Positions 1 to 64,000 of a stretch of DNA of 64,000 bases are shown here, piece by piece. Where the stretch lies: the NCBI GenBank assembly GCA_027013145.1, contig JALUXX010000036.1, forward strand, positions 1 through 64,000. The letters are read 5' to 3'. This DNA comes from Gammaproteobacteria bacterium (GTDB lineage Bacteria > Pseudomonadota > Gammaproteobacteria > 21-64-14). Numbering within the stretch: position 1 is the first letter of the stretch; each line of letters opens with the position of its first letter. Made by a program: the position numbers and the translations under genes. Under the pieces are notes generated by a model that was not told the DNA's origin, did not search any database, and saw only the letters and a list, made by a program, of their open reading frames with translations.

Positions 1-21
1 CTTTGGTGTATCCTCTGCCAT
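1..21 (-). CDS. 5' end of an ORF leaving the left edge (possible transposase)
   Basis: Reading the minus strand, an ATG at 21-19 opens MAEDTPK and runs off the window. A strong purine-rich ribosome-binding site (AGGAGA, about 31-36 on the minus strand) sits at proper distance, which is the only reason to list it. It lies directly against an IS3-type transposase remnant on the other strand, so it may be the first codons of another insertion sequence. Seven codons cannot identify a family; the transposase idea is inference from context. Confidence 0.3.
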
Positions 22-118
22 GGTGGTGGTCTCCTTCTACGGTTCTTGGTGTGCTTGGTCGCTTACCATTTAACCAGATCGAGACCACCGCCCCTCAAAA
101 TGTGCGAAAGAAATCGTA

Positions 119-247
119 CGTCATCAGATCACCTGGCAATGGATGCAGGAGTACAACGAGGAACGCGGACACGACTCGCTGGGGAGAATGACCCCGGTCG
201 AGTTCTACGAGAACGCCAGCAAGTCTACTTTTGATGTGTCCACTTGA
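119..247 (+). pseudogene. C-terminal remnant of an IS3-family transposase
   Basis: The plus-strand frame ending with TGA at 245-247 reads WQWMQEYNEERGHDSLGRM followed by TPVEFYENAS. This is the characteristic end of the integrase-core (rve) domain of IS3-family OrfB proteins, where a Y-N-x-x-R-x-H-x-x-L-G pattern precedes T-P-x-E-F. The frame is closed upstream by TAA at 71-73 and shows no further transposase similarity, so only the last 40 or so residues survive. It is a decayed, non-functional fragment. Confidence 0.6.
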
Positions 248-317
248 CGGGGGAGCTTACGGCGCAGGCAGCGTGACTTTTGTGCAAAACAGTGTCCAGC
301 ATTTCGGGGGCTTTACA

Positions 318-779
318 TTAGCTGATTTGTCTATGTTCTTTCGACTGTCTACGAACCGATTCTGCAAGAATTATTAATGCTAATGAAAATAAGAAATTCA
401 CCACCACATACAGAGAAGCATTTTCGACGATGATTGTCCGGTATGCATTGTCGCCATAAATCCAAATTACAACTAGCCCCGCGGCAATCAGGCACACCAC
501 GGCAAGGACAAATGATTTAACGACAAACTTCCAGGCGAAACGTGACGGAGCAAATACTGACGTGTCCACTAACGGCCAACTTGTTACCCGACCCCTTTTA
601 GCAAGAAAATGCTCAAGCGCAAGTGTTATTGAAATACAGGCAGCCATCATACCAAGTATTCCCCAGTTCTCTATTGCCGCATAATCGTCCTGCGATGGGT
701 CTGCAATCATCGTTAGGATTAGAAAAAACACGAGGACGACTAGCCCACCGAAAAAATATGCTCTTCCTACGAGGTCCAT
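318..779 (-). CDS. Small membrane protein of unknown function
   Basis: A 153-residue protein beginning MDLVGRAYFFGG with ATG at 777-779. Four hydrophobic stretches are visible (about residues 8-24, 42-58, 88-107 and 122-141), so it should be a four-helix inner-membrane protein with a short charged C-terminus. I do not recognise the family. Base composition is clearly less GC-rich than the housekeeping genes further right. It lies downstream, on the same strand, of an RHS gene and a lipoprotein gene. In such loci small membrane proteins are sometimes immunity factors, but nothing here proves that role. Confidence 0.55.
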   Translation of the reverse strand: MDLVGRAYFFGGLVVLVFFLILTMIADPSQDDYAAIENWGILGMMAACISITLALEHFLAKRGRVTSWPLVDTSVFAPSRFAWKFVVKSFVLAVVCLIAAGLVVIWIYGDNAYRTIIVENASLYVVVNFLFSLALIILAESVRRQSKEHRQIS

Positions 780-855
780 AGGTCAACTATTCCTCACAGC
801 GGCATTTTTCAATTTCGACTTCATCAACATGCGAGATGCCGGAGTTTGAAAGACG

Positions 856-970
856 GGGACAGTATACCCATTTAACGATGCCATCCCGCCCGCCAGTTTC
901 TGGAGGCGGCGGATGCAGCCCACGTTGCGAGGGGGGCGGATCCGCCGCGCTGAATAAAGTACACTGTCCC
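856..970. repeat. 115-bp element bounded by GGGACAG inverted ends
   Basis: The ends GGGACAGTATAC (856-867) and GTACACTGTCCC (959-970) are near-perfect inverted repeats, with 1 mismatch in 12. The interior holds a GC-rich run and no credible gene. The same GGGACAG...CTGTCCC signature recurs at 4135, 4870-4908 and 4924-4997, so this is one member of a dispersed palindromic family of the REP/MITE kind. A 71-codon frame crossing it (787-1002, minus) is probably accidental. Confidence 0.6.
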
Positions 971-1001
971 AGAATTTTTCCCCAGAAGTTTTCCGTATTC
1001 A

Positions 1002-1457
1002 CTATTCATGGCTTTCCATCGAGCGCTGCTTCTGATGTTCAAAGGCATGCGTAATGACCTTCATTTCAAGCTCTTCTTGCTGTTCCTTGCTGGCCGGATT
1101 CCAGTATGTCCATTCGCCATCGTCCCGGCTCTCAGTACGATAGCGGATCCCGTTTTCATCGAGCAGCTTCCTGAAGTAATTGGTTGACAGCGCATCGTTG
1201 AACTTGGAACCGATCTCGGTCGCGCGCCTTTGGTCTACTTGCCGCTTTATCTGCTCTACTGCTTCCTTGTTGTCTTTTGAGTACCTGACGTAGCCTTCAT
1301 CGTCCACAGTAAATGGGATGTTATTATCCGTGAGCGCCTTTTTGAACCCAATCATAAAATCTTCTCGGCTGTCTCTTATTCCCTGTTCATTGTTCGAGTC
1401 ACACCCGAGTAATGATATGGTTAGAGCCACTAGAAAGTAGGTCAGTGCTTTTTTCAT
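1002..1457 (-). CDS. Putative lipoprotein downstream of the RHS gene (candidate immunity protein)
   Basis: A 151-residue protein beginning MKKALTYFLVALTISLLGC, a typical type II signal peptide with lipobox LLGC (lipidated Cys about residue 19). The mature part is hydrophilic and charged, rich in D, E, K and R, with no recognised domain. It starts 11 bp after the RHS stop codon on the same strand. That is the usual position of the immunity gene for an RHS C-terminal toxin, so it is a candidate immunity lipoprotein; this is inference from position alone. Codon use is more AT-rich than in the housekeeping genes. Confidence 0.6.
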   Translation of the reverse strand: MKKALTYFLVALTISLLGCDSNNEQGIRDSREDFMIGFKKALTDNNIPFTVDDEGYVRYSKDNKEAVEQIKRQVDQRRATEIGSKFNDALSTNYFRKLLDENGIRYRTESRDDGEWTYWNPASKEQQEELEMKVITHAFEHQKQRSMESHE

Positions 1458-1468
1458 AAGATATCCGG

Positions 1469-3256
1469 CTATAAATCCAATACGAACAACGGGCGTAACA
1501 ACTGTTCACGGGTTTCTATCCTCTCACCGGTGAGCCGCTCGATCTCATTGATCAACTCTGTGCGCTCGAAGTTCGTTCTAAACCCCCTGGTATTCCCGCA
1601 CTCGTCCGTCAATGTCTCGGTACAGAAGACCTTCAACCTCTGGAACGTTTTCCGTAGTTCAAAAGTCTTGATCGATAGCAGCTCTTTCAACGCCCACCAG
1701 ACCTCGGTCCTCAGTGAAGGTTTAATCGGTGGTCTCCTCGACGATCTAGGATCAAGGTTGGGAGACACGGATGGTCCTGTTATAACAAACGCAAATCCAT
1801 AGTCTCGAGAAAGCACTTGTTCTGCAGTGCGAGTTGAGACTACGTCGAACACACCAATAATAGTGGAATCACAGGTCGGAAAAAGACCTAGAGAATCGAA
1901 AAACATTATTGGGTTTCCACCGACATAGGCGTATGCATTTAGTCCACCCGCAAGACCAATGGGATCAGGCGACACGTATCTTCCCAACTGCGGATCGTAA
2001 TACCTATAGTAGTTGTACCGGAGTCCGGTTTCACTGTCGTAATACTGCCCCGGGAACCTTACGGGGTTTGTGACGCGGATCGCATTTGCGTCGGGATCCT
2101 CGTTGAAGGTGGCGTGTCCGAAGGGGGTGTAATCGGCGCGCCAGACGGGGGTGGCGTTCTCGTCGGTGAGGACGAGTGGCGTGCCGAGGTGGTCGTTGTG
2201 GTAGAAGTAGATGCGCCCGTTGCCGGAAGGGGGCGCGATGGCAGTGGGGGCTCCTGCGGCGGCGAGGCGCAGCGGGGAGCGGCGCGTGCGGTGGACCGTC
2301 GTGGGCGCTGGTGTTGGTGACGTCGCCAGATGCAGGATGCGGCGTGCGAGCAGGAGCAGGTCGCGGGTATCGAGGAGGCCGTCGCTGTTGAGGTCGCCAT
2401 GGATCCGCTCGGAGGCGCTTGGGGCGCGCAGGTGGAGCACGATCCGAGTGAGGACGAGGTAGTCGCCGGCATCGACCGCGCCGTTTTCGGTGACGTCGCC
2501 GTCGCCGGGATAGCTGCTTGCGAGAAGGGGATCGGTGCCAGCGGTGATTTCGGCGTCGTCGCGAATACCGTCGCCGTCGGTGTCGGCCTTTAGGGGGTCG
2601 GTGGCGTAGACGAGGGCCTCGGTCCCGTCCGGGAGGGTGTCGCCGTCGGTGTCGGCGCGGTCGAGGTCGGAGCCGAACTGCCGCTTCTCCTGTAGGTTGG
2701 TGAGTCCGTCGTGGTCGGTGTCGGGCTCGTATTTGGCCAGCGGTCCCCCGTTCAGATAGACGTATTCGGCCAGGATATGCCCGGCCCCGTCGCGCTCGGC
2801 GAACAGTGCTCCGGCGGCGCTGTAGACGAACTCGCGGCGGGTGCCGTCGGCCAGAATCTTGGCGCTACGCTGGCCGAGGCCGTTGTAGGTGTAGGTGGCG
2901 ACGAGCGTCCCACCAACGCGGGCTTCGCGCAGGCGATTGAGGGTGGTATAGCGGTAAGTCGATGTCCCCGACTGCACGGTGTTGCCGTTGGGATCGAGCG
3001 CGACGGTATTCGGCCCGACCTGGTGCAGACGATTGCTACGGGCTTCGTAGGCATAGGGGGTGCTCCCCGTACCGATGTCGCGGCGGGTGCGGTTGCCGTT
3101 GGCGTCATAGGCGTAGGCGCGTGCGACGGAGCCGGCCGCCGCGCTCACCAGGCGGTCGAGGGGGTCATAAGCGAAGGTCGCGTTCAAGGCCGGCGTCCGG
3201 CGGCGGTCGGTGCGCGATTGGAGGTTTCCGCTCGCGTCATATCGGTCGTATATTGA
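1469..3256 (-). pseudogene. RHS-repeat protein with calcium-binding and dockerin-like repeats; 5' end broken by a frame change
   Basis: From about 3256 leftward the minus frame encodes YD repeats (YDRYDASGNLQSRTD, FAYDPLDRLVSAAAG, AYAYDANGNRTRRD). These are followed by a thrombospondin-type-3-like Asp-rich stretch (DTDHDGLTN, DTDGDTLPDG, DTDGDGIRDD), then two dockerin type I-like calcium loops (ENGAVDAGDYLVLTRI and NSDGLLDTRDLLLLARRI). The RHS core follows (YYDSETGLRYNYYRYYDPQLG, SPDPIGLAGGLNAYAYVGGNP). After FFDSLGLF comes about 135 residues of unrecognised sequence, the usual place for a variable toxin domain. The frame has no credible start: upstream it merely shadows the lipoprotein 3184-3858, which is in another frame. 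I read this as a frameshifted or deleted RHS gene, though a sequencing error is possible. Confidence 0.7.
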
Positions 3257-3858
3257 AAGGCGAAGGCCACACCACCGACCGTCGTCGAGGGGATGCCTTG
3301 AACGCGCGCGACGACCTGGGGCATGGGTTCGAGCGTGGCCACAGCGGAGTAGCCCACCAGGTGGTATTCCCCATCCAATGGGTTGGGCGTGCCCATGCCG
3401 GAAAGGATCTCGAAGCGCACGGTGCGGTTCAGCGCGCCTGAGGCGAACTGCAATGTCGCCGCGCCGGGTGCCAGCGCCGGCGCCGTTCCCGTAGCTGGGT
3501 CCACCAAGTCGACCACGGCGATCCATTGCCCCTGGTAGGGACCCGCGTAACTCTCCAGCGGGGGGCTCGATCCGCTCCAGCGACCGCCGGCGCGCACGGC
3601 GTATGCGCTGGTTGGATCCGGATACAGGCGAAACAAGCGGCGCAGGCGCACGGTCGCCGAGGAACCTGCTGCATCCGTCACCGCCACGTGGGCGGAATCG
3701 GCGCGCAGGACCACGTCGGCTTCCGTGGCGCCAATCCCCACCACGAGAGTGTCCCCGGTCCGGGCCGCGTTGGGAAGCGGCTGAATGACCGCGCAGCCGC
3801 CGAGCGTGAGGATCAACCACCACCACGCCGAAACGGCGTGACGTGCGTGCATATCCAT
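3184..3858 (-). CDS. Lipoprotein ORF overlapping the RHS frame (probably its displaced N-terminus)
   Basis: A 224-residue frame with a signal peptide and lipobox (LILTLGGC) near residues 14-21, followed by a beta-rich mature region of unknown family. At its end GGVAFAFQY is followed by TTDMTRAE in this frame, while the overlapping frame reads YDRYDASGNLQ, a good RHS repeat. So the meaningful sequence changes frame near 3250. The simplest view is that lipoprotein and RHS parts were once one secreted protein, now split by a small indel. The last 20 or so residues of this frame (after FQY) are then meaningless. Confidence 0.5.
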   Translation of the reverse strand: MDMHARHAVSAWWWLILTLGGCAVIQPLPNAARTGDTLVVGIGATEADVVLRADSAHVAVTDAAGSSATVRLRRLFRLYPDPTSAYAVRAGGRWSGSSPPLESYAGPYQGQWIAVVDLVDPATGTAPALAPGAATLQFASGALNRTVRFEILSGMGTPNPLDGEYHLVGYSAVATLEPMPQVVARVQGIPSTTVGGVAFAFQYTTDMTRAETSNRAPTAAGRRP

Positions 3859-4134
3859 ATGCCCCCCTGTGGTCTCAAGGGATCCGAAAGAAGATGTGTA
3901 TCTCCTTGTTGTGCGCCGTCAGCAAAGAGCCGGCGACGTCGGCCTGCGCTGCGGCAATCACAAACGCGGCCTCTCGATTCTGTGGCTTGCCGGCGTTGCA
4001 GCCCGGCGCGACCGGTTGGGTACACCGGGCGATGCAATCGGCTCAGGCGTGACCCCCGGGCTGCCCGCCTCCCGCAGGCGGCTCGCGAGTCAACATGCAA
4101 CAGGAAGAACTACAAAACGCAAAGTCCGCTTTTC

Positions 4135-4150
4135 GGGGACAGTTTACTTT
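4135..4150. repeat. Single GGGGACAGTTTACTTT repeat half
   Basis: The 16-bp sequence GGGGACAGTTTACTTT is the same arm found, inverted, in the tandem copies at 4924-4997 (AAAGTAAACTGTCCCC). It has no obvious partner arm nearby and looks like a solitary relic. Confidence 0.5.
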
Positions 4151-4778
4151 TTTCGCATCGGATCGCGGCCGATCGGCTGCGTAGGTGATGCCCGGCCGCT
4201 GCTTGAGAGGCGCGTGCGTGACTCAATGGCACGCCCGTCGGCCAGTCGCGATCCGATGGGTGAGTGAGCGCGCACAGACTTACCGCGGCTTTTGAGAATG
4301 CCGCGCACCCGCAGCCCGGGTGCACCGAAGCGAAATCCGGGGGCCGGTCGGCGGGTCCGCCGACTACCACCTGCCGGATCTTGATCCGGGCTACGGGCTG
4401 ACTGTTCAACCATCAGCGCACGCCTTGATGGTTGAGGGGCGATTCGTGCGAGGGCACGCAAGCTGGATGGGGGTGCCCACGGGTCCCGGCTGGGCTTCCG
4501 GAAGAGCGACAGGCCGTGATACGGGCGAGGTGTATCACAGGTATCCACGGGTCCCGCCACCGATCAAGCGCCGGGGATTCGTCGCTCGCCCTTCGCCCGC
4601 CCTCAGCGCGGACGAAAGTCGCGGCGCAATGGACAGGCGGCGGGAATTATTAAAATGTCCCTCATCTTTTTGCGATTCGTCCCAAGGCCGGTCGGGCATG
4701 TTACATTGAGTGCTGGCGGGGATGCCGGGGGATCGACAGGGAGGGTCGTATGGGTGCTGCGCACCGCAGGTATCCAAA

Positions 4779-4808
4779 GGCCGTGGCCGCAGGGAAGCGG
4801 CCACGGCC
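4779..4808. repeat. Perfect 12-bp hairpin
   Basis: GGCCGTGGCCGC and GCGGCCACGGCC flank a 6-base loop. No T-run follows on either strand, so it is unlikely to be an intrinsic terminator; no gene ends near it. Confidence 0.5.
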
Positions 4809-4869
4809 CTGCCACCGGTCAAGTGCCAGACCGTGGTGTTGGCGACTCAACGGACTCAACGACATCAAC

Positions 4870-4908
4870 GGGGACAGATTTATTTGAGAGTCAAATAAAT
4901 CTGTCCCC
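4870..4908. repeat. Perfect 18-bp palindrome of the GGGGACAG family
   Basis: Arms GGGGACAGATTTATTTGA (4870-4887) and its exact reverse complement (4891-4908) enclose a 3-base loop. The AT-rich arms in GC-rich surroundings and the shared GGGGACAG tip tie it to the elements at 856-970 and 4924-4997. Such palindromes are often mobilised by REP-associated tyrosine transposases, but no such gene is in the window. Confidence 0.75.
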
Positions 4909-4923
4909 GCTAAATGTGTTCGT

Positions 4924-4997
4924 GGAATAAAGTAAACTGTCCCCGAATTTCAGGGACGGCGGAATAAAGTAAACTGTCCCCGAATTTCAGGGACGGC
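4924..4997. repeat. Two exact tandem copies of a 37-bp GGGGACAG-family unit
   Basis: The 37-bp unit beginning GGAATAAAGTAAACTGTCCC and ending GGGACGGC occurs twice head-to-tail (4924-4960 and 4961-4997) with no mismatch. The second copy overlaps the last codons of the neighbouring zinc-ribbon gene on the minus strand, so the repeat has supplied that gene's stop codon (4987-4989). Confidence 0.8.
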
Positions 4998-5538
4998 GGA
5001 AGACGGTGCCTTTGCAGCGCGGGCAGGGGGGGATGTGGCCGGTGGCGTGGAAGTGGATGCGCTCGCCGCATTCGGTACACTCGAGTACGCCGGGGCCGGC
5101 GATCTCGCCGGTGTGGTACTCGGCGTTGCGCGCGAGGTCGGCGCGCAGGCGGACCCAGTCGAGGGCGGTGCGGTCGGCCGCCTCCGCGAACCACTCCAGG
5201 ATCTGGCTCTCGATGAGGCCGACGTCGATCTGCAGCCAGTCGGCGAGTTCATGGCCGGAATCGGCGAGGTAGCGCGAGGCGTCCTCGAGGTCGCGCTTTA
5301 AAAAGTAGCCGATGCGCTCGGCCTCGTCGCGCGTGAGCTCGCCCAGCTCGACCGCCGTCTCCTTGGCCGCCTCGATGCCGCGTTGCAGCGCCGGCTGCTC
5401 GTCGCCGCCGGCCTCCCCGCCGCGGGCGAGGAAGGAGCGCACGCGCTCGAGCATGCGGTTGTAGGCGCCGGTGTGGTGCCCGGCGTCCGCGGGCGTCCCT
5501 TCGGGGGTCGGGGGGGAGGGCTTGCGGGGTGGGCTCAT
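4987..5538 (-). CDS. Zinc-ribbon-containing protein, DUF1451/YbeL-like
   Basis: A 183-residue protein. After a Pro-rich start, the N-terminal two thirds is a charged helical region (NRMLERVRSFL through HELADWLQID). The end is a zinc ribbon with two Cys pairs, CTECGERIHF and CPRCKGTVF. This layout matches the DUF1451 family (E. coli YbeL), whose function is unknown. It is divergent from leuS, so 5539-5689 should hold promoters for both. The C-terminus runs into the 37-bp repeat, which sets the stop codon. Confidence 0.75.
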   Translation of the reverse strand: MSPPRKPSPPTPEGTPADAGHHTGAYNRMLERVRSFLARGGEAGGDEQPALQRGIEAAKETAVELGELTRDEAERIGYFLKRDLEDASRYLADSGHELADWLQIDVGLIESQILEWFAEAADRTALDWVRLRADLARNAEYHTGEIAGPGVLECTECGERIHFHATGHIPPCPRCKGTVFRRP

Positions 5539-5581
5539 GGGGGCCTCGCGGACCGGGGGCGTTCATGCCGGTCGCCCCTAG

Positions 5582-8682
<3,101 letters not shown>

Positions 8683-8692
8683 GTGCGTGCGC

Positions 8693-9763
8693 ATGAAGCT
8701 GCGTGCCGAGCAGCTCGATGCCCACCTGGCGAAGACGCTGGCCCCGGTCTACGTGATCAGCGGCGACGAGCCGCTGCTCGAGGCCGAGATCGTCGACCGC
8801 ATCCGCGCCGCCGCGCGCGCGCGCGGGTTCACCGATCGCGAGGTGCTCGCGGCCGAGCCCGGCTTCGACTGGTCGCGGCTCGCCGCCGTCGCAGGCAACC
8901 GCTCGCTGTTCGGCGGGCGCACGCTGATCGAGCTGCGCCTGCCCGGCGGCAAGCCGGGCGACGCCGGCGCCCGCGAGCTGATGCGCCTGGCCGAGCACCC
9001 CTCGGAGGAGACGCTGCTCGTCGTGCGTTGCCCGCGCCTGGACGCCGCCGCGCAGCGCACCCGCTGGTACAAGGCCCTGGAGGCGGCCGGCGCGGCGATC
9101 GCGGTCTACCCGGTGGAGCGCGCGCGGCTGCCCGACTGGATCGCCCGGCGTATGCGCGCGCGCGGCCTGGAACCCACGCCGGAAGTGGTGTCTTTCCTCG
9201 CCGAACGCGTCGAGGGCAACCTCCTCGCCGCGGCGCAGGAGATCGAGAAGCTCCTGCTGCTCCACGGCGAGGGCCGCCCGGACCTGGAGACGGTCACGCG
9301 GGCGGTCACTGACAGCGCGCGCTTCAGCGTCTTCGACCTCGCCGACGCCGCGCTCGAGGGCAATCCCGCGCGCGTGGCGCGTATCCTCGCCGGGGTGCGC
9401 GCCGAGGGCACGGAGGCGGTGCTGGTGCTGTGGTCGCTGGCGCGTGAGGTGCGCACCCTGGCGCGCGTGGCGCACGCCGTCGAGGCCGGGGCGACGCCGG
9501 CGCGCGCGCTCGCCGAGGAGCGCGTCTGGGACCGGCGCAAGCCCCTGGTGGGCCGTGCCCTGCGCCGCCTGCCCGCGGCGGGCTGGCAGCGGCTGCTGCG
9601 CGCCTGTGCGCGCATCGACCGTATCGTGAAGGGGGCCGAGGCGGGCGACGCGTGGCAGGAATTGTTACAATTGGCCCTTGCGGTGGCGGGCGCCGAGCCC
9701 TTCGGGGCCGCGGCCGCGGGCCGCGCCCGCGGCGGGGCGCGGCGTCCGATCACCGGACGGTGA
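8693..9763 (+). CDS. holA: DNA polymerase III subunit delta
   Basis: Clamp-loader subunit that opens the beta clamp. The 356-residue protein begins [12 protein letters not shown] at the ATG 8693, 10 bp after lptE. It carries the family features [20 protein letters not shown] near the N-terminus, a central AAA-like region ([17 protein letters not shown]) and a C-terminal collar helix bundle ([13 protein letters not shown]). Length is close to the usual 340 or so. It is third in the leuS-lptE-holA operon and ends 5 bp before proA. Confidence 0.92.
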
Positions 9764-9768
9764 GGAAT

Positions 9769-11055
9769 ATGCTGCAGGCCCCACGGGAGAATCCGGTCGC
9801 CGACGTGGCCGCCTACATGGCGGACGTCGGCGCGCGCGCGCGCGCGGCGGCGCGGGCGATGGCGCGCGCTGAGACCGCGGCCAAGGATCGCGCCCTCGAG
9901 GCGATCGCCGCGGCGATCGAGGCCGGTGCGAAGGATCTGGCCGCGGCCAACGCGCGCGACCTGGAGGCGGGGCGCGCGCGCGGCCTCGACGCGGCGCTTC
10001 TCGACCGCCTGGAATTAACGCCGGCGCGTATCGCGGCCATGGCCGAGGGCCTGCGCCAGATCGCCGCGCTCCCCGACCCGGTGGGGGCGATCTCCGATCT
10101 GCGCTACCGCCCCTCCGGCATCCGGGTCGGGCGCATGCGCGTGCCGCTCGGGGTCATCGGCATCATCTACGAGTCGCGCCCCAACGTCACCGCCGACGCC
10201 GCCGGCCTGTGCCTGAAGTCGGGTAACGCCGCGATCCTGCGCGGCGGCTCCGAGGCGCTGCACTCCAACCAGGCCGTCGCCTCCTGCCTGCACGCCGGGC
10301 TGCGCGCCGCGGGCCTGCCCGAGGACGCGGTACAGGTCGTCGCCACCACCGACCGCGCCGCGGTCGGCGAGATGCTCGCAATGGAGGGCGTCATCGACGT
10401 GATCGTCCCGCGCGGGGGCAAGGGGCTGATCGAGCGCGTCAGCCGCGAGTCGCGCATCCCGGTGATCAAGCATTTGCACGGCGTCTGCCACGTCTATCTC
10501 GACGATCGCGCCGATCCCGACAAGGCCGTCGCCGTGGCCTACAACGCCAAGACCCAGCGCTATGGCACCTGCAACACGATGGAGACGCTGCTGGTGGCCG
10601 AGGGTATCGCCGCGCGCCTGTTGCCGGAGCTGGGGGCGAAGTACCGCGCCGCGGGCGTGGAGCTGCGCGGCTGCGAGCGCACCCGCGAGTGGCTGCCCGA
10701 GGTGGTGCCCGCGACGGAAGAGGACTGGGAGACCGAGTACCTCGCGCCGATCCTCTCGGTGCGCGTGGTCGCCGACCTCGACGCGGCGATCGACCACATC
10801 GAGCGCTACGGCTCGCACCACACCGACGCCATCGTCACCGAGGACTACACGCGCGCGATGCGCTTTCTGCGCGAGGTCGATTCCAGCTCGGTGATGGTCA
10901 ACGCCTCGACGCGCTTCGCCGACGGCTTCGAATACGGGCTCGGTGCCGAGATCGGCATCAGCACCGACAAGCTGCACGCGCGCGGACCCGTCGGACTGGA
11001 GGGCCTCACCACGCTCAAGTACGTGGTGCTCGGCGACGGGCACGTGCGCACCTGA
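9769..11055 (+). CDS. proA: Gamma-glutamyl phosphate reductase
   Basis: Second enzyme of proline synthesis, converting gamma-glutamyl phosphate to glutamate semialdehyde with NADPH. The 428-residue protein has the aldehyde-dehydrogenase fold, with [20 protein letters not shown], the catalytic Cys268 in [11 protein letters not shown], and [18 protein letters not shown] at the C-terminus. The ATG at 9769 is preceded by GAGGA. A longer frame reaches back to 9652 inside holA, but its N-terminus is unlike ProA. proA here sits between holA and nadD, as in some other gammaproteobacteria. Confidence 0.96.
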
Positions 11056-11104
11056 TGCGCCGGACCCGCGCCACCCGCCGGGCCGCCGCGCCCCGCCGCC
11101 GTTG

Positions 11105-11737
11105 ATGCCGGTCGGGATCCTCGGCGGAACCTTCGATCCGGTCCACTTCGGGCACCTGCGCGCGGCCCTCGAGGTGCTCCAGCTTCTGCGCCTGGAGGAG
11201 GTGCGCCTCATCCCCTGCCACACCCCCCCGCACCGCGAGGCCCCGGCGGCGGCGCCGGCGCAGCGCCTGCGCATGGTGCGCACGGCGGTGGCGGGCGTCC
11301 CGGGGTTGACGGTGGACGATCGCGAGGTGCGCCGCGCGGGCGTCTCCTACACCGTGGACACCCTGCGCGAGCTGCGCGCCGAACTCGGGGCGGAGCGGTC
11401 GCTCGCGCTCATCCTCGGCGGCGACGCCTTCTGCGGCCTGCCCGCCTGGCACGAGTGGCGCGAGCTGCCGCGCCTGTGCCACTTCGTCGTGGTGCAGCGC
11501 CCCGGCTGGGAGCCGCCCGGCGCGGGCGAGGCCGCGCGGATGCTGCGCGCGGCGTCGGCGGCGGAACCGGCCGCGCTGCGCGCCCCGGGGGCCGGCCGCG
11601 TGCTGCGCTGCACCGTCACCCAGTTGGAGATCTCCGCCTCGCAGATCCGCGCCGAGGTGGGCGCCGGGCGCAGCGCACGCTACCTGCTCCCGGAGGCGGT
11701 CCTGGAAATCATCGAAACGGAGGGGCTCTACCGTTGA
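11105..11737 (+). CDS. nadD: Nicotinate-nucleotide adenylyltransferase
   Basis: Makes deamido-NAD from nicotinate mononucleotide and ATP. The 210-residue protein begins MPVGILGGTFDPVHFGHL, containing the nucleotidyltransferase GGTFDPxHxGH motif, and ends with the ISASQIRAEV motif (SxTxIR type) and YLLPEAVLEII. The start ATG 11105 lies 49 bp after proA. A longer open frame back into proA lacks family similarity. The stop overlaps the TTG start of rsfS. Confidence 0.95.
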   Translation: MPVGILGGTFDPVHFGHLRAALEVLQLLRLEEVRLIPCHTPPHREAPAAAPAQRLRMVRTAVAGVPGLTVDDREVRRAGVSYTVDTLRELRAELGAERSLALILGGDAFCGLPAWHEWRELPRLCHFVVVQRPGWEPPGAGEAARMLRAASAAEPAALRAPGAGRVLRCTVTQLEISASQIRAEVGAGRSARYLLPEAVLEIIETEGLYR

Positions 11738-12150
11738 AACACCCGCGCACCGAACCCGGCGCGCCCGGGCCCGCCGCCGCGGCGGTCGACCCGGAGGCGC
11801 TGCGCGAGGCGGTCGGCACGGTCCTCGCCGACCTCAAGGCCGTCGACGTCCAGGTCCTCGACGTACGCGGGCTGACGGCGATCGCCGATTACATGATCAT
11901 CGCCGGCGCCACGTCCGACCGTCACGCGCGCGCCCTCGCCGGGCGCGTGGTCGAGCGCGCCAAGGCGCTCGGGGTGCGCCCGCTCGGGGTCGAGGGCGAG
12001 CGCGAGGGGGAATGGATCCTGGTCGATCTGCAGGACGTGATCGTCCACGTCATGCTGGCGCGCACGCGCGACTTCTATCAATTGGAGCGCCTGTGGTCGC
12101 CGGACCACGCACCGGCCCGCCCGCGCGAGGCGCGCGAGCCGGGCGAATGA
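11734..12150 (+). CDS. rsfS: Ribosomal silencing factor RsfS
   Basis: Binds ribosomal protein uL14 and blocks subunit joining when nutrients are short. The 138-residue protein contains the DUF143 core: LADLKAVDVQVLDVRGLTA, IADYMIIAGATSDRHARALA, EGEREGEWILVDLQDVIVHV and DFYQLERLW. The likely start is TTG at 11734, overlapping the nadD stop, with GGAGGGG about 10 bases upstream. This start explains the tight coupling. The N-terminal 20 residues are Pro/Ala-rich and variable. Confidence 0.92.
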   Translation: MKHPRTEPGAPGPAAAAVDPEALREAVGTVLADLKAVDVQVLDVRGLTAIADYMIIAGATSDRHARALAGRVVERAKALGVRPLGVEGEREGEWILVDLQDVIVHVMLARTRDFYQLERLWSPDHAPARPREAREPGE

Positions 12151-12204
12151 ACGCGGCCCGCAGCCCCGCCGGGGCCGTCCCCGCGGGCCGGCGGGAGCGA
12201 AGCC

Positions 12205-12672
12205 ATGCGTCTGCGCCTGATCACCGTCGGCACCCGTGTTCCGGAGTGGATCCGCACCGGGACCGAGGAGTACCGCCGCCGGCTGCCTCCGGAGTGCGCG
12301 CTGGAGGTGGAGGAGATCCCCCCGGGGCGCCGGGCGAAGGGCGCCGATCCGGCGCGCGCGGTCCGGGTCGAGGGCGAGCGGCTGCTCGCCGCCGCGGGCC
12401 GCGCGCGGGTGTGGCTGCTCGACGAGCGCGGCGCGGCCTGGACCACGCGCGAGCTGGCCGGGCGGCTGGCGGGCTGGATGGCCGACGGGCGCGAGGTGGC
12501 GCTCCTGGTCGGCGGTGCCGACGGGCTCGACCCGGCCTGCCGCGCGCGCGCCGAGGGCGTCTGGTCGCTCTCGCGCCTGACGCTGCCGCACCTGCTGGTG
12601 CGCGTGCTGGTGGCCGAACAGCTCTACCGTGCCTGGACGTTGCTCCGCGGGCATCCCTACCATCGCGCCTGA
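12205..12672 (+). CDS. rlmH: 23S rRNA (pseudouridine1915-N3)-methyltransferase
   Basis: SPOUT-family SAM-dependent enzyme that methylates pseudouridine 1915 of 23S rRNA on the 70S ribosome. The product has exactly the family's 155 residues. It begins [16 protein letters not shown], has the SAM-binding knot sequence [11 protein letters not shown] and the C-terminal [20 protein letters not shown], and ends with HPYHRA. It follows rsfS by 54 bp, the order usual in proteobacteria. Confidence 0.96.
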
Positions 12673-12694
12673 GATCGGCGCGCGGGCGGTGGCG

Positions 12695-13315
12695 GTGAAG
12701 TCCGCCGCCGCGCCGCCGCTCTACCTGGCATCGGCCTCGCCGCGGCGGCGCGAGCTGCTCGCGCAGATCGGCGTGCCCTTCCGCGTCGTCGCCGGCACGG
12801 TGGACGAGCGGCGGTGGCGGGGCGAGGCCGCGGAGGACTACGTGCGGCGCCTGGCGCTGGCCAAGGCGCGGGCCGGGTGGCGCGGGCTCGCCGGGCGCCG
12901 CCCCGGGCCGGTCCTCGGCGCCGATACGGTGGTGGTGCTCGGGGACGAGCTCCTCGGCAAGCCCGCCGGTCGCGAGGAGGCGCTTGCCATGCTCGCGCGC
13001 CTGTCCGGGCGCCGCCACCGGGTGCTGAGCGCGGTCGCCCTGGTGGAGGGCCGGCGCAGCGCCGTGCGTCTGAACGAGAGCCGGGTGAGCTTCCGGCGCA
13101 TCGCCGCCGCCGAGCGGGCGGCGTACTGGGAGAGCGGAGAGCCGGCCGACAAGGCCGGTGCCTACGCCATCCAGGGGCGCGCGGCGGTGTTCGTGCGCCG
13201 CCTGGAGGGCAGCTACTCGGGCGTGATGGGGCTGCCGCTGTTCGAGACCGCGCAGTTGCTGCGAGAATTCGGCGTCGCGCCGTGGGCGGCGCCGGCGGGG
13301 AAGCCCGGGGTATGA
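12695..13315 (+). CDS. maf: Maf-family nucleoside triphosphate pyrophosphatase
   Basis: Hydrolyses non-canonical or pyrimidine nucleoside triphosphates to monophosphates. The 206-residue protein shows [14 protein letters not shown] at the N-terminus, [28 protein letters not shown] and [11 protein letters not shown]. The last motif is typical of the dTTP/UTP-pyrophosphatase branch (YhdE). GTG 12695 is chosen as the start because family members begin just before the LASASPRR motif; GTG 12689 is nearly as good. Its TGA overlaps the ATG of rng, the usual maf-rng pairing. Confidence 0.9.
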
Positions 13316-14778
13316 GCGAAGAGATCCTGATCAACGTCACGCCGCAGGAGACCCGGGTCGCCCTGGTCGAGAACGGCATGCTCCAGGAACTCTACATCGA
13401 GCGCGAGCGGCGCCGCGGCATCGTCGGAAACATCTTCAAGGGGCGCGTCTCGCGCGTGCTCCCCGGGATGGAGGCGGCGTTCGTCGACGTGGGCCTCGAA
13501 CGCACCGCCTTCCTGCACGCCTCCGACATCCATCCGATCGCCGGCGAGGAGCGCGTCAACGGCGACGTCACCCGCTCCATCAGCCAGCTTCTGCACGAGG
13601 GCCAGGAGGTGCTGGTGCAGGTGGTCAAGGACCCCCTCGGCACCAAGGGGGCACGCCTGACCACGCACATCACGGTCCCGGCGCGCTATCTGGTGTTCAT
13701 GCCCGACGCGCACAATGTCGGGGTCTCGCAGAAGATCGACGACGAGGCCGAGCGCGCGCGCCTGCGCGAGGCCGTGCGCGCACACCTGGGAGAGGGCGAG
13801 ACCGGCGGCTTTATCGTGCGCACCGCGGCCGAGGGGGCGGACGCCGAGGCGATCGGCGCCGAGATGCGCTTCCTGCGCCGGCTGTGGGATTCGATCCGCG
13901 ATCGCGCCGCGCGCGCCGCGCCCGGCACGGTCGTGCACGAGGACCTGCCGCTGGCGCTGCGCGCGTTGCGCGATCTCGCCGCCGGCCAGGTGGAGAAGGT
14001 GCGTATCGACTCGCGCCGCACCTGCGACCGGGCGCTGGATTTCGCCGCGCAGTTCGTGCCGGAGATGGCCGGGCGCATCGAGTACTACCCGGGCGAGCGC
14101 CCGATCTTCGATCTCTACGGCGTCGAGGACGAGATCCAGAAGGCGCTGCAGCGGCGCGTGGACCTTAAGTCGGGCGGCTATCTCATCATCGACCAGCCCG
14201 AGGCGATGACCACGATCGACGTCAACACCGGGGCCTACGTCGGTCACCGCAACCTCGAGGAGACGATCTTCAAGACCAACCTCGAGGCCGCGCAGGCGAT
14301 CGCACGCCAGCTCCGACTGCGCAACCTCGGCGGCATCATCATCATCGACTTCATCGACATGGCGCAGGAGGAGCACCGCCGCCAGGTCCTGCGCGCCCTG
14401 GAGAAGAGCCTCGAGCGCGACCACGCCAAGAACCAGATCTGCGAGGTCTCGCCGCTCGGCCTGGTGGAGATGACCCGCAAGCGTACCCGCGAGAGCCTCG
14501 AGCATGTGCTCTGCGAGCCGTGCCCAACCTGCGGCGGGCGCGGTACGATCAAGACGCCGGAGACCGTCTGCTACGAGATCTTCCGGGAGATCCTGCGTGC
14601 CGCGCGCGCGTTCGACGCCGAGCGGTTGCTGGTGCTCGCCGCGCAGGAGGTCGTCGATCTGCTCCTCGACGAGGAGTCCACCAGTCTCGCCGAACTCGAG
14701 GAGTTCATCGGCAAGCCGGTGCGGCTCCAGGTCGAGGCCCTCTACACGCAGGAGCAGTTCGACGTGGTGTTGATGTGA
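13312..14778 (+). CDS. rng: Ribonuclease G
   Basis: Endoribonuclease that trims the 5' end of 16S rRNA and takes part in mRNA decay. The 488-residue protein (E. coli RNase G has 489) begins [20 protein letters not shown]. It has an S1 domain ([20 protein letters not shown]), the catalytic acidic positions in [12 protein letters not shown] and IIIIDFIDM, and the zinc-link motif CPTCGG with Cys just before it. It lacks the long disordered C-terminus of RNase E. The start overlaps the maf stop (ATGA). Confidence 0.96.
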
Positions 14779-14847
14779 GCGCCCGCGTCCCGCGCGGCGC
14801 CGGACTACGCGTTCACGGCGGTCCCTGACCGGCGCCGGGAGAGACTC

Positions 14848-17800
14848 TTGCGATTGCAGCGGATGCTACGCGGCCTGTGGTATGCGGCGGCGGCGCTGAT
14901 CATTCTGGCGGCGGTCGGGATCGGCTCGGTGCGCCTGCTGCTGCCGTTCGTGCCGCGCTACCAGCAGGCGATCCTCGCGCAGGCGCAGCGCGATCTCGGC
15001 CTGCCGCTGAACTGCGCGCGCATCGACGCGCGCTGGACCGGCCGCTATCCCGAACTCGTCTTCCATCGCGTGACGCTGCACGATCCCGAGGGCAGCGGCG
15101 TGATCCTGCGCGCGCGCGAGGTGCGCCTCGGGCTCGACCTCGCGGCGCTGTTCGAGCGCCGCTTCCGGCCCGTCACCCTGACCATCGTGGCGCCGGTCCT
15201 CTCGCTGGTGCGCGACCCCGACGGGCGCATCCATCCGGCCGGCGTCCCTCCGGGGCACCACTTCTCGCTGCGCGCGCTGCTCGCGCACCTGGGGGCGTTC
15301 GCGCGCGTGCGGGTGAGCGCCGGGGATCTCCTCTGGTGGGATCGGCTGCGCCACGCCGCGCCGGTGCGTTTCTCCTCCGTGCGCATCGACCTGCGCCATA
15401 CGGGCGGCATGCGCGTGTTGCGCCTCGATGCCGCCTTGCCCGCCGCGTTCGGCCGCGCGCTGAGCGTGGCCGCCGAATGGCGCGGGTCGCCGGCGGCCCC
15501 GCTGCAGGGGCGCGGACGATTCTACGTACACGGTACGGATCTCGCGGCGGCGCGCTGGGGCGCCGGGCGCCGCTGGATGGGGCTCTCCGCCGACGCCGGT
15601 CGCGTCGACCTGCTGGCGTGGGGCGGTTGGGATGCGGGGCGGCTGGTCGCGCTCGGGGGGCGCGTGAGCGCACACGATCTGCGCCTCGCGGGACGCGCCG
15701 GCGTGTCCCCCGTGACCCTGCATGAGGCGGACGCGCGGTTCGGGTTCGGTCGCGGGGCGGGCGGGTGGTGGCTGCGGATCGAGGACCTGATCCTGCGCCG
15801 GTCAGGGGATGGCGCTTCCACCGGGGCGCCGGCCGATCTGGCGATCGTGCACGATCCGTCGCCGGGGGGCGGCGCCGGACCCGGCGCCGTCTCGGTGCGG
15901 GCGCGGAACCTGGACCTGGGCGTGTGGACCGCGTTGCTGCGCCGTGCCGCGCTGCCGGCGCCGTGGACACAGCGACTCGACGCGTTGCGCCCCGGCGGGA
16001 CGCTCGCGCAGCTCGCGCTGCGCTATCCGCTCGCCGCCGCGTCCGCGGATCCGGGCCCGGCGGCGCCGACGCCCGCGGCCGGGACGGCCGCGGCCCGGCC
16101 CGCGCCGCGGCTTCCGGCCGCTCTCGCCCTGCGCGCGCGCTTCGCGGGGCTCTCGTTCCGCCCGTGGGGTCGCCTGCCGGGCGCCGCGGGGCTCGACGGG
16201 CGGGTGGACCTCGCCGGCGGGGCCGTGCGGCTCGCTCTCGACAGCCGCGGCGCGCGGCTGGACCTCCCGCGGATGTTCGCCGCGCCGGTTGCGCTCACGC
16301 GCTTGAGCGCGGCGGCGACCTTGCGCCGGCGCGCGGGCGTCGGCTGGGTCCTGCGCACCTCCGAGCTGGCCTTCGCCAACCCGGATCTCGCCGCGCGCGC
16401 GCGCGTGCTCCTGGAGTTTCCGCAGCGGGGCGCGCCGATCGCCGACCTGCAGGTGGACATCGAACGCGGGCGCGTCGCGGCGGTGCGCCGCTACCTGCCG
16501 CTGCACGGGGTCCCGGCGCGCGGGCGCGCGTGGATCGAGCAGGCGCTGACGGGCGGGCGCATCGTATCCGGGCGGGTGCTGTTGCGCGGTCCGCTCGCGC
16601 ACTTCCCCTACGACGCGGCGCAGGGTGTATTCGCGGCGCGCTTCGACGTGCGCGACGTCCCCCTGAAGTACGCACCCGACTGGCCGCGCCTGGAGGCGGT
16701 CGACGGGCAGGTGGCGTTTCGCGGCCGCGCCCTCACGGTTAACGTGACAGGCGGCAAGATCTACGGCGTGGCGGTCACCGGCGCGCAGGCGCACATCCCG
16801 CGCCTGGGCCACGACGAGGAACTCGACGTCGAACTGCACGCGCAGGGGCCGGCGGGCGATCTCCTGCGCGTGCTGCGCGCGAGCCCGGTCGGTGCACGCC
16901 ACGCCGCGCTGCTCGGGGCCCTCGACCTCACCGGTAACGCCGCGCTCGATTTCGATCTGCGTCTGCCGCTCGCCGATGCGCGCGACGAGACCTATACGGG
17001 CAGCGTCGCCTTCTCCGGAGCGACGCTCACGGGCGCCGACTGGGGGCTGCACGTGACCGCGCTGGACGGCGCGCTCGGTTTCGACCGCAACGGCTTCGCG
17101 GCCGATCGCCTCACGGCGCGCGTCGGCGGCACGCCGGTGACGGTTGCGGTGGCGACGCCGGAACCGCAGCGCCTGAGCGTGGTGACCGTACGCGGACGCG
17201 CGGACGCCGCGACGGTGGCGGCGTTCGTCTCCGGCACCCTGGCGCAGCGCTGCAGTGGGGGTACCGACTGGAGCGCGCGCCTGGCCATCCCGTGGCAGGA
17301 ACGCGACGGTCGCCCGCCGCCGGTCGCCATGACGCTGCGCAGCGACCTGCGCGGCCTGGCGCTCGACCTGCCGGCGCCCTTCGGCAAGCCCGCGGCCGTC
17401 GCGCGCGCGCTCGAAGTGCGCCTCGACCTGCCGCGCCGCCCGGACACCCTGCTCCACCTGCGCTACGGCGACCTCGTGGACGCGGCGATCCGGCGCGAGC
17501 GCACCGGGCCCGGCCCCGGCGGGTGGTGGTATGCGCAGCTCTCCGGGCCGGTCGCCGCCGGCCGCGCCTGGATCCCCGAGGTCTATCCCGACGGCCCGCC
17601 CGTGGTGCTGGACCTCGTCCACCTGCGGCTGCCGGCGCCTGCGGCCGGGCGCGGCGCGGCGGCCGGCGCGGTGCCCGATCCGCGCACCCTGCCGGCCCTG
17701 CGCCTCGATGTGACCAAGCTGCGCCTGGGCGACGACGAACTCGGGCGCCTGCGCCTGCGCGCGGTGCGGGTCGCCGACGGCTTGACCCTTCCCGAACTCT

Positions 17801-18600
17801 CGCTCGCCTCCGCCCATCTGCACCTGAAGGGGAGCGGGGCCTGGCTGCGTACCGGCGCGGGGGTCGTGACCCGGTTCCGGGGCACGCTCGAGAGCGACGA
17901 TACCGGCCGCCTCCTCGGCGAGTTCGGCTTCGTCCAGGCGCTCAAGGGTGGCAAGGCCGACGTGTCGATCGATCTGAGCTGGTCCGGTCCGCCCACCGCC
18001 CCGCGCCTGGCCACCCTCAGCGGGACGCTCAAGGGCAAGATCACCGACGGGCGCCTGCTCGACGTCAATCCCGGCGCCGGGCGCATCTTCGGGCTCTTCA
18101 GCCTCCAGGCCCTGCCGCGGCGCCTGTCGCTGGACTTCAGCGACCTCTTCAAGAAGGGATTCAGTTTCGATCGGATCGCGGGGTCGTTCCGCCTGCGCGA
18201 CGGCGAGGCCTACACGAACGACCTGACCATGACCGGGCCCGCCGGGGACATCATCGTCACCGGGCGCACCGGCCTGGTCACGCGCGACTACGACCAGAAG
18301 GTGACGGTGATCCCGGACCTCGGCGGCACCCTGCCGATCGCGGGCACGCTCGCCGGCGGGCCCGCGGTGGGGGCCGCGCTGTTCCTCGCCGAGCACCTGT
18401 TCCGCGGCCCGATCCGCCAGCTCACCCGCTACCGCTACACCGTCACCGGCCCATGGAAAGACCCCGTCGTCACCCGCGTCTCCGGGGGCCTCGGCGGGCT
18501 CCTGCCGGGCCCGGAGGCGCCGCCGGCCGCCAAGGCGGCGGGCGGGGCGAAAGGTCCCCCACAGCCCGCGGCGGGGCCGGGGTCTTCCGGCCGGCCCTGA
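14848..18600 (+). CDS. yhdP: YhdP-family AsmA-like envelope protein
   Basis: Large bridge-type protein of the AsmA/TamB superfamily, implicated in phospholipid movement from inner to outer membrane. The 1250-residue protein has one N-terminal membrane anchor (about residues 10-30), then a very long beta-rich periplasmic part. The C-terminal AsmA-like region includes [39 protein letters not shown] and [19 protein letters not shown], all typical of YhdP. The start is TTG at 14848, preceded by GGGAGAG. It follows rng, as in E. coli. The C-terminus ends in an Ala/Gly/Pro tail. Confidence 0.9.
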
Positions 18601-18686
18601 GCCGCGTGTGATATTCTGCCGGTATGAACCGCTTCGTGGCGACCCGGTGCCGGCGCGACCCCGGTGCGATCCGGGAGGGCTGATCC

Positions 18687-19547
18687 GTGTCCGGGACGCG
18701 GCGCGTCGCCGCCATCCAGATGGCCTCCGGGCCGCAGGTGCAGGCCAACCTGCTCGAGGCCGGACGCCTCATCGCCGAGGCCGCCGCCGGCGGCGCCGGG
18801 CTGGTCGTGCTGCCGGAGAACTTCGCGCTCATGGGGCTGGAGGAGACCGACAAGGTCGCCCAGCGCGAGCGCGACGGCGCCGGACCGATGCAGGACTTTC
18901 TCGCCCAGCAGGCGAAGCGCCACCGCGTCTGGCTGGTCGGCGGCACGGTCCCGCTGGAGGCGCACGCGGCGGACAAGGTGCGCGCGGCCTGCCTCGTCTT
19001 CGACGCGAACGGGCGTCGCGTCGCGCGCTACGACAAACTGCATCTGTTCGACGTGCGCGTCGTCGCCACCGGCGAGCGCTATACCGAGTCCGAGACCATC
19101 GAACCGGGCGAGCGCACCGTGGTCGTCGATACGCCCTTCGGCCGGCTCGGTCTGGCGGTGTGCTACGACCTGCGCTTCCCGGAGCTGTTCCGCCGCCTCC
19201 TCGACGAGGGTGCGGAGCTGCTCGCGGTGCCCTCGGCCTTCACCGCCGCCACCGGCCGCGCGCACTGGAGCACCCTGGTGCGCGCGCGCGCCATCGAGAA
19301 CCTCTGCTATACGGTGGCCGCCGCGCAGGGCGGCTATCACCTCAGCGGGCGCGAGACCCACGGCGACACGATGATCGTCGACCCCTGGGGTACCGTCCTC
19401 GATCACCTGCCGCGCGGCTCGGGGGTCGTCTACGCCGACCTCGATGTGGATTGGCTGCGCGCGACGCGGCGCAGCTTCCCGGTCGTCGACCACCGCCGCC
19501 TGCACTGCGAACTGCCGCCGGAGCGCGGCACCGGAGCCGGATCATGA
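18687..19547 (+). CDS. Carbon-nitrogen hydrolase, probable deaminated glutathione amidase
   Basis: Nitrilase-superfamily cytoplasmic amidase. The Glu-Lys-Cys triad is visible as E44 ([10 protein letters not shown]), K117 (YDKLHLFDV) and C159 ([12 protein letters not shown]). Length 286 residues and the PENF, KLHLFD and CYDLRFPE sequences place it in the Nit1 branch, whose known activity is repair of deaminated glutathione. The start is GTG 18687. The stop overlaps the tldD start by four bases, the frequent nitrilase-tldD arrangement. Confidence 0.88.
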
Positions 19548-20986
19548 GCAATACGCTGGAGATCGCCAAGAGCCGCATCCTCGAACCCTCGGGGCTGGCC
19601 GAGTCCGACCTCGACCGCGTCTTCGGCGGGCTGCTGGGGCCGTCGGTCGACAACGCCGACCTCTACTTCCAGGCCAGCCGCCACGAGTCGTGGTCGCTGG
19701 AGGACGGTATCGTCAAGGAGGGCAGCCACGGCATCGAGCGCGGCGTGGGCGTGCGCGCGATCAGCGGCGAGAAGACCGGCTTCGCCTATTCCGACGAGAT
19801 CGTGCTGCCGGCGCTGCTGGAGGCCGCCCAGGCGGCGCGCGCCATCGCCCGCAGCGGCGGCGAGGGGCGCGTACCGGTGCGCCGCCCGCGCACGGGCAAC
19901 GACCTGTACGCGCCGATCGATCCCATCGGCACCCTGCCGGCGGCCGACAAGGTCGCGTTGCTGCACGCGGTGGACGCCGAGGCGCGGCGCCTGGACCCGC
20001 ACGTGCGCGAGGTCATGGTCAGCCTCGCCGCCGTGCACGACGTGGTGCTGATCGCGGCCGCCGACGGTACCCTGGCCGGCGACGTGCGTCCGCTGGTGCG
20101 CCTCAACGTGACCGTCATCGTCGAGCGCGACGGGCGCCGCGAGCAGGGATCCTACGGCGGCGGCGGGCGTTTCGGGCTGGAGTACTTCACCGAGTCGGAC
20201 CGCGCGCTCGGCTACGCGCGCGAGGCGGTGCGTCAGGCACTGCTGAATCTCGACGCGGTGGCCGCCCCGGCGGGCACCATGACCGTGGTCCTCGGCCCCG
20301 GCTGGCCGGGCGTGCTGCTGCACGAGGCCATCGGTCACGGGCTCGAGGGCGACTTCAACCGCAAGGGTACCTCTGCGTTCAGCGGACGCATCGGCGAGCG
20401 CGTCGCCGCGCCCGGCTGCACCGTCGTCGACGACGGCTCCATCGAGCGCCGGCGCGGGTCGCTCAACGTCGACGACGAGGGCACGCCGACGCAGCGCACC
20501 GTGCTCATCGAGAACGGTATCCTCAAGGGCTACCTGCAGGACAAGCTCAACGCGCGGCTCATGGGCATGGCGCCCACCGGAAACGGGAGGCGCGAGTCCT
20601 ACGCGCACCTGCCCATGCCGCGCATGACCAACACCTTCATGCTTGCCGGTCCGCACGACCCCGCCGAGATCCTCGCCTCCGTCGACCGCGGCCTGTATGC
20701 GGTCAACTTCGGCGGCGGGCAGGTGGACATCACCTCGGGCAAGTTCGTGTTCTCCGCGAGCGAGGCCTATCTGATCGAGAACGGGAAAGTGACGCGCCCG
20801 GTCAAGGGCGCCACGCTCATCGGCAACGGGCCCGACGTACTCACGCGGGTGGCCATGGTCGGCAACGACCTCGAACTCGACGCCGGCATCGGCACCTGCG
20901 GCAAGGATGGGCAGAGCGTACCGGTCGGCGTGGGCCAGCCGACGCTGCGCATCGACGGTTTGACGGTCGGCGGCACCCAGGCCTGA
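19544..20986 (+). CDS. tldD: Metalloprotease TldD
   Basis: Catalytic subunit of the TldD/TldE protease, which degrades unfolded short peptides and matures some modified peptides. The 480-residue protein has the zinc-binding HExxxH motif as HEAIGH at residues 260-265 within [20 protein letters not shown]. It also shows the [21 protein letters not shown] block and the C-terminal [19 protein letters not shown]. Its partner pmbA lies 1.2 kb downstream on the same strand, separated by a small gene and a repeat array. Confidence 0.95.
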
Positions 20987-21026
20987 TGGGCCGCGGATCG
21001 CCGCCGCGTTGTGGAGGACCACGGCG

Positions 21027-21296
21027 ATGAACGAATCGACGCACGACCACCTGTTCCTGGACGAACGCCCGCTGCCCGCCGTGCGCGGCGAGGGCAACAT
21101 CGTGCAGTGGCACGTCTTCCGCAGCCGCGAGGAGGCCGAGCGCTTCGTCCCGGCGGTGCGCCTCGGTCCCGGCCAGCAGCTCGTCGGCGGACGCTCCAGC
21201 GACAGCATCGGTCCGCTGTGGTGGGTCGGCGTGCGGGTCGACGACCTCGAACGCTGGGGCAACCGGCTCGCGATCAACAAGCACTCCGGCGCCTGA
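21027..21296 (+). CDS. Small conserved-looking protein of unknown function
   Basis: An 89-residue protein, MNESTHDHLFLDERPLPA onward. A GGAGG at 21013-21017 sits 9 bases before ATG 21027, which favours this start over an upstream TTG at 21009. The sequence is acidic at the start, soluble, and contains QWHVFRSREEAERFVPA and GPLWWVGVRVDDLERW. I do not recognise a family. It occupies the tldD-pmbA gap, where many gammaproteobacteria carry yjgA, but it does not look like YjgA. Confidence 0.6.
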   Translation: MNESTHDHLFLDERPLPAVRGEGNIVQWHVFRSREEAERFVPAVRLGPGQQLVGGRSSDSIGPLWWVGVRVDDLERWGNRLAINKHSGA

Positions 21297-21318
21297 CCCC
21301 GCCCGCACGACGTCCCGC

Positions 21319-21942
21319 CGACGCCGTCGAACGAACCGGCGTGGTTCGAATCATGCGTCGCAGGCGGGCCGAGGCCCGCCCTACGGATGTTCCTGCGGGC
21401 CGTGAATCATCGGGTAGGGCTGGGCTTGCCCGGCCGACGTCGCCGAATGAACCGATGTGGTTCGGACCATGCGCCGCAGGCGGGCCGAGGCCCGCCCTAC
21501 GGACGCCCCGCCGGCGTGTGAATCATGAGGTAGGGCCGGGCTTGCCCGGCCGACGTCGCCGAATGAATCGATGTGGTTCGGATCATGCGTCGCAGGCGGG
21601 CCGAGGCCCGCCCTACGGATGTCCCTCCGGCGTGTGAATCATGGGGTAGGGCCGGGCTTGCCCGGCCGACGCCGCCGAATGAACCGATGTGGTTCGGATC
21701 ATGCGTCGCAGGCGGGCCGAGGCCCGCCCTACGGATGTCCCTCCGGGGCGTGAATCATCGGGTAGGGCCGGGCTTGCCCGGCCGACGTCGCCGAATGAAC
21801 CGATGTGGTTCGGACCATGCGCCGCAGGCGGGCCGAGGCCCGGCCTACGGATGTCCCTCCGGGGCGTGAATCATCGGGTAGGGCCGGGCTTGCCCGGCCG
21901 GCGTCGCCGAATGAACCGATGTGGTTCGGATCATGCGTCGAA
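21319..21942. repeat. 116-bp tandem repeat array (about five copies)
   Basis: The marker GATGTGGTTCGGA (first copy degenerate) begins at 21338, 21454, 21570, 21686, 21802 and 21918, an exact 116-bp period. Each unit holds two palindromes: GCGGGCCGAGGCCCGC and CCGGGCTTGCCCGG. Units differ at only a few positions, so amplification is recent. The ORFs that run through it are repeat-generated and are not genes. Single, more diverged copies of the same unit occur at 34101-34200 and 48190-48290. Confidence 0.95.
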
Positions 21943-21950
21943 CGTTGACA

Positions 21951-22023
21951 GGGGTCGGAGTCACCGCCCGTAGGAAACCGTTTCGGGGTCCCGCCGGTGC
22001 GTAGGGGCGGTGACTCCGACCCC
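21951..22023. repeat. 73-bp element with perfect 19-bp inverted ends (GGGGTCGGAGTC family)
   Basis: GGGGTCGGAGTCACCGCCC (21951-21969) and its exact reverse complement (22005-22023) flank a 35-base centre. The same type of element occurs at 32840, 32935, 33831, 33925, 34024 and 34239. It directly follows the 116-bp array and lies upstream of pmbA. Confidence 0.85.
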
Positions 22024-22162
22024 TCGCACCGCGGCGACCCTGGAGAAACATCCCCCACACCCGCGCACCGCCGAATCAGGCTTGCCCCGCCGCCCAGGTT
22101 TCGTTCCAATACCCGGGCGGCCGCCGCCGCCGCCGACCCGACCCCGAGGAGAACCGCCGCCC

Positions 22163-23512
22163 ATGAGCCAGCCCCAGCCCGCCGCCGCGCCGCCCGACCC
22201 CCAGCGCCTCGAATCCCTGGTCAGCGACCTGCTCGAGGAGGCCCGCCGGCGCGGGGCGAGCGCCGCCGAGGTCGGCGTCAGCGCCGACACCGGCCTCTCG
22301 GTCAACGTACGCATGGGCGAGGTCGAGACCGTCGAATTCCACCGCGACCAGGGCCTCGGCGTCACCGTCTACTTCGGCACCCGCAAGGGCTCGGCGAGCA
22401 CCGCCGACCTGCGCCCCGAGGCGCTGCGCGAGACCGTACAGGCCGCCTGCGACATCGCCCGCCACACCGCCGAAGATCCCTGCGCGGGCCTGGCCGACCC
22501 CGAGCGCATGGCCCGCGAGATCCCCGACCTCGACCTCGACCATCCCTGGGGCATCGACACCGAACGCGCGATCGAGACCGCGCTCGCCTGCGAGAACGCC
22601 GCGCGCGCGCACGACGCGCGCATCACCAACTCCGAGGGCGCCGGCGTCGACAGCCACCGCGGCCTGCGCGTCTACGGCAACACCCACGGCTTCCTCGGCG
22701 CCTATGCCAGCACCCGCCACAGCGTGAGCTGCTCGGTCATCGCCGGCTCCGCCCAGGGTATGCAGCGCGACTACTGGTACACCACCGCCCGCGACCCCGC
22801 CGAGCTCGAGGCCGCCGAGGCCGTCGGCCGACGCGCCGCCGAGCGCGCCGTGCGCCGTCTCGACGCCCGCCGCGTCCAGACCCGCGAGGTGCCCGTGGTC
22901 TACGCGGCCGACGTCGCCGGCGGGCTCCTGCGCCTGTTCCTCGGCGCCATCCGCGGCGCAAACCTCTACCGCAAGGCCTCCTTCCTCGTCGACCACCTCG
23001 GCAAGCGGATCTTCCCCGAGTTCGTCCGCATCGACGAGCGCCCGCACCTGCCCAAGGCCCTGGGCAGCGCCCCCTTCGACGCCGAGGGCGTGGCGACGCG
23101 CGAGCGCACGCTGGTCGAAGACGGCGTGCTGCGGGGCTACCTCCTCGACAGCTACTCCGCACGCAAGCTCGGCATGGAGACCACCGGCAACGCCGGCGGC
23201 GTGCACAACGCCATCATCGAGCCCGGCCCACACGACCTCGACGGCCTCCTGCGCGCGATGGGCACCGGCCTGCTCGTGACCGAACTCATGGGCCACGGCT
23301 TCAACCTGCTCACCGGCGACTACTCCCGCGGCGCCGCCGGCTTCTGGGTCGAGGGCGGCGAGATCCGCCACCCCGTCGAGGAGATCACCGTCGCCGGCAA
23401 CCTGCGCGACATGTTCCTGGGACTGGCCGAAGTCGGCAACGACGTCGACCTGCGCAGCGGCGTGCGCACCGGCTCGATCCTCATCGAGCGCATGACGGTC
23501 GCCGGGGAGTAA
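22163..23512 (+). CDS. pmbA: TldE/PmbA, partner subunit of the TldD protease
   Basis: Forms a heterodimer with TldD and shapes the substrate cavity. The 449-residue protein lacks the HExxxH motif, as expected for TldE. It contains NVRMGEVETVEFHRDQGLG, DYWYTTARDP, FPEFVRIDERPHLPKALGSAP, and LLVTELMGHGFNLLTGDYSRGA near the C-terminus. ATG 22163 (MSQPQPAAAP) is preceded by GAGGAGA. A longer open frame to 22010 runs through repeat-derived sequence and is unlikely. The promoter is probably separate from tldD because repeats intervene. Confidence 0.93.
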   Translation: MSQPQPAAAPPDPQRLESLVSDLLEEARRRGASAAEVGVSADTGLSVNVRMGEVETVEFHRDQGLGVTVYFGTRKGSASTADLRPEALRETVQAACDIARHTAEDPCAGLADPERMAREIPDLDLDHPWGIDTERAIETALACENAARAHDARITNSEGAGVDSHRGLRVYGNTHGFLGAYASTRHSVSCSVIAGSAQGMQRDYWYTTARDPAELEAAEAVGRRAAERAVRRLDARRVQTREVPVVYAADVAGGLLRLFLGAIRGANLYRKASFLVDHLGKRIFPEFVRIDERPHLPKALGSAPFDAEGVATRERTLVEDGVLRGYLLDSYSARKLGMETTGNAGGVHNAIIEPGPHDLDGLLRAMGTGLLVTELMGHGFNLLTGDYSRGAAGFWVEGGEIRHPVEEITVAGNLRDMFLGLAEVGNDVDLRSGVRTGSILIERMTVAGE

Positions 23513-23635
23513 CCCCGGGGAAACAATGAGGGCACCTACTGCGGACGGTTTTCAATCCGAGCGTCAGCCCGCCGCTCAACGAGATTTCACGTAGGTTCGC
23601 GGGTTCAGATGGGATCCCGCCACTAAACGTCCCGG

Positions 23636-24655
23636 CTAGACAAGGGTGCTCTGTTTCAGCAGACGCCAAGCGCTATTCTTCATATACAGCCGACGCCGAA
23701 TTCCATATCCAGCGAGGAAAAGGCGCCAATTGATTTGGTAGCGCGACTTCCGATGCAAATGGCTTCTGTACTCATTCAGGAACAAACGCTCTTTCTCTGT
23801 AAGATCAGCGCGAAAGTCGAAAACGCGGTCCGCAATTTCCTGCTTCAGCAGCAGTTTTTCCCGACGACTAATAATTTCCGGTATGCGGTGCAAGGATTTG
23901 GTGCCCGGACCAATTCGTCGGTGGACACTGTTGTCCTCATGGACGCGGTGCAATACGACGGTTTCATCTACGAATCGAATCGGTCCCTTGCATGCCGCGA
24001 CGAGCGCGATCCACTGGTCATACATCATTCCGCACGGAAAAGGGAATGCCTGGTCCAGAATCTCGCGCGGGACTAGAAGTGCATGCCCGGATACGGTATT
24101 CCCGTGCATGAAGATCAAGGGAGGGACGTTTCCGGACAGGTGCGCGGTAAACCCGAGGAGATCTTCAGTTCGTACCGGCATGATCACTCCGCGCTCGTCT
24201 ATTGGTTGGCTTCGTCCGTAAACCAAGGAGGCCCCGTTGCGGTTCCGGTACAGGAGGTCCAGCTTTTGCGGCAGCCATACGTCATCGTGATCGCAGAACG
24301 CGATCCACCGGGTGGTGCAGTGACGCGCGGCATTCTCGAAGTTCCGGTTGATGCGGTTGGTTGTGTGGTGAGTACCGTTGCGAGTGATGACGATCCTTTC
24401 GTCTCTTTGTGCGTAACTGGCTATAATCTCAATCGTGTCGTCAGTAGATCCGTCGTCGCTTACGACAATCTGCCGGGGCTGGAGTGTTTGTGCGAGGACG
24501 CTTTCAATCTGCTGTTTCAGGTAACGTGCGGAATTGAAGGTCGCAAGCGCAACGCCGATGTCGCTGTCTGGCGCGCGGACGGGACTGAGCCGATATTCCG
24601 GCTGTGTCTGATCGACCTTGGTTTCAGGAGTACGCGAGGCTGCGGTATCGGGCAT
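23636..24655 (-). CDS. Family 2 glycosyltransferase
   Basis: A 339-residue inverting sugar transferase of the GT-A fold. The N-terminal domain shows VALATFNSARYLKQQIESVL, VVSDDGSTDDTIEII and the metal-binding acidic cluster CDHDDVWLPQK. The C-terminal 100 residues are basic and hydrophobic and may touch the membrane. The substrate cannot be told. It faces the flippase gene across a 380-bp divergent gap. Composition is less GC-rich than the neighbouring pmbA, suggesting that this polysaccharide locus was acquired or is under different constraint. Confidence 0.85.
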   Translation of the reverse strand: MPDTAASRTPETKVDQTQPEYRLSPVRAPDSDIGVALATFNSARYLKQQIESVLAQTLQPRQIVVSDDGSTDDTIEIIASYAQRDERIVITRNGTHHTTNRINRNFENAARHCTTRWIAFCDHDDVWLPQKLDLLYRNRNGASLVYGRSQPIDERGVIMPVRTEDLLGFTAHLSGNVPPLIFMHGNTVSGHALLVPREILDQAFPFPCGMMYDQWIALVAACKGPIRFVDETVVLHRVHEDNSVHRRIGPGTKSLHRIPEIISRREKLLLKQEIADRVFDFRADLTEKERLFLNEYRSHLHRKSRYQINWRLFLAGYGIRRRLYMKNSAWRLLKQSTLV

Positions 24656-25036
24656 TGGAGTAAAGTGAACTGAACAGGGGGCGGGGCGGATATTTGGATG
24701 GCCGAGGCGCCCCGTTTTTCGTCCTACCGAGGGCTCAGATTCAGATTCTATTCGACGCCTATTCCACGTCCAAACGCATTGAGTCCTACCTTCTTGCTGG
24801 CGGCATCCGGGGAAATGCGCTACATTCCCCGCTTGCTTGCCTTTAGCGGCAGGTGATGGCGATTGGCGCAGCGGTCGTCACGGTGCCAGGCGGTTGCCCG
24901 AGAACTCCGGGAACAGCGATTGGGTGCGGTCTGGCCGGGCATGGCCGCGCAACGAATGCCGCCGGCCTCCTGTGTGGTGCGCCGGTCCGGAGATACCGCC
25001 GACCCGGTCCAATTCCGACGGCGAAGACTAGGCTTG
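24656..25036. other. Divergent intergenic region between glycosyltransferase and flippase
   Basis: About 380 bp without a gene, expected to hold two divergent promoters. The flippase frame remains open back to 24863, but the sequence before ATG 25037 has no membrane-protein character. I could not identify clear -35/-10 pairs. Confidence 0.4.
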
Positions 25037-26473
25037 ATGAGCATTCGCCGAAACACCTTCTACAATGTAGCCGGCAGCCTGTCGCTTGCAGCGGTCAGTC
25101 TGGCCATCGTGCCGCTGTTTCTGCATCGCATCGGGGACGCCCGGTACGGTGTACTTGCGATTGTCCTACTGTTGCTCGGGTACTTCAACTTTTTCGACAT
25201 GGGCTTGGCGCGGGCAACGGCGAACCGGATCGCCCGGCTGCGGGATGCGGCGGACGCGGAACGCGAGACTGTGTTTTGGACCGCCCTGGTATTGAATACG
25301 ATATTCGGAATGCTAGGGGGGGTCGTCCTTTATGGAGTGTCCGGCTATGCGTTCAACGCGATATTCAGCATTCCGGATTCGATGCGCCAGGAGGTGATCT
25401 CCAGCCTCCCATGGCTGGCCGCAGCCGTGCCATTGGCTACCGTTTCCGGTGTCCTTGTCGGCGCGTTGGAAGGGCGGGAGCGGTTTGCCGTGGTGAACTT
25501 TCTCCAGGTCGTCGGCAGTATCCTGTTTCAATCCGTTCCGCTTGTCGTTGCGTATGTTCACGGGCCACAGCTCTCCTGGATTATCCCTGCTGCCGTGTTG
25601 GCACGAGCGGTTTCCGTGTTCCCTTTGGCCGTGGCAGCGGCATGGGCGGTTCCGCTACGGCTGTCCGGCGGCGTGCGGCGCTCGCTGGTTCGCCCGCTAC
25701 TGGGCTACGGCGGCTGGGTGACCGTCACCAGCCTCGCTACTCCGATTCTCGATACCCTCGATCGAATGTTGATCGGGGGGGTACTTGGCGCGGCGGCCGT
25801 TGCGCATTACACCGTTCCGGCTGAGTTTTCCAGCCGCTTTCGTATCTTGCCGGGGGCCCTTGCGCGAAGCCTGTTCCCGCGTATGTCCGCGCAATCACCC
25901 GCGCAAGCGTCGCGCCAGGGCAGTGAATCGCTCGCGGTTCTGTCCGCCGTCATGACGCCGTTGGTTGTTCTAGGGATACTTGCGATCGGACCGTTTCTGG
26001 GTTTGTGGATCGGTCACGACTTCGCCCTGAAAGCGGCTCCGGTCGGCCAGTTGATTCTCATCGGTATCTGGATCAACAGCCATGCGTTTCTTCCGTATAC
26101 GCAGCTCCAGGCCCAGGGGCGACCCGACCTCGTCGCAAAATTTCACCTTCTCGAAATTCTGCCATTCGTTGGGATCCTGTGGTTGGGCGTGTCCTTTCTC
26201 GGACTTGCTGGAGCCGCACTTGCCTACACCCTTCGAGTCGCTGCCGATGCCGCTTTGTTGTTTTGGGCTTCTGGGATGTGGAGACAGGCGCTGTCATTGT
26301 GGGGGCCGGCGGGAATGGTGGTGGCGGCGTGGCTCGTGGTGGCGGTGGCGGGCTCCGGCAGTACCCGCGTGGTGGCGGGCGCCACCTTGATCATCGGATC
26401 CGTTGCATGGTCTATGTTGACGAGCCGGGTGGTCCGGAATTTGGCGATGTCGCGAATTCTGTCTCGGAAATGA
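25037..26473 (+). CDS. Polysaccharide flippase (Wzx/MATE-type)
   Basis: A 478-residue polytopic membrane protein with about 12-14 hydrophobic helices, likely flipping lipid-linked sugar units across the inner membrane. MSIRRNTFYNVAGSLSLAAV and LLLLGYFNFFDMGLARATANRI are typical of the oligosaccharide flippase family N-terminus. The start is ATG 25037, where the first helix follows at once. The last bases overlap the following methyltransferase start (ATGATG/TGA). It is flanked by glycosyltransferases, so a role in O-antigen, capsule or exopolysaccharide is likely but unproven. Confidence 0.85.
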   Translation: MSIRRNTFYNVAGSLSLAAVSLAIVPLFLHRIGDARYGVLAIVLLLLGYFNFFDMGLARATANRIARLRDAADAERETVFWTALVLNTIFGMLGGVVLYGVSGYAFNAIFSIPDSMRQEVISSLPWLAAAVPLATVSGVLVGALEGRERFAVVNFLQVVGSILFQSVPLVVAYVHGPQLSWIIPAAVLARAVSVFPLAVAAAWAVPLRLSGGVRRSLVRPLLGYGGWVTVTSLATPILDTLDRMLIGGVLGAAAVAHYTVPAEFSSRFRILPGALARSLFPRMSAQSPAQASRQGSESLAVLSAVMTPLVVLGILAIGPFLGLWIGHDFALKAAPVGQLILIGIWINSHAFLPYTQLQAQGRPDLVAKFHLLEILPFVGILWLGVSFLGLAGAALAYTLRVAADAALLFWASGMWRQALSLWGPAGMVVAAWLVVAVAGSGSTRVVAGATLIIGSVAWSMLTSRVVRNLAMSRILSRK

Positions 26474-27615
26474 TGTCCGTGATCCGCGGTGATATGAGAG
26501 TTGCGGACTTTGATCGCGGCCGCGTGCCGCCCGACGGGGAGTGGGATCCTGACGGGCTGGAAGCCGTACGCGTCTGCCCACTCTGCGGGTCGGGGAAAAG
26601 GGCGCCACTGCATGTAGGAATTCAGGATCGAGTTTTTTTTACCGCCCCGGGGGAATGGAACCTTTGGCGCTGCAGAGGTTGTGGGTGCGGCTTTCTGGAT
26701 CCGCGACCGGACCGAGACTCGATTGCCATGGCCTACAAGCAATATTACACGCACTCCCCCAGCGTGTCGGCGAGTTCGGGGTCTTCGGCGGTGCGGGAGG
26801 CTCTTCGCTGGTTCAAGTACGGATTTGACCGCCGTTTTCTCAACTGGCGTTACGGGCACCAGCTTAAACCCGCTGTAATCGGGGGCGCGGTGCTTCGCCG
26901 GATATTACCATCCGCGGGTCGCAAGGCCGAACACCGCATCCGACATTTGCCGCCGCCGCGCCCCGGCCGGAATCGTGTGCTGGATATCGGGTGTGGAAAC
27001 GGGACATTTTTGTCCGTCGCGCGGGAGTTGGGCTACGACGTAACGGGACTGGAGTTCGATGCGGCGGCGGCCGAAGTCGCACGCGCCGGGGGTTTCGAGG
27101 TGGTCGATGGGCGGGTTCCAGGAAGTGCTCTTGACCCGGAGAGGTACGACGTTATCACGCTGAATCATGTTATCGAGCACCTGCATGATCCTCTTGGTGC
27201 GCTGGTCGAATGCCGCAACCTCCTTCGGGACGGCGGGAGGCTGTGGATCAAGACCCCTAACATTGACTCGGCCGGCCATTCCCGCTATGGATCCGCTTGG
27301 CGGGGGCTTGAGCCACCGCGGCATTTGGTGTTGTTCGGGCCTCAGGCCCTGATGCGGGCACTGCGTGCCTCCGGGTTTGTAGGTGCCGAGCTCATCGCAC
27401 CGGAACCAGAGGCCGATTTCTATTTCGAGTCGAGCGAAGCGATCGCCTCGGGCCTCGACCCGTACGGAGAATTCAAGCCGTCGCCGGAGTTGGCGCGGGT
27501 GTCCAGGGCCTGCGACCGGGAGGCGGCTCGTAATCCGCAGCGCGGGGAGTCGATTACGGTGGTCGCGTGGAAGGGATCACGGGAGAGCGGACGTAAGGCT
27601 TCGGCCAATGTGTAG
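26470..27615 (+). CDS. SAM-dependent methyltransferase with N-terminal zinc-binding segment
   Basis: A 381-residue protein. The N-terminal part carries two CxxC pairs (C36/C39 in VCPLCGS and C68/C71 in CRGCGCGFLDPRP), a segment common in sugar-modifying methyltransferases of polysaccharide loci. The class I SAM motif is RVLDIGCGNGTFLSVAREL, followed by DVITLNHVIEHLHDP. It starts inside the flippase stop codon (ATG 26470), so the two are translationally coupled. Its target is probably a nucleotide sugar or a glycan end, though it could be a lipid intermediate. Confidence 0.8.
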   Translation: MMSVIRGDMRVADFDRGRVPPDGEWDPDGLEAVRVCPLCGSGKRAPLHVGIQDRVFFTAPGEWNLWRCRGCGCGFLDPRPDRDSIAMAYKQYYTHSPSVSASSGSSAVREALRWFKYGFDRRFLNWRYGHQLKPAVIGGAVLRRILPSAGRKAEHRIRHLPPPRPGRNRVLDIGCGNGTFLSVARELGYDVTGLEFDAAAAEVARAGGFEVVDGRVPGSALDPERYDVITLNHVIEHLHDPLGALVECRNLLRDGGRLWIKTPNIDSAGHSRYGSAWRGLEPPRHLVLFGPQALMRALRASGFVGAELIAPEPEADFYFESSEAIASGLDPYGEFKPSPELARVSRACDREAARNPQRGESITVVAWKGSRESGRKASANV

Positions 27616-27641
27616 GGACAGGGAGTCGGTGTTTCGGCCGT

Positions 27642-28571
27642 TTAATGGTCTTCGTGACGGTTAAGCGGTTTCGGGAGAGCGTCCGCCGGAATCGTTGCCC
27701 GCATCCCCGACCACGCCCCGCGCCACGTCGGCGGGATATTCTCGGGCTTGCCTTTGATTATCCAGCGTAGCGTGCGGATCGCGATCATCCCGGCGGTCGT
27801 GAGGGTCGGGAAGGGGGCATGGAGCCGGTAGAACAGCGCGGCCGAACGATGATAGTGCAGCGCCTGGGTCGGGCTGTTGCGCCCGGTACTCGCGGAGCCG
27901 CGATGGTGGACGCGGCTGTCGGGGGCGACGGCGAGGCGGTAGCCGGCCCGGCGGATTCGCAGGGTGAGGTCGGTGTCCTCCCAGTAGAGGAAGAAGCGCT
28001 CGTCCAGGAGCCCGGCGCGGTGGAGCGCGTCGTCCCGGAGCAGTAGGCTGCACGCGAACAGGCAGTTGGGTTCGGCGGGTGCCCTCAGGATGCGCAGCTT
28101 TCCGGTGCGGAGGTTGACGCGCCCCCCGCCCCAGATTTCCACGGTGCCGGGACGGTCCAGACAGTAGACGACGGAGGCGACGGCGCCCGTGTCCGCATCG
28201 CGCTCGGCGGTTTCGACGAGCGCGGAGAGTGCGGCCGGGTCCGCCTGCGTGTCGTTGTTCAACAGCCAGACGTAGCGAAAGCCGCGTGCGAGCGCATCAC
28301 GTATCCCGGCGTTGCATCCACCGGAGAAACCGAGGTTGGCACCGGTCTCCAGCAGCGTCACGCCCGGATGGGCTGCGCGGATGCGGGCGACGGAGTCGTC
28401 GGTGGAACCGTTGTCGACGACGATGATCTCGCGGTTCGGGTAGTCGAGGCGGGAGAGGCTGTCGAGACACGCGAGTGTGTCGCGCCGGCCGTTCCAGTTG
28501 AGGATGACGACTGCGACCGGGGGGTGCGCCGCGGCCGAAGAGTTCCGGGGCTTGGTCTGCGGCGGGTTCAC
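27642..28571 (-). CDS. Family 2 glycosyltransferase (rhamnosyltransferase-like)
   Basis: A 309-residue GT-A enzyme: VAVVILNWNGRRDTLACLDSL, IIVVDNGSTDDSVARIR, NLGFSGGCNAGIRDAL and the acidic WLLNNDTQADP. DERFFLYWEDTDLTLRIRRAGY follows. This set is typical of the WcaA/rhamnosyltransferase-like group. The start is GTG 28571, overlapping the stop of the upstream glycosyltransferase (GTGA). An open frame continues back to 30017 but is only the shadow of two other genes. It converges on the methyltransferase gene with a 26-bp gap. Confidence 0.85.
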   Translation of the reverse strand: MNPPQTKPRNSSAAAHPPVAVVILNWNGRRDTLACLDSLSRLDYPNREIIVVDNGSTDDSVARIRAAHPGVTLLETGANLGFSGGCNAGIRDALARGFRYVWLLNNDTQADPAALSALVETAERDADTGAVASVVYCLDRPGTVEIWGGGRVNLRTGKLRILRAPAEPNCLFACSLLLRDDALHRAGLLDERFFLYWEDTDLTLRIRRAGYRLAVAPDSRVHHRGSASTGRNSPTQALHYHRSAALFYRLHAPFPTLTTAGMIAIRTLRWIIKGKPENIPPTWRGAWSGMRATIPADALPKPLNRHEDH

Positions 28572-29701
28572 TGCGCGTACAGGCTCCGGTAGTGATCCTC
28601 GTAGGTGCGCGCGGTGGCCTCCCAGGAGTAGCGCCTCGCCTGACGGCGCCCGGTCTCGGCGATGCGCTCGGCGGCGTCGCGGTCGCGCAGCAGCTCCGCG
28701 ATCGCCTGTGCGAGCGCGGCGGCGTCGCCGGGGGGGACGAGCGCGGCGCCGGGCGGGTCGCCGACGACTTCCGGCAGGGCGCCGGTGCGGGTGGTGACGA
28801 GCGGTACGCCCGCCGCCATGGCCTCGATCATCGCCAGGCCGAAGCTCTCGTCGAAGGAGGGCAGGACGGCCAGCCGCGCCCCGGCGAGGAGTTGCGCCAG
28901 TGCCTCGGGTTGCTGCCAGCCGATCAGGCGCACGCGGTCGGCGAGTCCGACGGCGGCGGCGCGGGCGCGGACCGCGGCCTCGAGGGGGCCGCGGCCGGCG
29001 ATCGTCAGCGGCGGCGCCTGCGGGCCGAGGCGGGCGAGGGCGTCGATGAGGGTCAGCACGCCCTTGTCCCGGTCGATGCGCCCGAAGAACAGGAGCGGAC
29101 CGCAGGCCGCATCGGGCGAGCGCCTGATCTCGCTGAAGATCGGATCGAGGCCGTTGGGGACCACCGCCACGCGCGCGGGATCGAGACCTGCGGCCCGGGC
29201 GAAGGTGTCGCGGCTGGCGGCGCTCGGCACGCAGCACAGATCGGCCTCGCGCGCGACGCGGCGCAGGGCGCGAAACTTGGGGTGCACGGCGGCGAGCCGC
29301 GGGCCGGGGTACTTCGGATGATGGGCGGTCAGGACGCAACGCACGGCGCCGTCGACGCGTCGGCGCAGCCGCGGGAGCAGGGCGCCCTCCTCGCCTTGCG
29401 CGTGCAGGACCGTGGCCTCGCCCGGCACCAGGAGGCGCGCCACGGTCCGGGCCAAAGGCACGGCATTGAGGGTCCGCAACGGTGCGCCCCCGCGACCGTG
29501 CCAGCCGACGAACGGGGACCAGCGGACATCGTAGGGCAGGGCGTCGGGGACCGCGATCCGCTCCCATGGGGTCTTGGTGTAGACGACGCTCACCCGGTGC
29601 CCGCGCGCCCCGAGCGCGAGCGCGAGGGCGTGGGTTGCGCGCTGGCCCCCGCCGCAGTAGGCGGACCAGGGCGAGTAGTTGGCGGTGAGGATTACGCGCA
29701 T
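28568..29701 (-). CDS. Family 4 glycosyltransferase
   Basis: A 377-residue retaining GT-B enzyme. The N-terminal domain begins MRVILTANYSPWSAYCGGGQRATHAL. The donor domain has PLLFFGRIDRDKGVLTLIDAL, VRLIGWQQPEALAQLLAG and the E-x7-E motif in FDESFGLAMIEAMAAGVP. The ATG at 29701 gives the correct GT-B start; an upstream frame to 29806 is not homologous. It is coupled to the following GT2 gene by a 4-base overlap. Sugar donor and acceptor are unknown. Confidence 0.87.
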   Translation of the reverse strand: MRVILTANYSPWSAYCGGGQRATHALALALGARGHRVSVVYTKTPWERIAVPDALPYDVRWSPFVGWHGRGGAPLRTLNAVPLARTVARLLVPGEATVLHAQGEEGALLPRLRRRVDGAVRCVLTAHHPKYPGPRLAAVHPKFRALRRVAREADLCCVPSAASRDTFARAAGLDPARVAVVPNGLDPIFSEIRRSPDAACGPLLFFGRIDRDKGVLTLIDALARLGPQAPPLTIAGRGPLEAAVRARAAAVGLADRVRLIGWQQPEALAQLLAGARLAVLPSFDESFGLAMIEAMAAGVPLVTTRTGALPEVVGDPPGAALVPPGDAAALAQAIAELLRDRDAAERIAETGRRQARRYSWEATARTYEDHYRSLYAQ

Positions 29702-29775
29702 CGGTTCGGCGGCCGTTCCGACGAGACCCGCCGGGGTAGCGGCCGTTGGCCGGGATCCCGCCGGTCTGCAGGCGT

Positions 29776-31185
29776 TCACCCGAAGACCCGCTCCGCCAGG
29801 CCCCATTTGGCGGCCAGGGTCTCGGTCGCGTTGAGGAGTTCCTCGGCGCGGGCGGGGTGATTGTAGCGGCCGGCGGCGAGCAGGCGCAAAGCGGTGTCGC
29901 GGTCGGGGGCGAGCGCGAGGAGGTGGATGAGTTCCCCGGCCTCGGCGCCGGTGATCTCGCCGCCGAGCAGGGTGCCGGTGTCGAGGTCGGCGAGCAGGCG
30001 CACGAAGCCGGCGGCATCGCCCTCGGCCAGGGCGCAGGGGGAGGTCTCGAAGGCGGCGAAACCCACGGCCGGCTCGTGACCGAGGTCCTCGGCGCGGTCT
30101 TCGTCCAGGCCGATGCGGGCGAGTTCCAGCGCGCTGTAGACGACGAACGGGATCCAGTCGGGGTCCTTGCGCCGGGGCTCGCCGCCGAGGAGGTTCTCGA
30201 TCGCCACGCCGGCGTCGTCGAGGGCCTGGTTGGCGGTCATCTCATGCCCGGCGCAGTCGCCGATGGCGTAGACGTTGGGGGCCGCGGTGCGCAGGAACTC
30301 GTCGCGCCGGATGCGGCCCTCGGCGTCGGTCTCGATGCCGGCGGTCTCGAGGCCCAGGTCGGCGGTGCGCGGCCGGCGGCCGGTACCGAGCAGGAGCCAG
30401 TCGACGGTCTCCTGGCTGCCGTCGGTGAGGGTCAGGCGCACGCCGGGGCCGTCCGGGGCGGCGCGGCGCAGGTCCGCGCCCGGCCGGGTGTCGATGGCGT
30501 GGCGCTCCAGCGCCGCGCCCAGGGCGCGCCGTGCCTGCGGGGAGAAGCGCGTGCGGTGCAGCGGCTCGGAGCGCGGCAGCCACAGGACCTCGCGCCCGAA
30601 CCGTTTGAGGATGTAGGCGAACTCGGTGGCGACCACGCCGCTGCCGAGGACGGCCACGCGCCGCCCGGCCGGGGGCGGGCGCTCGAAGAGCAGGTCGGTG
30701 TCGAGGATGCGCCCCGGCGCCGTGGCGATGTCGGCGTCCGGCGGCAGGGCGGGGGTCGAGCCGGTGGCGAGGATGACGTGGGCGGTATCGAGCTGCGTAC
30801 GCTCGCCCGCGCGCTCGACGATCACCCGGTTCGCCCCGTCGAGGCGCCCGTGTCCGGCGACCGCGCGGATGCCGAGGCGCTTCATGTAGTCGGTATAGCT
30901 GTCGCGTACGCGCTGCACGACGCCGCGCTGGTGCTCCCAGGCGCGGGCGAGGTCGGGGGTGAGGGTGCCCGTCCACGCGGCGTCGGCGGCGCCGGCCGCC
31001 TCGAGGAGGCGCGCGCTGCGGTACCAGTCCTTCTTCGGTACGCAGCCGCGGTTGAGGCAGCACCCGCCCCACACCGAGTCTTCCACGACGGCCGTGCGCA
31101 GGCCGCGCAGCGCCCCGAGCACGGCGGCGCGGTAGCCCCCGGGCCCGGAGCCGATGATCACCACGTCGTAGGTCTGCTCTGCCAC
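29776..31185 (-). CDS. FAD-dependent pyridine nucleotide-disulfide oxidoreductase, lipoamide-dehydrogenase-like
   Basis: A 469-residue class I flavoprotein disulfide reductase: FAD site VVIIGSGPGGYRAAV, redox pair C43/C48 in WGGCCLNRGCVPKK, NAD(P) site VAVLGSGVVATEFAYILKRF, second FAD motif VYAIGDCAGHEMTANQA, and a C-terminal interface domain. The usual GGTCLNxGCIPSK is altered to an extra Cys (C42) and VPKK, and the C-terminal His-Glu dyad region reads HPARAEELLNA. No E1/E2 or lipoate-binding protein gene is nearby, so the partner is unknown. Dihydrolipoamide dehydrogenase or a mercuric/glutathione reductase relative are both possible. Confidence 0.8.
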   Translation of the reverse strand: MAEQTYDVVIIGSGPGGYRAAVLGALRGLRTAVVEDSVWGGCCLNRGCVPKKDWYRSARLLEAAGAADAAWTGTLTPDLARAWEHQRGVVQRVRDSYTDYMKRLGIRAVAGHGRLDGANRVIVERAGERTQLDTAHVILATGSTPALPPDADIATAPGRILDTDLLFERPPPAGRRVAVLGSGVVATEFAYILKRFGREVLWLPRSEPLHRTRFSPQARRALGAALERHAIDTRPGADLRRAAPDGPGVRLTLTDGSQETVDWLLLGTGRRPRTADLGLETAGIETDAEGRIRRDEFLRTAAPNVYAIGDCAGHEMTANQALDDAGVAIENLLGGEPRRKDPDWIPFVVYSALELARIGLDEDRAEDLGHEPAVGFAAFETSPCALAEGDAAGFVRLLADLDTGTLLGGEITGAEAGELIHLLALAPDRDTALRLLAAGRYNHPARAEELLNATETLAAKWGLAERVFG

Positions 31186-31207
31186 GGGCGGATTCCTTGC
31201 AGGCGGG

Positions 31208-32569
31208 TCAGGTCAGGAACAGGGTGGCGAGGCCGAGGAAGGAGAAGAACCCCATCACGTCGGTGACGGTGGTCAGCACCACCGCGCCGGCCAGCGCCGG
31301 GTCGATGCCCATGCGCCGCTCGATCAGCGGGATCGCCACGCCCGCGAGTGCGGCGCAGAGCAGGTTGATGATCATGGCCGCGCCGATGATGACGGCCAGG
31401 CGCAGGTCGTCGAACCACGCGACCACGACGGCGCCCACCACCACCGCCCAAAGCAGGCCGTTGGCCACCGCCACGAGGATCTCCTTAACCAGCAGCCAGC
31501 GCACGTTGGCGTCGCGCAACTGGTCGAGCGCCAGGCCACGTACCACCACGGTGAGCGTCTGGCTGCCGGCGATGCCGCCCATGCTCGCCACGATCGGCAT
31601 CAGCACGGCGAGTGCGACGACCTGGTGGATGGTGTGTTCGAACAGGCCCACCACCGAGGAGGCGAGGAAGGCGGTGGCGAGGTTGACGCCGAGCCAGATC
31701 GCACGCCGGCGGGTGGCGGGCAGCACGGGGGAGAAGAGGTCCTCCTCGCCGCCGAGACCTGTGAGGCTGAGCAGCGAGTGCTCGGCCTCGTCGCGGATGA
31801 CGTCGACGACGTCGTCGATGGTGATCCGTCCGAGCAGCCGGCCCTCCTCGTCGACGACCGGCGCCGAGACCAGGTCGTGGCGCTCGAAGCGGGCGGCGAC
31901 CTCGCGCGCCGGCATCGTCGCCGGGATCGGTTCGAGTTCGCGGTCCATGACCTCGGCCACGGTGAGGTCGGGGTCCTGGGTGAGCAGGGTGCTCAGCGGC
32001 AGCACGCCGAGGAAGCGGTCGAAGCGGTTGACGACCATCAGGCTGTCGGTGGCCTCCGGCAGCTCACCGCGCAGGCGCAGGTAGCGCAGCACGACGTCGA
32101 GAGTGACGTCGGCGCGCACCGTGATGGTGTCGGTGTTCATCAGCCCGCCGGCGCTGTCCTCGGGGTAGGAGAGCACCTTCTCCAGGCGGTGGCGGTTCTG
32201 CTGGTCCATGGAGCGCAGGACCTCGCCGATGACCGCGTTCGGCAGGCCCTGCAACAGATCGGCGAGGTCGTCGGTGTCGAGGCCCTCGGTGGCGGCGACC
32301 AGCTCGTGGGTCTCCATGCCCCGGATCAGGCCCGCGCGCACCTCGTCGTTGAGGTGCACGAGCACGTCGCCCTCGCTCTCCGGGCGCAGCAGTTCCCACA
32401 CGATCCGGCGCTGCGGACCGGGCATGGACTCGAGCAGGTCGGCGATCTCGGCCGGGTGCAGGTCGTTGACCATGCGCTGGAGCTTGCGCAGGGTGCCGCT
32501 CTCCAGGGCCTCGGCGGCGAGCCGGACGACGTCGCGCTGTTCGTCCCGGTTTTCGGCGGTTTCGGCCAT
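31208..32569 (-). CDS. mgtE: Magnesium transporter MgtE
   Basis: Mg2+-gated Mg2+ channel of the inner membrane. The product of about 453 residues has the N-terminal helical superhelix (DLHPAEIADLLESMPGPQRR), two CBS domains (VNRFDRFLGVLPLSTLL and APVVDEEGRLLGRITIDDV), and five transmembrane helices with VASMGGIAGSQTLTVVVRGL. The start is taken at ATG 32569 (MAETAENRDEQ). ATG 32581, four codons earlier, is equally possible, since neither has a strong ribosome-binding site. Upstream sequence is repeat-derived. Confidence 0.92.
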   Translation of the reverse strand: MAETAENRDEQRDVVRLAAEALESGTLRKLQRMVNDLHPAEIADLLESMPGPQRRIVWELLRPESEGDVLVHLNDEVRAGLIRGMETHELVAATEGLDTDDLADLLQGLPNAVIGEVLRSMDQQNRHRLEKVLSYPEDSAGGLMNTDTITVRADVTLDVVLRYLRLRGELPEATDSLMVVNRFDRFLGVLPLSTLLTQDPDLTVAEVMDRELEPIPATMPAREVAARFERHDLVSAPVVDEEGRLLGRITIDDVVDVIRDEAEHSLLSLTGLGGEEDLFSPVLPATRRRAIWLGVNLATAFLASSVVGLFEHTIHQVVALAVLMPIVASMGGIAGSQTLTVVVRGLALDQLRDANVRWLLVKEILVAVANGLLWAVVVGAVVVAWFDDLRLAVIIGAAMIINLLCAALAGVAIPLIERRMGIDPALAGAVVLTTVTDVMGFFSFLGLATLFLT

Positions 32570-32649
32570 GGCGGATCGCATTTTCAGGGGGTTGCGGAGA
32601 CCGCGGCCAGTGTATCGGGGATCGGGGGTACGGTCCACGCGCGCCGGGC

Positions 32650-32830
32650 CCGCGCGGGATGGGGGCGGCGGTGGGGTTTGCCGGACCGATGCGGCGTGGC
32701 ACGTAGGCGGCGGCGGGCGGCGGTGTAGGGCCGGGCTTGCCCGGCCGATGCGGCGTGGCACGGAGGTGGCGGTGGGCGGCGGTGTAGGGCCGGGCTTGCC
32801 CGGCCGATGCGGTCTGGCACGCAGGCGGCG
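32650..32830. repeat. 59-bp tandem repeats carrying the GGGCCGGGCTTGCCCGG palindrome
   Basis: The marker GATGCGG recurs at 32688, 32747 and 32806, a 59-bp period. Two of the three units contain GGGCCGGGCTTGCCCGG, the same palindrome as in the 116-bp array at 21319-21942. No gene is visible between mgtE and 33091. Confidence 0.8.
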
Positions 32831-32839
32831 GTGGATGTC

Positions 32840-32911
32840 GGGGTCGGAGTCACCGCCCGCGGGCGTCGCGGTGCCTTGGGGCCTCTTCCACCGGGCGCTG
32901 ACTCCGACCCC
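32840..32911. repeat. GGGGTC-family inverted-repeat element
   Basis: GGGGTCGGAGTCACCGCCCG at the left end pairs with GGGCGCTGACTCCGACCCC at the right end, with one bulge/mismatch region. It is the same family as 21951-22023. Confidence 0.75.
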
Positions 32912-32934
32912 TGTCGTGCGGCACGGTTGGATCT

Positions 32935-33007
32935 GGGGTCGGAGTCGTCGCGCGGAGGAGGCGGCGGCGGGGTGCTACGGGGCGTGAGGCGCGACGACTC
33001 TGACCCC
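32935..33007. repeat. GGGGTC-family inverted-repeat element, variant arms
   Basis: GGGGTCGGAGTCGTCGCGC (32935-32953) pairs with GCGCGACGACTCTGACCCC (32989-33007). The tip GGGGTC-(A/G)GAGTC is shared with the other copies, but the inner arm is GTCGCGC rather than ACCGCCC, defining a second subtype (also at 33925-33997). Confidence 0.75.
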
Positions 33008-33038
33008 GGGCATGGAGGCGGCGGTGGGTGTCGGTGTA

Positions 33039-33057
33039 GGGCCGGGCTTGCCCGGCC
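33039..33057. repeat. Solitary GGGCCGGGCTTGCCCGGCC palindrome
   Basis: A perfect palindromic copy of the REP-like core, situated just beyond the 3' end of the small gene at 33091-33492. Confidence 0.6.
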
Positions 33058-33090
33058 GGCGCCGCGGATCGGGGCGGGCGTCGGGCTACG

Positions 33091-33492
33091 CTATCCGGCG
33101 CGGGGCGGGTCGTCGAGGACCAACACGCCGCAGCAGCGCAGGTACTCGATGAGCGGCTCGGGGTCGGCGCTGTGGCAGCGCCAGAAGAGGTGCTCGAAGC
33201 TGTGCCGACGGATGGCCGCCTGTGACGGGGCGTCGCATTCGGGTCGCGGATCCGGGCCGGGGAGCAGGTTTCCGCTCAGGGTCGCGGCGACCTGCCTCGA
33301 TCCGTGGCGGGTGGCGACGGTGACATGCAGTCGCGCCCGCGCTGCCGGTTCGGCGGCGTGGGGGTCGAGGATGATCGCCCAGTCGACGGCGCGTCCGTCC
33401 GACTCCGCGGCGACGGCCTCGGCGGTGCTCTCCAGGGTCCGACGCGCCCAGCGGCGCGGCGCGGGGCCTGCCGGCGGCGGTGCGGGTTTCAC
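33091..33492 (-). CDS. Unknown protein coupled to an XRE regulator
   Basis: A 133-residue protein whose GTG start (33492-33490) overlaps the stop codon of the XRE gene, implying translational coupling. After a Pro/Ala-rich start it has RRTLESTAEAVAAESDGRAV, WAIILDPHAAEPAARARLHVTVATRHG and HSFEHLFWRCHSADPEPLIEYLRCCGVLVLDD. I recognise no domain; the paired cysteines near the end may be structural. It may modulate the regulator or be the effector of the pair; that is speculation. Reading further upstream in this frame only shadows the XRE gene. Confidence 0.6.
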   Translation of the reverse strand: MKPAPPPAGPAPRRWARRTLESTAEAVAAESDGRAVDWAIILDPHAAEPAARARLHVTVATRHGSRQVAATLSGNLLPGPDPRPECDAPSQAAIRRHSFEHLFWRCHSADPEPLIEYLRCCGVLVLDDPPRAG

Positions 33493-33734
33493 CGCCCGGG
33501 TTCCCCCGGCGGTGCGGTGTCGGGTTCCGTGAGCAGGTCGCGGATCGGCACGCCGAGGGCCTGGGCGATCCGCTCGATGTTGTCGAGGCTGATGTTGCGC
33601 TCGGCGCGCTCGACCGAACCGATGTAGCTGCGGTGCAGTCCGCTCAGTTCCGCGAGCACCTCCTGGGACCATCCGCGGCAACGGCGCAGGAGTCGGATGC
33701 GTTGGGCGAGGCGGGTTCGGGCGCGATCCTCCAT
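33489..33734 (-). CDS. Small XRE-family transcriptional regulator
   Basis: An 81-residue protein that is essentially one lambda-repressor-like helix-turn-helix: RIRLLRRCRGWSQEVLAELS, GLHRSYIGSVERAERNISLD, NIERIAQALGVPIRDLL. It closely resembles the second XRE protein at 34338-34646. The layout also recalls controller proteins of restriction-modification systems, but no such enzyme is present. The ATG at 33734 is chosen because the longer frame upstream runs through repeats. A 7-bp inverted repeat lies just upstream and may be its operator. Confidence 0.8.
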   Translation of the reverse strand: MEDRARTRLAQRIRLLRRCRGWSQEVLAELSGLHRSYIGSVERAERNISLDNIERIAQALGVPIRDLLTEPDTAPPGEPGR

Positions 33735-33745
33735 AGGCTGTATTC

Positions 33746-33766
33746 CAGGGAGAATGGCCCTCCCTG
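33746..33766. promoter_or_regulatory. Inverted repeat, candidate operator of the XRE gene
   Basis: CAGGGAG (33746-33752) and CTCCCTG (33760-33766) are perfect inverted arms spaced by 7 bases, ending 11 bp upstream of the XRE start codon. The symmetry and position fit autoregulation by the small XRE protein, but no binding data exist. Confidence 0.35.
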
Positions 33767-33830
33767 TCGACGGGAAAAACGTATCAATCTGGCGTAGATA
33801 AGTGGCATGCGGGAGGCGGCGGTGGGTGCC

Positions 33831-33902
33831 GGGGTCAGAGTCACCGCCCGCGGGCGTTGCGGGGCCTTGCGACGTTTCCCGCCGGGCGCTGACTCCGACC
33901 CC
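33831..33902. repeat. GGGGTC-family inverted-repeat element
   Basis: GGGGTCAGAGTCACCGCCCG pairs with GGGCGCTGACTCCGACCCC. It is nearly identical throughout to the copy at 34024-34095, including the GTTGCGGGGCCTTGCGACG centre. Confidence 0.8.
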
Positions 33903-33924
33903 TGTCGTGCGGCGCGTTGGAGCT

Positions 33925-33997
33925 GGGGTCGGAGTCGTCGCGCGGAGGAGGAAGCGGCGGGGTGCTACGGGGCGAGGGGCGTGACGACTCTGACCCC
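33925..33997. repeat. GGGGTC-family inverted-repeat element, GTCGCGC subtype
   Basis: Starts GGGGTCGGAGTCGTCGCGC and ends GTGACGACTCTGACCCC. It closely resembles 32935-33007, including the GGGTGCTACGGGGCG centre. Confidence 0.8.
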
Positions 33998-34023
33998 CGG
34001 GCACGGAGGCGGCGGCGGGTGCC

Positions 34024-34095
34024 GGGGTCAGAGTCACCGCCCGCGGGCGTTGCGGGGCCTTGCGACGTTTCCCGCCGGGCGCTGACTCCGACCCC
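34024..34095. repeat. GGGGTC-family inverted-repeat element
   Basis: A near-exact second copy of the element at 33831-33902, in the same orientation. The two are separated by the variant element at 33925-33997, so the three form a small alternating cluster. Confidence 0.8.
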
Positions 34096-34100
34096 TGAAG

Positions 34101-34200
34101 CGATGTGGTTCGGATCCGGTTTCGTCGGCGGGCCGAGGCTCACCCTACAGGGGGCCGGATCGGCGTGGGAGGTGGGGTAGGGCCGGGCTTGCCCGGCCGC
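34101..34200. repeat. Single diverged copy of the 116-bp repeat unit
   Basis: Begins CGATGTGGTTCGGATC and contains GGCGGGCCGAGGC and then GGGCCGGGCTTGCCCGG, in the same order and strand as the tandem array at 21319-21942. It is diverged and about 15 bp shorter. Confidence 0.7.
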
Positions 34201-34238
34201 CGCCGTGGATCGGGGGCGCGCAGGCGGCGGTGGGTGTC

Positions 34239-34311
34239 GGGGTCAGGGGTCACCGCCCGCGGGCGTTGCCGGGTCTTGTGACGTTTTCCACCGGGCGCTG
34301 ACTCCGACCCC
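34239..34311. repeat. GGGGTC-family inverted-repeat element
   Basis: Starts GGGGTCAGGGGTCACCGCCC and ends GCGCTGACTCCGACCCC. The left arm carries extra changes relative to other copies. It lies 26 bp beyond the 3' end of the second XRE gene. Confidence 0.7.
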
Positions 34312-34337
34312 GGTCCTGCGCCGATCGAGACCCGGCG

Positions 34338-34646
34338 TCAGGAGGCGGGGCGCAGGGCGTAGGCCCGGCGGCGTTCTTCGATCCGGTGCGGCGCCAGGGC
34401 GCGGAGCACGGCCGGTTCGATGTCGTCGAGGAGGACGGAGACGGGGAGATCGAAGGCGCCGGCGATCTTCTCGATGTTGTCGAGGCTGATGTTGCGCTCG
34501 GCGCGTTCGACCGCGCCGATGTAGGTGCGGTGCAGCCCGCTCAGGGCCGCGAGGGTCTCCTGCGACCAGCCGCGGGCGATGCGCAACAGCCGCACCCGGC
34601 GGGCGAGCCGGCGGCGGGCGCTGTGGGGTCGGCCGGATCCGTACAT
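34338..34646 (-). CDS. Small XRE-family transcriptional regulator, paralog
   Basis: A 102-residue protein beginning MYGSGRPHSARRRL, then a single helix-turn-helix (RVRLLRIARGWSQETLAALS, GLHRTYIGAVERAERNISLD, NIEKIAGAFDLPVSVLLDD) and a basic C-terminal tail. The HTH is very similar to that of the neighbouring XRE gene, so the two arose by duplication. ATG 34646 is well placed behind a near-consensus promoter (34726-34754). It lies downstream of fba on the same strand but behind the fba terminator, so it has its own transcription unit. Confidence 0.82.
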   Translation of the reverse strand: MYGSGRPHSARRRLARRVRLLRIARGWSQETLAALSGLHRTYIGAVERAERNISLDNIEKIAGAFDLPVSVLLDDIEPAVLRALAPHRIEERRRAYALRPAS

Positions 34647-34725
34647 CGCGATTCCTTTCGCAGGTGCCCGACGGCGCCTGCCCCACTCTCGCGCGGGGGT
34701 GTCCGCCACGGGCGATGCCCAAGTT

Positions 34726-34754
34726 ACATAACGCGGGCGTCGCACCCCTGTCAA
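34726..34754 (-). promoter_or_regulatory. Sigma70-type promoter for the XRE gene
   Basis: On the minus strand TTGACA (34754-34749) is followed after exactly 17 bases by TTATGT (34731-34726). The start codon lies 80 bp further on. An imperfect inverted repeat (34660-34681, GCAGGTGCC / GGCGCCTGC) between them could be an operator. Confidence 0.6.
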
Positions 34755-34774
34755 GCGCCCGCCTCCGCCGGGCC

Positions 34775-34805
34775 AAAAGGAAAGGGCGGGTTTCCCCGCC
34801 CTTTC
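34775..34805 (-). terminator. Intrinsic terminator after fba
   Basis: Read on the minus strand, GAAAGGGCGGG, a 4-base loop and CCCGCCCTTTC form a perfect 11-bp stem followed by CCTTTT. It lies 26 bp past the fba stop and closes the tkt-gap-pgk-pyk-fba operon. Confidence 0.8.
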
Positions 34806-34831
34806 GCGACGCGCCGATGGTGCCGCAGGCG

Positions 34832-35896
34832 TCAGTTGACGCGCGGGTCGAGCTCGCCGCTCTCGTAGCGCCGCACCATCTCCTCGAGGCCGATGACCTT
34901 GATCTTGGAGGCGTTGCCGGCGGTTCCGAAGGACTCGTAGCGGGCCTTGCAGATCGCCTTCATGCCCTTGGTCGAGGCGGTCAGCCACTTGCGCGGGTCG
35001 AACTCCTTCTTGTTCTCCGCGAGGAACTTGCGCACCGCGCCGGTGGAGGCCATGCGCAGGTCGGTGTCGATGTTGACCTTGCGCACGCCGTGCTTGATGC
35101 CTTCCTGGATCTCCTCGACGGGAACGCCGTAGGTCTCGCCCATGTCGCCGCCGTAGGTGTTGATGATCTCGAGCCAGTCCTGCGGTACGGAGGAGGAACC
35201 GTGCATCACCAGGTGCGTGTCCGGGATCCGCGCGTGGATCTCCTTGACGCGGTCGATGGCGAGGATGTCGCCGGTCGGCGGGCGGGTGAACTTGTAGGCG
35301 CCGTGGCTGGTGCCGATGGCGATGGCGAGGGCGTCGACGCCGGTCTGCTTGACGAAGTCCGCGGCCTGCTCGGGGTCGGTGAGGAGCTGGTCGTGGGACA
35401 ATTTGCCCTCGGCGCCGGAGCCGTCCTCTTCGCCGGCCATGCCGGTCTCGAGGGACCCGAGACAGCCCAGCTCGCCTTCGACCGACACGCCGCAGGCGTG
35501 GGCCATCTCCACCGTGCGCCGCGTGACGTCGGCGTTGTACTCGTAGGTGGCCGGGGTCTTCATGTCCTCGAGCAGGGAGCCGTCCATCATCACCGAGGTG
35601 AAACCGAGCTGGATGGACCGCTGGCACACCCAGGGGGAGGCGCCGTGGTCCTGGTGCATGACGATGGGGATGTGCGGCCACTGTTCGGCGGCGGCGAGGA
35701 TCAGGTGGCGCAGGAACTGGGACTTGGCGTATTTGCGGGCGCCGGCCGAGGCCTGCACGATCACCGGGCTGTCGGTCTCGTCGGCGGCCTCCATGATCGC
35801 GTGGATCTGTTCCATGTTGTTGACGTTGAAGGCCGGCACGCCGTAGCCGTGCTCGGCGGCGTGGTCCAGGAGCTGTCGCAGCGTGATCAGGGCCAT
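34832..35896 (-). CDS. fba: Class II fructose-bisphosphate aldolase (Calvin-cycle type)
   Basis: Condenses glyceraldehyde-3-phosphate and dihydroxyacetone phosphate to fructose-1,6-bisphosphate, and can also make sedoheptulose bisphosphate in the Calvin cycle. The 354-residue protein has the zinc ligands in [23 protein letters not shown] and VMHGSSSVP, and the long-form layout typical of CbbA/Fda of autotrophs ([20 protein letters not shown]). It is last in the operon, 177 bp after pyk, and is followed by a clear terminator. Confidence 0.95.
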
Positions 35897-36073
35897 GGTG
35901 ATCTCTCTCCCGTGGGGTTCGTCGTTGGGTTTCGGAAGCGGATGGGGTCGAAAGTCGAGGCGCGTATTCTAGCAGGAATGGCCGCGGGCGCCCAAAGCCC
36001 GCCGCGGCGGCGCCCTTCGTCGCGCCCGCCGGCAATAACCCCGAAATCGATGCGGGTGCAGGTCGCCCGCGCG

Positions 36074-37525
36074 TCAATCTTCCGGCAACACCATGTCGCC
36101 GACGCGGACGATCTTCATGGCGTTGGTCCCGCCGCTCACCCCCGTGAGGTCCCCCTTGGTGATGATGACCAGATCCCCCTCGCGCACGGCGCCGCGACGC
36201 ATCAGCTCGTCGATGACCTCCTTGTTCACCAGCGCGTGGTCCTTGGTGGTCACGTCGAAGGTGATCGGGTAGACGCCGCGGTAGAGCGTGACCTTGCGGC
36301 GGGTCTCCACGTGGCGGGTGAGGGCGTAGATGGGGATGCCGGAGCTGACGCGCGACATCCACAGACAAGTGGAGCCCGACTCGGTCAGGGCGGCGATCGC
36401 GCGTACCCCGAGGTGGTTCGCCGTGTACATCGAGGCCATCGCAATGGCCTCGTCGATGCGGCTGAACTGGCTGTCGGCGCGCGGGTCCGCGATCGGGCGG
36501 TGGATCCGGTAGCGCTCGGCCCCGCGGCACACACGGTCCATGGCGGCGACCGCCTTGGCGGGGTATTTCCCGGTGGCCGTCTCCGCGGAGAGCATCACCG
36601 CATCGGTCCCGTCGAGGACGGCGTTGGCGACGTCGAACACCTCGGCCCGCGTCGGGATCTGGCTCTCCACCATCGACTGCATCATCTGCGTGGCGGTGAT
36701 CACGACCCGGCTGGTCGCGCGCGCCTGGCGGATGATGAGCTTCTGGACCGCGGTCAGCTCCGCGTCCCCGATCTCCACGCCGAGGTCGCCGCGGGCGATC
36801 ATCACCGCATCGGCGGCGTTGAGGATGCCGTCGAGCGCCTCCACGGCCTCGGCACGCTCGATCTTCGCGATGATCGCGCCGTGGCCGCCGGCGGCGCGCA
36901 GCAGGCGGCGCGCCTCTTCGACGTCCTCGGCGTTGCGCGGAAACGAAACCGCCAGGTAGTCCGCGCCCATCTCCGCGGCGGCGCGGATGTCGACGCGGTC
37001 CTTCTCGGTGAGCGCGGTTGCCGACAGGCCGCCGCCCTGGCGGTTGATCCCCTTGTGGTTGGACAGTTCGCCGCCGACCACCACGCGGCAGTGGATGCGC
37101 CCCTCGGAGACGTCCTCGACCCACAACACCAGTTGTCCGTCGTCGAGCAGCAGCGTGTCCCCGCGCTTGACGTCGCCCGGCAGCGCCTTGTAGGTGATGC
37201 CGACGCCCTCGCGGCTGCCCTCGTCCGGGCCCAGGTTGGCGTCGAGTACGAAGGAGCCGCCTTCCTCGAGCACGACGGGGCGGCCGCCCCGGAAGCGCTC
37301 GATGCGGATCTTCGGGCCCTGCAGATCGGCGATGATCCCGACGTGACGCCCATGGGCGCGCGCGCGGGCGCGCACCTCCTCGGCGCGGCGCAGGTGTTCT
37401 TCATGCGTGCCGTGGGAGAAGTTGAGGCGTACCACGTCCACGCCCGCCTGGATCACGGCGTCCAGGACGCCCGGGTTGTCGGTGGCGGGGCCGAGGGTCG
37501 CTACGATCTTGGTGCGTCTGAGCAT
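36074..37525 (-). CDS. pyk: Pyruvate kinase
   Basis: Converts phosphoenolpyruvate and ADP to pyruvate and ATP, draining fixed carbon to biosynthesis. The 483-residue protein begins MLRRTKIVATLGPATDNPG, with RLNFSHGTHEEH, the signature IIAKIERAEAVEALDGIL, MIARGDLGVEI and ATQMMQSM. ATG 37525 fits family starts; upstream sequence is an intergenic hairpin. Placing pyk between pgk and fba in a cbb operon is known from several chemolithoautotrophs. Confidence 0.96.
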   Translation of the reverse strand: MLRRTKIVATLGPATDNPGVLDAVIQAGVDVVRLNFSHGTHEEHLRRAEEVRARARAHGRHVGIIADLQGPKIRIERFRGGRPVVLEEGGSFVLDANLGPDEGSREGVGITYKALPGDVKRGDTLLLDDGQLVLWVEDVSEGRIHCRVVVGGELSNHKGINRQGGGLSATALTEKDRVDIRAAAEMGADYLAVSFPRNAEDVEEARRLLRAAGGHGAIIAKIERAEAVEALDGILNAADAVMIARGDLGVEIGDAELTAVQKLIIRQARATSRVVITATQMMQSMVESQIPTRAEVFDVANAVLDGTDAVMLSAETATGKYPAKAVAAMDRVCRGAERYRIHRPIADPRADSQFSRIDEAIAMASMYTANHLGVRAIAALTESGSTCLWMSRVSSGIPIYALTRHVETRRKVTLYRGVYPITFDVTTKDHALVNKEVIDELMRRGAVREGDLVIITKGDLTGVSGGTNAMKIVRVGDMVLPED

Positions 37526-37540
37526 GGCGGGTCGTTTCCG

Positions 37541-37573
37541 GTCCCGCGCCCGCCGCATCGGCGGGCGCGGGAC
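37541..37573 (-). other. Perfect 15-bp hairpin in the pgk-pyk gap
   Basis: GTCCCGCGCCCGCCG and its exact reverse complement are separated by only three bases. There is no T-run in the direction of transcription, so it is more likely an RNA stabiliser or processing element than a terminator. Confidence 0.6.
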
Positions 37574-37603
37574 GATCACAGGCGGGGCGCGCGTCCCCGG
37601 GGC

Positions 37604-38782
37604 TCAGCCCTTGGCGCGCTGCTCCAGGATCTCGACGGCGGGCAGCTTCTTGCCTTCGAGGAATTCCAGGAACGCGCCGCCGCCGGTGGAGATATAGGAG
37701 ACGTCGTCGGCGATTCCGTACTTGGCGATGGCCGCGAGTGTATCGCCGCCGCCGGCGATCGAGAAGGCCGGGCTCTTGGCGATGGCCAGCGCCAGGTGGC
37801 GGGTGCCCTCGCCGAACTGGTCGAACTCGAACACCCCGACCGGGCCGTTCCAGACGATGGTCCCCGCCGTCTCGAGAATCTCCGCGAAGCGCGCCGAGGT
37901 CTTCGGGCCCACGTCGAAGATCATGTCGTCGTCGGCGACCTCGTCGACCGCCTTGAGTTCGGCCTTCGCCGTCTCGGAGAACTCCTTGCCGACGACGACG
38001 TCCTCGGGTACCGGGATTTCGGCGCCGCGCGCGGCGGCCTGCTCGGTGAGGCGTTTGGCCTCGTCCACCAGATCCTTTTCGTACAGGGACTTGCCGACGC
38101 CGTGCCCGGCCGCGGCGATGAAGGTGTTGGCGATGCCGCCGCCGACGATGAGCCGGTCGACCTTGCGCGAGAGCGATTCGAGCACGGTCAGTTTGGTGGA
38201 GACCTTCGAGCCGCCGACGATGGCGACCATCGGACGGGCGGGCTTGTCCAGGGCCTTGCCCAGGGCCTCGAGTTCGGCCGCCAGGAGCGGTCCCGCGCAG
38301 GCGACCGGCGCGTACTTGGCCACGCCGTGGGTGGAGGCCTGGGCGCGGTGCGCGGTGCCGAAGGCATCCATGACGAAGATGTCGCAAAGGGCGGCGAGCC
38401 GGCGCGCGAGGGCGTCGTCGTTTTTCTTCTCGCCTTTGTTGAAGCGCACGTTCTCCAGCAGCACGACCTCGCCCGCGCCGACCTCGACGCCGTCGAGATA
38501 GTCACGGACCACGCGTACGGGCGTACCGAGGAGTTCGCCGAGATGTGCGGCCACGGGGGCGAGCGAGGCCTTCTCGTCGAAGGATCCTTCCTCGGGACGT
38601 CCCAGGTGCGACATGAGCATGACGTGCGCGCCCGCGTCGCGCGCCGCGCGGATCGTGGGCAGGCTGGCGCGGATGCGGGTGTCGTCGCCGACCTTGCCGT
38701 CCTTGAGCGGCACGTTGAGGTCTTCACGGATCAGCACCCGTTTCCCGGCGAGATCGAGATCGGTCATCTTGACCACGGACAT
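37604..38782 (-). CDS. pgk: Phosphoglycerate kinase
   Basis: Phosphorylates 3-phosphoglycerate with ATP, the first reductive step after rubisco. The 392-residue protein shows [15 protein letters not shown], the signature-type [48 protein letters not shown] and [16 protein letters not shown] 38782 begins [15 protein letters not shown], matching the family. It lies between gap (124 bp upstream) and pyk (78 bp downstream), both gaps containing hairpins. Confidence 0.97.
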
Positions 38783-38870
38783 GGGCGGTCTCCTGCGTTC
38801 GAAAGTTATGCGGTGCGAAAAGGGATTGGGTGAGACGCGGATCTCAACCAATGCCTCTCGATGGAGGCGG

Positions 38871-38896
38871 GCGCCCGGCGACTGCGCGCCGGGCGC
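38871..38896 (-). other. Perfect 10-bp hairpin in the gap-pgk gap
   Basis: GCGCCCGGCG and CGCCGGGCGC flank a 6-base loop, 10 bp past the gap stop codon. No T-run follows in the transcribed direction. Confidence 0.55.
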
Positions 38897-38906
38897 CGCT
38901 CCGATC

Positions 38907-39920
38907 CTACTTCGCCTTCATCAGGGCGATGGTCGTATCCAGCATGCGGTTGGAGAACCCCCACTCGTTGTCATACCACGACAGGACCTTCACGAGCTTG
39001 CCGTCGATCACCTTGGTGAGCGAGGCGTCGTAGGTCGAGGAGACGGAGGAGTGATTGAAGTCCATGGAGACCAGGGGCTCCTCGTTGTAGGCGAGGATGC
39101 CCTTGAGTTCCCCGTCGGCGGCCTCCTTCATGATCGCGTCGATCTCGTCCTTGGAGGTCTCGCGCGCGGCCTCGAAGGTCAGGTCCACCACCGACACGTT
39201 GATGGTCGGCACGCGCATCGCGAAGCCGTCGAGCTTGCCGTTGAGTTCGGGCAGCACCAGGCCGACCGCCGCGGCGGCACCGGTCTTGGTCGGGATCTGG
39301 GACATCGTCGCGGAGCGGGCGCGACGCAGGTCCTTGTGATAGACGTCCGTGAGGACCTGATCGTTGGTGTAGGAGTGGATGGTGGTCATCAGGCCGCGCA
39401 CCAGACCGATGGAGCGGTGCAGAGGCTTGACCATCGGCGCCAGGCAGTTGGTGGTGCACGAGGCGTTGGAGATCACCGTGTGCGAGGCCTTCAGGGTGTC
39501 GTGGTTGACGCCGTAGACGATGGTCGCGTCCACGTCCTTGCCGCCCGGGGCGGAGATGATCACCTTCTTCGCGCCGGCCTTGAGGTGCGCCGATGCCTTC
39601 TCCTTGCTGGTGAAAAGCCCGGTGCACTCCATGACGACGTCGACGCCGAGCTTGCCCCAGGGCAGGCGGCTCGGATCGCGCTCGGAGACGACCTGGATCT
39701 TGTGCCCGTTGACGTTGAGGTACTCGCCCTCGACCGCGACCGTACCCGGGAACTTGCCGTGCACCGTGTCGTAGCGGGTGAGATGGGCGTTGGTGTTGGC
39801 GTCGCCCAGGTCGTTGAGCGCCACGATCTGGATTTCATTGGTGCGCCCGGCCTCGTAGAGCGCGCGCAGCACGTTGCGTCCGATTCGGCCGTAGCCGTTG
39901 ATAGCCACTTTGATCGCCAT
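38907..39920 (-). CDS. gap: Glyceraldehyde-3-phosphate dehydrogenase, type I
   Basis: Reduces 1,3-bisphosphoglycerate to glyceraldehyde-3-phosphate in the Calvin cycle (reverse in glycolysis). The 337-residue protein has the Rossmann start [19 protein letters not shown] and the catalytic Cys155 in [12 protein letters not shown]. It also has [40 protein letters not shown] and the C-terminal [13 protein letters not shown]. Coenzyme preference (NAD or NADP) cannot be fixed by eye. Position between tkt and pgk supports a Calvin-cycle role. Confidence 0.97.
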
Positions 39921-40010
39921 GTCCCGATCTCCGTACAGTTTTAGTGATAAGGGTGGGTTGCACCCCGCGGGGCGCGAAAATCGGCGGACCCCTCCCTCCC
40001 GGGTTCCGCG

Positions 40011-40049
40011 GGCGCGGTCCGCCGCGCGCGGGGCGCGGCGGACCGCGCC
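40011..40049 (-). other. Perfect 17-bp hairpin in the tkt-gap gap
   Basis: GGCGCGGTCCGCCGCGC (40011-40027) and its exact complement (40033-40049) enclose a 5-base loop immediately after the tkt stop codon. It lacks a T-run on the transcribed strand. It is the strongest of three intercistronic hairpins in this operon. Confidence 0.65.
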
Positions 40050-42071
<2,022 letters not shown>

Positions 42072-42400
42072 GACTCAGATCCCCGTAAAGACGAAACCGT
42101 CAGGAAACCGAAAAGAAAAACCGTGTTGTCTGGGGCGCGCACGCGCGCCGCGGCCCCGACGCATCGCCCCGGCGGCCACGGGGCCGCGCGCCTGACGGGT
42201 GGGGGTGCGAGGAGTGTCGGCCGTGTTCCCGGCCGCTGACCGTTCCCGGAGCCCTGGGTACGCAGGCGCGTTATTTTCCCCGACTTGCCCTCGGGGGGCA
42301 ACCGTTAATTCTTGCGCGCCCGCGCTTCCCGAGTCGGATTCCGAGGGTTACCGGATATCCCCGGAAGCCGCTTGAGCCGTGGACGCTATTCTATAGTTTT
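42072..42400. other. Upstream region of the tkt operon
   Basis: About 330 bp without a gene. Part is AT-richer (around 42250-42320 and 42385-42415), including ATAGAAAACTATAGAATAG on the minus strand, which resembles an AT-rich LysR/CbbR target but is not diagnostic. I could not choose a convincing -35/-10 pair. Confidence 0.35.
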
Positions 42401-42817
42401 CTATGGTTTTTTGAGTGGGACGACCGGCGACGACGCACCGGCGGGGCCGCCGGATCCACGGCGGGCCAGGAGTTCGAGCGCGCGCGCGAACTCGCTTTGC
42501 AGGCGCAGCATCGTGTCCGCCGCGCCCGGCAGGTAGTAGACCAGCTCGTAGGGGACCGGGTCGCTCAGGGCATTGCGGTCGAAGGGTCGGAACGCACGCC
42601 ACGCCAGTTCGATCACGCGCCGCCCGATCCCGTCGACGAAGATGAACTCCTCCTCGTCGAGCACCGCCAGATACTGCATGCTGCGGATCGGCACGAACAG
42701 GTGCGAACCCCCGGCCCGGTGCCGCAGCCGAAACGCCAGGTTGTAGAGCGCGGCCGGCAGGCGGCGCGGCTCGCGCGACAGGGCCTGGGGGCGGTGGAAA
42801 CTCTCCCGGATCTGCAC
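42401..42817 (-). CDS. Conserved-looking protein of unknown function
   Basis: A 138-residue protein: PAALYNLAFRLRHRAGGSHL, FVPIRSMQYLAVLDEEEFIF, VDGIGRRVIELAWRAFRPFD, LVYYLPGAADTMLRLQSEFA. It is soluble with a likely alpha/beta core and basic N-terminus, and a Gly/Pro/Ser tail. I do not know the family. Good coding character and conservation-like core make it a real gene. It lies upstream of tkt on the same strand, but a 330-bp gap argues against a shared transcript. Confidence 0.65.
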   Translation of the reverse strand: MQIRESFHRPQALSREPRRLPAALYNLAFRLRHRAGGSHLFVPIRSMQYLAVLDEEEFIFVDGIGRRVIELAWRAFRPFDRNALSDPVPYELVYYLPGAADTMLRLQSEFARALELLARRGSGGPAGASSPVVPLKKP

Positions 42818-43134
42818 GGGTCTCTACCTCGCGTCCTGGGGTCGTATCCCTGGGGCCATACCCCCCGGGGCCGTACGGCCGTACCTTAGAGTAGCGCGAT
42901 CGCGGTCGGCCGCAATCCCAGGCGCAATCCGGGGGCCGGGGGTTGGACAGCCGGGGACGGATCGGGGACAATGCGCCTCGAGTTGCCGTACTCCATAGAG
43001 GATGTGTCCGCGCACGTTGCGGGCGTTCCGGTTTCCGCTGCCGCGCCGTCGCGCCGGCCCGCTGCTCCGACCCATCCCGGAGGCCCCCGTCCGACCCGTC
43101 CGGATCCGAGCGGAGATGATCCAAGGAGTTGAAA
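42818..43134. other. Divergent region before metK
   Basis: About 320 bp between the minus-strand unknown gene and metK. I looked for a SAM or SAH riboswitch and found no matching conserved core. The only clear element is the metK ribosome-binding site AAGGAG at 43123-43128. Confidence 0.4.
43123..43128 (+). promoter_or_regulatory. Ribosome-binding site that fixes the metK start
   Basis: AAGGAG ends six bases before TTG 43135. The alternative upstream TTG at 43129 abuts it directly and cannot be used efficiently, so 43135 is preferred. Confidence 0.7.
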
Positions 43135-44304
43135 TTGAATAATTATTTGTTTACATCGGAATCGGTGTCCGAAGGGCACCCGGACAAACTCGCCGACCGG
43201 CTCTCCGACGCCGTGCTCGACGCGATCCTCGCCCAGGACCCGCACGCGCGGGTGGCCTGCGAGACGCTGGTCAAGACCGGTATGGTCCTGTTCGCCGGCG
43301 AGGTGACCACCACCGCCGTCTTCGACGCCGAGGAACTGGCGCGCAAGACCATCCGCGAGGTCGGCTACATCGGCTCGGAGACGGGGTTCGACGCCGATAC
43401 CTGCGCGGTCCTGACCGCCATCGGCAAGCAGTCGGGCGACATCAATCAGGGCGTCGACCGCGGGACTCCGGAGGATCAGGGGGCAGGTGACCAGGGCATG
43501 ATGTTCGGTTACGCCACCCGCGAGACCGACGTCCTGATGCCCGCGCCCATCACGCTCGCCCACCGCCTCGTCAAGCGCCAGGCCGAGGTGCGCAAGAACG
43601 GGACGTTGCCGTGGTTGCGCCCCGACGCCAAGAGCCAGGTGACGCTGCGCTACGAGAAGGACCGCCCGGTGGGGATCGAAGCGGTCGTGCTCTCCACGCA
43701 ACACAGCCCGGACGTCTCCGACCGGGATCTGCACGAGGGGGTGATGGAGGAGATCATCCGTCCCGTATTGCCCGCGGAATGGGTCGGGCCGTCCATCCGC
43801 TATCACATCAACCCGACCGGACGCTTCGTCGTCGGCGGTCCGCTCGGCGACTGCGGTCTCACCGGGCGCAAGATCATCGTCGACACGTACGGCGGCATGG
43901 CGCGCCACGGCGGCGGCGCCTTCTCCGGCAAGGACCCCTCGAAGGTCGATCGTTCGGCCGCCTACGCCTGCCGCTACGTGGCCAAGAACATCGTCGCGGC
44001 GGGGCTGGCCGAACGCTGCGAGGTCCAGGTCTCCTACGCCATCGGCGTCGCCGAGCCGACCTCGATCAGCGTGCAGACCTTCGGGACGGGCCGGGTCGAC
44101 GACGCGACCCTGGTCAAGCTGGTGCGCCAGCACTTCGACCTGCGCCCCGGCGGACTGATCCGCATGCTCGACCTGTTGCGCCCGATCTACGGGCCCACCG
44201 CCGCCTACGGTCACTTCGGCCGCGAGGACGCGGACTTCCCGTGGGAGGCGACGGACCGGGCGGAGCTGTTGCGCGACGCGGCTGCCGTCAAAGCCGCCGG
44301 CTGA
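43135..44304 (+). CDS. metK: S-adenosylmethionine synthetase
   Basis: Makes SAM from methionine and ATP. The 389-residue protein shows [20 protein letters not shown], the signature [12 protein letters not shown], and [24 protein letters not shown] start at 43135 (NNYLFTSES aligns with E. coli KHLFTSES) is favoured by the AAGGAG spacing. The weak start codon may limit output. It is followed by ahcY and metF on the same strand, so the three enzymes of the SAM/methyl cycle are clustered. Confidence 0.96.
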
Positions 44305-44432
44305 GGCCGGCTACCGTTCGGACGACGGCCGCACGGCGGCCGGGCCGCGCGTTCTTGCCCCGGCCGCCGGTCGGGGCCACGCGGCCGCATCGATTCGACT
44401 TACACTCAGAATTTCCGAGGAGCGTTCCACCC

Positions 44433-45746
44433 ATGAGCAGCCAACCGATCGAAAATCTGGACCCCGATTACAAGGTCGCCGACATCGGACTCGCCGACTG
44501 GGGTCGCAAGGAGATCCGCATCGCCGAGACCGAGATGCCGGGGCTGATGGCGCTGCGCGAGGAGTATCGCGGCAAGGCGCCCCTGAAGGGCGCGCGTGTC
44601 GCCGGCTGCCTGCACATGACCATCCAGACCGCGGTGCTGATCGAGACCCTCGTCGAGCTGGGGGCCGAGGTGCGGTGGTCCTCGTGCAACATCTTCTCGA
44701 CGCAGGATCACGCCGCCGCGGCCATCGCCGCGGCCGGCGTGCCGGTGTTCGCCTGGAAGGGCGAGACCGAGGAGGACTATTGGTGGTGCGTCGATCAGAC
44801 CATCTTCGGTCCCGGCGGCTGGCGGCCGAACATGCTCCTCGACGACGGCGGCGACCTCACCCTGGTGATGCATGAGAAATATCCGGAACTGCTCAAGGAC
44901 GTGCGCGGCCTGTCGGAAGAGACGACCACGGGCGTGCATCGCCTCTACGAGATGCAGCGCGAGGGTACGCTGAAGGTGCCGGCCTTCAACGTCAACGATT
45001 CGGTCACCAAGTCCAAGTTCGACAACCTCTACGGCTGCCGCGAATCGCTGGTGGACGGGATCAAGCGCGCCACCGACGTCATGATCGCCGGCAAGATCGC
45101 CGTGGTCCTCGGTTTCGGCGAGGTCGGCAAGGGCTGTGCGCAGTCGCTGCGCGGGCTCGGGGCCACCGTGTGGATCACCGAGATCGATCCGATCTGCGCG
45201 CTGCAGGCGGCGATGGAGGGCTACCGGGTCGTGACGATGGAGGAGGCCGCGCCGGTGGCCGACATCTTCGTCACCGCGACCGGGAACAAGAGCGTGATCA
45301 CCCACGAGCACATGAAGCGCATGAAGGACCAGGCGATCGTGTGCAACATCGGCCACTTCGACTCCGAGATCGAGGTTGCGGAGCTGCGCCGCTACGAGTG
45401 GGAGAACATCAAGCCGCAGGTCGACCACGTCATCTTTCCGGACGGCAAGCGCATCATCCTGCTGGCCGAGGGCCGGCTGGTGAACCTCGGCTGCGCCACC
45501 GGGCACCCGAGCTTCGTGATGTCCAACTCCTTCACCAATCAGGTGCTGGCGCAGATCGAGCTCTGGAACCACCCAGAGAAGTACGAGAACCGCGTCTACG
45601 TGCTGCCCAAGCATCTCGACGAGAAGGTCGCGCGGCTGCATCTGGGCAAGATCGGGGCGCACCTGACGACGCTCACCGCGGAGCAGGCCGAATACATCGG
45701 CGTGCCCGTGGAGGGCCCCTACAAGCCGGATTACTACCGCTACTGA
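44433..45746 (+). CDS. ahcY: S-adenosylhomocysteine hydrolase
   Basis: Splits S-adenosylhomocysteine to adenosine and homocysteine, relieving inhibition of methyltransferases. The 437-residue protein has [56 protein letters not shown], the NAD site [20 protein letters not shown] and the C-terminal [13 protein letters not shown] 44433 has GAGGAG upstream. CCGAGGAGCG in the leader resembles the start of an SAH riboswitch, but the start codon follows too closely for one to fit. The 128-bp gap after metK may hold its own promoter. Confidence 0.97.
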
Positions 45747-45777
45747 GGGTCGGGGCCGCCGCGGCGGCGGGCGCGCG

Positions 45778-46674
45778 ATGGAAACCCAGCGGCGACACCC
45801 ACCGGTCTACAGCTTCGAGTTCTTTCCGCCCAAGACGCCGGAAGGGGCGGAGAAGCTGCGCCGCGTGCGCGAACGCCTCGCCGCGCTCGGGCCGCGCTTC
45901 TTCTCCGTCACCTTCGGCGCGGGTGGCTCGACGCGCGAGCGCACCTTCGAAACCGTGACCGAGATCCAACGCGAGTCCGGGATCGAGGCCGCGCCCCACC
46001 TCTCGTGCATCGAGGCCACGCGTCAGAGCGTGCAGGCGATCCTGCGCCGCTATCGCGAGGAGGGTATCCGCCACATCGTTGCCTTGCGCGGCGACCTGCC
46101 GTCGGGAAGCGGGAGCGGCGGCCCGCGCGATTTCCGTTACGCGGCGGACTTGGTGGCCTTCATCCGCGAAGAGACCGGGGATCACTTCTTCATCGAGGTC
46201 GCGGCCTATCCCGAGGTGCACCCGCAGGCGCGTGGGGCGCGCGAGGACCTGCTGCACTTCCGCGACAAGGTCGCGGCCGGCGCGAACGGCGCGATCACGC
46301 AGTACTTCTTCAACGCGGACGCCTATTTCCGGTTCGTCGACGAGTGTGAGGCCCTGGGCCTCGATCTGCCGATCGTGCCGGGAATCATGCCGATCACAAA
46401 CCACAGCCAGCTCGCGCGCTTCTCCGACGCCTGCGGCGCGGAGATCCCGCGTTGGATCCGCAAGCGCCTCGAAGGGTACGGCGACGATCGCGAGTCGATC
46501 CGTGCCTTCGGCGTCGAGGTGGTCACGGATCTGTGCCGCCGCCTGCTCGAGGCCGGCGCCCCGGGCCTGCATTTCTACACGCTCAACCAGGCCGCCCCGA
46601 GTCTGGCGATCTGGGAGAATCTGGGACTCGCACGTCCCGACGCGGCGGCCGGGCGGCAGGCGGGGCCCGCGTAA
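45778..46674 (+). CDS. metF: Methylenetetrahydrofolate reductase
   Basis: FAD enzyme producing 5-methyltetrahydrofolate for homocysteine methylation. The 298-residue protein begins with YSFEFFPPKTPEGAEKL and has FFSVTFGAGGSTRERTFETV, GIRHIVALRGDLP, DLVAFIREET, VAAYPEVHPQA, QYFFNADAYFRFVD and GIMPITNHSQLARF. It follows ahcY by 31 bp, an arrangement common in proteobacteria, closing the SAM cycle together with metK and ahcY. Confidence 0.96.
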   Translation: METQRRHPPVYSFEFFPPKTPEGAEKLRRVRERLAALGPRFFSVTFGAGGSTRERTFETVTEIQRESGIEAAPHLSCIEATRQSVQAILRRYREEGIRHIVALRGDLPSGSGSGGPRDFRYAADLVAFIREETGDHFFIEVAAYPEVHPQARGAREDLLHFRDKVAAGANGAITQYFFNADAYFRFVDECEALGLDLPIVPGIMPITNHSQLARFSDACGAEIPRWIRKRLEGYGDDRESIRAFGVEVVTDLCRRLLEAGAPGLHFYTLNQAAPSLAIWENLGLARPDAAAGRQAGPA

Positions 46675-46797
46675 CGCCGTACCCCCGTCCCGCCCGGGAC
46701 GCGGGCCGTGCGCGACGATCCCCGCTCGGGGCGGCTGCCCTTCGACCCGGGTCGCGGCCGGCGACGGCCCGACGCAGTTCGCATATGTCACAGCGCC

Positions 46798-48147
46798 ATG
46801 GACAACGAACAGCTCATCCGCCGCGATCTCTCCGTACTCTGGCACCCGTGCACCCAGATGAAGGACCACGAGGCCCTGCCGCCGGTGCCGGTGCGCCGCG
46901 CCCAAGGCGCGTGGCTCGAAGATTTCGACGGTCGTCGCTACCTCGACGCGGTGAGTTCGTGGTGGGTGAACCTCTTCGGACACTGCAACCCGTACATCAA
47001 CGCGGCGCTGCGCGAGCAGCTCGACACGCTCGAGCACGTGCTGCTCGCCGGATTCTCGCACGCGCCGGCGGTGGAGCTGGCCGAGCGGCTGCTGCGGATC
47101 GTGCCGCCGGGTCTGGCACGCTGCTTCTACGCGGACAACGGCTCGTCTGCGGTCGAGGTTGCGCTCAAGATGAGTTTTCACTACTGGCGCAACCGCGGCG
47201 AGCACGGGCGCACGCGCTTCATCAACCTCTCCAACAGCTATCACGGCGAGACCCTGGGCGCGCTGGCGCTCGGCGACGTGGCGCTCTACAAGGAGACCTA
47301 CCGCCCGCTCCTGCTCGAGCCGCTCACGGTGCCGTCGCCCGACTGCTTCCTGCGCGAGCCGGGTCAGTCGTGGGAGGCGCACAGCCGCGCGATGTTCCGG
47401 CACATGGAGGAGGCGCTGGCGCGCCATGCCGGTTCGGTCTGCGCGGTCATCGTCGAGCCGCTGGTGCAATGCGCCGGGCACATGCGCATGTATCACCCGG
47501 TTTACCTCGAACTGCTGCGCGCGGCCTGTGACCGTCACGGCGTGCATCTCATCGCCGACGAGATCGCCGTGGGCTTCGGGCGCACCGGGACGATGTTCGC
47601 CTGCGAGCAGGCCGGTATCCGTCCCGACTTCCTGTGTCTGTCCAAGGGCTTGACCGGCGGTTACCTGCCGCTGTCGGTCGTCCTGACCACGGACGCGGTC
47701 TACGGGACCTTCTACGACGACTACGCCAGCCTGCGCGCGTTTCTGCACTCGCACAGCTATACCGGGAACCCGCTCGGTTGCCGCGCGGCCCTCGCCACGC
47801 TGGACCTGTTCGAGCGCGACCCCGTGATCGCCGACAACCGCCGCCGTGCCGCGCGCATGGCGCAGGCGGTCGCCGATCTGGCCGATCACCCGCACGTCGC
47901 CGAGGTGCGCCAGACCGGCATGATCCTCGCCATCGAGATGATCCGCGACAAGGCGCGCCGCGAACCCTACCCCTGGCAGGAGCGGCGCGGGCTCGCCGTC
48001 TACCGCCACGCCCTCAGCCGCGGCGTGCTGTTGCGCCCGCTCGGCAACGTCATCTATTTCATGCCGCCGTACGTCGTGACCGACGAGGAGATCGACCTCA
48101 TGGCCGCCGTCGCCGCCGAGGGCATCGACCTCGCCACCCGCCCGTAG
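46798..48147 (+). CDS. bioA: Adenosylmethionine-8-amino-7-oxononanoate aminotransferase
   Basis: PLP aminotransferase of biotin synthesis that uses SAM as amino donor to make 7,8-diaminopelargonate. The 449-residue protein shows LSVLWHPCTQMKDHEALPPV, DAVSSWWVNLFGHCNP, YADNGSSAVEVALKMSFHYW, NSYHGETLGALALGDVALYK, and the PLP lysine K283 in LSKGLTGGYLPLS. HPCTQMKDHE is diagnostic for BioA. ATG 46798 gives the family start. Placement right after metK-ahcY-metF fits its use of SAM. No other bio gene is in the window. Confidence 0.94.
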   Translation: MDNEQLIRRDLSVLWHPCTQMKDHEALPPVPVRRAQGAWLEDFDGRRYLDAVSSWWVNLFGHCNPYINAALREQLDTLEHVLLAGFSHAPAVELAERLLRIVPPGLARCFYADNGSSAVEVALKMSFHYWRNRGEHGRTRFINLSNSYHGETLGALALGDVALYKETYRPLLLEPLTVPSPDCFLREPGQSWEAHSRAMFRHMEEALARHAGSVCAVIVEPLVQCAGHMRMYHPVYLELLRAACDRHGVHLIADEIAVGFGRTGTMFACEQAGIRPDFLCLSKGLTGGYLPLSVVLTTDAVYGTFYDDYASLRAFLHSHSYTGNPLGCRAALATLDLFERDPVIADNRRRAARMAQAVADLADHPHVAEVRQTGMILAIEMIRDKARREPYPWQERRGLAVYRHALSRGVLLRPLGNVIYFMPPYVVTDEEIDLMAAVAAEGIDLATRP

Positions 48148-48295
48148 GGCCGGGCTTGCCCGGCCTACCGATCGACGCCGTGCGTCGGTGTGACATGGTT
48201 TGGGTCGTGCGTCGTCGGCGGGCCGAGGCCCGCCCTACGGGCGCCCGGGTCGGCGTCGGAGGTGGGGTAGGGCCGGGCTTGCCCGGCCGACACCG
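48147..48295. repeat. REP-like palindromes and a solo 116-bp-type unit after bioA
   Basis: GGGCCGGGCTTGCCCGGCC abuts the bioA stop. From about 48190 a single unit with GGCGGGCCGAGGCCCGCC, then GGGCCGGGCTTGCCCGG, repeats the order seen at 21319-21942 and 34101-34200. The region lies between the convergent 3' ends of bioA and cbbO. Confidence 0.75.
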
Positions 48296-48339
48296 TCGAT
48301 GGAAACGGCGGCGTTTGGGTCGGCGTCGGCGGGCCGGGC

Positions 48340-51327
48340 TCAGGTCGTGAGCTTGCGGTAGATTTCGGAGACCTTGAGGGGGAGTTTGCGGACCTCGTCG
48401 ATCACGGTGTAGTTGACCGCGCCGTACATGTGCGGGAGGTACTCGCGCGCCTCGGTGTCGATGGTGATGCAGTAGGGGTGGATGCCGATGCGCTTGGCCT
48501 CGATCAGGGCCATGCGTGTGTCCTCGATGCCGTAGTCGCCGCGGTAGCCGTCGAGGTCGTCGGGCTTGCCGTCGGAGAGGGTGATCAACAGGCGCGTGCG
48601 GGCATCGACCGCCTGCAGCAGGCCGCTCAGGTGGCGGATGACCACGCCCATGCGGGTGTAGTCCTGCGGGCGGATCCCGCTGATGCGCCGGCGCACCTCC
48701 TCGCCGTAGGGCTCATCGAAGCGCTTGACGCGGTAGAGTTCGCAGCGCTTGCGGGTCATGCCCGAGAAGCCGTAGATGGCGTAGCGGTCGCCGAGCGTCT
48801 CCAGGGTCTCGCAAAGAAGGATCAGCGACTCGCGCTCGGCGTCGTTGATCCAGCCCTTGGTCGAGCCGGACATGTCGACCATGAACATCACGGCGATGTT
48901 GCGCTCGAGCTTGTGCATCTTGGTGAACAGGCGATCGCTCATCTCGCGCCCGGTGCGCGCGTCGGCGTAGGCCTCGACCAGGGCGTCGATGTCGACGTCG
49001 TCGCCGTAGGGCTGGCGTTTGAGCAGCCTGTCTTCGCCGCGCAGGACCTCGAAGATGCGGCGCAACTGCAGGATCAGGCCGCGGTGACGGCTCAGCGTAC
49101 GGGCGACGAAGTCGTCCTCGCCGGGGCGTACGTCGATCTCGCGCAGCACCGCCCAGTTCTTGCGGTAGTGACGCCGCTCATAGTCCCATTCGTTGTACAG
49201 CCACGCCCCCTCCTCGTGGTACATCCCCTTCCAGACGTCGCGCGGGTCGCGCGCCTCGTCGGGCGCGCCGCGGCGCGCGTAGGCGCCGTCGCCGGCGGGC
49301 ACGAGCCAGTCGTCGGGCACGTCGCCGAGGTCCTGGATGATGGAGGCCATGGTGCCCTTGACGTCGTCGGGCGGAGCGACCGGGCGACCGTCGAGTTCGA
49401 GGCGCACGGTGAAACCGTCCGGGGTCGCGGGGTCGACCTCGCGCACGGCGCGAAAGGACGGCGGCGGTGCGGGCTCGGCGCCCGCGCCGGCCGCTTCGCT
49501 GCGGCGCCGCTGCTCCTCGGCGAGGCGCGCGAGCGCGATGCGCAGCCCGTCGCGGTCGCGTTCGAGCCGCGCCGCGCGCACCGCCGCCACCGCCTGCGGG
49601 TCGAGTTCGCCTTCATAGCCGGCCGGCTCGGGCAGCGGGGCGTCGTAGAGCCCGCCGAGGAGCGCGAGGCTGTCGTCGGGTCCGGCGCCGGGGGCCCGCA
49701 GGCGTGCTGCGGCCGCCTGCCAGGGCGCGGGCGGCGTTGCGCTCCCGGTCGCCGCACGCAGGGCCTGCATGTCGCGGTGCAACCCGGGCAGGTCGCGTTC
49801 GATGCACGCGTCCAGGCGCAGCGTCTCGAGCGCGTGGAACACGCGCAGGGCACGGGCCGGGTCGGGGTGGCGCGCGATCGCGTCCGCCACGTCGATGCGC
49901 CAGGTGCCGTACCAGGTCTGCGCCCACTGGTGCGCGGCCATCGCCTTGTAGAGGCGGAAGTTGTCCTCGCGCTGCGCAAAGCGCGCGAGCAGCGGGGGCA
50001 GGAACAGGGTTTCGGTGTCGGTACGGGCCGGTGTCCCGGCGGCGAGGCGCAGGGGGCGCCCGGCGAGGCCGTGCACGAAGGCCTCGAGGACGCCGGCGAC
50101 CTCCTCCAGGGCGACGCCGTGGGCCCGTTGCGCCCGGCGCTCGGAGAAGGCCTCGACCGCATCCAGCGCCGCCAGGCCGGCGTGCAGGCCGGCGGTGTCG
50201 TAGGCGTCGACGGCCTGGAGGAGCCAGGCCTCGACGTCCGCTTCGCTCATTCGCGCCAGGGCCGCCGAGACGCGCGAGGCGAAGCGGAACGCAAGTTCGG
50301 CGTTGGTGTGCGCGATGATGCCGGTCCAGCGCAGCGCGAACTCCTGTTGCGGGCGTTCCAGGCCGGCGATGGCCCGCGCGGGTTCGGCGGCGGTGCGCCG
50401 CGAGGACAGGACCGGGTCGAGGTGCGCGTCGAGGCGTTCTTCGACCGCCTCGGCCTCCAGCCGCCGCTGCTGCGCCGCGGGCGCCTCGCGCGCCCAGTGC
50501 ATGGCCGCGGCGGTCTCGAGGATGCGCCCGTCGGCGGTGGCGAGCCCGAGGGCGTGCATGCGCAGCGCGCGGCCGGGAAAGACCTGGCGCAGGAGTTGGG
50601 CGAGGCTCTCGGGGGACCAGTCGCGGCTGCGAAAGGAGACCCACAGGCCCAGCGCGTCCGGGTTCAGGAGGGCGGCGAGGCGCGGGAACAGGCGCGGGAG
50701 GTCGCGCTGCGGGTCCCAGATGTGGGCCCCGGGCCCGCGCTGGAAGCCGGGCGGGTCGGCCAGGATCAGGTCGTAGCGCTCGCGCCGATGCCCGGCCCGC
50801 TGGACGAAGGTCGGGATGTCCTCGAGGACCCAGGTCACACGCTCAGCGGCCTCCCCGGCGCTGCGCCGGGCGCGCTCGAGCTGTTCCGCGTCGGTGGCCA
50901 CGTGTACCACCCGCGCGCCCAGGGAGGCCGCGAGCGCGGTGCCGGTACCGGGGCCGGCGAAGAGGTTCAGGACCGCGGGGGCGGCGCCCGGGGCGGCGCG
51001 GAGGCGATCCTCCAGCCAGCGCCAGCAGGCGGCCTGGTCGGGGCGCAGGCCGATGTCGCCGGCCGCGCCGAGGGTGCAGCGCAGCGCGCGCCCGGCGATG
51101 CGCACCCCCCACTCGCGTCCCGCGTCCGCGCGCGGGCGCCATTCCCCGCCGGCGGTGAAGGTCCAGTCGGCGCGCCAGGGGGGGCGTGCCGGTGCGCATC
51201 CGGCCGCGGCCGGATGCGGCCGGTCGACCGTGCGGGTCCCGAGGCGTTCGAGCAAGCGGCCGGCGCCGAAGTCCAGCAACTCGTAGTCGTCGGCGGGGGT
51301 GGCCAGGATGCCGTCGGGCAGGTCCAT
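48340..51327 (-). CDS. cbbO: Fusion: SAM-dependent methyltransferase domain + CbbO rubisco-activase subunit
   Basis: A 995-residue protein. Residues about 1-279 look like a complete class I SAM methyltransferase of the RlmI/RlmKL-like group. They show LLDFGAGRLLERLGTRTVDR, RPDQAACWRWLEDRL, the SAM loop NLFAGPGTGTALAASLGARV and LILADPPGFQRGP. Residues about 280-995 are CbbO: RPQQEFALRWTGIIAHTNAE, WYGTWRIDVADAI, RHYRKNWAVL and a C-terminal von Willebrand A domain with metal-site motif DMSGS (818-822) and TLSDGKPDDLDGYRGDYG. CbbO with CbbQ removes inhibitory sugar phosphates from rubisco. Normal CbbO is about 700-780 residues, so the N-terminal domain is an addition. No stop or good internal ribosome-binding site separates the parts. 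It follows cbbQ by 57 bp. Confidence 0.88.
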   Translation of the reverse strand: MDLPDGILATPADDYELLDFGAGRLLERLGTRTVDRPHPAAAGCAPARPPWRADWTFTAGGEWRPRADAGREWGVRIAGRALRCTLGAAGDIGLRPDQAACWRWLEDRLRAAPGAAPAVLNLFAGPGTGTALAASLGARVVHVATDAEQLERARRSAGEAAERVTWVLEDIPTFVQRAGHRRERYDLILADPPGFQRGPGAHIWDPQRDLPRLFPRLAALLNPDALGLWVSFRSRDWSPESLAQLLRQVFPGRALRMHALGLATADGRILETAAAMHWAREAPAAQQRRLEAEAVEERLDAHLDPVLSSRRTAAEPARAIAGLERPQQEFALRWTGIIAHTNAELAFRFASRVSAALARMSEADVEAWLLQAVDAYDTAGLHAGLAALDAVEAFSERRAQRAHGVALEEVAGVLEAFVHGLAGRPLRLAAGTPARTDTETLFLPPLLARFAQREDNFRLYKAMAAHQWAQTWYGTWRIDVADAIARHPDPARALRVFHALETLRLDACIERDLPGLHRDMQALRAATGSATPPAPWQAAAARLRAPGAGPDDSLALLGGLYDAPLPEPAGYEGELDPQAVAAVRAARLERDRDGLRIALARLAEEQRRRSEAAGAGAEPAPPPSFRAVREVDPATPDGFTVRLELDGRPVAPPDDVKGTMASIIQDLGDVPDDWLVPAGDGAYARRGAPDEARDPRDVWKGMYHEEGAWLYNEWDYERRHYRKNWAVLREIDVRPGEDDFVARTLSRHRGLILQLRRIFEVLRGEDRLLKRQPYGDDVDIDALVEAYADARTGREMSDRLFTKMHKLERNIAVMFMVDMSGSTKGWINDAERESLILLCETLETLGDRYAIYGFSGMTRKRCELYRVKRFDEPYGEEVRRRISGIRPQDYTRMGVVIRHLSGLLQAVDARTRLLITLSDGKPDDLDGYRGDYGIEDTRMALIEAKRIGIHPYCITIDTEAREYLPHMYGAVNYTVIDEVRKLPLKVSEIYRKLTT

Positions 51328-51384
51328 GGGGATCCCGGAAGGTGCTTGCGGGCCCGGGAGACACGTCCCGAGCCCGGCGCGCTC

Positions 51385-52197
51385 TCAGAACAGCGACGCG
51401 CTCAGTTCGTTGACGGCGGCGAGCATTTCGGGATCGTCGGTCAGGGCCTGGGCGACCGCGGTGCGGCAGGCGGTCACCGGGGCGATGCCGCCGGCGATGA
51501 GCTTCGCCGCGTGTACGAGCAGGCGCGTGCTCGCGCCTTCGTCCAGCCCGCTGCCCTTGAGGTTGCGGGTCATGTGGGCGAACTTGACCAGCTTCTCGGC
51601 CACCGCCGCCTCGACGCCGGTTTCGCTGCGCACGATGCGCTGTTCCAGCTCCACTTCGGGGTAGTCGAACTCCAGCGCGACGAAGCGCTGGCGGGTGCTC
51701 TGCTTGAGGTCCTTGAGGACGCTCTGGTAGCCCGGGTTGTAGGAGATGGCCAGGCAGAACTCGGGCGAGGCCGCCAGCAGCTCGCCGCGCTTCTCGATCG
51801 GCAGCACGCGCCGGTCGTCGGCCAGCGGATGGATCACCACGGTGGTGTCCTTGCGCGCCTCGACGACCTCGTCGAGGTAGCAGATGCCGCCGCTGCGCAC
51901 GGCGCGCGCCAGCGGACCGTCGACCCAGACGGTCTCGCCGCCCGTGACGAGATAGCGTCCTACCAGATCCGAGGCGGTGAGGTCGTCGTGGCAGGAGACG
52001 GTGATCAGCGGGCGCTTCAGGCGCCAGGCCATGTGCTCCATGAACCGCGTCTTGCCGCAGCCCGTGGGTCCTTTGAGCAGCACCGGGAGCCCGTTGCGGT
52101 AGGCGGCCTCGAAGACCTCGATCTCGTCGCCGACGGGCTCGTAGTAGGGCTCGTCCTCGATGAAGTATTCTTCAGGTTTCAGCGCCTTCGCCTGCAC
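51385..52197 (-). CDS. cbbQ: CbbQ, MoxR-type AAA+ ATPase of the rubisco activase
   Basis: Hexameric ATPase that with CbbO remodels inhibited rubisco. The 270-residue product has [20 protein letters not shown], Walker [41 protein letters not shown], Walker [14 protein letters not shown] and the sensor [14 protein letters not shown]. These are all close to CbbQ/NirQ/NorQ; the adjacent CbbO favours CbbQ. GTG 52197 gives the usual CbbQ N-terminus; the frame is open to a GTG at 52272 (295 residues). No rubisco gene is nearby. Confidence 0.9.
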
Positions 52198-52522
52198 CGG
52201 GGTCGCCTCGCCGCCTGCCGGATCCTGCGTGTAAGGTACCCGCCGGGCCGGTCGCGCCGCAACAATCCACACGGCCCATAAGGGCTATAGGGCAGGTCTA
52301 TCCGCGCATCGGCAGATTCGATCCGTACGGACGGGGCCTTCGGTGGCGCCGCCCCACGGTTGGCGGTATCCTTTTGCGCCACTTCGAAGCTTCATCAATT
52401 AGAAACGGTTCCGTCCCGGCACCCCCGAAGGGACCGCCGCGGAGTGCACACGCCCCGCGGACGTGGCCCGGGGGGCGGGTCCCGCGCAGCACGGGTGGCC
52501 GGGCCGAAACGGAGGGCAATCC
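52198..52522. other. Divergent region between cbbQ and qmoA
   Basis: About 325 bp, expected to carry promoters for cbbQ-cbbO (minus) and the qmo/hdr operon (plus). A short AT-richer patch (52381-52405) is the best place for the qmo promoter. I see no definite operator. GGAGGG at 52511-52516 is the qmoA ribosome-binding site. Confidence 0.4.
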
Positions 52523-53809
52523 ATGTCGGACGCAGTGGCGACCAGCCAGTCCATCCTGGTGGTGGGCGGGGGGATCAGCGGCATCACCGCGGCGCTGGAG
52601 GCCGCCGAGTGCGGCAAGCAGGTGGTGCTGGTGGAGAAGAACCCCTCGATCGGCGGCCGCGTCAGCCAGCTCTACAAGTATTTCCCCAAGCTGTGTTACC
52701 CGAGCTGCGGCCTGGAGATCAACCTGCGGCGGATCCGCGCCAACCGCAATCTGCGGCTGATGACGCAGACCGAGCTGGTGGGTCTGAGCGGGACGCCGGG
52801 CGATTACACCGCCACCCTGCGAATCGCGCCGCGCTACGTCAACGACAACTGCACGGGCTGCGGTGCATGCGCCGAGGCGGTGCAGGCGGAGTTCGACGAC
52901 GAATACAACTACGGCATGAAGAAGCGCAAGGGCGCCTATCTCCCGTTCAACATGGCCTATCCGCCGCGCTACGTCCTCGATCCGCGCATCCTCGGCACCG
53001 AGGACGCCGAGCGTGCCAAGGCGGCCTGCAAGTACGGGGCGATCGACCTGGACATGCAGGAGCGGACGGTCGATCTGCACGTAGGCGCGGTGATCTGGGC
53101 CACCGGCTGGCGCCCCTACGACGCGGCCCGCATCCAGCCCTACGGCTATGACCGCTTCGCCAACGTCATCACCAGCGTGGAGTTCGAGCGCATGATGGAT
53201 CCGTTCGGGCCCACCGGCGGCAAGCTGCTGCGCCCCTCCGACGGCAAGCCGGCGAAGGACGTCGCCTTCATCCAGTGCGCCGGATCGCGCGATCGCAACC
53301 ATCTCAAGCACTGCTCGCGCATCTGCTGCATGGCCTCTCTCAAGCAGAGCACCTATCTGCGCGAGCAGTTCGGGGACGAGGGGCGGGCGACGATCTACTA
53401 CATCGACATCCGCGCCATCGACCGGCTCGAGGACTTTTACGCGCGCGTCAAGGCCGACGAGAACGTGCGTTTCGTAAAGTCCAAGGTTGCGAGCATCACC
53501 GAGGACAAACAGACCGGAAACGTCATCCTCAATGGTGTCGATACGGAGGGTTACCACCGCTACAGCAACCCGCACGACCTGTGCGTGCTGGCCATCGGTA
53601 TGGAGCCGAGCGTGGACCGCTCCGCCTTCCCTGTCGAGGTGGCGGTGGACCAGAACGGGTTCATCGAGGCGGCCCCCGAGAACGGCGCGATTTTCGCCGC
53701 CGGCTGCTCGTCCGATGCGCTGGACGTGAACCGTTCGGTGCAGAGTGCGACCGCGGCGGCGCTGCGGGCCATACAGGTGGTCAACCGGGTCGCCGGAGTG
53801 GAGGGCTGA
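52523..53809 (+). CDS. qmoA: QmoA/HdrA-like FAD protein
   Basis: Cytoplasmic flavoprotein of the heterodisulfide-reductase family, thought to pass electrons between APS reductase or related partners and the membrane. The 428-residue protein has the FAD site ILVVGGGISGITAALEAAEC, EKNPSIGGRVSQLYKYFPKL, CYPSCGLEIN, and CAGSRDRNHLKHCSRICCM, typical of QmoA. A ferredoxin-like run, CTGCGACAEAV, has only three of the four cluster cysteines. ATG 52523 follows GGAGGG. It is the first gene of qmoA-qmoB-hdrC-hdrB, with 3-bp spacing to qmoB. Confidence 0.88.
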   Translation: MSDAVATSQSILVVGGGISGITAALEAAECGKQVVLVEKNPSIGGRVSQLYKYFPKLCYPSCGLEINLRRIRANRNLRLMTQTELVGLSGTPGDYTATLRIAPRYVNDNCTGCGACAEAVQAEFDDEYNYGMKKRKGAYLPFNMAYPPRYVLDPRILGTEDAERAKAACKYGAIDLDMQERTVDLHVGAVIWATGWRPYDAARIQPYGYDRFANVITSVEFERMMDPFGPTGGKLLRPSDGKPAKDVAFIQCAGSRDRNHLKHCSRICCMASLKQSTYLREQFGDEGRATIYYIDIRAIDRLEDFYARVKADENVRFVKSKVASITEDKQTGNVILNGVDTEGYHRYSNPHDLCVLAIGMEPSVDRSAFPVEVAVDQNGFIEAAPENGAIFAAGCSSDALDVNRSVQSATAAALRAIQVVNRVAGVEG

Positions 53810-53812
53810 GTC

Positions 53813-56071
53813 GTGGCGGACGTGAAGATCGGAGCGTACATCTGTAAGGGTTGCGGGCTGGGTGAGCGCCTGGACACCCAGGCGCTGGCGACGATCGCCA
53901 CGCGCGAGGGGAAGGCGGCGTTCGCCAAGGAGCACGACGTGCTCTGCTCGCAGTCCGGGGTCGACATGATCCGCAAGGATATCGACGCCGGCGAGGTCGA
54001 CCGCATCGTGCTGGCCGCCTGCTCGCGGCGCGCCAAGACCGATGCCTTCGGCTTCGATACCGTCGCCGTCTCGCGCTGCAACCTGCGCGAGGGAGTGATC
54101 TGGACGCAGCCCGACACCGAGGAGGCGCGTGAACTGACGCAGGAGATGGCCGAGGACTACGTGCGCATGTCCTGTGCCGAGGTCAAGCAGATGATCCCGC
54201 CGCATCCGAACGAGCTGGCCGAACGCAACCGCCATGTACTGGTGGTCGGCGGCGGCATCAGCGGCCTGACCGCCGCGGTGGAGGCCTCGCGCGCGGGCTA
54301 TCCGGTAACCCTGGTGGAGAAGTCCGGCGCGCTCGGAGGTTGGGCGGCGCAGTTGTGGCGTCGCGTGCCGACGCGGGCCCCGTACGCCGATCCGCAGGAC
54401 ACCGGCGTCGCCGAACTCGTCGCCGAGGTCGAAGCCGATCCCGGGATCACCGTCTATCTGAATTCGACTGTGACCCGCACCAGCGGTGCGCCCGGGCGTT
54501 TCGCTGTGGACATCACCGCCGAGAGCGGCGGGACGGCGACCGAGAACTTCGGTGCCATCGTCCAGGCGACCGGATTCACCCCCTACGACGCGAACCGGCT
54601 GCCCGAGTTCGGTTTCGGCAAGAGCCCGGACGTGGTCGATCAGTTGGGGCTGGAGGCCCTGGCGCGCGCGGCCGACGGCGGCGCGATCAAGCGTCCGTCG
54701 GACGGCAAAGAGGTGCGCAGCGTGCTGTTCATCCAGTGTGCGGGTCAGCGCAGCACGGCCAAGGGACATCTGCCTTACTGCTCCGGGCACTGCTGCAACA
54801 CCTCGATCAAGCAGGCGATGTATTTCAAGGACTCGAACCCCGACATCGATACGACGGTGCTGTATACCGACCTGCGTACGCCGGGCAAGGGCGAGGATCT
54901 GTACCGCAGCGGCCAGCGCAAGGGCGTGATCTTCACCAAGGGCGTCGCCCAGGAGGTCAAGCCCGGCGGGCGGGGTCTGCAGGTCCGCTTCAAGGACCTG
55001 ATCCTCGATCAGGAGGTCGAGGTCGATGCGGATCTCGTCGTGTTGGCCACCGGCATGGTGCCCAACTCCGGCGTGGACATCGAGGCCGCCCTCAAGAAGG
55101 AGGCGGCCGGAGCCGAAGGCGGCGCGGACGGGGAGGCGGCCGCCGATGCCGACGCGGCGCCCGTCCAGGAGGTCTCGATCCTCAACCTGGACTATCGCCA
55201 GGGTCCGGACCTGCCGAAGCTCATGCATGGATTCCAGGACTCCCACTTCATCTGCTTCCCCTACGAGACGCGGCGGACCGGGATCTACACCACCGGGCCG
55301 GTGCGTCGGCCGATGGACATCGCGCAGGCCCTCGAGGACGCGACCGGCGCGGCGCTCAAGGCGATTCAGGCCCTGGAGAACGCGGCACTCGGGCGCGCCG
55401 CCCACCCGCGCTCCGGGGACTTGAGCTATCCGAGCTTCCATCGCGACGGCTGCACCCAGTGCAAACGCTGCACGGTGGAGTGCCCGTTCGGCGCCATCGA
55501 CGAAGACGAGCAGCGCTATCCGATGTTCAACGAGGCCCGCTGCCGGCGCTGCGGCACCTGCATGGGGGCCTGTCCGGTGCGCGTGATCTACTTCGACAAC
55601 TACTCGATCGATACGGTGGGTCAGCAGATCAAAGCCGTGGACATGCCGGAGGAGAGTCAGGAGAAGCCGCGCATCCTGGTCCTCGCGTGCGAGAACGACG
55701 CCTACCCGGCGCTGGACATGGCGGCCATGAACCGCATCGGCTACAGCGCCTACGCGCGTGTCATTCCGGTGCGCTGTCTCGGTTCGGTCAATTCGATCTG
55801 GGTGACCGACGCCCTCAACGGCGGCTACGACGGCGTGATGCTGATGGGTTGCCAGAAGGGCGACAACTATCAATGCCATTTCGTCAAGGGCTCGGAACTG
55901 GCCCACTACCGCATGAGTAAGGTCTACGACACGCTCGAGCAGTTGCAGCTCGAGAAGGATCGGGTCGAGACGCATGAGGTGGCGATCACCGACATCCAGC
56001 GCGCACCGCAGCTCATCGAGGCGATGGCCGAAACGGTCAAGCGCGTCGGCCTCAGCCCGTTCAAGTTCTAG
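53813..56071 (+). CDS. qmoB: QmoB-like HdrA/MvhD fusion protein
   Basis: A 752-residue FAD/iron-sulfur protein. Domains in order are an N-terminal cysteine segment (GAYICKGCGLGE), an FAD domain (VLVVGGGISGLTAAVEASRA, EKSGALGGWAAQLW), the CAGQRSTAKGHLPYCSGHCC cysteine block, two [4Fe-4S] motifs (CTQCKRCTVECPFGA and CRRCGTCMGACPVR), and a C-terminal MvhD-type domain (ILVLACENDAYPALDMAAMN through LMGCQKGDNYQCHFVKG). This architecture is that of QmoB. The GTG start (53813) is 3 bp after qmoA. An Ala/Glu-rich insert near residues 430-450 is variable. Confidence 0.88.
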   Translation: MADVKIGAYICKGCGLGERLDTQALATIATREGKAAFAKEHDVLCSQSGVDMIRKDIDAGEVDRIVLAACSRRAKTDAFGFDTVAVSRCNLREGVIWTQPDTEEARELTQEMAEDYVRMSCAEVKQMIPPHPNELAERNRHVLVVGGGISGLTAAVEASRAGYPVTLVEKSGALGGWAAQLWRRVPTRAPYADPQDTGVAELVAEVEADPGITVYLNSTVTRTSGAPGRFAVDITAESGGTATENFGAIVQATGFTPYDANRLPEFGFGKSPDVVDQLGLEALARAADGGAIKRPSDGKEVRSVLFIQCAGQRSTAKGHLPYCSGHCCNTSIKQAMYFKDSNPDIDTTVLYTDLRTPGKGEDLYRSGQRKGVIFTKGVAQEVKPGGRGLQVRFKDLILDQEVEVDADLVVLATGMVPNSGVDIEAALKKEAAGAEGGADGEAAADADAAPVQEVSILNLDYRQGPDLPKLMHGFQDSHFICFPYETRRTGIYTTGPVRRPMDIAQALEDATGAALKAIQALENAALGRAAHPRSGDLSYPSFHRDGCTQCKRCTVECPFGAIDEDEQRYPMFNEARCRRCGTCMGACPVRVIYFDNYSIDTVGQQIKAVDMPEESQEKPRILVLACENDAYPALDMAAMNRIGYSAYARVIPVRCLGSVNSIWVTDALNGGYDGVMLMGCQKGDNYQCHFVKGSELAHYRMSKVYDTLEQLQLEKDRVETHEVAITDIQRAPQLIEAMAETVKRVGLSPFKF

Positions 56072-56082
56072 GAGATGGAGCG

Positions 56083-56709
56083 ATGAGCGATCTCAACACC
56101 GCCATGGTGGAGAAGTACCGCAACAGCTTCCTCAAGGAGGTGGAGGCGAATGTCGAGGAAGGCGAATGGGTGAAGATGTGCATGCAGTGCGGCGTGTGCT
56201 CGGGGTCCTGTCCGCTCGGGCCCTACTGGGAGCACCCTCCCCAGGAGATCTTCATGATGATCCGCGCGGGCGAGCGCGACGAGGTCCTGAAGTCCACCTC
56301 CATGTGGATGTGCACCTCGTGCTACAACTGCATCGTGCGTTGTCCGCGTGAACTGCCCATAACCCACATCATGCATGGGCTTGCCCATTACGCCGAGCGT
56401 CTGGGGATCGCCCCGAGGCAGAATCCGACGCGCAAGTTCGCGCTGATGTTCTGGGACAACCTCTCCAAGACCGGTCGCGTGAACGAGCCGGTGCTCGGCG
56501 TCGGGCTCTACTTCATGAACGGGATCAAGGAAGGGATTCGGACTGCGCTGCGGATGGCGCCGGTCGGCTTGGGGATGCTCAGGACCAAACGGTTCAACCC
56601 CTTCGCCTTCCTGTTCCATCGCGGCTGCAAGGGGAAGAAGGACATCCACAAGATCATCCGTAAGGCGCGCGAGCTCGAGCTTGCCAAGGCCGCCAAGTTC
56701 GGCGGCTAG
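56083..56709 (+). CDS. hdrC: HdrC-like iron-sulfur subunit
   Basis: Small electron-transfer subunit with two [4Fe-4S] clusters. The 208-residue protein has CMQCGVCSGSCPLG and CTSCYNCIVRCPRE, the standard HdrC pair, and then a basic C-terminal part lacking membrane helices. Lack of helices distinguishes it from QmoC, which has a membrane cytochrome domain. It starts 11 bp after qmoB with a GGAG ribosome-binding site. It presumably hands electrons between QmoB and HdrB. Confidence 0.9.
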   Translation: MSDLNTAMVEKYRNSFLKEVEANVEEGEWVKMCMQCGVCSGSCPLGPYWEHPPQEIFMMIRAGERDEVLKSTSMWMCTSCYNCIVRCPRELPITHIMHGLAHYAERLGIAPRQNPTRKFALMFWDNLSKTGRVNEPVLGVGLYFMNGIKEGIRTALRMAPVGLGMLRTKRFNPFAFLFHRGCKGKKDIHKIIRKARELELAKAAKFGG

Positions 56710-56722
56710 GAGGGTAGTCGAT

Positions 56723-57625
56723 ATGGCCAAGAAGGAATATATGTTCTATCCGGGATGTTCGGCCGAGCGGTTGGCCTCCGCCTCGAACTACGAGGTCTCG
56801 GTGCAGGCCATGTGCGACGTGCTCGACATCCAGCTCAACGAGATCCCGGACTGGAACTGTTGCGGCGCATCGATCGGCTACGCCGGAGGCGGCGAGCTGC
56901 CGCGCCTCGCCCTGAATGCGCGCAATCTCGCGATCGCCGAGCAGGAACACCCGGAACAGGACATCGTCGCCACCTGTGCGGCCTGCTGGCTCGGCGCCCG
57001 GGAGACCAAGGACCGCCTGGAAGAGGACAGCACGCTGATGCGCGAGACCAACGAGGCGCTGGCCGAGGCCGGGCTCAAGTACGAGGCCAAGCAGCGTGTG
57101 CGGCACATGGTCGAAGTGCTGATCGAGGATATCGGCTACGAGGAACTCGGCAGCCACGTGAAGAAGCCGCTCAGCGGGATGAAGATCGCGGGCTATGTCG
57201 GCTGCCAGACCAACCGGCCGTTCGGAATCGAGGGCGAATCCTTCGAGAATCCCAAGTACCTCGACAAGATGATCGAGACGGTCGGGGCGGAACCGGTCGA
57301 GAAATACGACAAGAAGGTCCAGTGCTGCGGCGGGGCCCTGGCGTTTTCCGAACCCGAGAAGAGCCAGGCGATGATCAAGGACATCATCGAGGCGGCCTAC
57401 GACGGCGGCGCCGACATGATCGTCACTCCCTGCCCGGTGTGCCAGCTCAACGTCGAGGTCTATCAGGGGCAGATCAACAAGAAGTATCGGACCAAGTTCG
57501 AGATGCCGGTGGTCTACTATAGCCAGCTCATGGGCGTCGCCTACGGCAAGAGCGCCAAGCAGGTCGGCCTCGACGGCCAGGTCATCCGCGCCCGCAAGCT
57601 CGAGGAGCTCGCGGACAAGAAGTAG
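56723..57625 (+). CDS. hdrB: HdrB-like subunit with two CCG domains
   Basis: Catalytic-type subunit of heterodisulfide reductase. The 300-residue protein has two cysteine-rich CCG motifs: the first spans FYPGCSAE, NCCGASIG and CAACW; the second spans GCQTN, QCCGGALAF and CPVCQLN. In methanogen HdrB these hold noncubane [4Fe-4S] clusters. The start ATG 56723 is preceded by AGGAGGG, and it is the last gene of the operon, closed by a strong terminator. The natural substrate in a bacterium is not known from sequence. Confidence 0.9.
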   Translation: MAKKEYMFYPGCSAERLASASNYEVSVQAMCDVLDIQLNEIPDWNCCGASIGYAGGGELPRLALNARNLAIAEQEHPEQDIVATCAACWLGARETKDRLEEDSTLMRETNEALAEAGLKYEAKQRVRHMVEVLIEDIGYEELGSHVKKPLSGMKIAGYVGCQTNRPFGIEGESFENPKYLDKMIETVGAEPVEKYDKKVQCCGGALAFSEPEKSQAMIKDIIEAAYDGGADMIVTPCPVCQLNVEVYQGQINKKYRTKFEMPVVYYSQLMGVAYGKSAKQVGLDGQVIRARKLEELADKK

Positions 57626-57663
57626 TCCCCGCCCCCCCGTCCCGCGGACCCTTCGAAACCAAC

Positions 57664-57690
57664 AACCCCCGGAAATTCCGGGGGTTTTTT
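57664..57690 (+). terminator. Intrinsic terminator of the qmo/hdr operon
   Basis: AACCCCCGGA and TCCGGGGGTT form a perfect 10-bp stem with a 3-base loop, followed by TTTTTT. It lies 39 bp past hdrB. Confidence 0.9.
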
Positions 57691-57799
57691 ATGTCGGCGT
57701 GCGGATCCCCGGTTGCGCCGGTGCGGCGCGCGCGCGCCCCCCTCAAGGCGTTGGCCGCGTGGCCGATAGGGAGGTCTGTAACCAGGAGGGAGTGATGCC

Positions 57800-58774
57800 A
57801 TGAGCACTCAGATTTTCCGACGCATGCTGGCCGCGGCCGCCGTCACGGCGCTCTGTGCCGGCACTGCCTGGGCCAAGACGGACGCCGCTGCGGGGGCGCG
57901 GACGGCCGCTCCGGCGGGTACGGCGACCGTTCAGGTGACCGCTTCGGCGCGTCGCGAGGGCCCCCTGCTGTGGGTGGGTTGCGGGATCAGCAAGAAGTCC
58001 TACATGATCGCAGCCGCCAAGGCCTTCACCGCCAAGACCGGCATCAAGATCAAGGTCGAGGGCGGCGGAGCGACGCGCGGGATCCGCGACGTGGCCGACG
58101 GCAAGGCCGACTTCGGCGGTTCCTGCCGTTTCATTATCCCCGGGGTGCGCGCCGAGATGGGCGACATCCTCAAGCCGGTCGCCTGGGACGCGCTCGTGGT
58201 GATCACCCACCCGGGGAACCCGGTCAAGAACATCACCCTGGACCAGGTGCGCGGCGTCTACCTGGGAAAGATCACGAACTGGAAGCAACTCGGCGGGCCC
58301 GATAAGCCGATCCACCTGTTCGTGCGCAAGGGCGATATCTCCGGGGTCGGGCGCACCATCCGCAAGCTGGTATTCGGCAACTACGATCAGCAATTCGTGG
58401 CGTATAAGACTTTCCGTTCTTCCGGACCGCTGGAGAAGGCGGTGGAGAAGGACCCGGACGCGATCGCGATCACGGGCATCAGCAGCGCCCGCAAGCGCAA
58501 GGTCGATATCCTGGCGCTGAACGGGAAGCGGCCGACCTACGACAACATCAAGGACGGCAAGTACGTCCTGTATCGGCCGCTGTACCTGGTCGTGAATCCG
58601 GACAGCCCCAAAATCGCGGAGGTGAACCAGTTCGTCAAGTTCATCTACAGCCCGGAGGGGCGCCGGGTCATCCGCGCCAACGGCGTAGTGCCGTACATGG
58701 ACGCGTTGCAGCTCGTGATGAAGCAGGTCGCCCAGGACCAGCAGGCGCGCGCCATGGGGCTGTACCGGCACTGA
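57800..58774 (+). CDS. PstS-like periplasmic substrate-binding protein
   Basis: A 324-residue exported protein. The signal peptide MSTQIFRRMLAAAAVTALC ends at about AWA (residue 25). The mature part has VGCGISKKSYMIAAAKAFTA, VEGGGATRGIRDVADGKADF, GGSCRFI, GVYLGKITNWKQLGGPD and ISGVGRTIRKLVF, all characteristic of phosphate-binding PstS-type proteins (PBP-like fold). No pst permease or ATPase genes lie nearby, so it is an orphan; the ligand may be phosphate or another oxyanion. It is a single-gene unit between two terminators. Confidence 0.82.
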   Translation: MSTQIFRRMLAAAAVTALCAGTAWAKTDAAAGARTAAPAGTATVQVTASARREGPLLWVGCGISKKSYMIAAAKAFTAKTGIKIKVEGGGATRGIRDVADGKADFGGSCRFIIPGVRAEMGDILKPVAWDALVVITHPGNPVKNITLDQVRGVYLGKITNWKQLGGPDKPIHLFVRKGDISGVGRTIRKLVFGNYDQQFVAYKTFRSSGPLEKAVEKDPDAIAITGISSARKRKVDILALNGKRPTYDNIKDGKYVLYRPLYLVVNPDSPKIAEVNQFVKFIYSPEGRRVIRANGVVPYMDALQLVMKQVAQDQQARAMGLYRH

Positions 58775-58799
58775 CGATCCCTCAGCGGTGTACCGGGGG

Positions 58800-58834
58800 A
58801 CGGCCCGCGCCCGCGGCGCGGGCCGTTTTCCGTT
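58800..58834 (+). terminator. Intrinsic terminator after the PstS-like gene
   Basis: ACGGCCCGCGCC and GGCGCGGGCCGT form a perfect 12-bp stem with a 3-base loop, followed by TTTCCGTTTT. It lies 25 bp past the stop codon. Confidence 0.75.
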
Positions 58835-59005
58835 TTCGCCTCCCTGTGGCGGCTCGCCCCGTCCCCGCCTCGCGCTCCGGCGAGCAGGCGTCGCGCCCGG
58901 TACTCCGCTCCACCACGGGTCGACACCGTGCCGGGGGTGGCGGACAATGGCGTGCAGCCAAGCATAGGGCGACACCGGTGCGGTGGTTTCGGGCGCTGGT
59001 CGAAG

Positions 59006-59980
59006 ATGAAAACGACTTTCTCCAAGCCTCTCTTCCGTCACGTCACTTTTCGCCAGCTCCAGATCTTTGAGGCGGTCGTTCGTAACGCAAGCTTCACCAA
59101 GGCGGCGGACGAACTCTTTCTTGCGCAACCCACGATCTCGCTTCAGATGAAGAAGCTGGCGCAGGTCCTCGGCCTCCCTCTCATCGAGCAGGAGGGTAGG
59201 GATGTGCGAGTGACCGACGCCGGCCAGGATCTCTTCGCGGCCTGCCAGGAAGTGATCCGCGTTTTCGAGAATCTCGAAACGCAGGTCGCCGATCACAAGG
59301 GCCTGCGACGGGGCAAATTGCGTCTCGGCGTCGTGACCACTGCGAAGTATATCGCCCCGGAGCTTCTCGCCGCGTTCGGCGAGCGCTATCCGGGGATTCA
59401 GTTCGCCATGAAGGTCAGCAACCGCGACGAGATCATCCAGCGGATTCAGGGCAACGAGGACGACCTCTACGTCATGGGCCAGGTGCCCGATGACGAGGTC
59501 GAAGTGGAAGCCATTCCCTTCGCGCCCAATCCGCTCGCGGTCATGGCCCAGCACGGCCACCCCTTTGCCCGCAGGCCGCCGCCCCTGCCCCTGGCGGCCA
59601 TCGTCGAAGAACCGTTTCTTGCCCGCGAAGCCGGCTCGGGGACTCGTCATGCCTACCTGAGACTCTTTGCGGAGAAAGGGCTCAAGCCCAACATCGTCAT
59701 GGAGCTGGGGAGCAACGAGGCGATCAAGCACTCCGTCGCCAGCGGCCTGGGGATCTCGATTCTTTCGGTTCACTCCCTGGCTCTGGAGGGGGCCGGCGGA
59801 CCGATCCAGATCCTGGACGTGGAGGGTTTCCCCATCCTCCGCAAGTGGTATCTGGTCCGTCCGCGTGGCAAGCGCCTGTCATTGACGGCACAGAAATTCC
59901 TCGAGTTCTCCATCGCCCAGGAGGACTTCATCACCCGCAGGCTGGTGGCGCTGTGGCCGGATTTGTCCCGCTATCTCTGA
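59006..59980 (+). CDS. LysR-family regulator (CbbR-like), next to the dab operon
   Basis: A 324-residue activator/repressor. The N-terminal winged helix reads VTFRQLQIFEAVVRNASFTK, AADELFLAQPTISLQMKKL. The C-terminal ligand-binding domain (RGKLRLGVVTTAKYIAPELL, FAMKVSNRDEII) resembles CbbR, which senses metabolites of CO2 fixation. ATG 59006 (MKTTFSKPLFRHVTFRQ) is chosen; the frame is open to 58928 with unlike sequence. It directly precedes dabB-dabA on the same strand, so it probably controls inorganic-carbon uptake. Confidence 0.88.
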   Translation: MKTTFSKPLFRHVTFRQLQIFEAVVRNASFTKAADELFLAQPTISLQMKKLAQVLGLPLIEQEGRDVRVTDAGQDLFAACQEVIRVFENLETQVADHKGLRRGKLRLGVVTTAKYIAPELLAAFGERYPGIQFAMKVSNRDEIIQRIQGNEDDLYVMGQVPDDEVEVEAIPFAPNPLAVMAQHGHPFARRPPPLPLAAIVEEPFLAREAGSGTRHAYLRLFAEKGLKPNIVMELGSNEAIKHSVASGLGISILSVHSLALEGAGGPIQILDVEGFPILRKWYLVRPRGKRLSLTAQKFLEFSIAQEDFITRRLVALWPDLSRYL

Positions 59981-60061
59981 GCGGGCGGGATCGGGTGCGT
60001 ACCACGCGCCCGGTACGCGTCTCCAACCGTCCGGTAAATTTATATTTATAAATGTTACAAA

Positions 60062-60090
60062 TTGACTATTTAAATTTGAATAAATAATTC
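60062..60090 (+). promoter_or_regulatory. AT-rich promoter region of dabB-dabA
   Basis: TTGACT (60062-60067) is followed after 17 bases by TAATTC (60085-60090); TAAATA at 60081 is an alternative -10. The stretch 60030-60095 is strikingly AT-rich in a GC-rich genome. It contains ATTTATAAAT and other T-N11-A-like sequences of the kind bound by LysR proteins. The dabB ribosome-binding site GAGGAGA follows at 60123-60129. Confidence 0.5.
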
Positions 60091-60136
60091 TCCATCGCTA
60101 GAGTCTCCCGCGACGATTCCATGCGAGGAGAAAGCA

Positions 60137-61849
60137 ATGGACGGAATATTGCCTCCGGGTTGGTTGACGGGCGCCTGCCTGGCGATGATGCCCGCCGTCC
60201 TGCTTCTGGCCGCGCTCCCGGGCGTGAAGGCCACGCGAGGCGCGGCCCTGGCCGCCCGCAGGCGGGTGCGCCGCGCAGCCCTGCTCGCGCTGGCGGGCGC
60301 GGTGCTCGGGGATCTGGCCTTCGGCCTGGGGGCCCGGCTCGACCTCGTGCCGGTGCGGCTGCCCCTGCCCGGATTCGGCTTCGACCTGCCCCTGTCGATC
60401 GCCGTCAACGGCCTGACCATGGTGTTGGCGACGCTGGTGTCCTTCGTCGTCGCCGTGATCGCCCACTACAGCGTGCGCTACCTGGACGGGGACCCCCAGC
60501 AGGCCCGGTTCTTCCGCTTGCTCGCCTTCACGGCGGCGGGCTTTCTGGTCGCGGTGATCGCCGGCAACCTCGGGCTCTTCACCTTGGCCATCATCGCCAC
60601 CGGTTTCAGCCTGCACAGGCTGCTCGCCTTCTACGGCGACCGGCCCAAGGCCGTCATGGCGGCCCACAAGAAGTCGATCTTCAGCCGGACGGCGGATCTG
60701 CTCCTGGCGCTGGCGACCCTGTCGGTGGGCCAGGGCGTGGGAAGCCTGCAGTTCGACGCCATCGCCCGGGCCGCGGAGCGCTCCGGCACCCTCCCGCTTT
60801 CGTTGCAGGTCGCCGCATGGCTGATCGTCGGGGCGGTGATTTTGAAGAGCGCGCATTTCCCGTTTCAGGGCTGGCTGATTCAGGTCATGGAGGCGCCGAC
60901 GCCCGTCTCCGCCCTGATGCACGCCGGCGTGGTCTACAGCGGTGCAATCGTGGCCTTGCGGACCAGTCCGCTGCTGGTTCGAGAACCCGAGGCGTTGCTC
61001 TTTCTCGGGGCGGTGGGCCTGTTGACGATCATGATCGCCTCCCTGGTCATGACCACACAGACGGCGGTCAAATCGATGCTGGCGTGGTCCACCACCGCGC
61101 AACTGGGTTTCATGTCCCTGGAGCTGGGCCTCGGGCTCTTTCCCCTGGCGCTCATGCATCTCGTGGGGCACTCGCTCTACAAAGCCCACGCCTTTCTGTC
61201 CTCGGGCAGTGTCACGGACCAGCTGCGCCAGGTCCCCGCCGCTGGCAAGGAGACCCCTGGTCCGGCGGCGTGGCTCGCAATGGTGATTCTCGGCCTGTGC
61301 ATCTCGGTCGCCGGTGCCTGGTTCATCGGCGAGGATCCGTTCGTGGGCGCCGTCCCGATTGCGCTGGTCGTCATCGTCGCCGTGGCGGTGTCCCAGATCC
61401 TCTTCAAGGGTTTCCAGTTCGGTGGCATGGTCGAGCGGGCCACGGCCGTAGCGATCGCGACCGGCATGGGAGTGCTCTATTTCCTGCTGCACCGGCTGTT
61501 CTCAGGCTGGTTCGCGCCGGACTTGGCGGCTGCGCTGGAAGCGGGCGGCGGGCCCGGGCCCGGGCCCGGGCTTGGGTTTGGGCTTGCCGCAGCCGCGGCG
61601 GTGGGGTTCCTGCTCCTCGGCTGGCTCCAGGGGCCGGGGCGCGCGCGGTTGCCCGAGCGGCTGCAGGTGGCGCTGTACATCCACTTGTACAACGGGCTGT
61701 ACGTCGATTACTGGGTGGAGCAATTCTCCCATCGCTTCTGGTCGGATAAGGTCGGCGTCGAACCTCGGCGGCGCAACCTGGCGCTCGAATCGTTGCAGAG
61801 CATGGCCCGCAACCGCGAGGTCCTGGTCGAGTCGGGGGTCGTGCGATGA
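60137..61849 (+). CDS. dabB: DabB, membrane subunit of the DAB inorganic-carbon transporter
   Basis: A 570-residue polytopic protein of the NADH-dehydrogenase subunit 5/antiporter family. Recognisable parts are ITGFSLHRLLAFYGDRPKAV-type helices around residues 150-190 (IIATGFSLHRLLAFYGDRPK), LKSAHFPFQGWLIQVMEAPT, VSALMHAGVVYSGAIVALR and MHLVGHSLYKAHAFLSSGSV. The Lys and His positions typical of proton-conducting subunits are kept. With DabA it is thought to couple cation flow to CO2 hydration in the cytoplasm. ATGA overlap with dabA shows coupling. There are no other nuo genes, so a respiratory role is unlikely. Confidence 0.93.
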   Translation: MDGILPPGWLTGACLAMMPAVLLLAALPGVKATRGAALAARRRVRRAALLALAGAVLGDLAFGLGARLDLVPVRLPLPGFGFDLPLSIAVNGLTMVLATLVSFVVAVIAHYSVRYLDGDPQQARFFRLLAFTAAGFLVAVIAGNLGLFTLAIIATGFSLHRLLAFYGDRPKAVMAAHKKSIFSRTADLLLALATLSVGQGVGSLQFDAIARAAERSGTLPLSLQVAAWLIVGAVILKSAHFPFQGWLIQVMEAPTPVSALMHAGVVYSGAIVALRTSPLLVREPEALLFLGAVGLLTIMIASLVMTTQTAVKSMLAWSTTAQLGFMSLELGLGLFPLALMHLVGHSLYKAHAFLSSGSVTDQLRQVPAAGKETPGPAAWLAMVILGLCISVAGAWFIGEDPFVGAVPIALVVIVAVAVSQILFKGFQFGGMVERATAVAIATGMGVLYFLLHRLFSGWFAPDLAAALEAGGGPGPGPGLGFGLAAAAAVGFLLLGWLQGPGRARLPERLQVALYIHLYNGLYVDYWVEQFSHRFWSDKVGVEPRRRNLALESLQSMARNREVLVESGVVR

Positions 61850-64000
61850 GCGCCCCGCTCGCGCAGGGCACGGGCGATCTTTTCGATCGGGTCGTGCGCC
61901 GGATCGCCCCCGTCTGGCCGTTGAGCGGCTACGTCGCCGTCAACCCCTACTTGGGGTTCACCGAACTGCCGTTCTCCGAGGCGGCCGCCTATCTGCACGG
62001 AACCGTCGGTGAGCGGCTGATCATGGACCGCCGGTGGTATGCGCAGGAGGTCGAGCACGGGCGGCTCACGCTGGCGGATATCCTGGAGGCGGCGCAGGCG
62101 CTCGGGCTCGACGCCGACGAGGCCGCGTGGAGGGCCTATCTGGGGCAGACCCCGGGCGGCCCGGTCGCACATCTGCGGACCTTGCCGGAACTGCTGGACC
62201 GGCGCGGGCGGGCGCCGGTCTCAAGGTATGTCGTCGAACAGATCAGCCGGCTCCTCGCGGCCTACTACGATCGCGGGCAGGCGACCTGGGCGTTTCCGAG
62301 AAGGCCGGGATCGGGGCTGTTCGCGGCGTGGCGACACTACACGCTGCATGACCGCAGCCTCGGACCGATGGGGCTCAAGGCCGTACGGGCCCGGTTGCTG
62401 CAGCTGCCCGCCGACGCCGCGGCGGCCCGGGCGTGGGCGCGGCAGACCCTGGGGATCCCCGGGGCGGCGGAAGAGGCCTACTTCCTGGTGCTGCTGAAAT
62501 CCGTCGGGGGATGGGCCGGCTGGTGTCGCCACCTCCTCTGGCAGGCCGAGCTGGAGGGACAGACTCACCCGGACCTGGGGGACCTGCTCGCCATCCGCAT
62601 GGCCTGGGAGGCACTTTTGCACAGGACGGCGGAGCCCGCGGTCCTGGAGCGGTGGCGGCGCCAACTTCACGGGTGGATCGCGGCCGACCGGGGCGCCGAG
62701 GCCGAAGCGGCCCGTCGCGGCGAGGTCCTGCTCCGCGCCTCGGAGATCGCCTTCCGGCGCCGGCTCGCGGCGGGCATCCGGCGGGGGCGCGTCTCGACCG
62801 CGGCCGCGGCGCGGCCCAGGGTGCAGGCGGCCTTCTGCATCGACGTGCGCTCGGAGGTCTACCGTCGGCATCTGGAGAGCGCCATGCCGGGGTTGGAGAC
62901 GATCGGCTTCGCGGGCTTCTTCGGCGTGATGCTGGACTATCGGCGCCACGGGGACGCGGTGCCCCGGCCGCAGACGCCGGTGCTGCTCAGACCTCAGGTC
63001 CATGTGCATGAGCGGATCCCGGCGCCGGTGTTCCGGCGGCGCCTGCGCCGCTTGCGGCGCAGCGCAGTCTGGAAACACTTCAAGCTTTCGGCGGCCTCGT
63101 GTTTCTCCTTCGTCGAAACGGCCGGGCTTTTCTACGTGGGGCGACTGCTCCTCGACGCCCTGGGCTGGCATCGTCCCTCGCTTCAGCCGGACCGCGCCGG
63201 ACTCACGGCGTGGGAACGGGCCGGCGTGGAGTGCGAGTTCTCGACCTCCCTGACGCTCGAGGAACGGGTGCGCATGGCCGAATCCATCCTCACGGGCTTG
63301 GGGCTGACGCGCCGGGTCGCGCCCGTGGTGCTCCTCGTCGGCCATGGGGGTTCCACGACCAACAACCCGCACCGGGCGGCGCTCGATTGCGGGGCGTGTG
63401 CCGGCCAGACCGGTGAGGTCAACGCGCGGGCGGCGGCCGCGCTCCTGAACGACCCGCAGGTGCGAAAGGCGCTGGCGGGCCGCGGCTGGGAGCTGGATGA
63501 ACACTGCCGCTTCCTGCCCGCGCTGCACGATACCACCACCGATCGGGTGGAGCTTCTGGAGTGCCCGGACGATTCGTATCCGTACGCCGGAACGCTCGTG
63601 GAACTGCGCGCGGCGCTGGCGCGGGCCGGTGACCTCACCCGGCTGGAGCGGATCGTGCGTCTGGAGCCGGGGCTGCGCGATCCCAACGGCGCGGCGAGGA
63701 ATGTGGCTTCGCGCGCCGGGGACTGGTCCGAGGTGCGCCCCGAGTGGGCGCTGGCGGGTAACGCAGCCTTCATCGCCGCCCCCCGCTGGCGCACGCGCGG
63801 GATGAATCTCGCCGGGCGGGCGTTCCTGCACGACTACGACGCGGCGAAGGACCCGGATTTCTCGCTCCTGGCTCTGATCATGACCGCGCCGCTCGTGGTG
63901 GCCAACTGGATCAACCTGCAGTATTACGGCTCCACCGTGGACAACGAGCGCCAAGGCTGCGGCAACAAGGTCCTGCACAACGTCGTCGGCGGCACCGTGG
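61846..64000 (+). CDS. dabA: DabA, carbonic-anhydrase-like subunit of the DAB transporter (3' truncated by window end)
   Basis: Open from ATG 61846 to the window edge, 718 codons. It is a DUF2309/UPF0753 protein with a beta-carbonic-anhydrase-like zinc site: C331 and D333 in AAFCIDVRSEVYRRHLE, H500 in LLVGHGGSTTNNPH and C515 in LDCGACAGQTGEVNAR. The 15-residue spacing between His and the second Cys equals that known for Halothiobacillus DabA. IAPVWPLSGYVAVNPYLGFT at the N-terminus is also typical. It should hydrate CO2 vectorially to bicarbonate with DabB. Only the C-terminal end is missing. Confidence 0.94.
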   Translation, partial: MSAPLAQGTGDLFDRVVRRIAPVWPLSGYVAVNPYLGFTELPFSEAAAYLHGTVGERLIMDRRWYAQEVEHGRLTLADILEAAQALGLDADEAAWRAYLGQTPGGPVAHLRTLPELLDRRGRAPVSRYVVEQISRLLAAYYDRGQATWAFPRRPGSGLFAAWRHYTLHDRSLGPMGLKAVRARLLQLPADAAAARAWARQTLGIPGAAEEAYFLVLLKSVGGWAGWCRHLLWQAELEGQTHPDLGDLLAIRMAWEALLHRTAEPAVLERWRRQLHGWIAADRGAEAEAARRGEVLLRASEIAFRRRLAAGIRRGRVSTAAAARPRVQAAFCIDVRSEVYRRHLESAMPGLETIGFAGFFGVMLDYRRHGDAVPRPQTPVLLRPQVHVHERIPAPVFRRRLRRLRRSAVWKHFKLSAASCFSFVETAGLFYVGRLLLDALGWHRPSLQPDRAGLTAWERAGVECEFSTSLTLEERVRMAESILTGLGLTRRVAPVVLLVGHGGSTTNNPHRAALDCGACAGQTGEVNARAAAALLNDPQVRKALAGRGWELDEHCRFLPALHDTTTDRVELLECPDDSYPYAGTLVELRAALARAGDLTRLERIVRLEPGLRDPNGAARNVASRAGDWSEVRPEWALAGNAAFIAAPRWRTRGMNLAGRAFLHDYDAAKDPDFSLLALIMTAPLVVANWINLQYYGSTVDNERQGCGNKVLHNVVGGTV

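Follow-up and report, generated by a model that had tools for sequence, protein, structure and literature searches.

The window, the whole 64,000-nucleotide stretch of gammaproteobacterial DNA analysed here, carries on its minus strand an ATG-initiated, uninterrupted open reading frame of 995 codons (48340..51327), whose 995-aa product consists of a methyltransferase-like head, a CbbO body and a VWA domain. The methyltransferase-like N-terminal domain, of the 2igt family (PF10672), comprises residues 1-284 (50476..51327, minus strand); the helical middle region of CbbO follows at residues 285-705 (49213..50475, minus strand) and the C-terminal VWA region at residues 706-993 (48349..49212, minus strand). 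FAGPGTGTA is situated at about residues 123-131, DPPGF, which constitutes motif IV, at residues 191-195 (50743..50757, minus strand), and LATADGRILETAAAMHW closes the methyltransferase-like domain. D818, S820, S822, T891 and D919 were read from the sequence as the MIDAS residues of the VWA region. The initial annotation had described this uninterrupted frame, without giving its strand, and had named the three motifs, all of which are present; its coordinates are likewise correct.

The domain-database search that it had proposed identifies both partners in the one frame: Methyltrans_SAM (PF10672) at residues 71-214, with an E-value of 8.7e-6 that lies slightly below the curated Pfam cut-off, and a VWA domain at residues 813-920. 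Residues 9-254 match PDB 2igt with an E-value of 6e-29, and residues 706-993 match the VWA domain of NorD, which is the best PDB match of the tail. Foldseek searches with predicted models returned the same two structures, 2igt being the best match of the head, and both the fold and the homology over the whole domain place the head in the 2igt family. Confidence in the models is limited to the core of the head and the greater part of CbbO, and the whole-protein model, with a pTM of 0.44, is too low in confidence to position the head. From residue 285 onward, the protein aligns at 55% identity with a stand-alone paralogue of 742 aa from the same genome, beginning at the start of the paralogue; together with the Pfam and NorD matches, this confirms the earlier description of a CbbO region ending in a VWA domain. 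This second CbbO of the genome (C9:28476-30584; L002, L070), also a member of the broad subfamily, has no CbbQ or rubisco nearby and groups with L027, L028 and L031. We considered and rejected an internal start from which CbbO would be translated on its own, as the other fused proteins do not conserve the sole nearby methionine, Met 276; no ribosome-binding site near Met 276 was evident by eye.

The initial annotation had left room for a chance in-frame fusion of two neighbouring genes and had proposed a count of genomes with both domains in one ORF. Identical architecture in a single open frame is found in 14 other gammaproteobacterial genomes and partially in four more, and this conservation establishes a genuine fusion of a methyltransferase-family domain with CbbO-VWA and refutes the chance event. 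The scan for relatives, which took a single genome for each species of bacteria and archaea in GTDB r220, recovered L007, L008, L009, L032 and L034 in full and L022 and L035 in part. Nine further fusions, each one open frame of 1000-1023 codons, came from 369 genomes drawn evenly across the Gammaproteobacteria; the fused copies in G068 and G186 are cut or broken. An artefact, in which a missed stop codon or frameshift joins two neighbouring genes, could draw only on the predominance of metagenome assemblies among the related records, and the identical single frame in 14 other genomes, including a single-contig genome of 100% completeness with the full fusion (G123), makes it exceedingly improbable.

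The fusion is present in about a fifth of the genomes holding the qmo-linked CbbO type. In a tree without outgroup, all fused CbbO sequences and the stand-alone L057 form one group with a support of 91. When distant rubisco CbbO sequences were included as outgroup, the window copy was placed beside stand-alone CbbO, outside the fused group, and a p-AU of 0.036 resulted when the fused rows were constrained to group without L057. Because the fused CbbO sequences and L057 group together, one fusion followed by later losses is the simplest history and is preferred, if not proven; two independent fusions are disfavoured by the same outgroup-free grouping.

A gene for a cbbQ-type MoxR AAA+ ATPase (51385..52272, minus strand; AAA_5 and CbbQ_C domains, qmo-linked CbbQ clade) is located 57 bp upstream of the fused gene. 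Divergent from this pair are qmoA, encoding an HdrA-like flavoprotein (52523..53809), qmoB, encoding an HdrA-like protein with a FlpD/MvhD domain (53813..56071), hdrC (56083..56709) and hdrB (56723..57625), all on the plus strand and named from gene architecture and matches to the HdrA, HdrB and HdrC families. In sulfur oxidation, Qmo is the complex with which APS reductase exchanges electrons. A QmoAB-HdrBC set has been described for sulfur oxidisers (PMC4136832). The AAA+ and VWA genes adjoin each other and qmoAB-hdrCB, as a NorQD-like pair would require. A scan for promoters and terminators around cbbQ and qmoA gave nothing above chance, and the part of the literature on qmoA and cbbQ that was consulted reports no link between them. 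Beside hdrB, a PstS-family binding protein is encoded at 57800-58771; a gene of this family is also found near the lone methyltransferase gene of G133 and G245 (L086 10617-11513; L087 3252-4091). Positions 59006-63999 encode a LysR regulator resembling CbbR and, after it, NuoL-like DabB and DabA, which probably form a DAB pump for inorganic carbon, and sat-aprBA lies immediately beyond the window end (L167).

The proximity to qmo is recurrent. The fused gene is also situated by qmo in L007, L008, L032, L089, L090, L092, L095, L096 and L098, with extra genes between the CbbO locus and qmo in L095 and L096, and in L100 the qmo genes lie ahead of the fused gene, with cbbQ not in view. Stand-alone CbbO is found by qmo in L010, L012, L013, L015-L018, L020, L026, L033 and L036. 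Six fused loci were not seen by qmo (L034, L035, L091, L093, L094 and L097). In G359, which carries the fusion, cbbQ adjoins qmoA on another contig, and a QmoA match is absent in two fused-gene genomes, G264 and G100. Of the 43 genomes holding both CbbO and qmoA, 24 have the two no more than 15 kb apart; of the 32 with CbbO and a listed gene for the rubisco large subunit, none has them this close. Among the 369 class genomes, the odds ratio of CbbO is 40 with QmoA versus 3.9 with rubisco. With one rubisco-positive genome per family, CbbO is present in 21/30 that hold qmo as against 1/45 without it (p 1e-10), and at this sampling the association of CbbO with rubisco is absent where qmo is missing.

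The initial annotation had called the protein a rubisco-activase subunit, and in this sense it would be an adaptor acting in trans on form I rubisco, with the head methylating or recognising that enzyme. Homology to CbbQ and CbbO is consistent with such a role, as are the rubisco genes in 43 of the 58 genomes with the qmo-linked CbbO type and the Calvin-cycle genes, CbbR-like regulator and DabA/DabB of the window. The positional tie to rubisco is nil, however, and the statistical one disappears once qmo is accounted for. Each HK-tailed rubisco inspected also has a dedicated CbbQO pair. The two form I rubiscos of the same genome are both on other contigs (C5, C16); that of C5 is HK-tailed and accompanied by a dedicated CbbQ and CbbO, and that of C16 ends in KLDLA. 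HK-tailed rubiscos of G123, G205, G290, G100, G091 and G133 adjoin CbbQO of other clades. CbbQO requires a KLDxxHK/R tail, and carboxysomal enzymes without CbbQO end in KLDxx (PMC8718961); the sole rubisco of G046 ends in KLDVG, yet the fused gene is present near qmo. Two fused-gene genomes, G264 and G359 (97 and 100% complete), yielded no rubisco large subunit in a family search, and both have aprA. Taken together, this makes the rubisco adaptor quite unlikely.

The phylogenies point in the same direction. The qmo-linked CbbO clade is separate from the rubisco-linked one with 100% support, and the CbbQ clades likewise with 99%, the comparison set consisting of CbbQO beside rubisco in the sampled genomes rather than of biochemically characterised sequences. 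By these trees, the window gene is a member of a third CbbQ/CbbO subfamily and not a rubisco CbbO. The label of rubisco-activase subunit is therefore abandoned, as position, phylogeny and co-occurrence tie the gene to qmo and HK-tailed rubiscos have CbbQO of their own. CbbO of this subfamily is not obligatory for Qmo, since 19 of 61 qmo-positive genomes lack it, and some members of the broad set have other targets, because twelve rubisco-negative genomes carry CbbO without qmo. Further targets of the CbbO family are likely. We also note CbbO-like proteins in G040, G045, G185 and G286 (L028-L031) without qmo or a strong rubisco match, some of which are extended at the N-terminus by a sequence that does not resemble the methyltransferase head, and, in the same genome as the window, a NorQ/NorD-like pair of a CbbQ-like protein (60%) and a VWA protein with a 942-aa frame (C37:2642-6080; L071).

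In three genomes, G133, G245 and G095, the same degQ/hsp20 neighbourhood, its gene names assigned by eye, encodes the methyltransferase as a protein of its own. A QmoA match is absent in all three, and aprA and rubisco are kept. The aprM position before aprBA is taken in both G133 and G095 by a gene for a membrane protein, identified by position only; in sulfur oxidisers, aprM and qmo occur as alternatives (PMC2211403). The methyltransferase gene of G133 lies between C-terminal remnants of two genes, cbbQ before it and cbbO after it, and the rubisco-linked CbbQO of this genome is intact. Loss of the qmo-type CbbQO thus coincides in these genomes with the absence of qmo, and not with a loss of rubisco or APS reductase. 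The ancestor of the G133-type locus may have possessed either three genes or the fusion.

Outside the gammaproteobacteria, stand-alone genes for the 2igt-family methyltransferase are common (L135-L161); within them the methyltransferase is rare and mostly seen fused to CbbO. A stand-alone set of 31 sequences was assembled from relatives in other proteobacteria and from G133, G245, G095 and G061. The T-G of motif I, the acidic residue after beta-2 and DPPx[FYW] are kept in all 31. In contrast, DPPx[FYW] is kept in 1/19 fused copies, the window copy alone, and the T-G of motif I likewise in 1/19, that of L045 only (p 1e-12 for each). The window head has Pro-Gly in motif I, with Pro for Thr, and Ala at the beta-2 acid, so that DPPGF, a motif which the 18 other fused copies have lost, is the one mark retained of the three. 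The fused heads are on long branches, that of the window being the longest, and the stand-alone methyltransferases of G133, G245 and G095 are on short ones. In close fused pairs, dN/dS in the head is about 0.1-0.3, similar to the middle region of CbbO; the fold of the head is thus under purifying selection, and catalysis nonetheless seems lost.

The fused head is most likely without catalytic activity, judging from these residues, and the window head, with DPPGF kept, may still be active. It had been described as a complete methyltransferase, which does not stand, as catalytic and cofactor-site residues are gone in most fused copies and partly in that of the window; the same losses leave the suggested link to rubisco or rRNA methylation unsupported. 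A SAM-dependent methyltransferase that is still active, at least in the window, could modify rRNA or a Qmo subunit and couple modification to remodelling. The DPPGF of the window and the nearby metK and ahcY would suit such an enzyme, as would the intact-motif stand-alone copies that G133, G245 and G095 retain after loss of CbbQO. The two substitutions and the longest branch of the window head, and the missing DPPx[FYW] in 18/19 fused copies, argue against it, and we regard it as unlikely. Since intact-motif stand-alone copies outlast the loss of CbbQO, the ancestral methyltransferase had a job of its own.

The reading that we favour, as rather probable, is that the fused protein is the VWA adaptor of a CbbQ-type MoxR AAA+ pair serving QmoAB-HdrCB and not rubisco, with the head as a captured, probably non-catalytic module. 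Qmo is proposed as the physical target from gene context and co-occurrence. If the pair works as NorQD and RavA-ViaA do, the adaptor would be carried by a CbbQ hexamer and its MIDAS site would contact the target, QmoAB-HdrCB being the candidate. ATP-driven motion could then remodel the target, such that flavin or Fe-S cofactors are let in or a blocked state is freed, and the captured 2igt-family head may help to recognise the target or sense a small ligand. The pair would thereby be a candidate maturation or repair system for Qmo. More tentatively, and with somewhat less than an even chance, what reads as a rubisco activase in sulfur-oxidising gammaproteobacteria may be a dedicated Qmo maturation or repair machine, and in one lineage its AAA+ adaptor may have acquired a methyltransferase as a head for recognition or ligand sensing, without catalysis. 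If so, the extra cbbQ/cbbO genes of sulfur-oxidising autotrophs and animal symbionts need to be separated from readings as rubisco activation, and a testable candidate maturation factor would be available for the partner complex of APS reductase. The sequences also line up as an evolutionary series, with the methyltransferase as an enzyme of its own at one end and as a decayed module fused into an AAA+ adaptor at the other.

Among known systems, the CbbQO rubisco activases of A. ferrooxidans (Q1O1, Q2O2, Q3O3) likewise combine a MoxR AAA+ ring protein and a VWA/MIDAS adaptor in one operon (PMC4660213, PMC8718961), and the CbbQ of the window is about 60% identical to theirs. The window pair differs from them in belonging to separate clades, in a CbbO identity of about 30-35% that is confined to the VWA region, in its location by qmo rather than rubisco, and in the extra methyltransferase-like head. 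The head resembles the Agrobacterium SAM-dependent methyltransferase 2igt and its PF10672-like family over the whole domain; unlike the stand-alone enzymes, the fused copies have lost one or more of the three marks. NorQD (PMC9976466) and RavA-ViaA (PMC10585395) share the pairing of a MoxR AAA+ protein with a VWA adaptor, which the ring uses on a respiratory metalloenzyme. Their N-terminal domains are unrelated to the head described here, whose adaptor has a target proposed from genomics alone; the N-terminal domain of NorD has been proposed to confer target specificity (PMC9976466).
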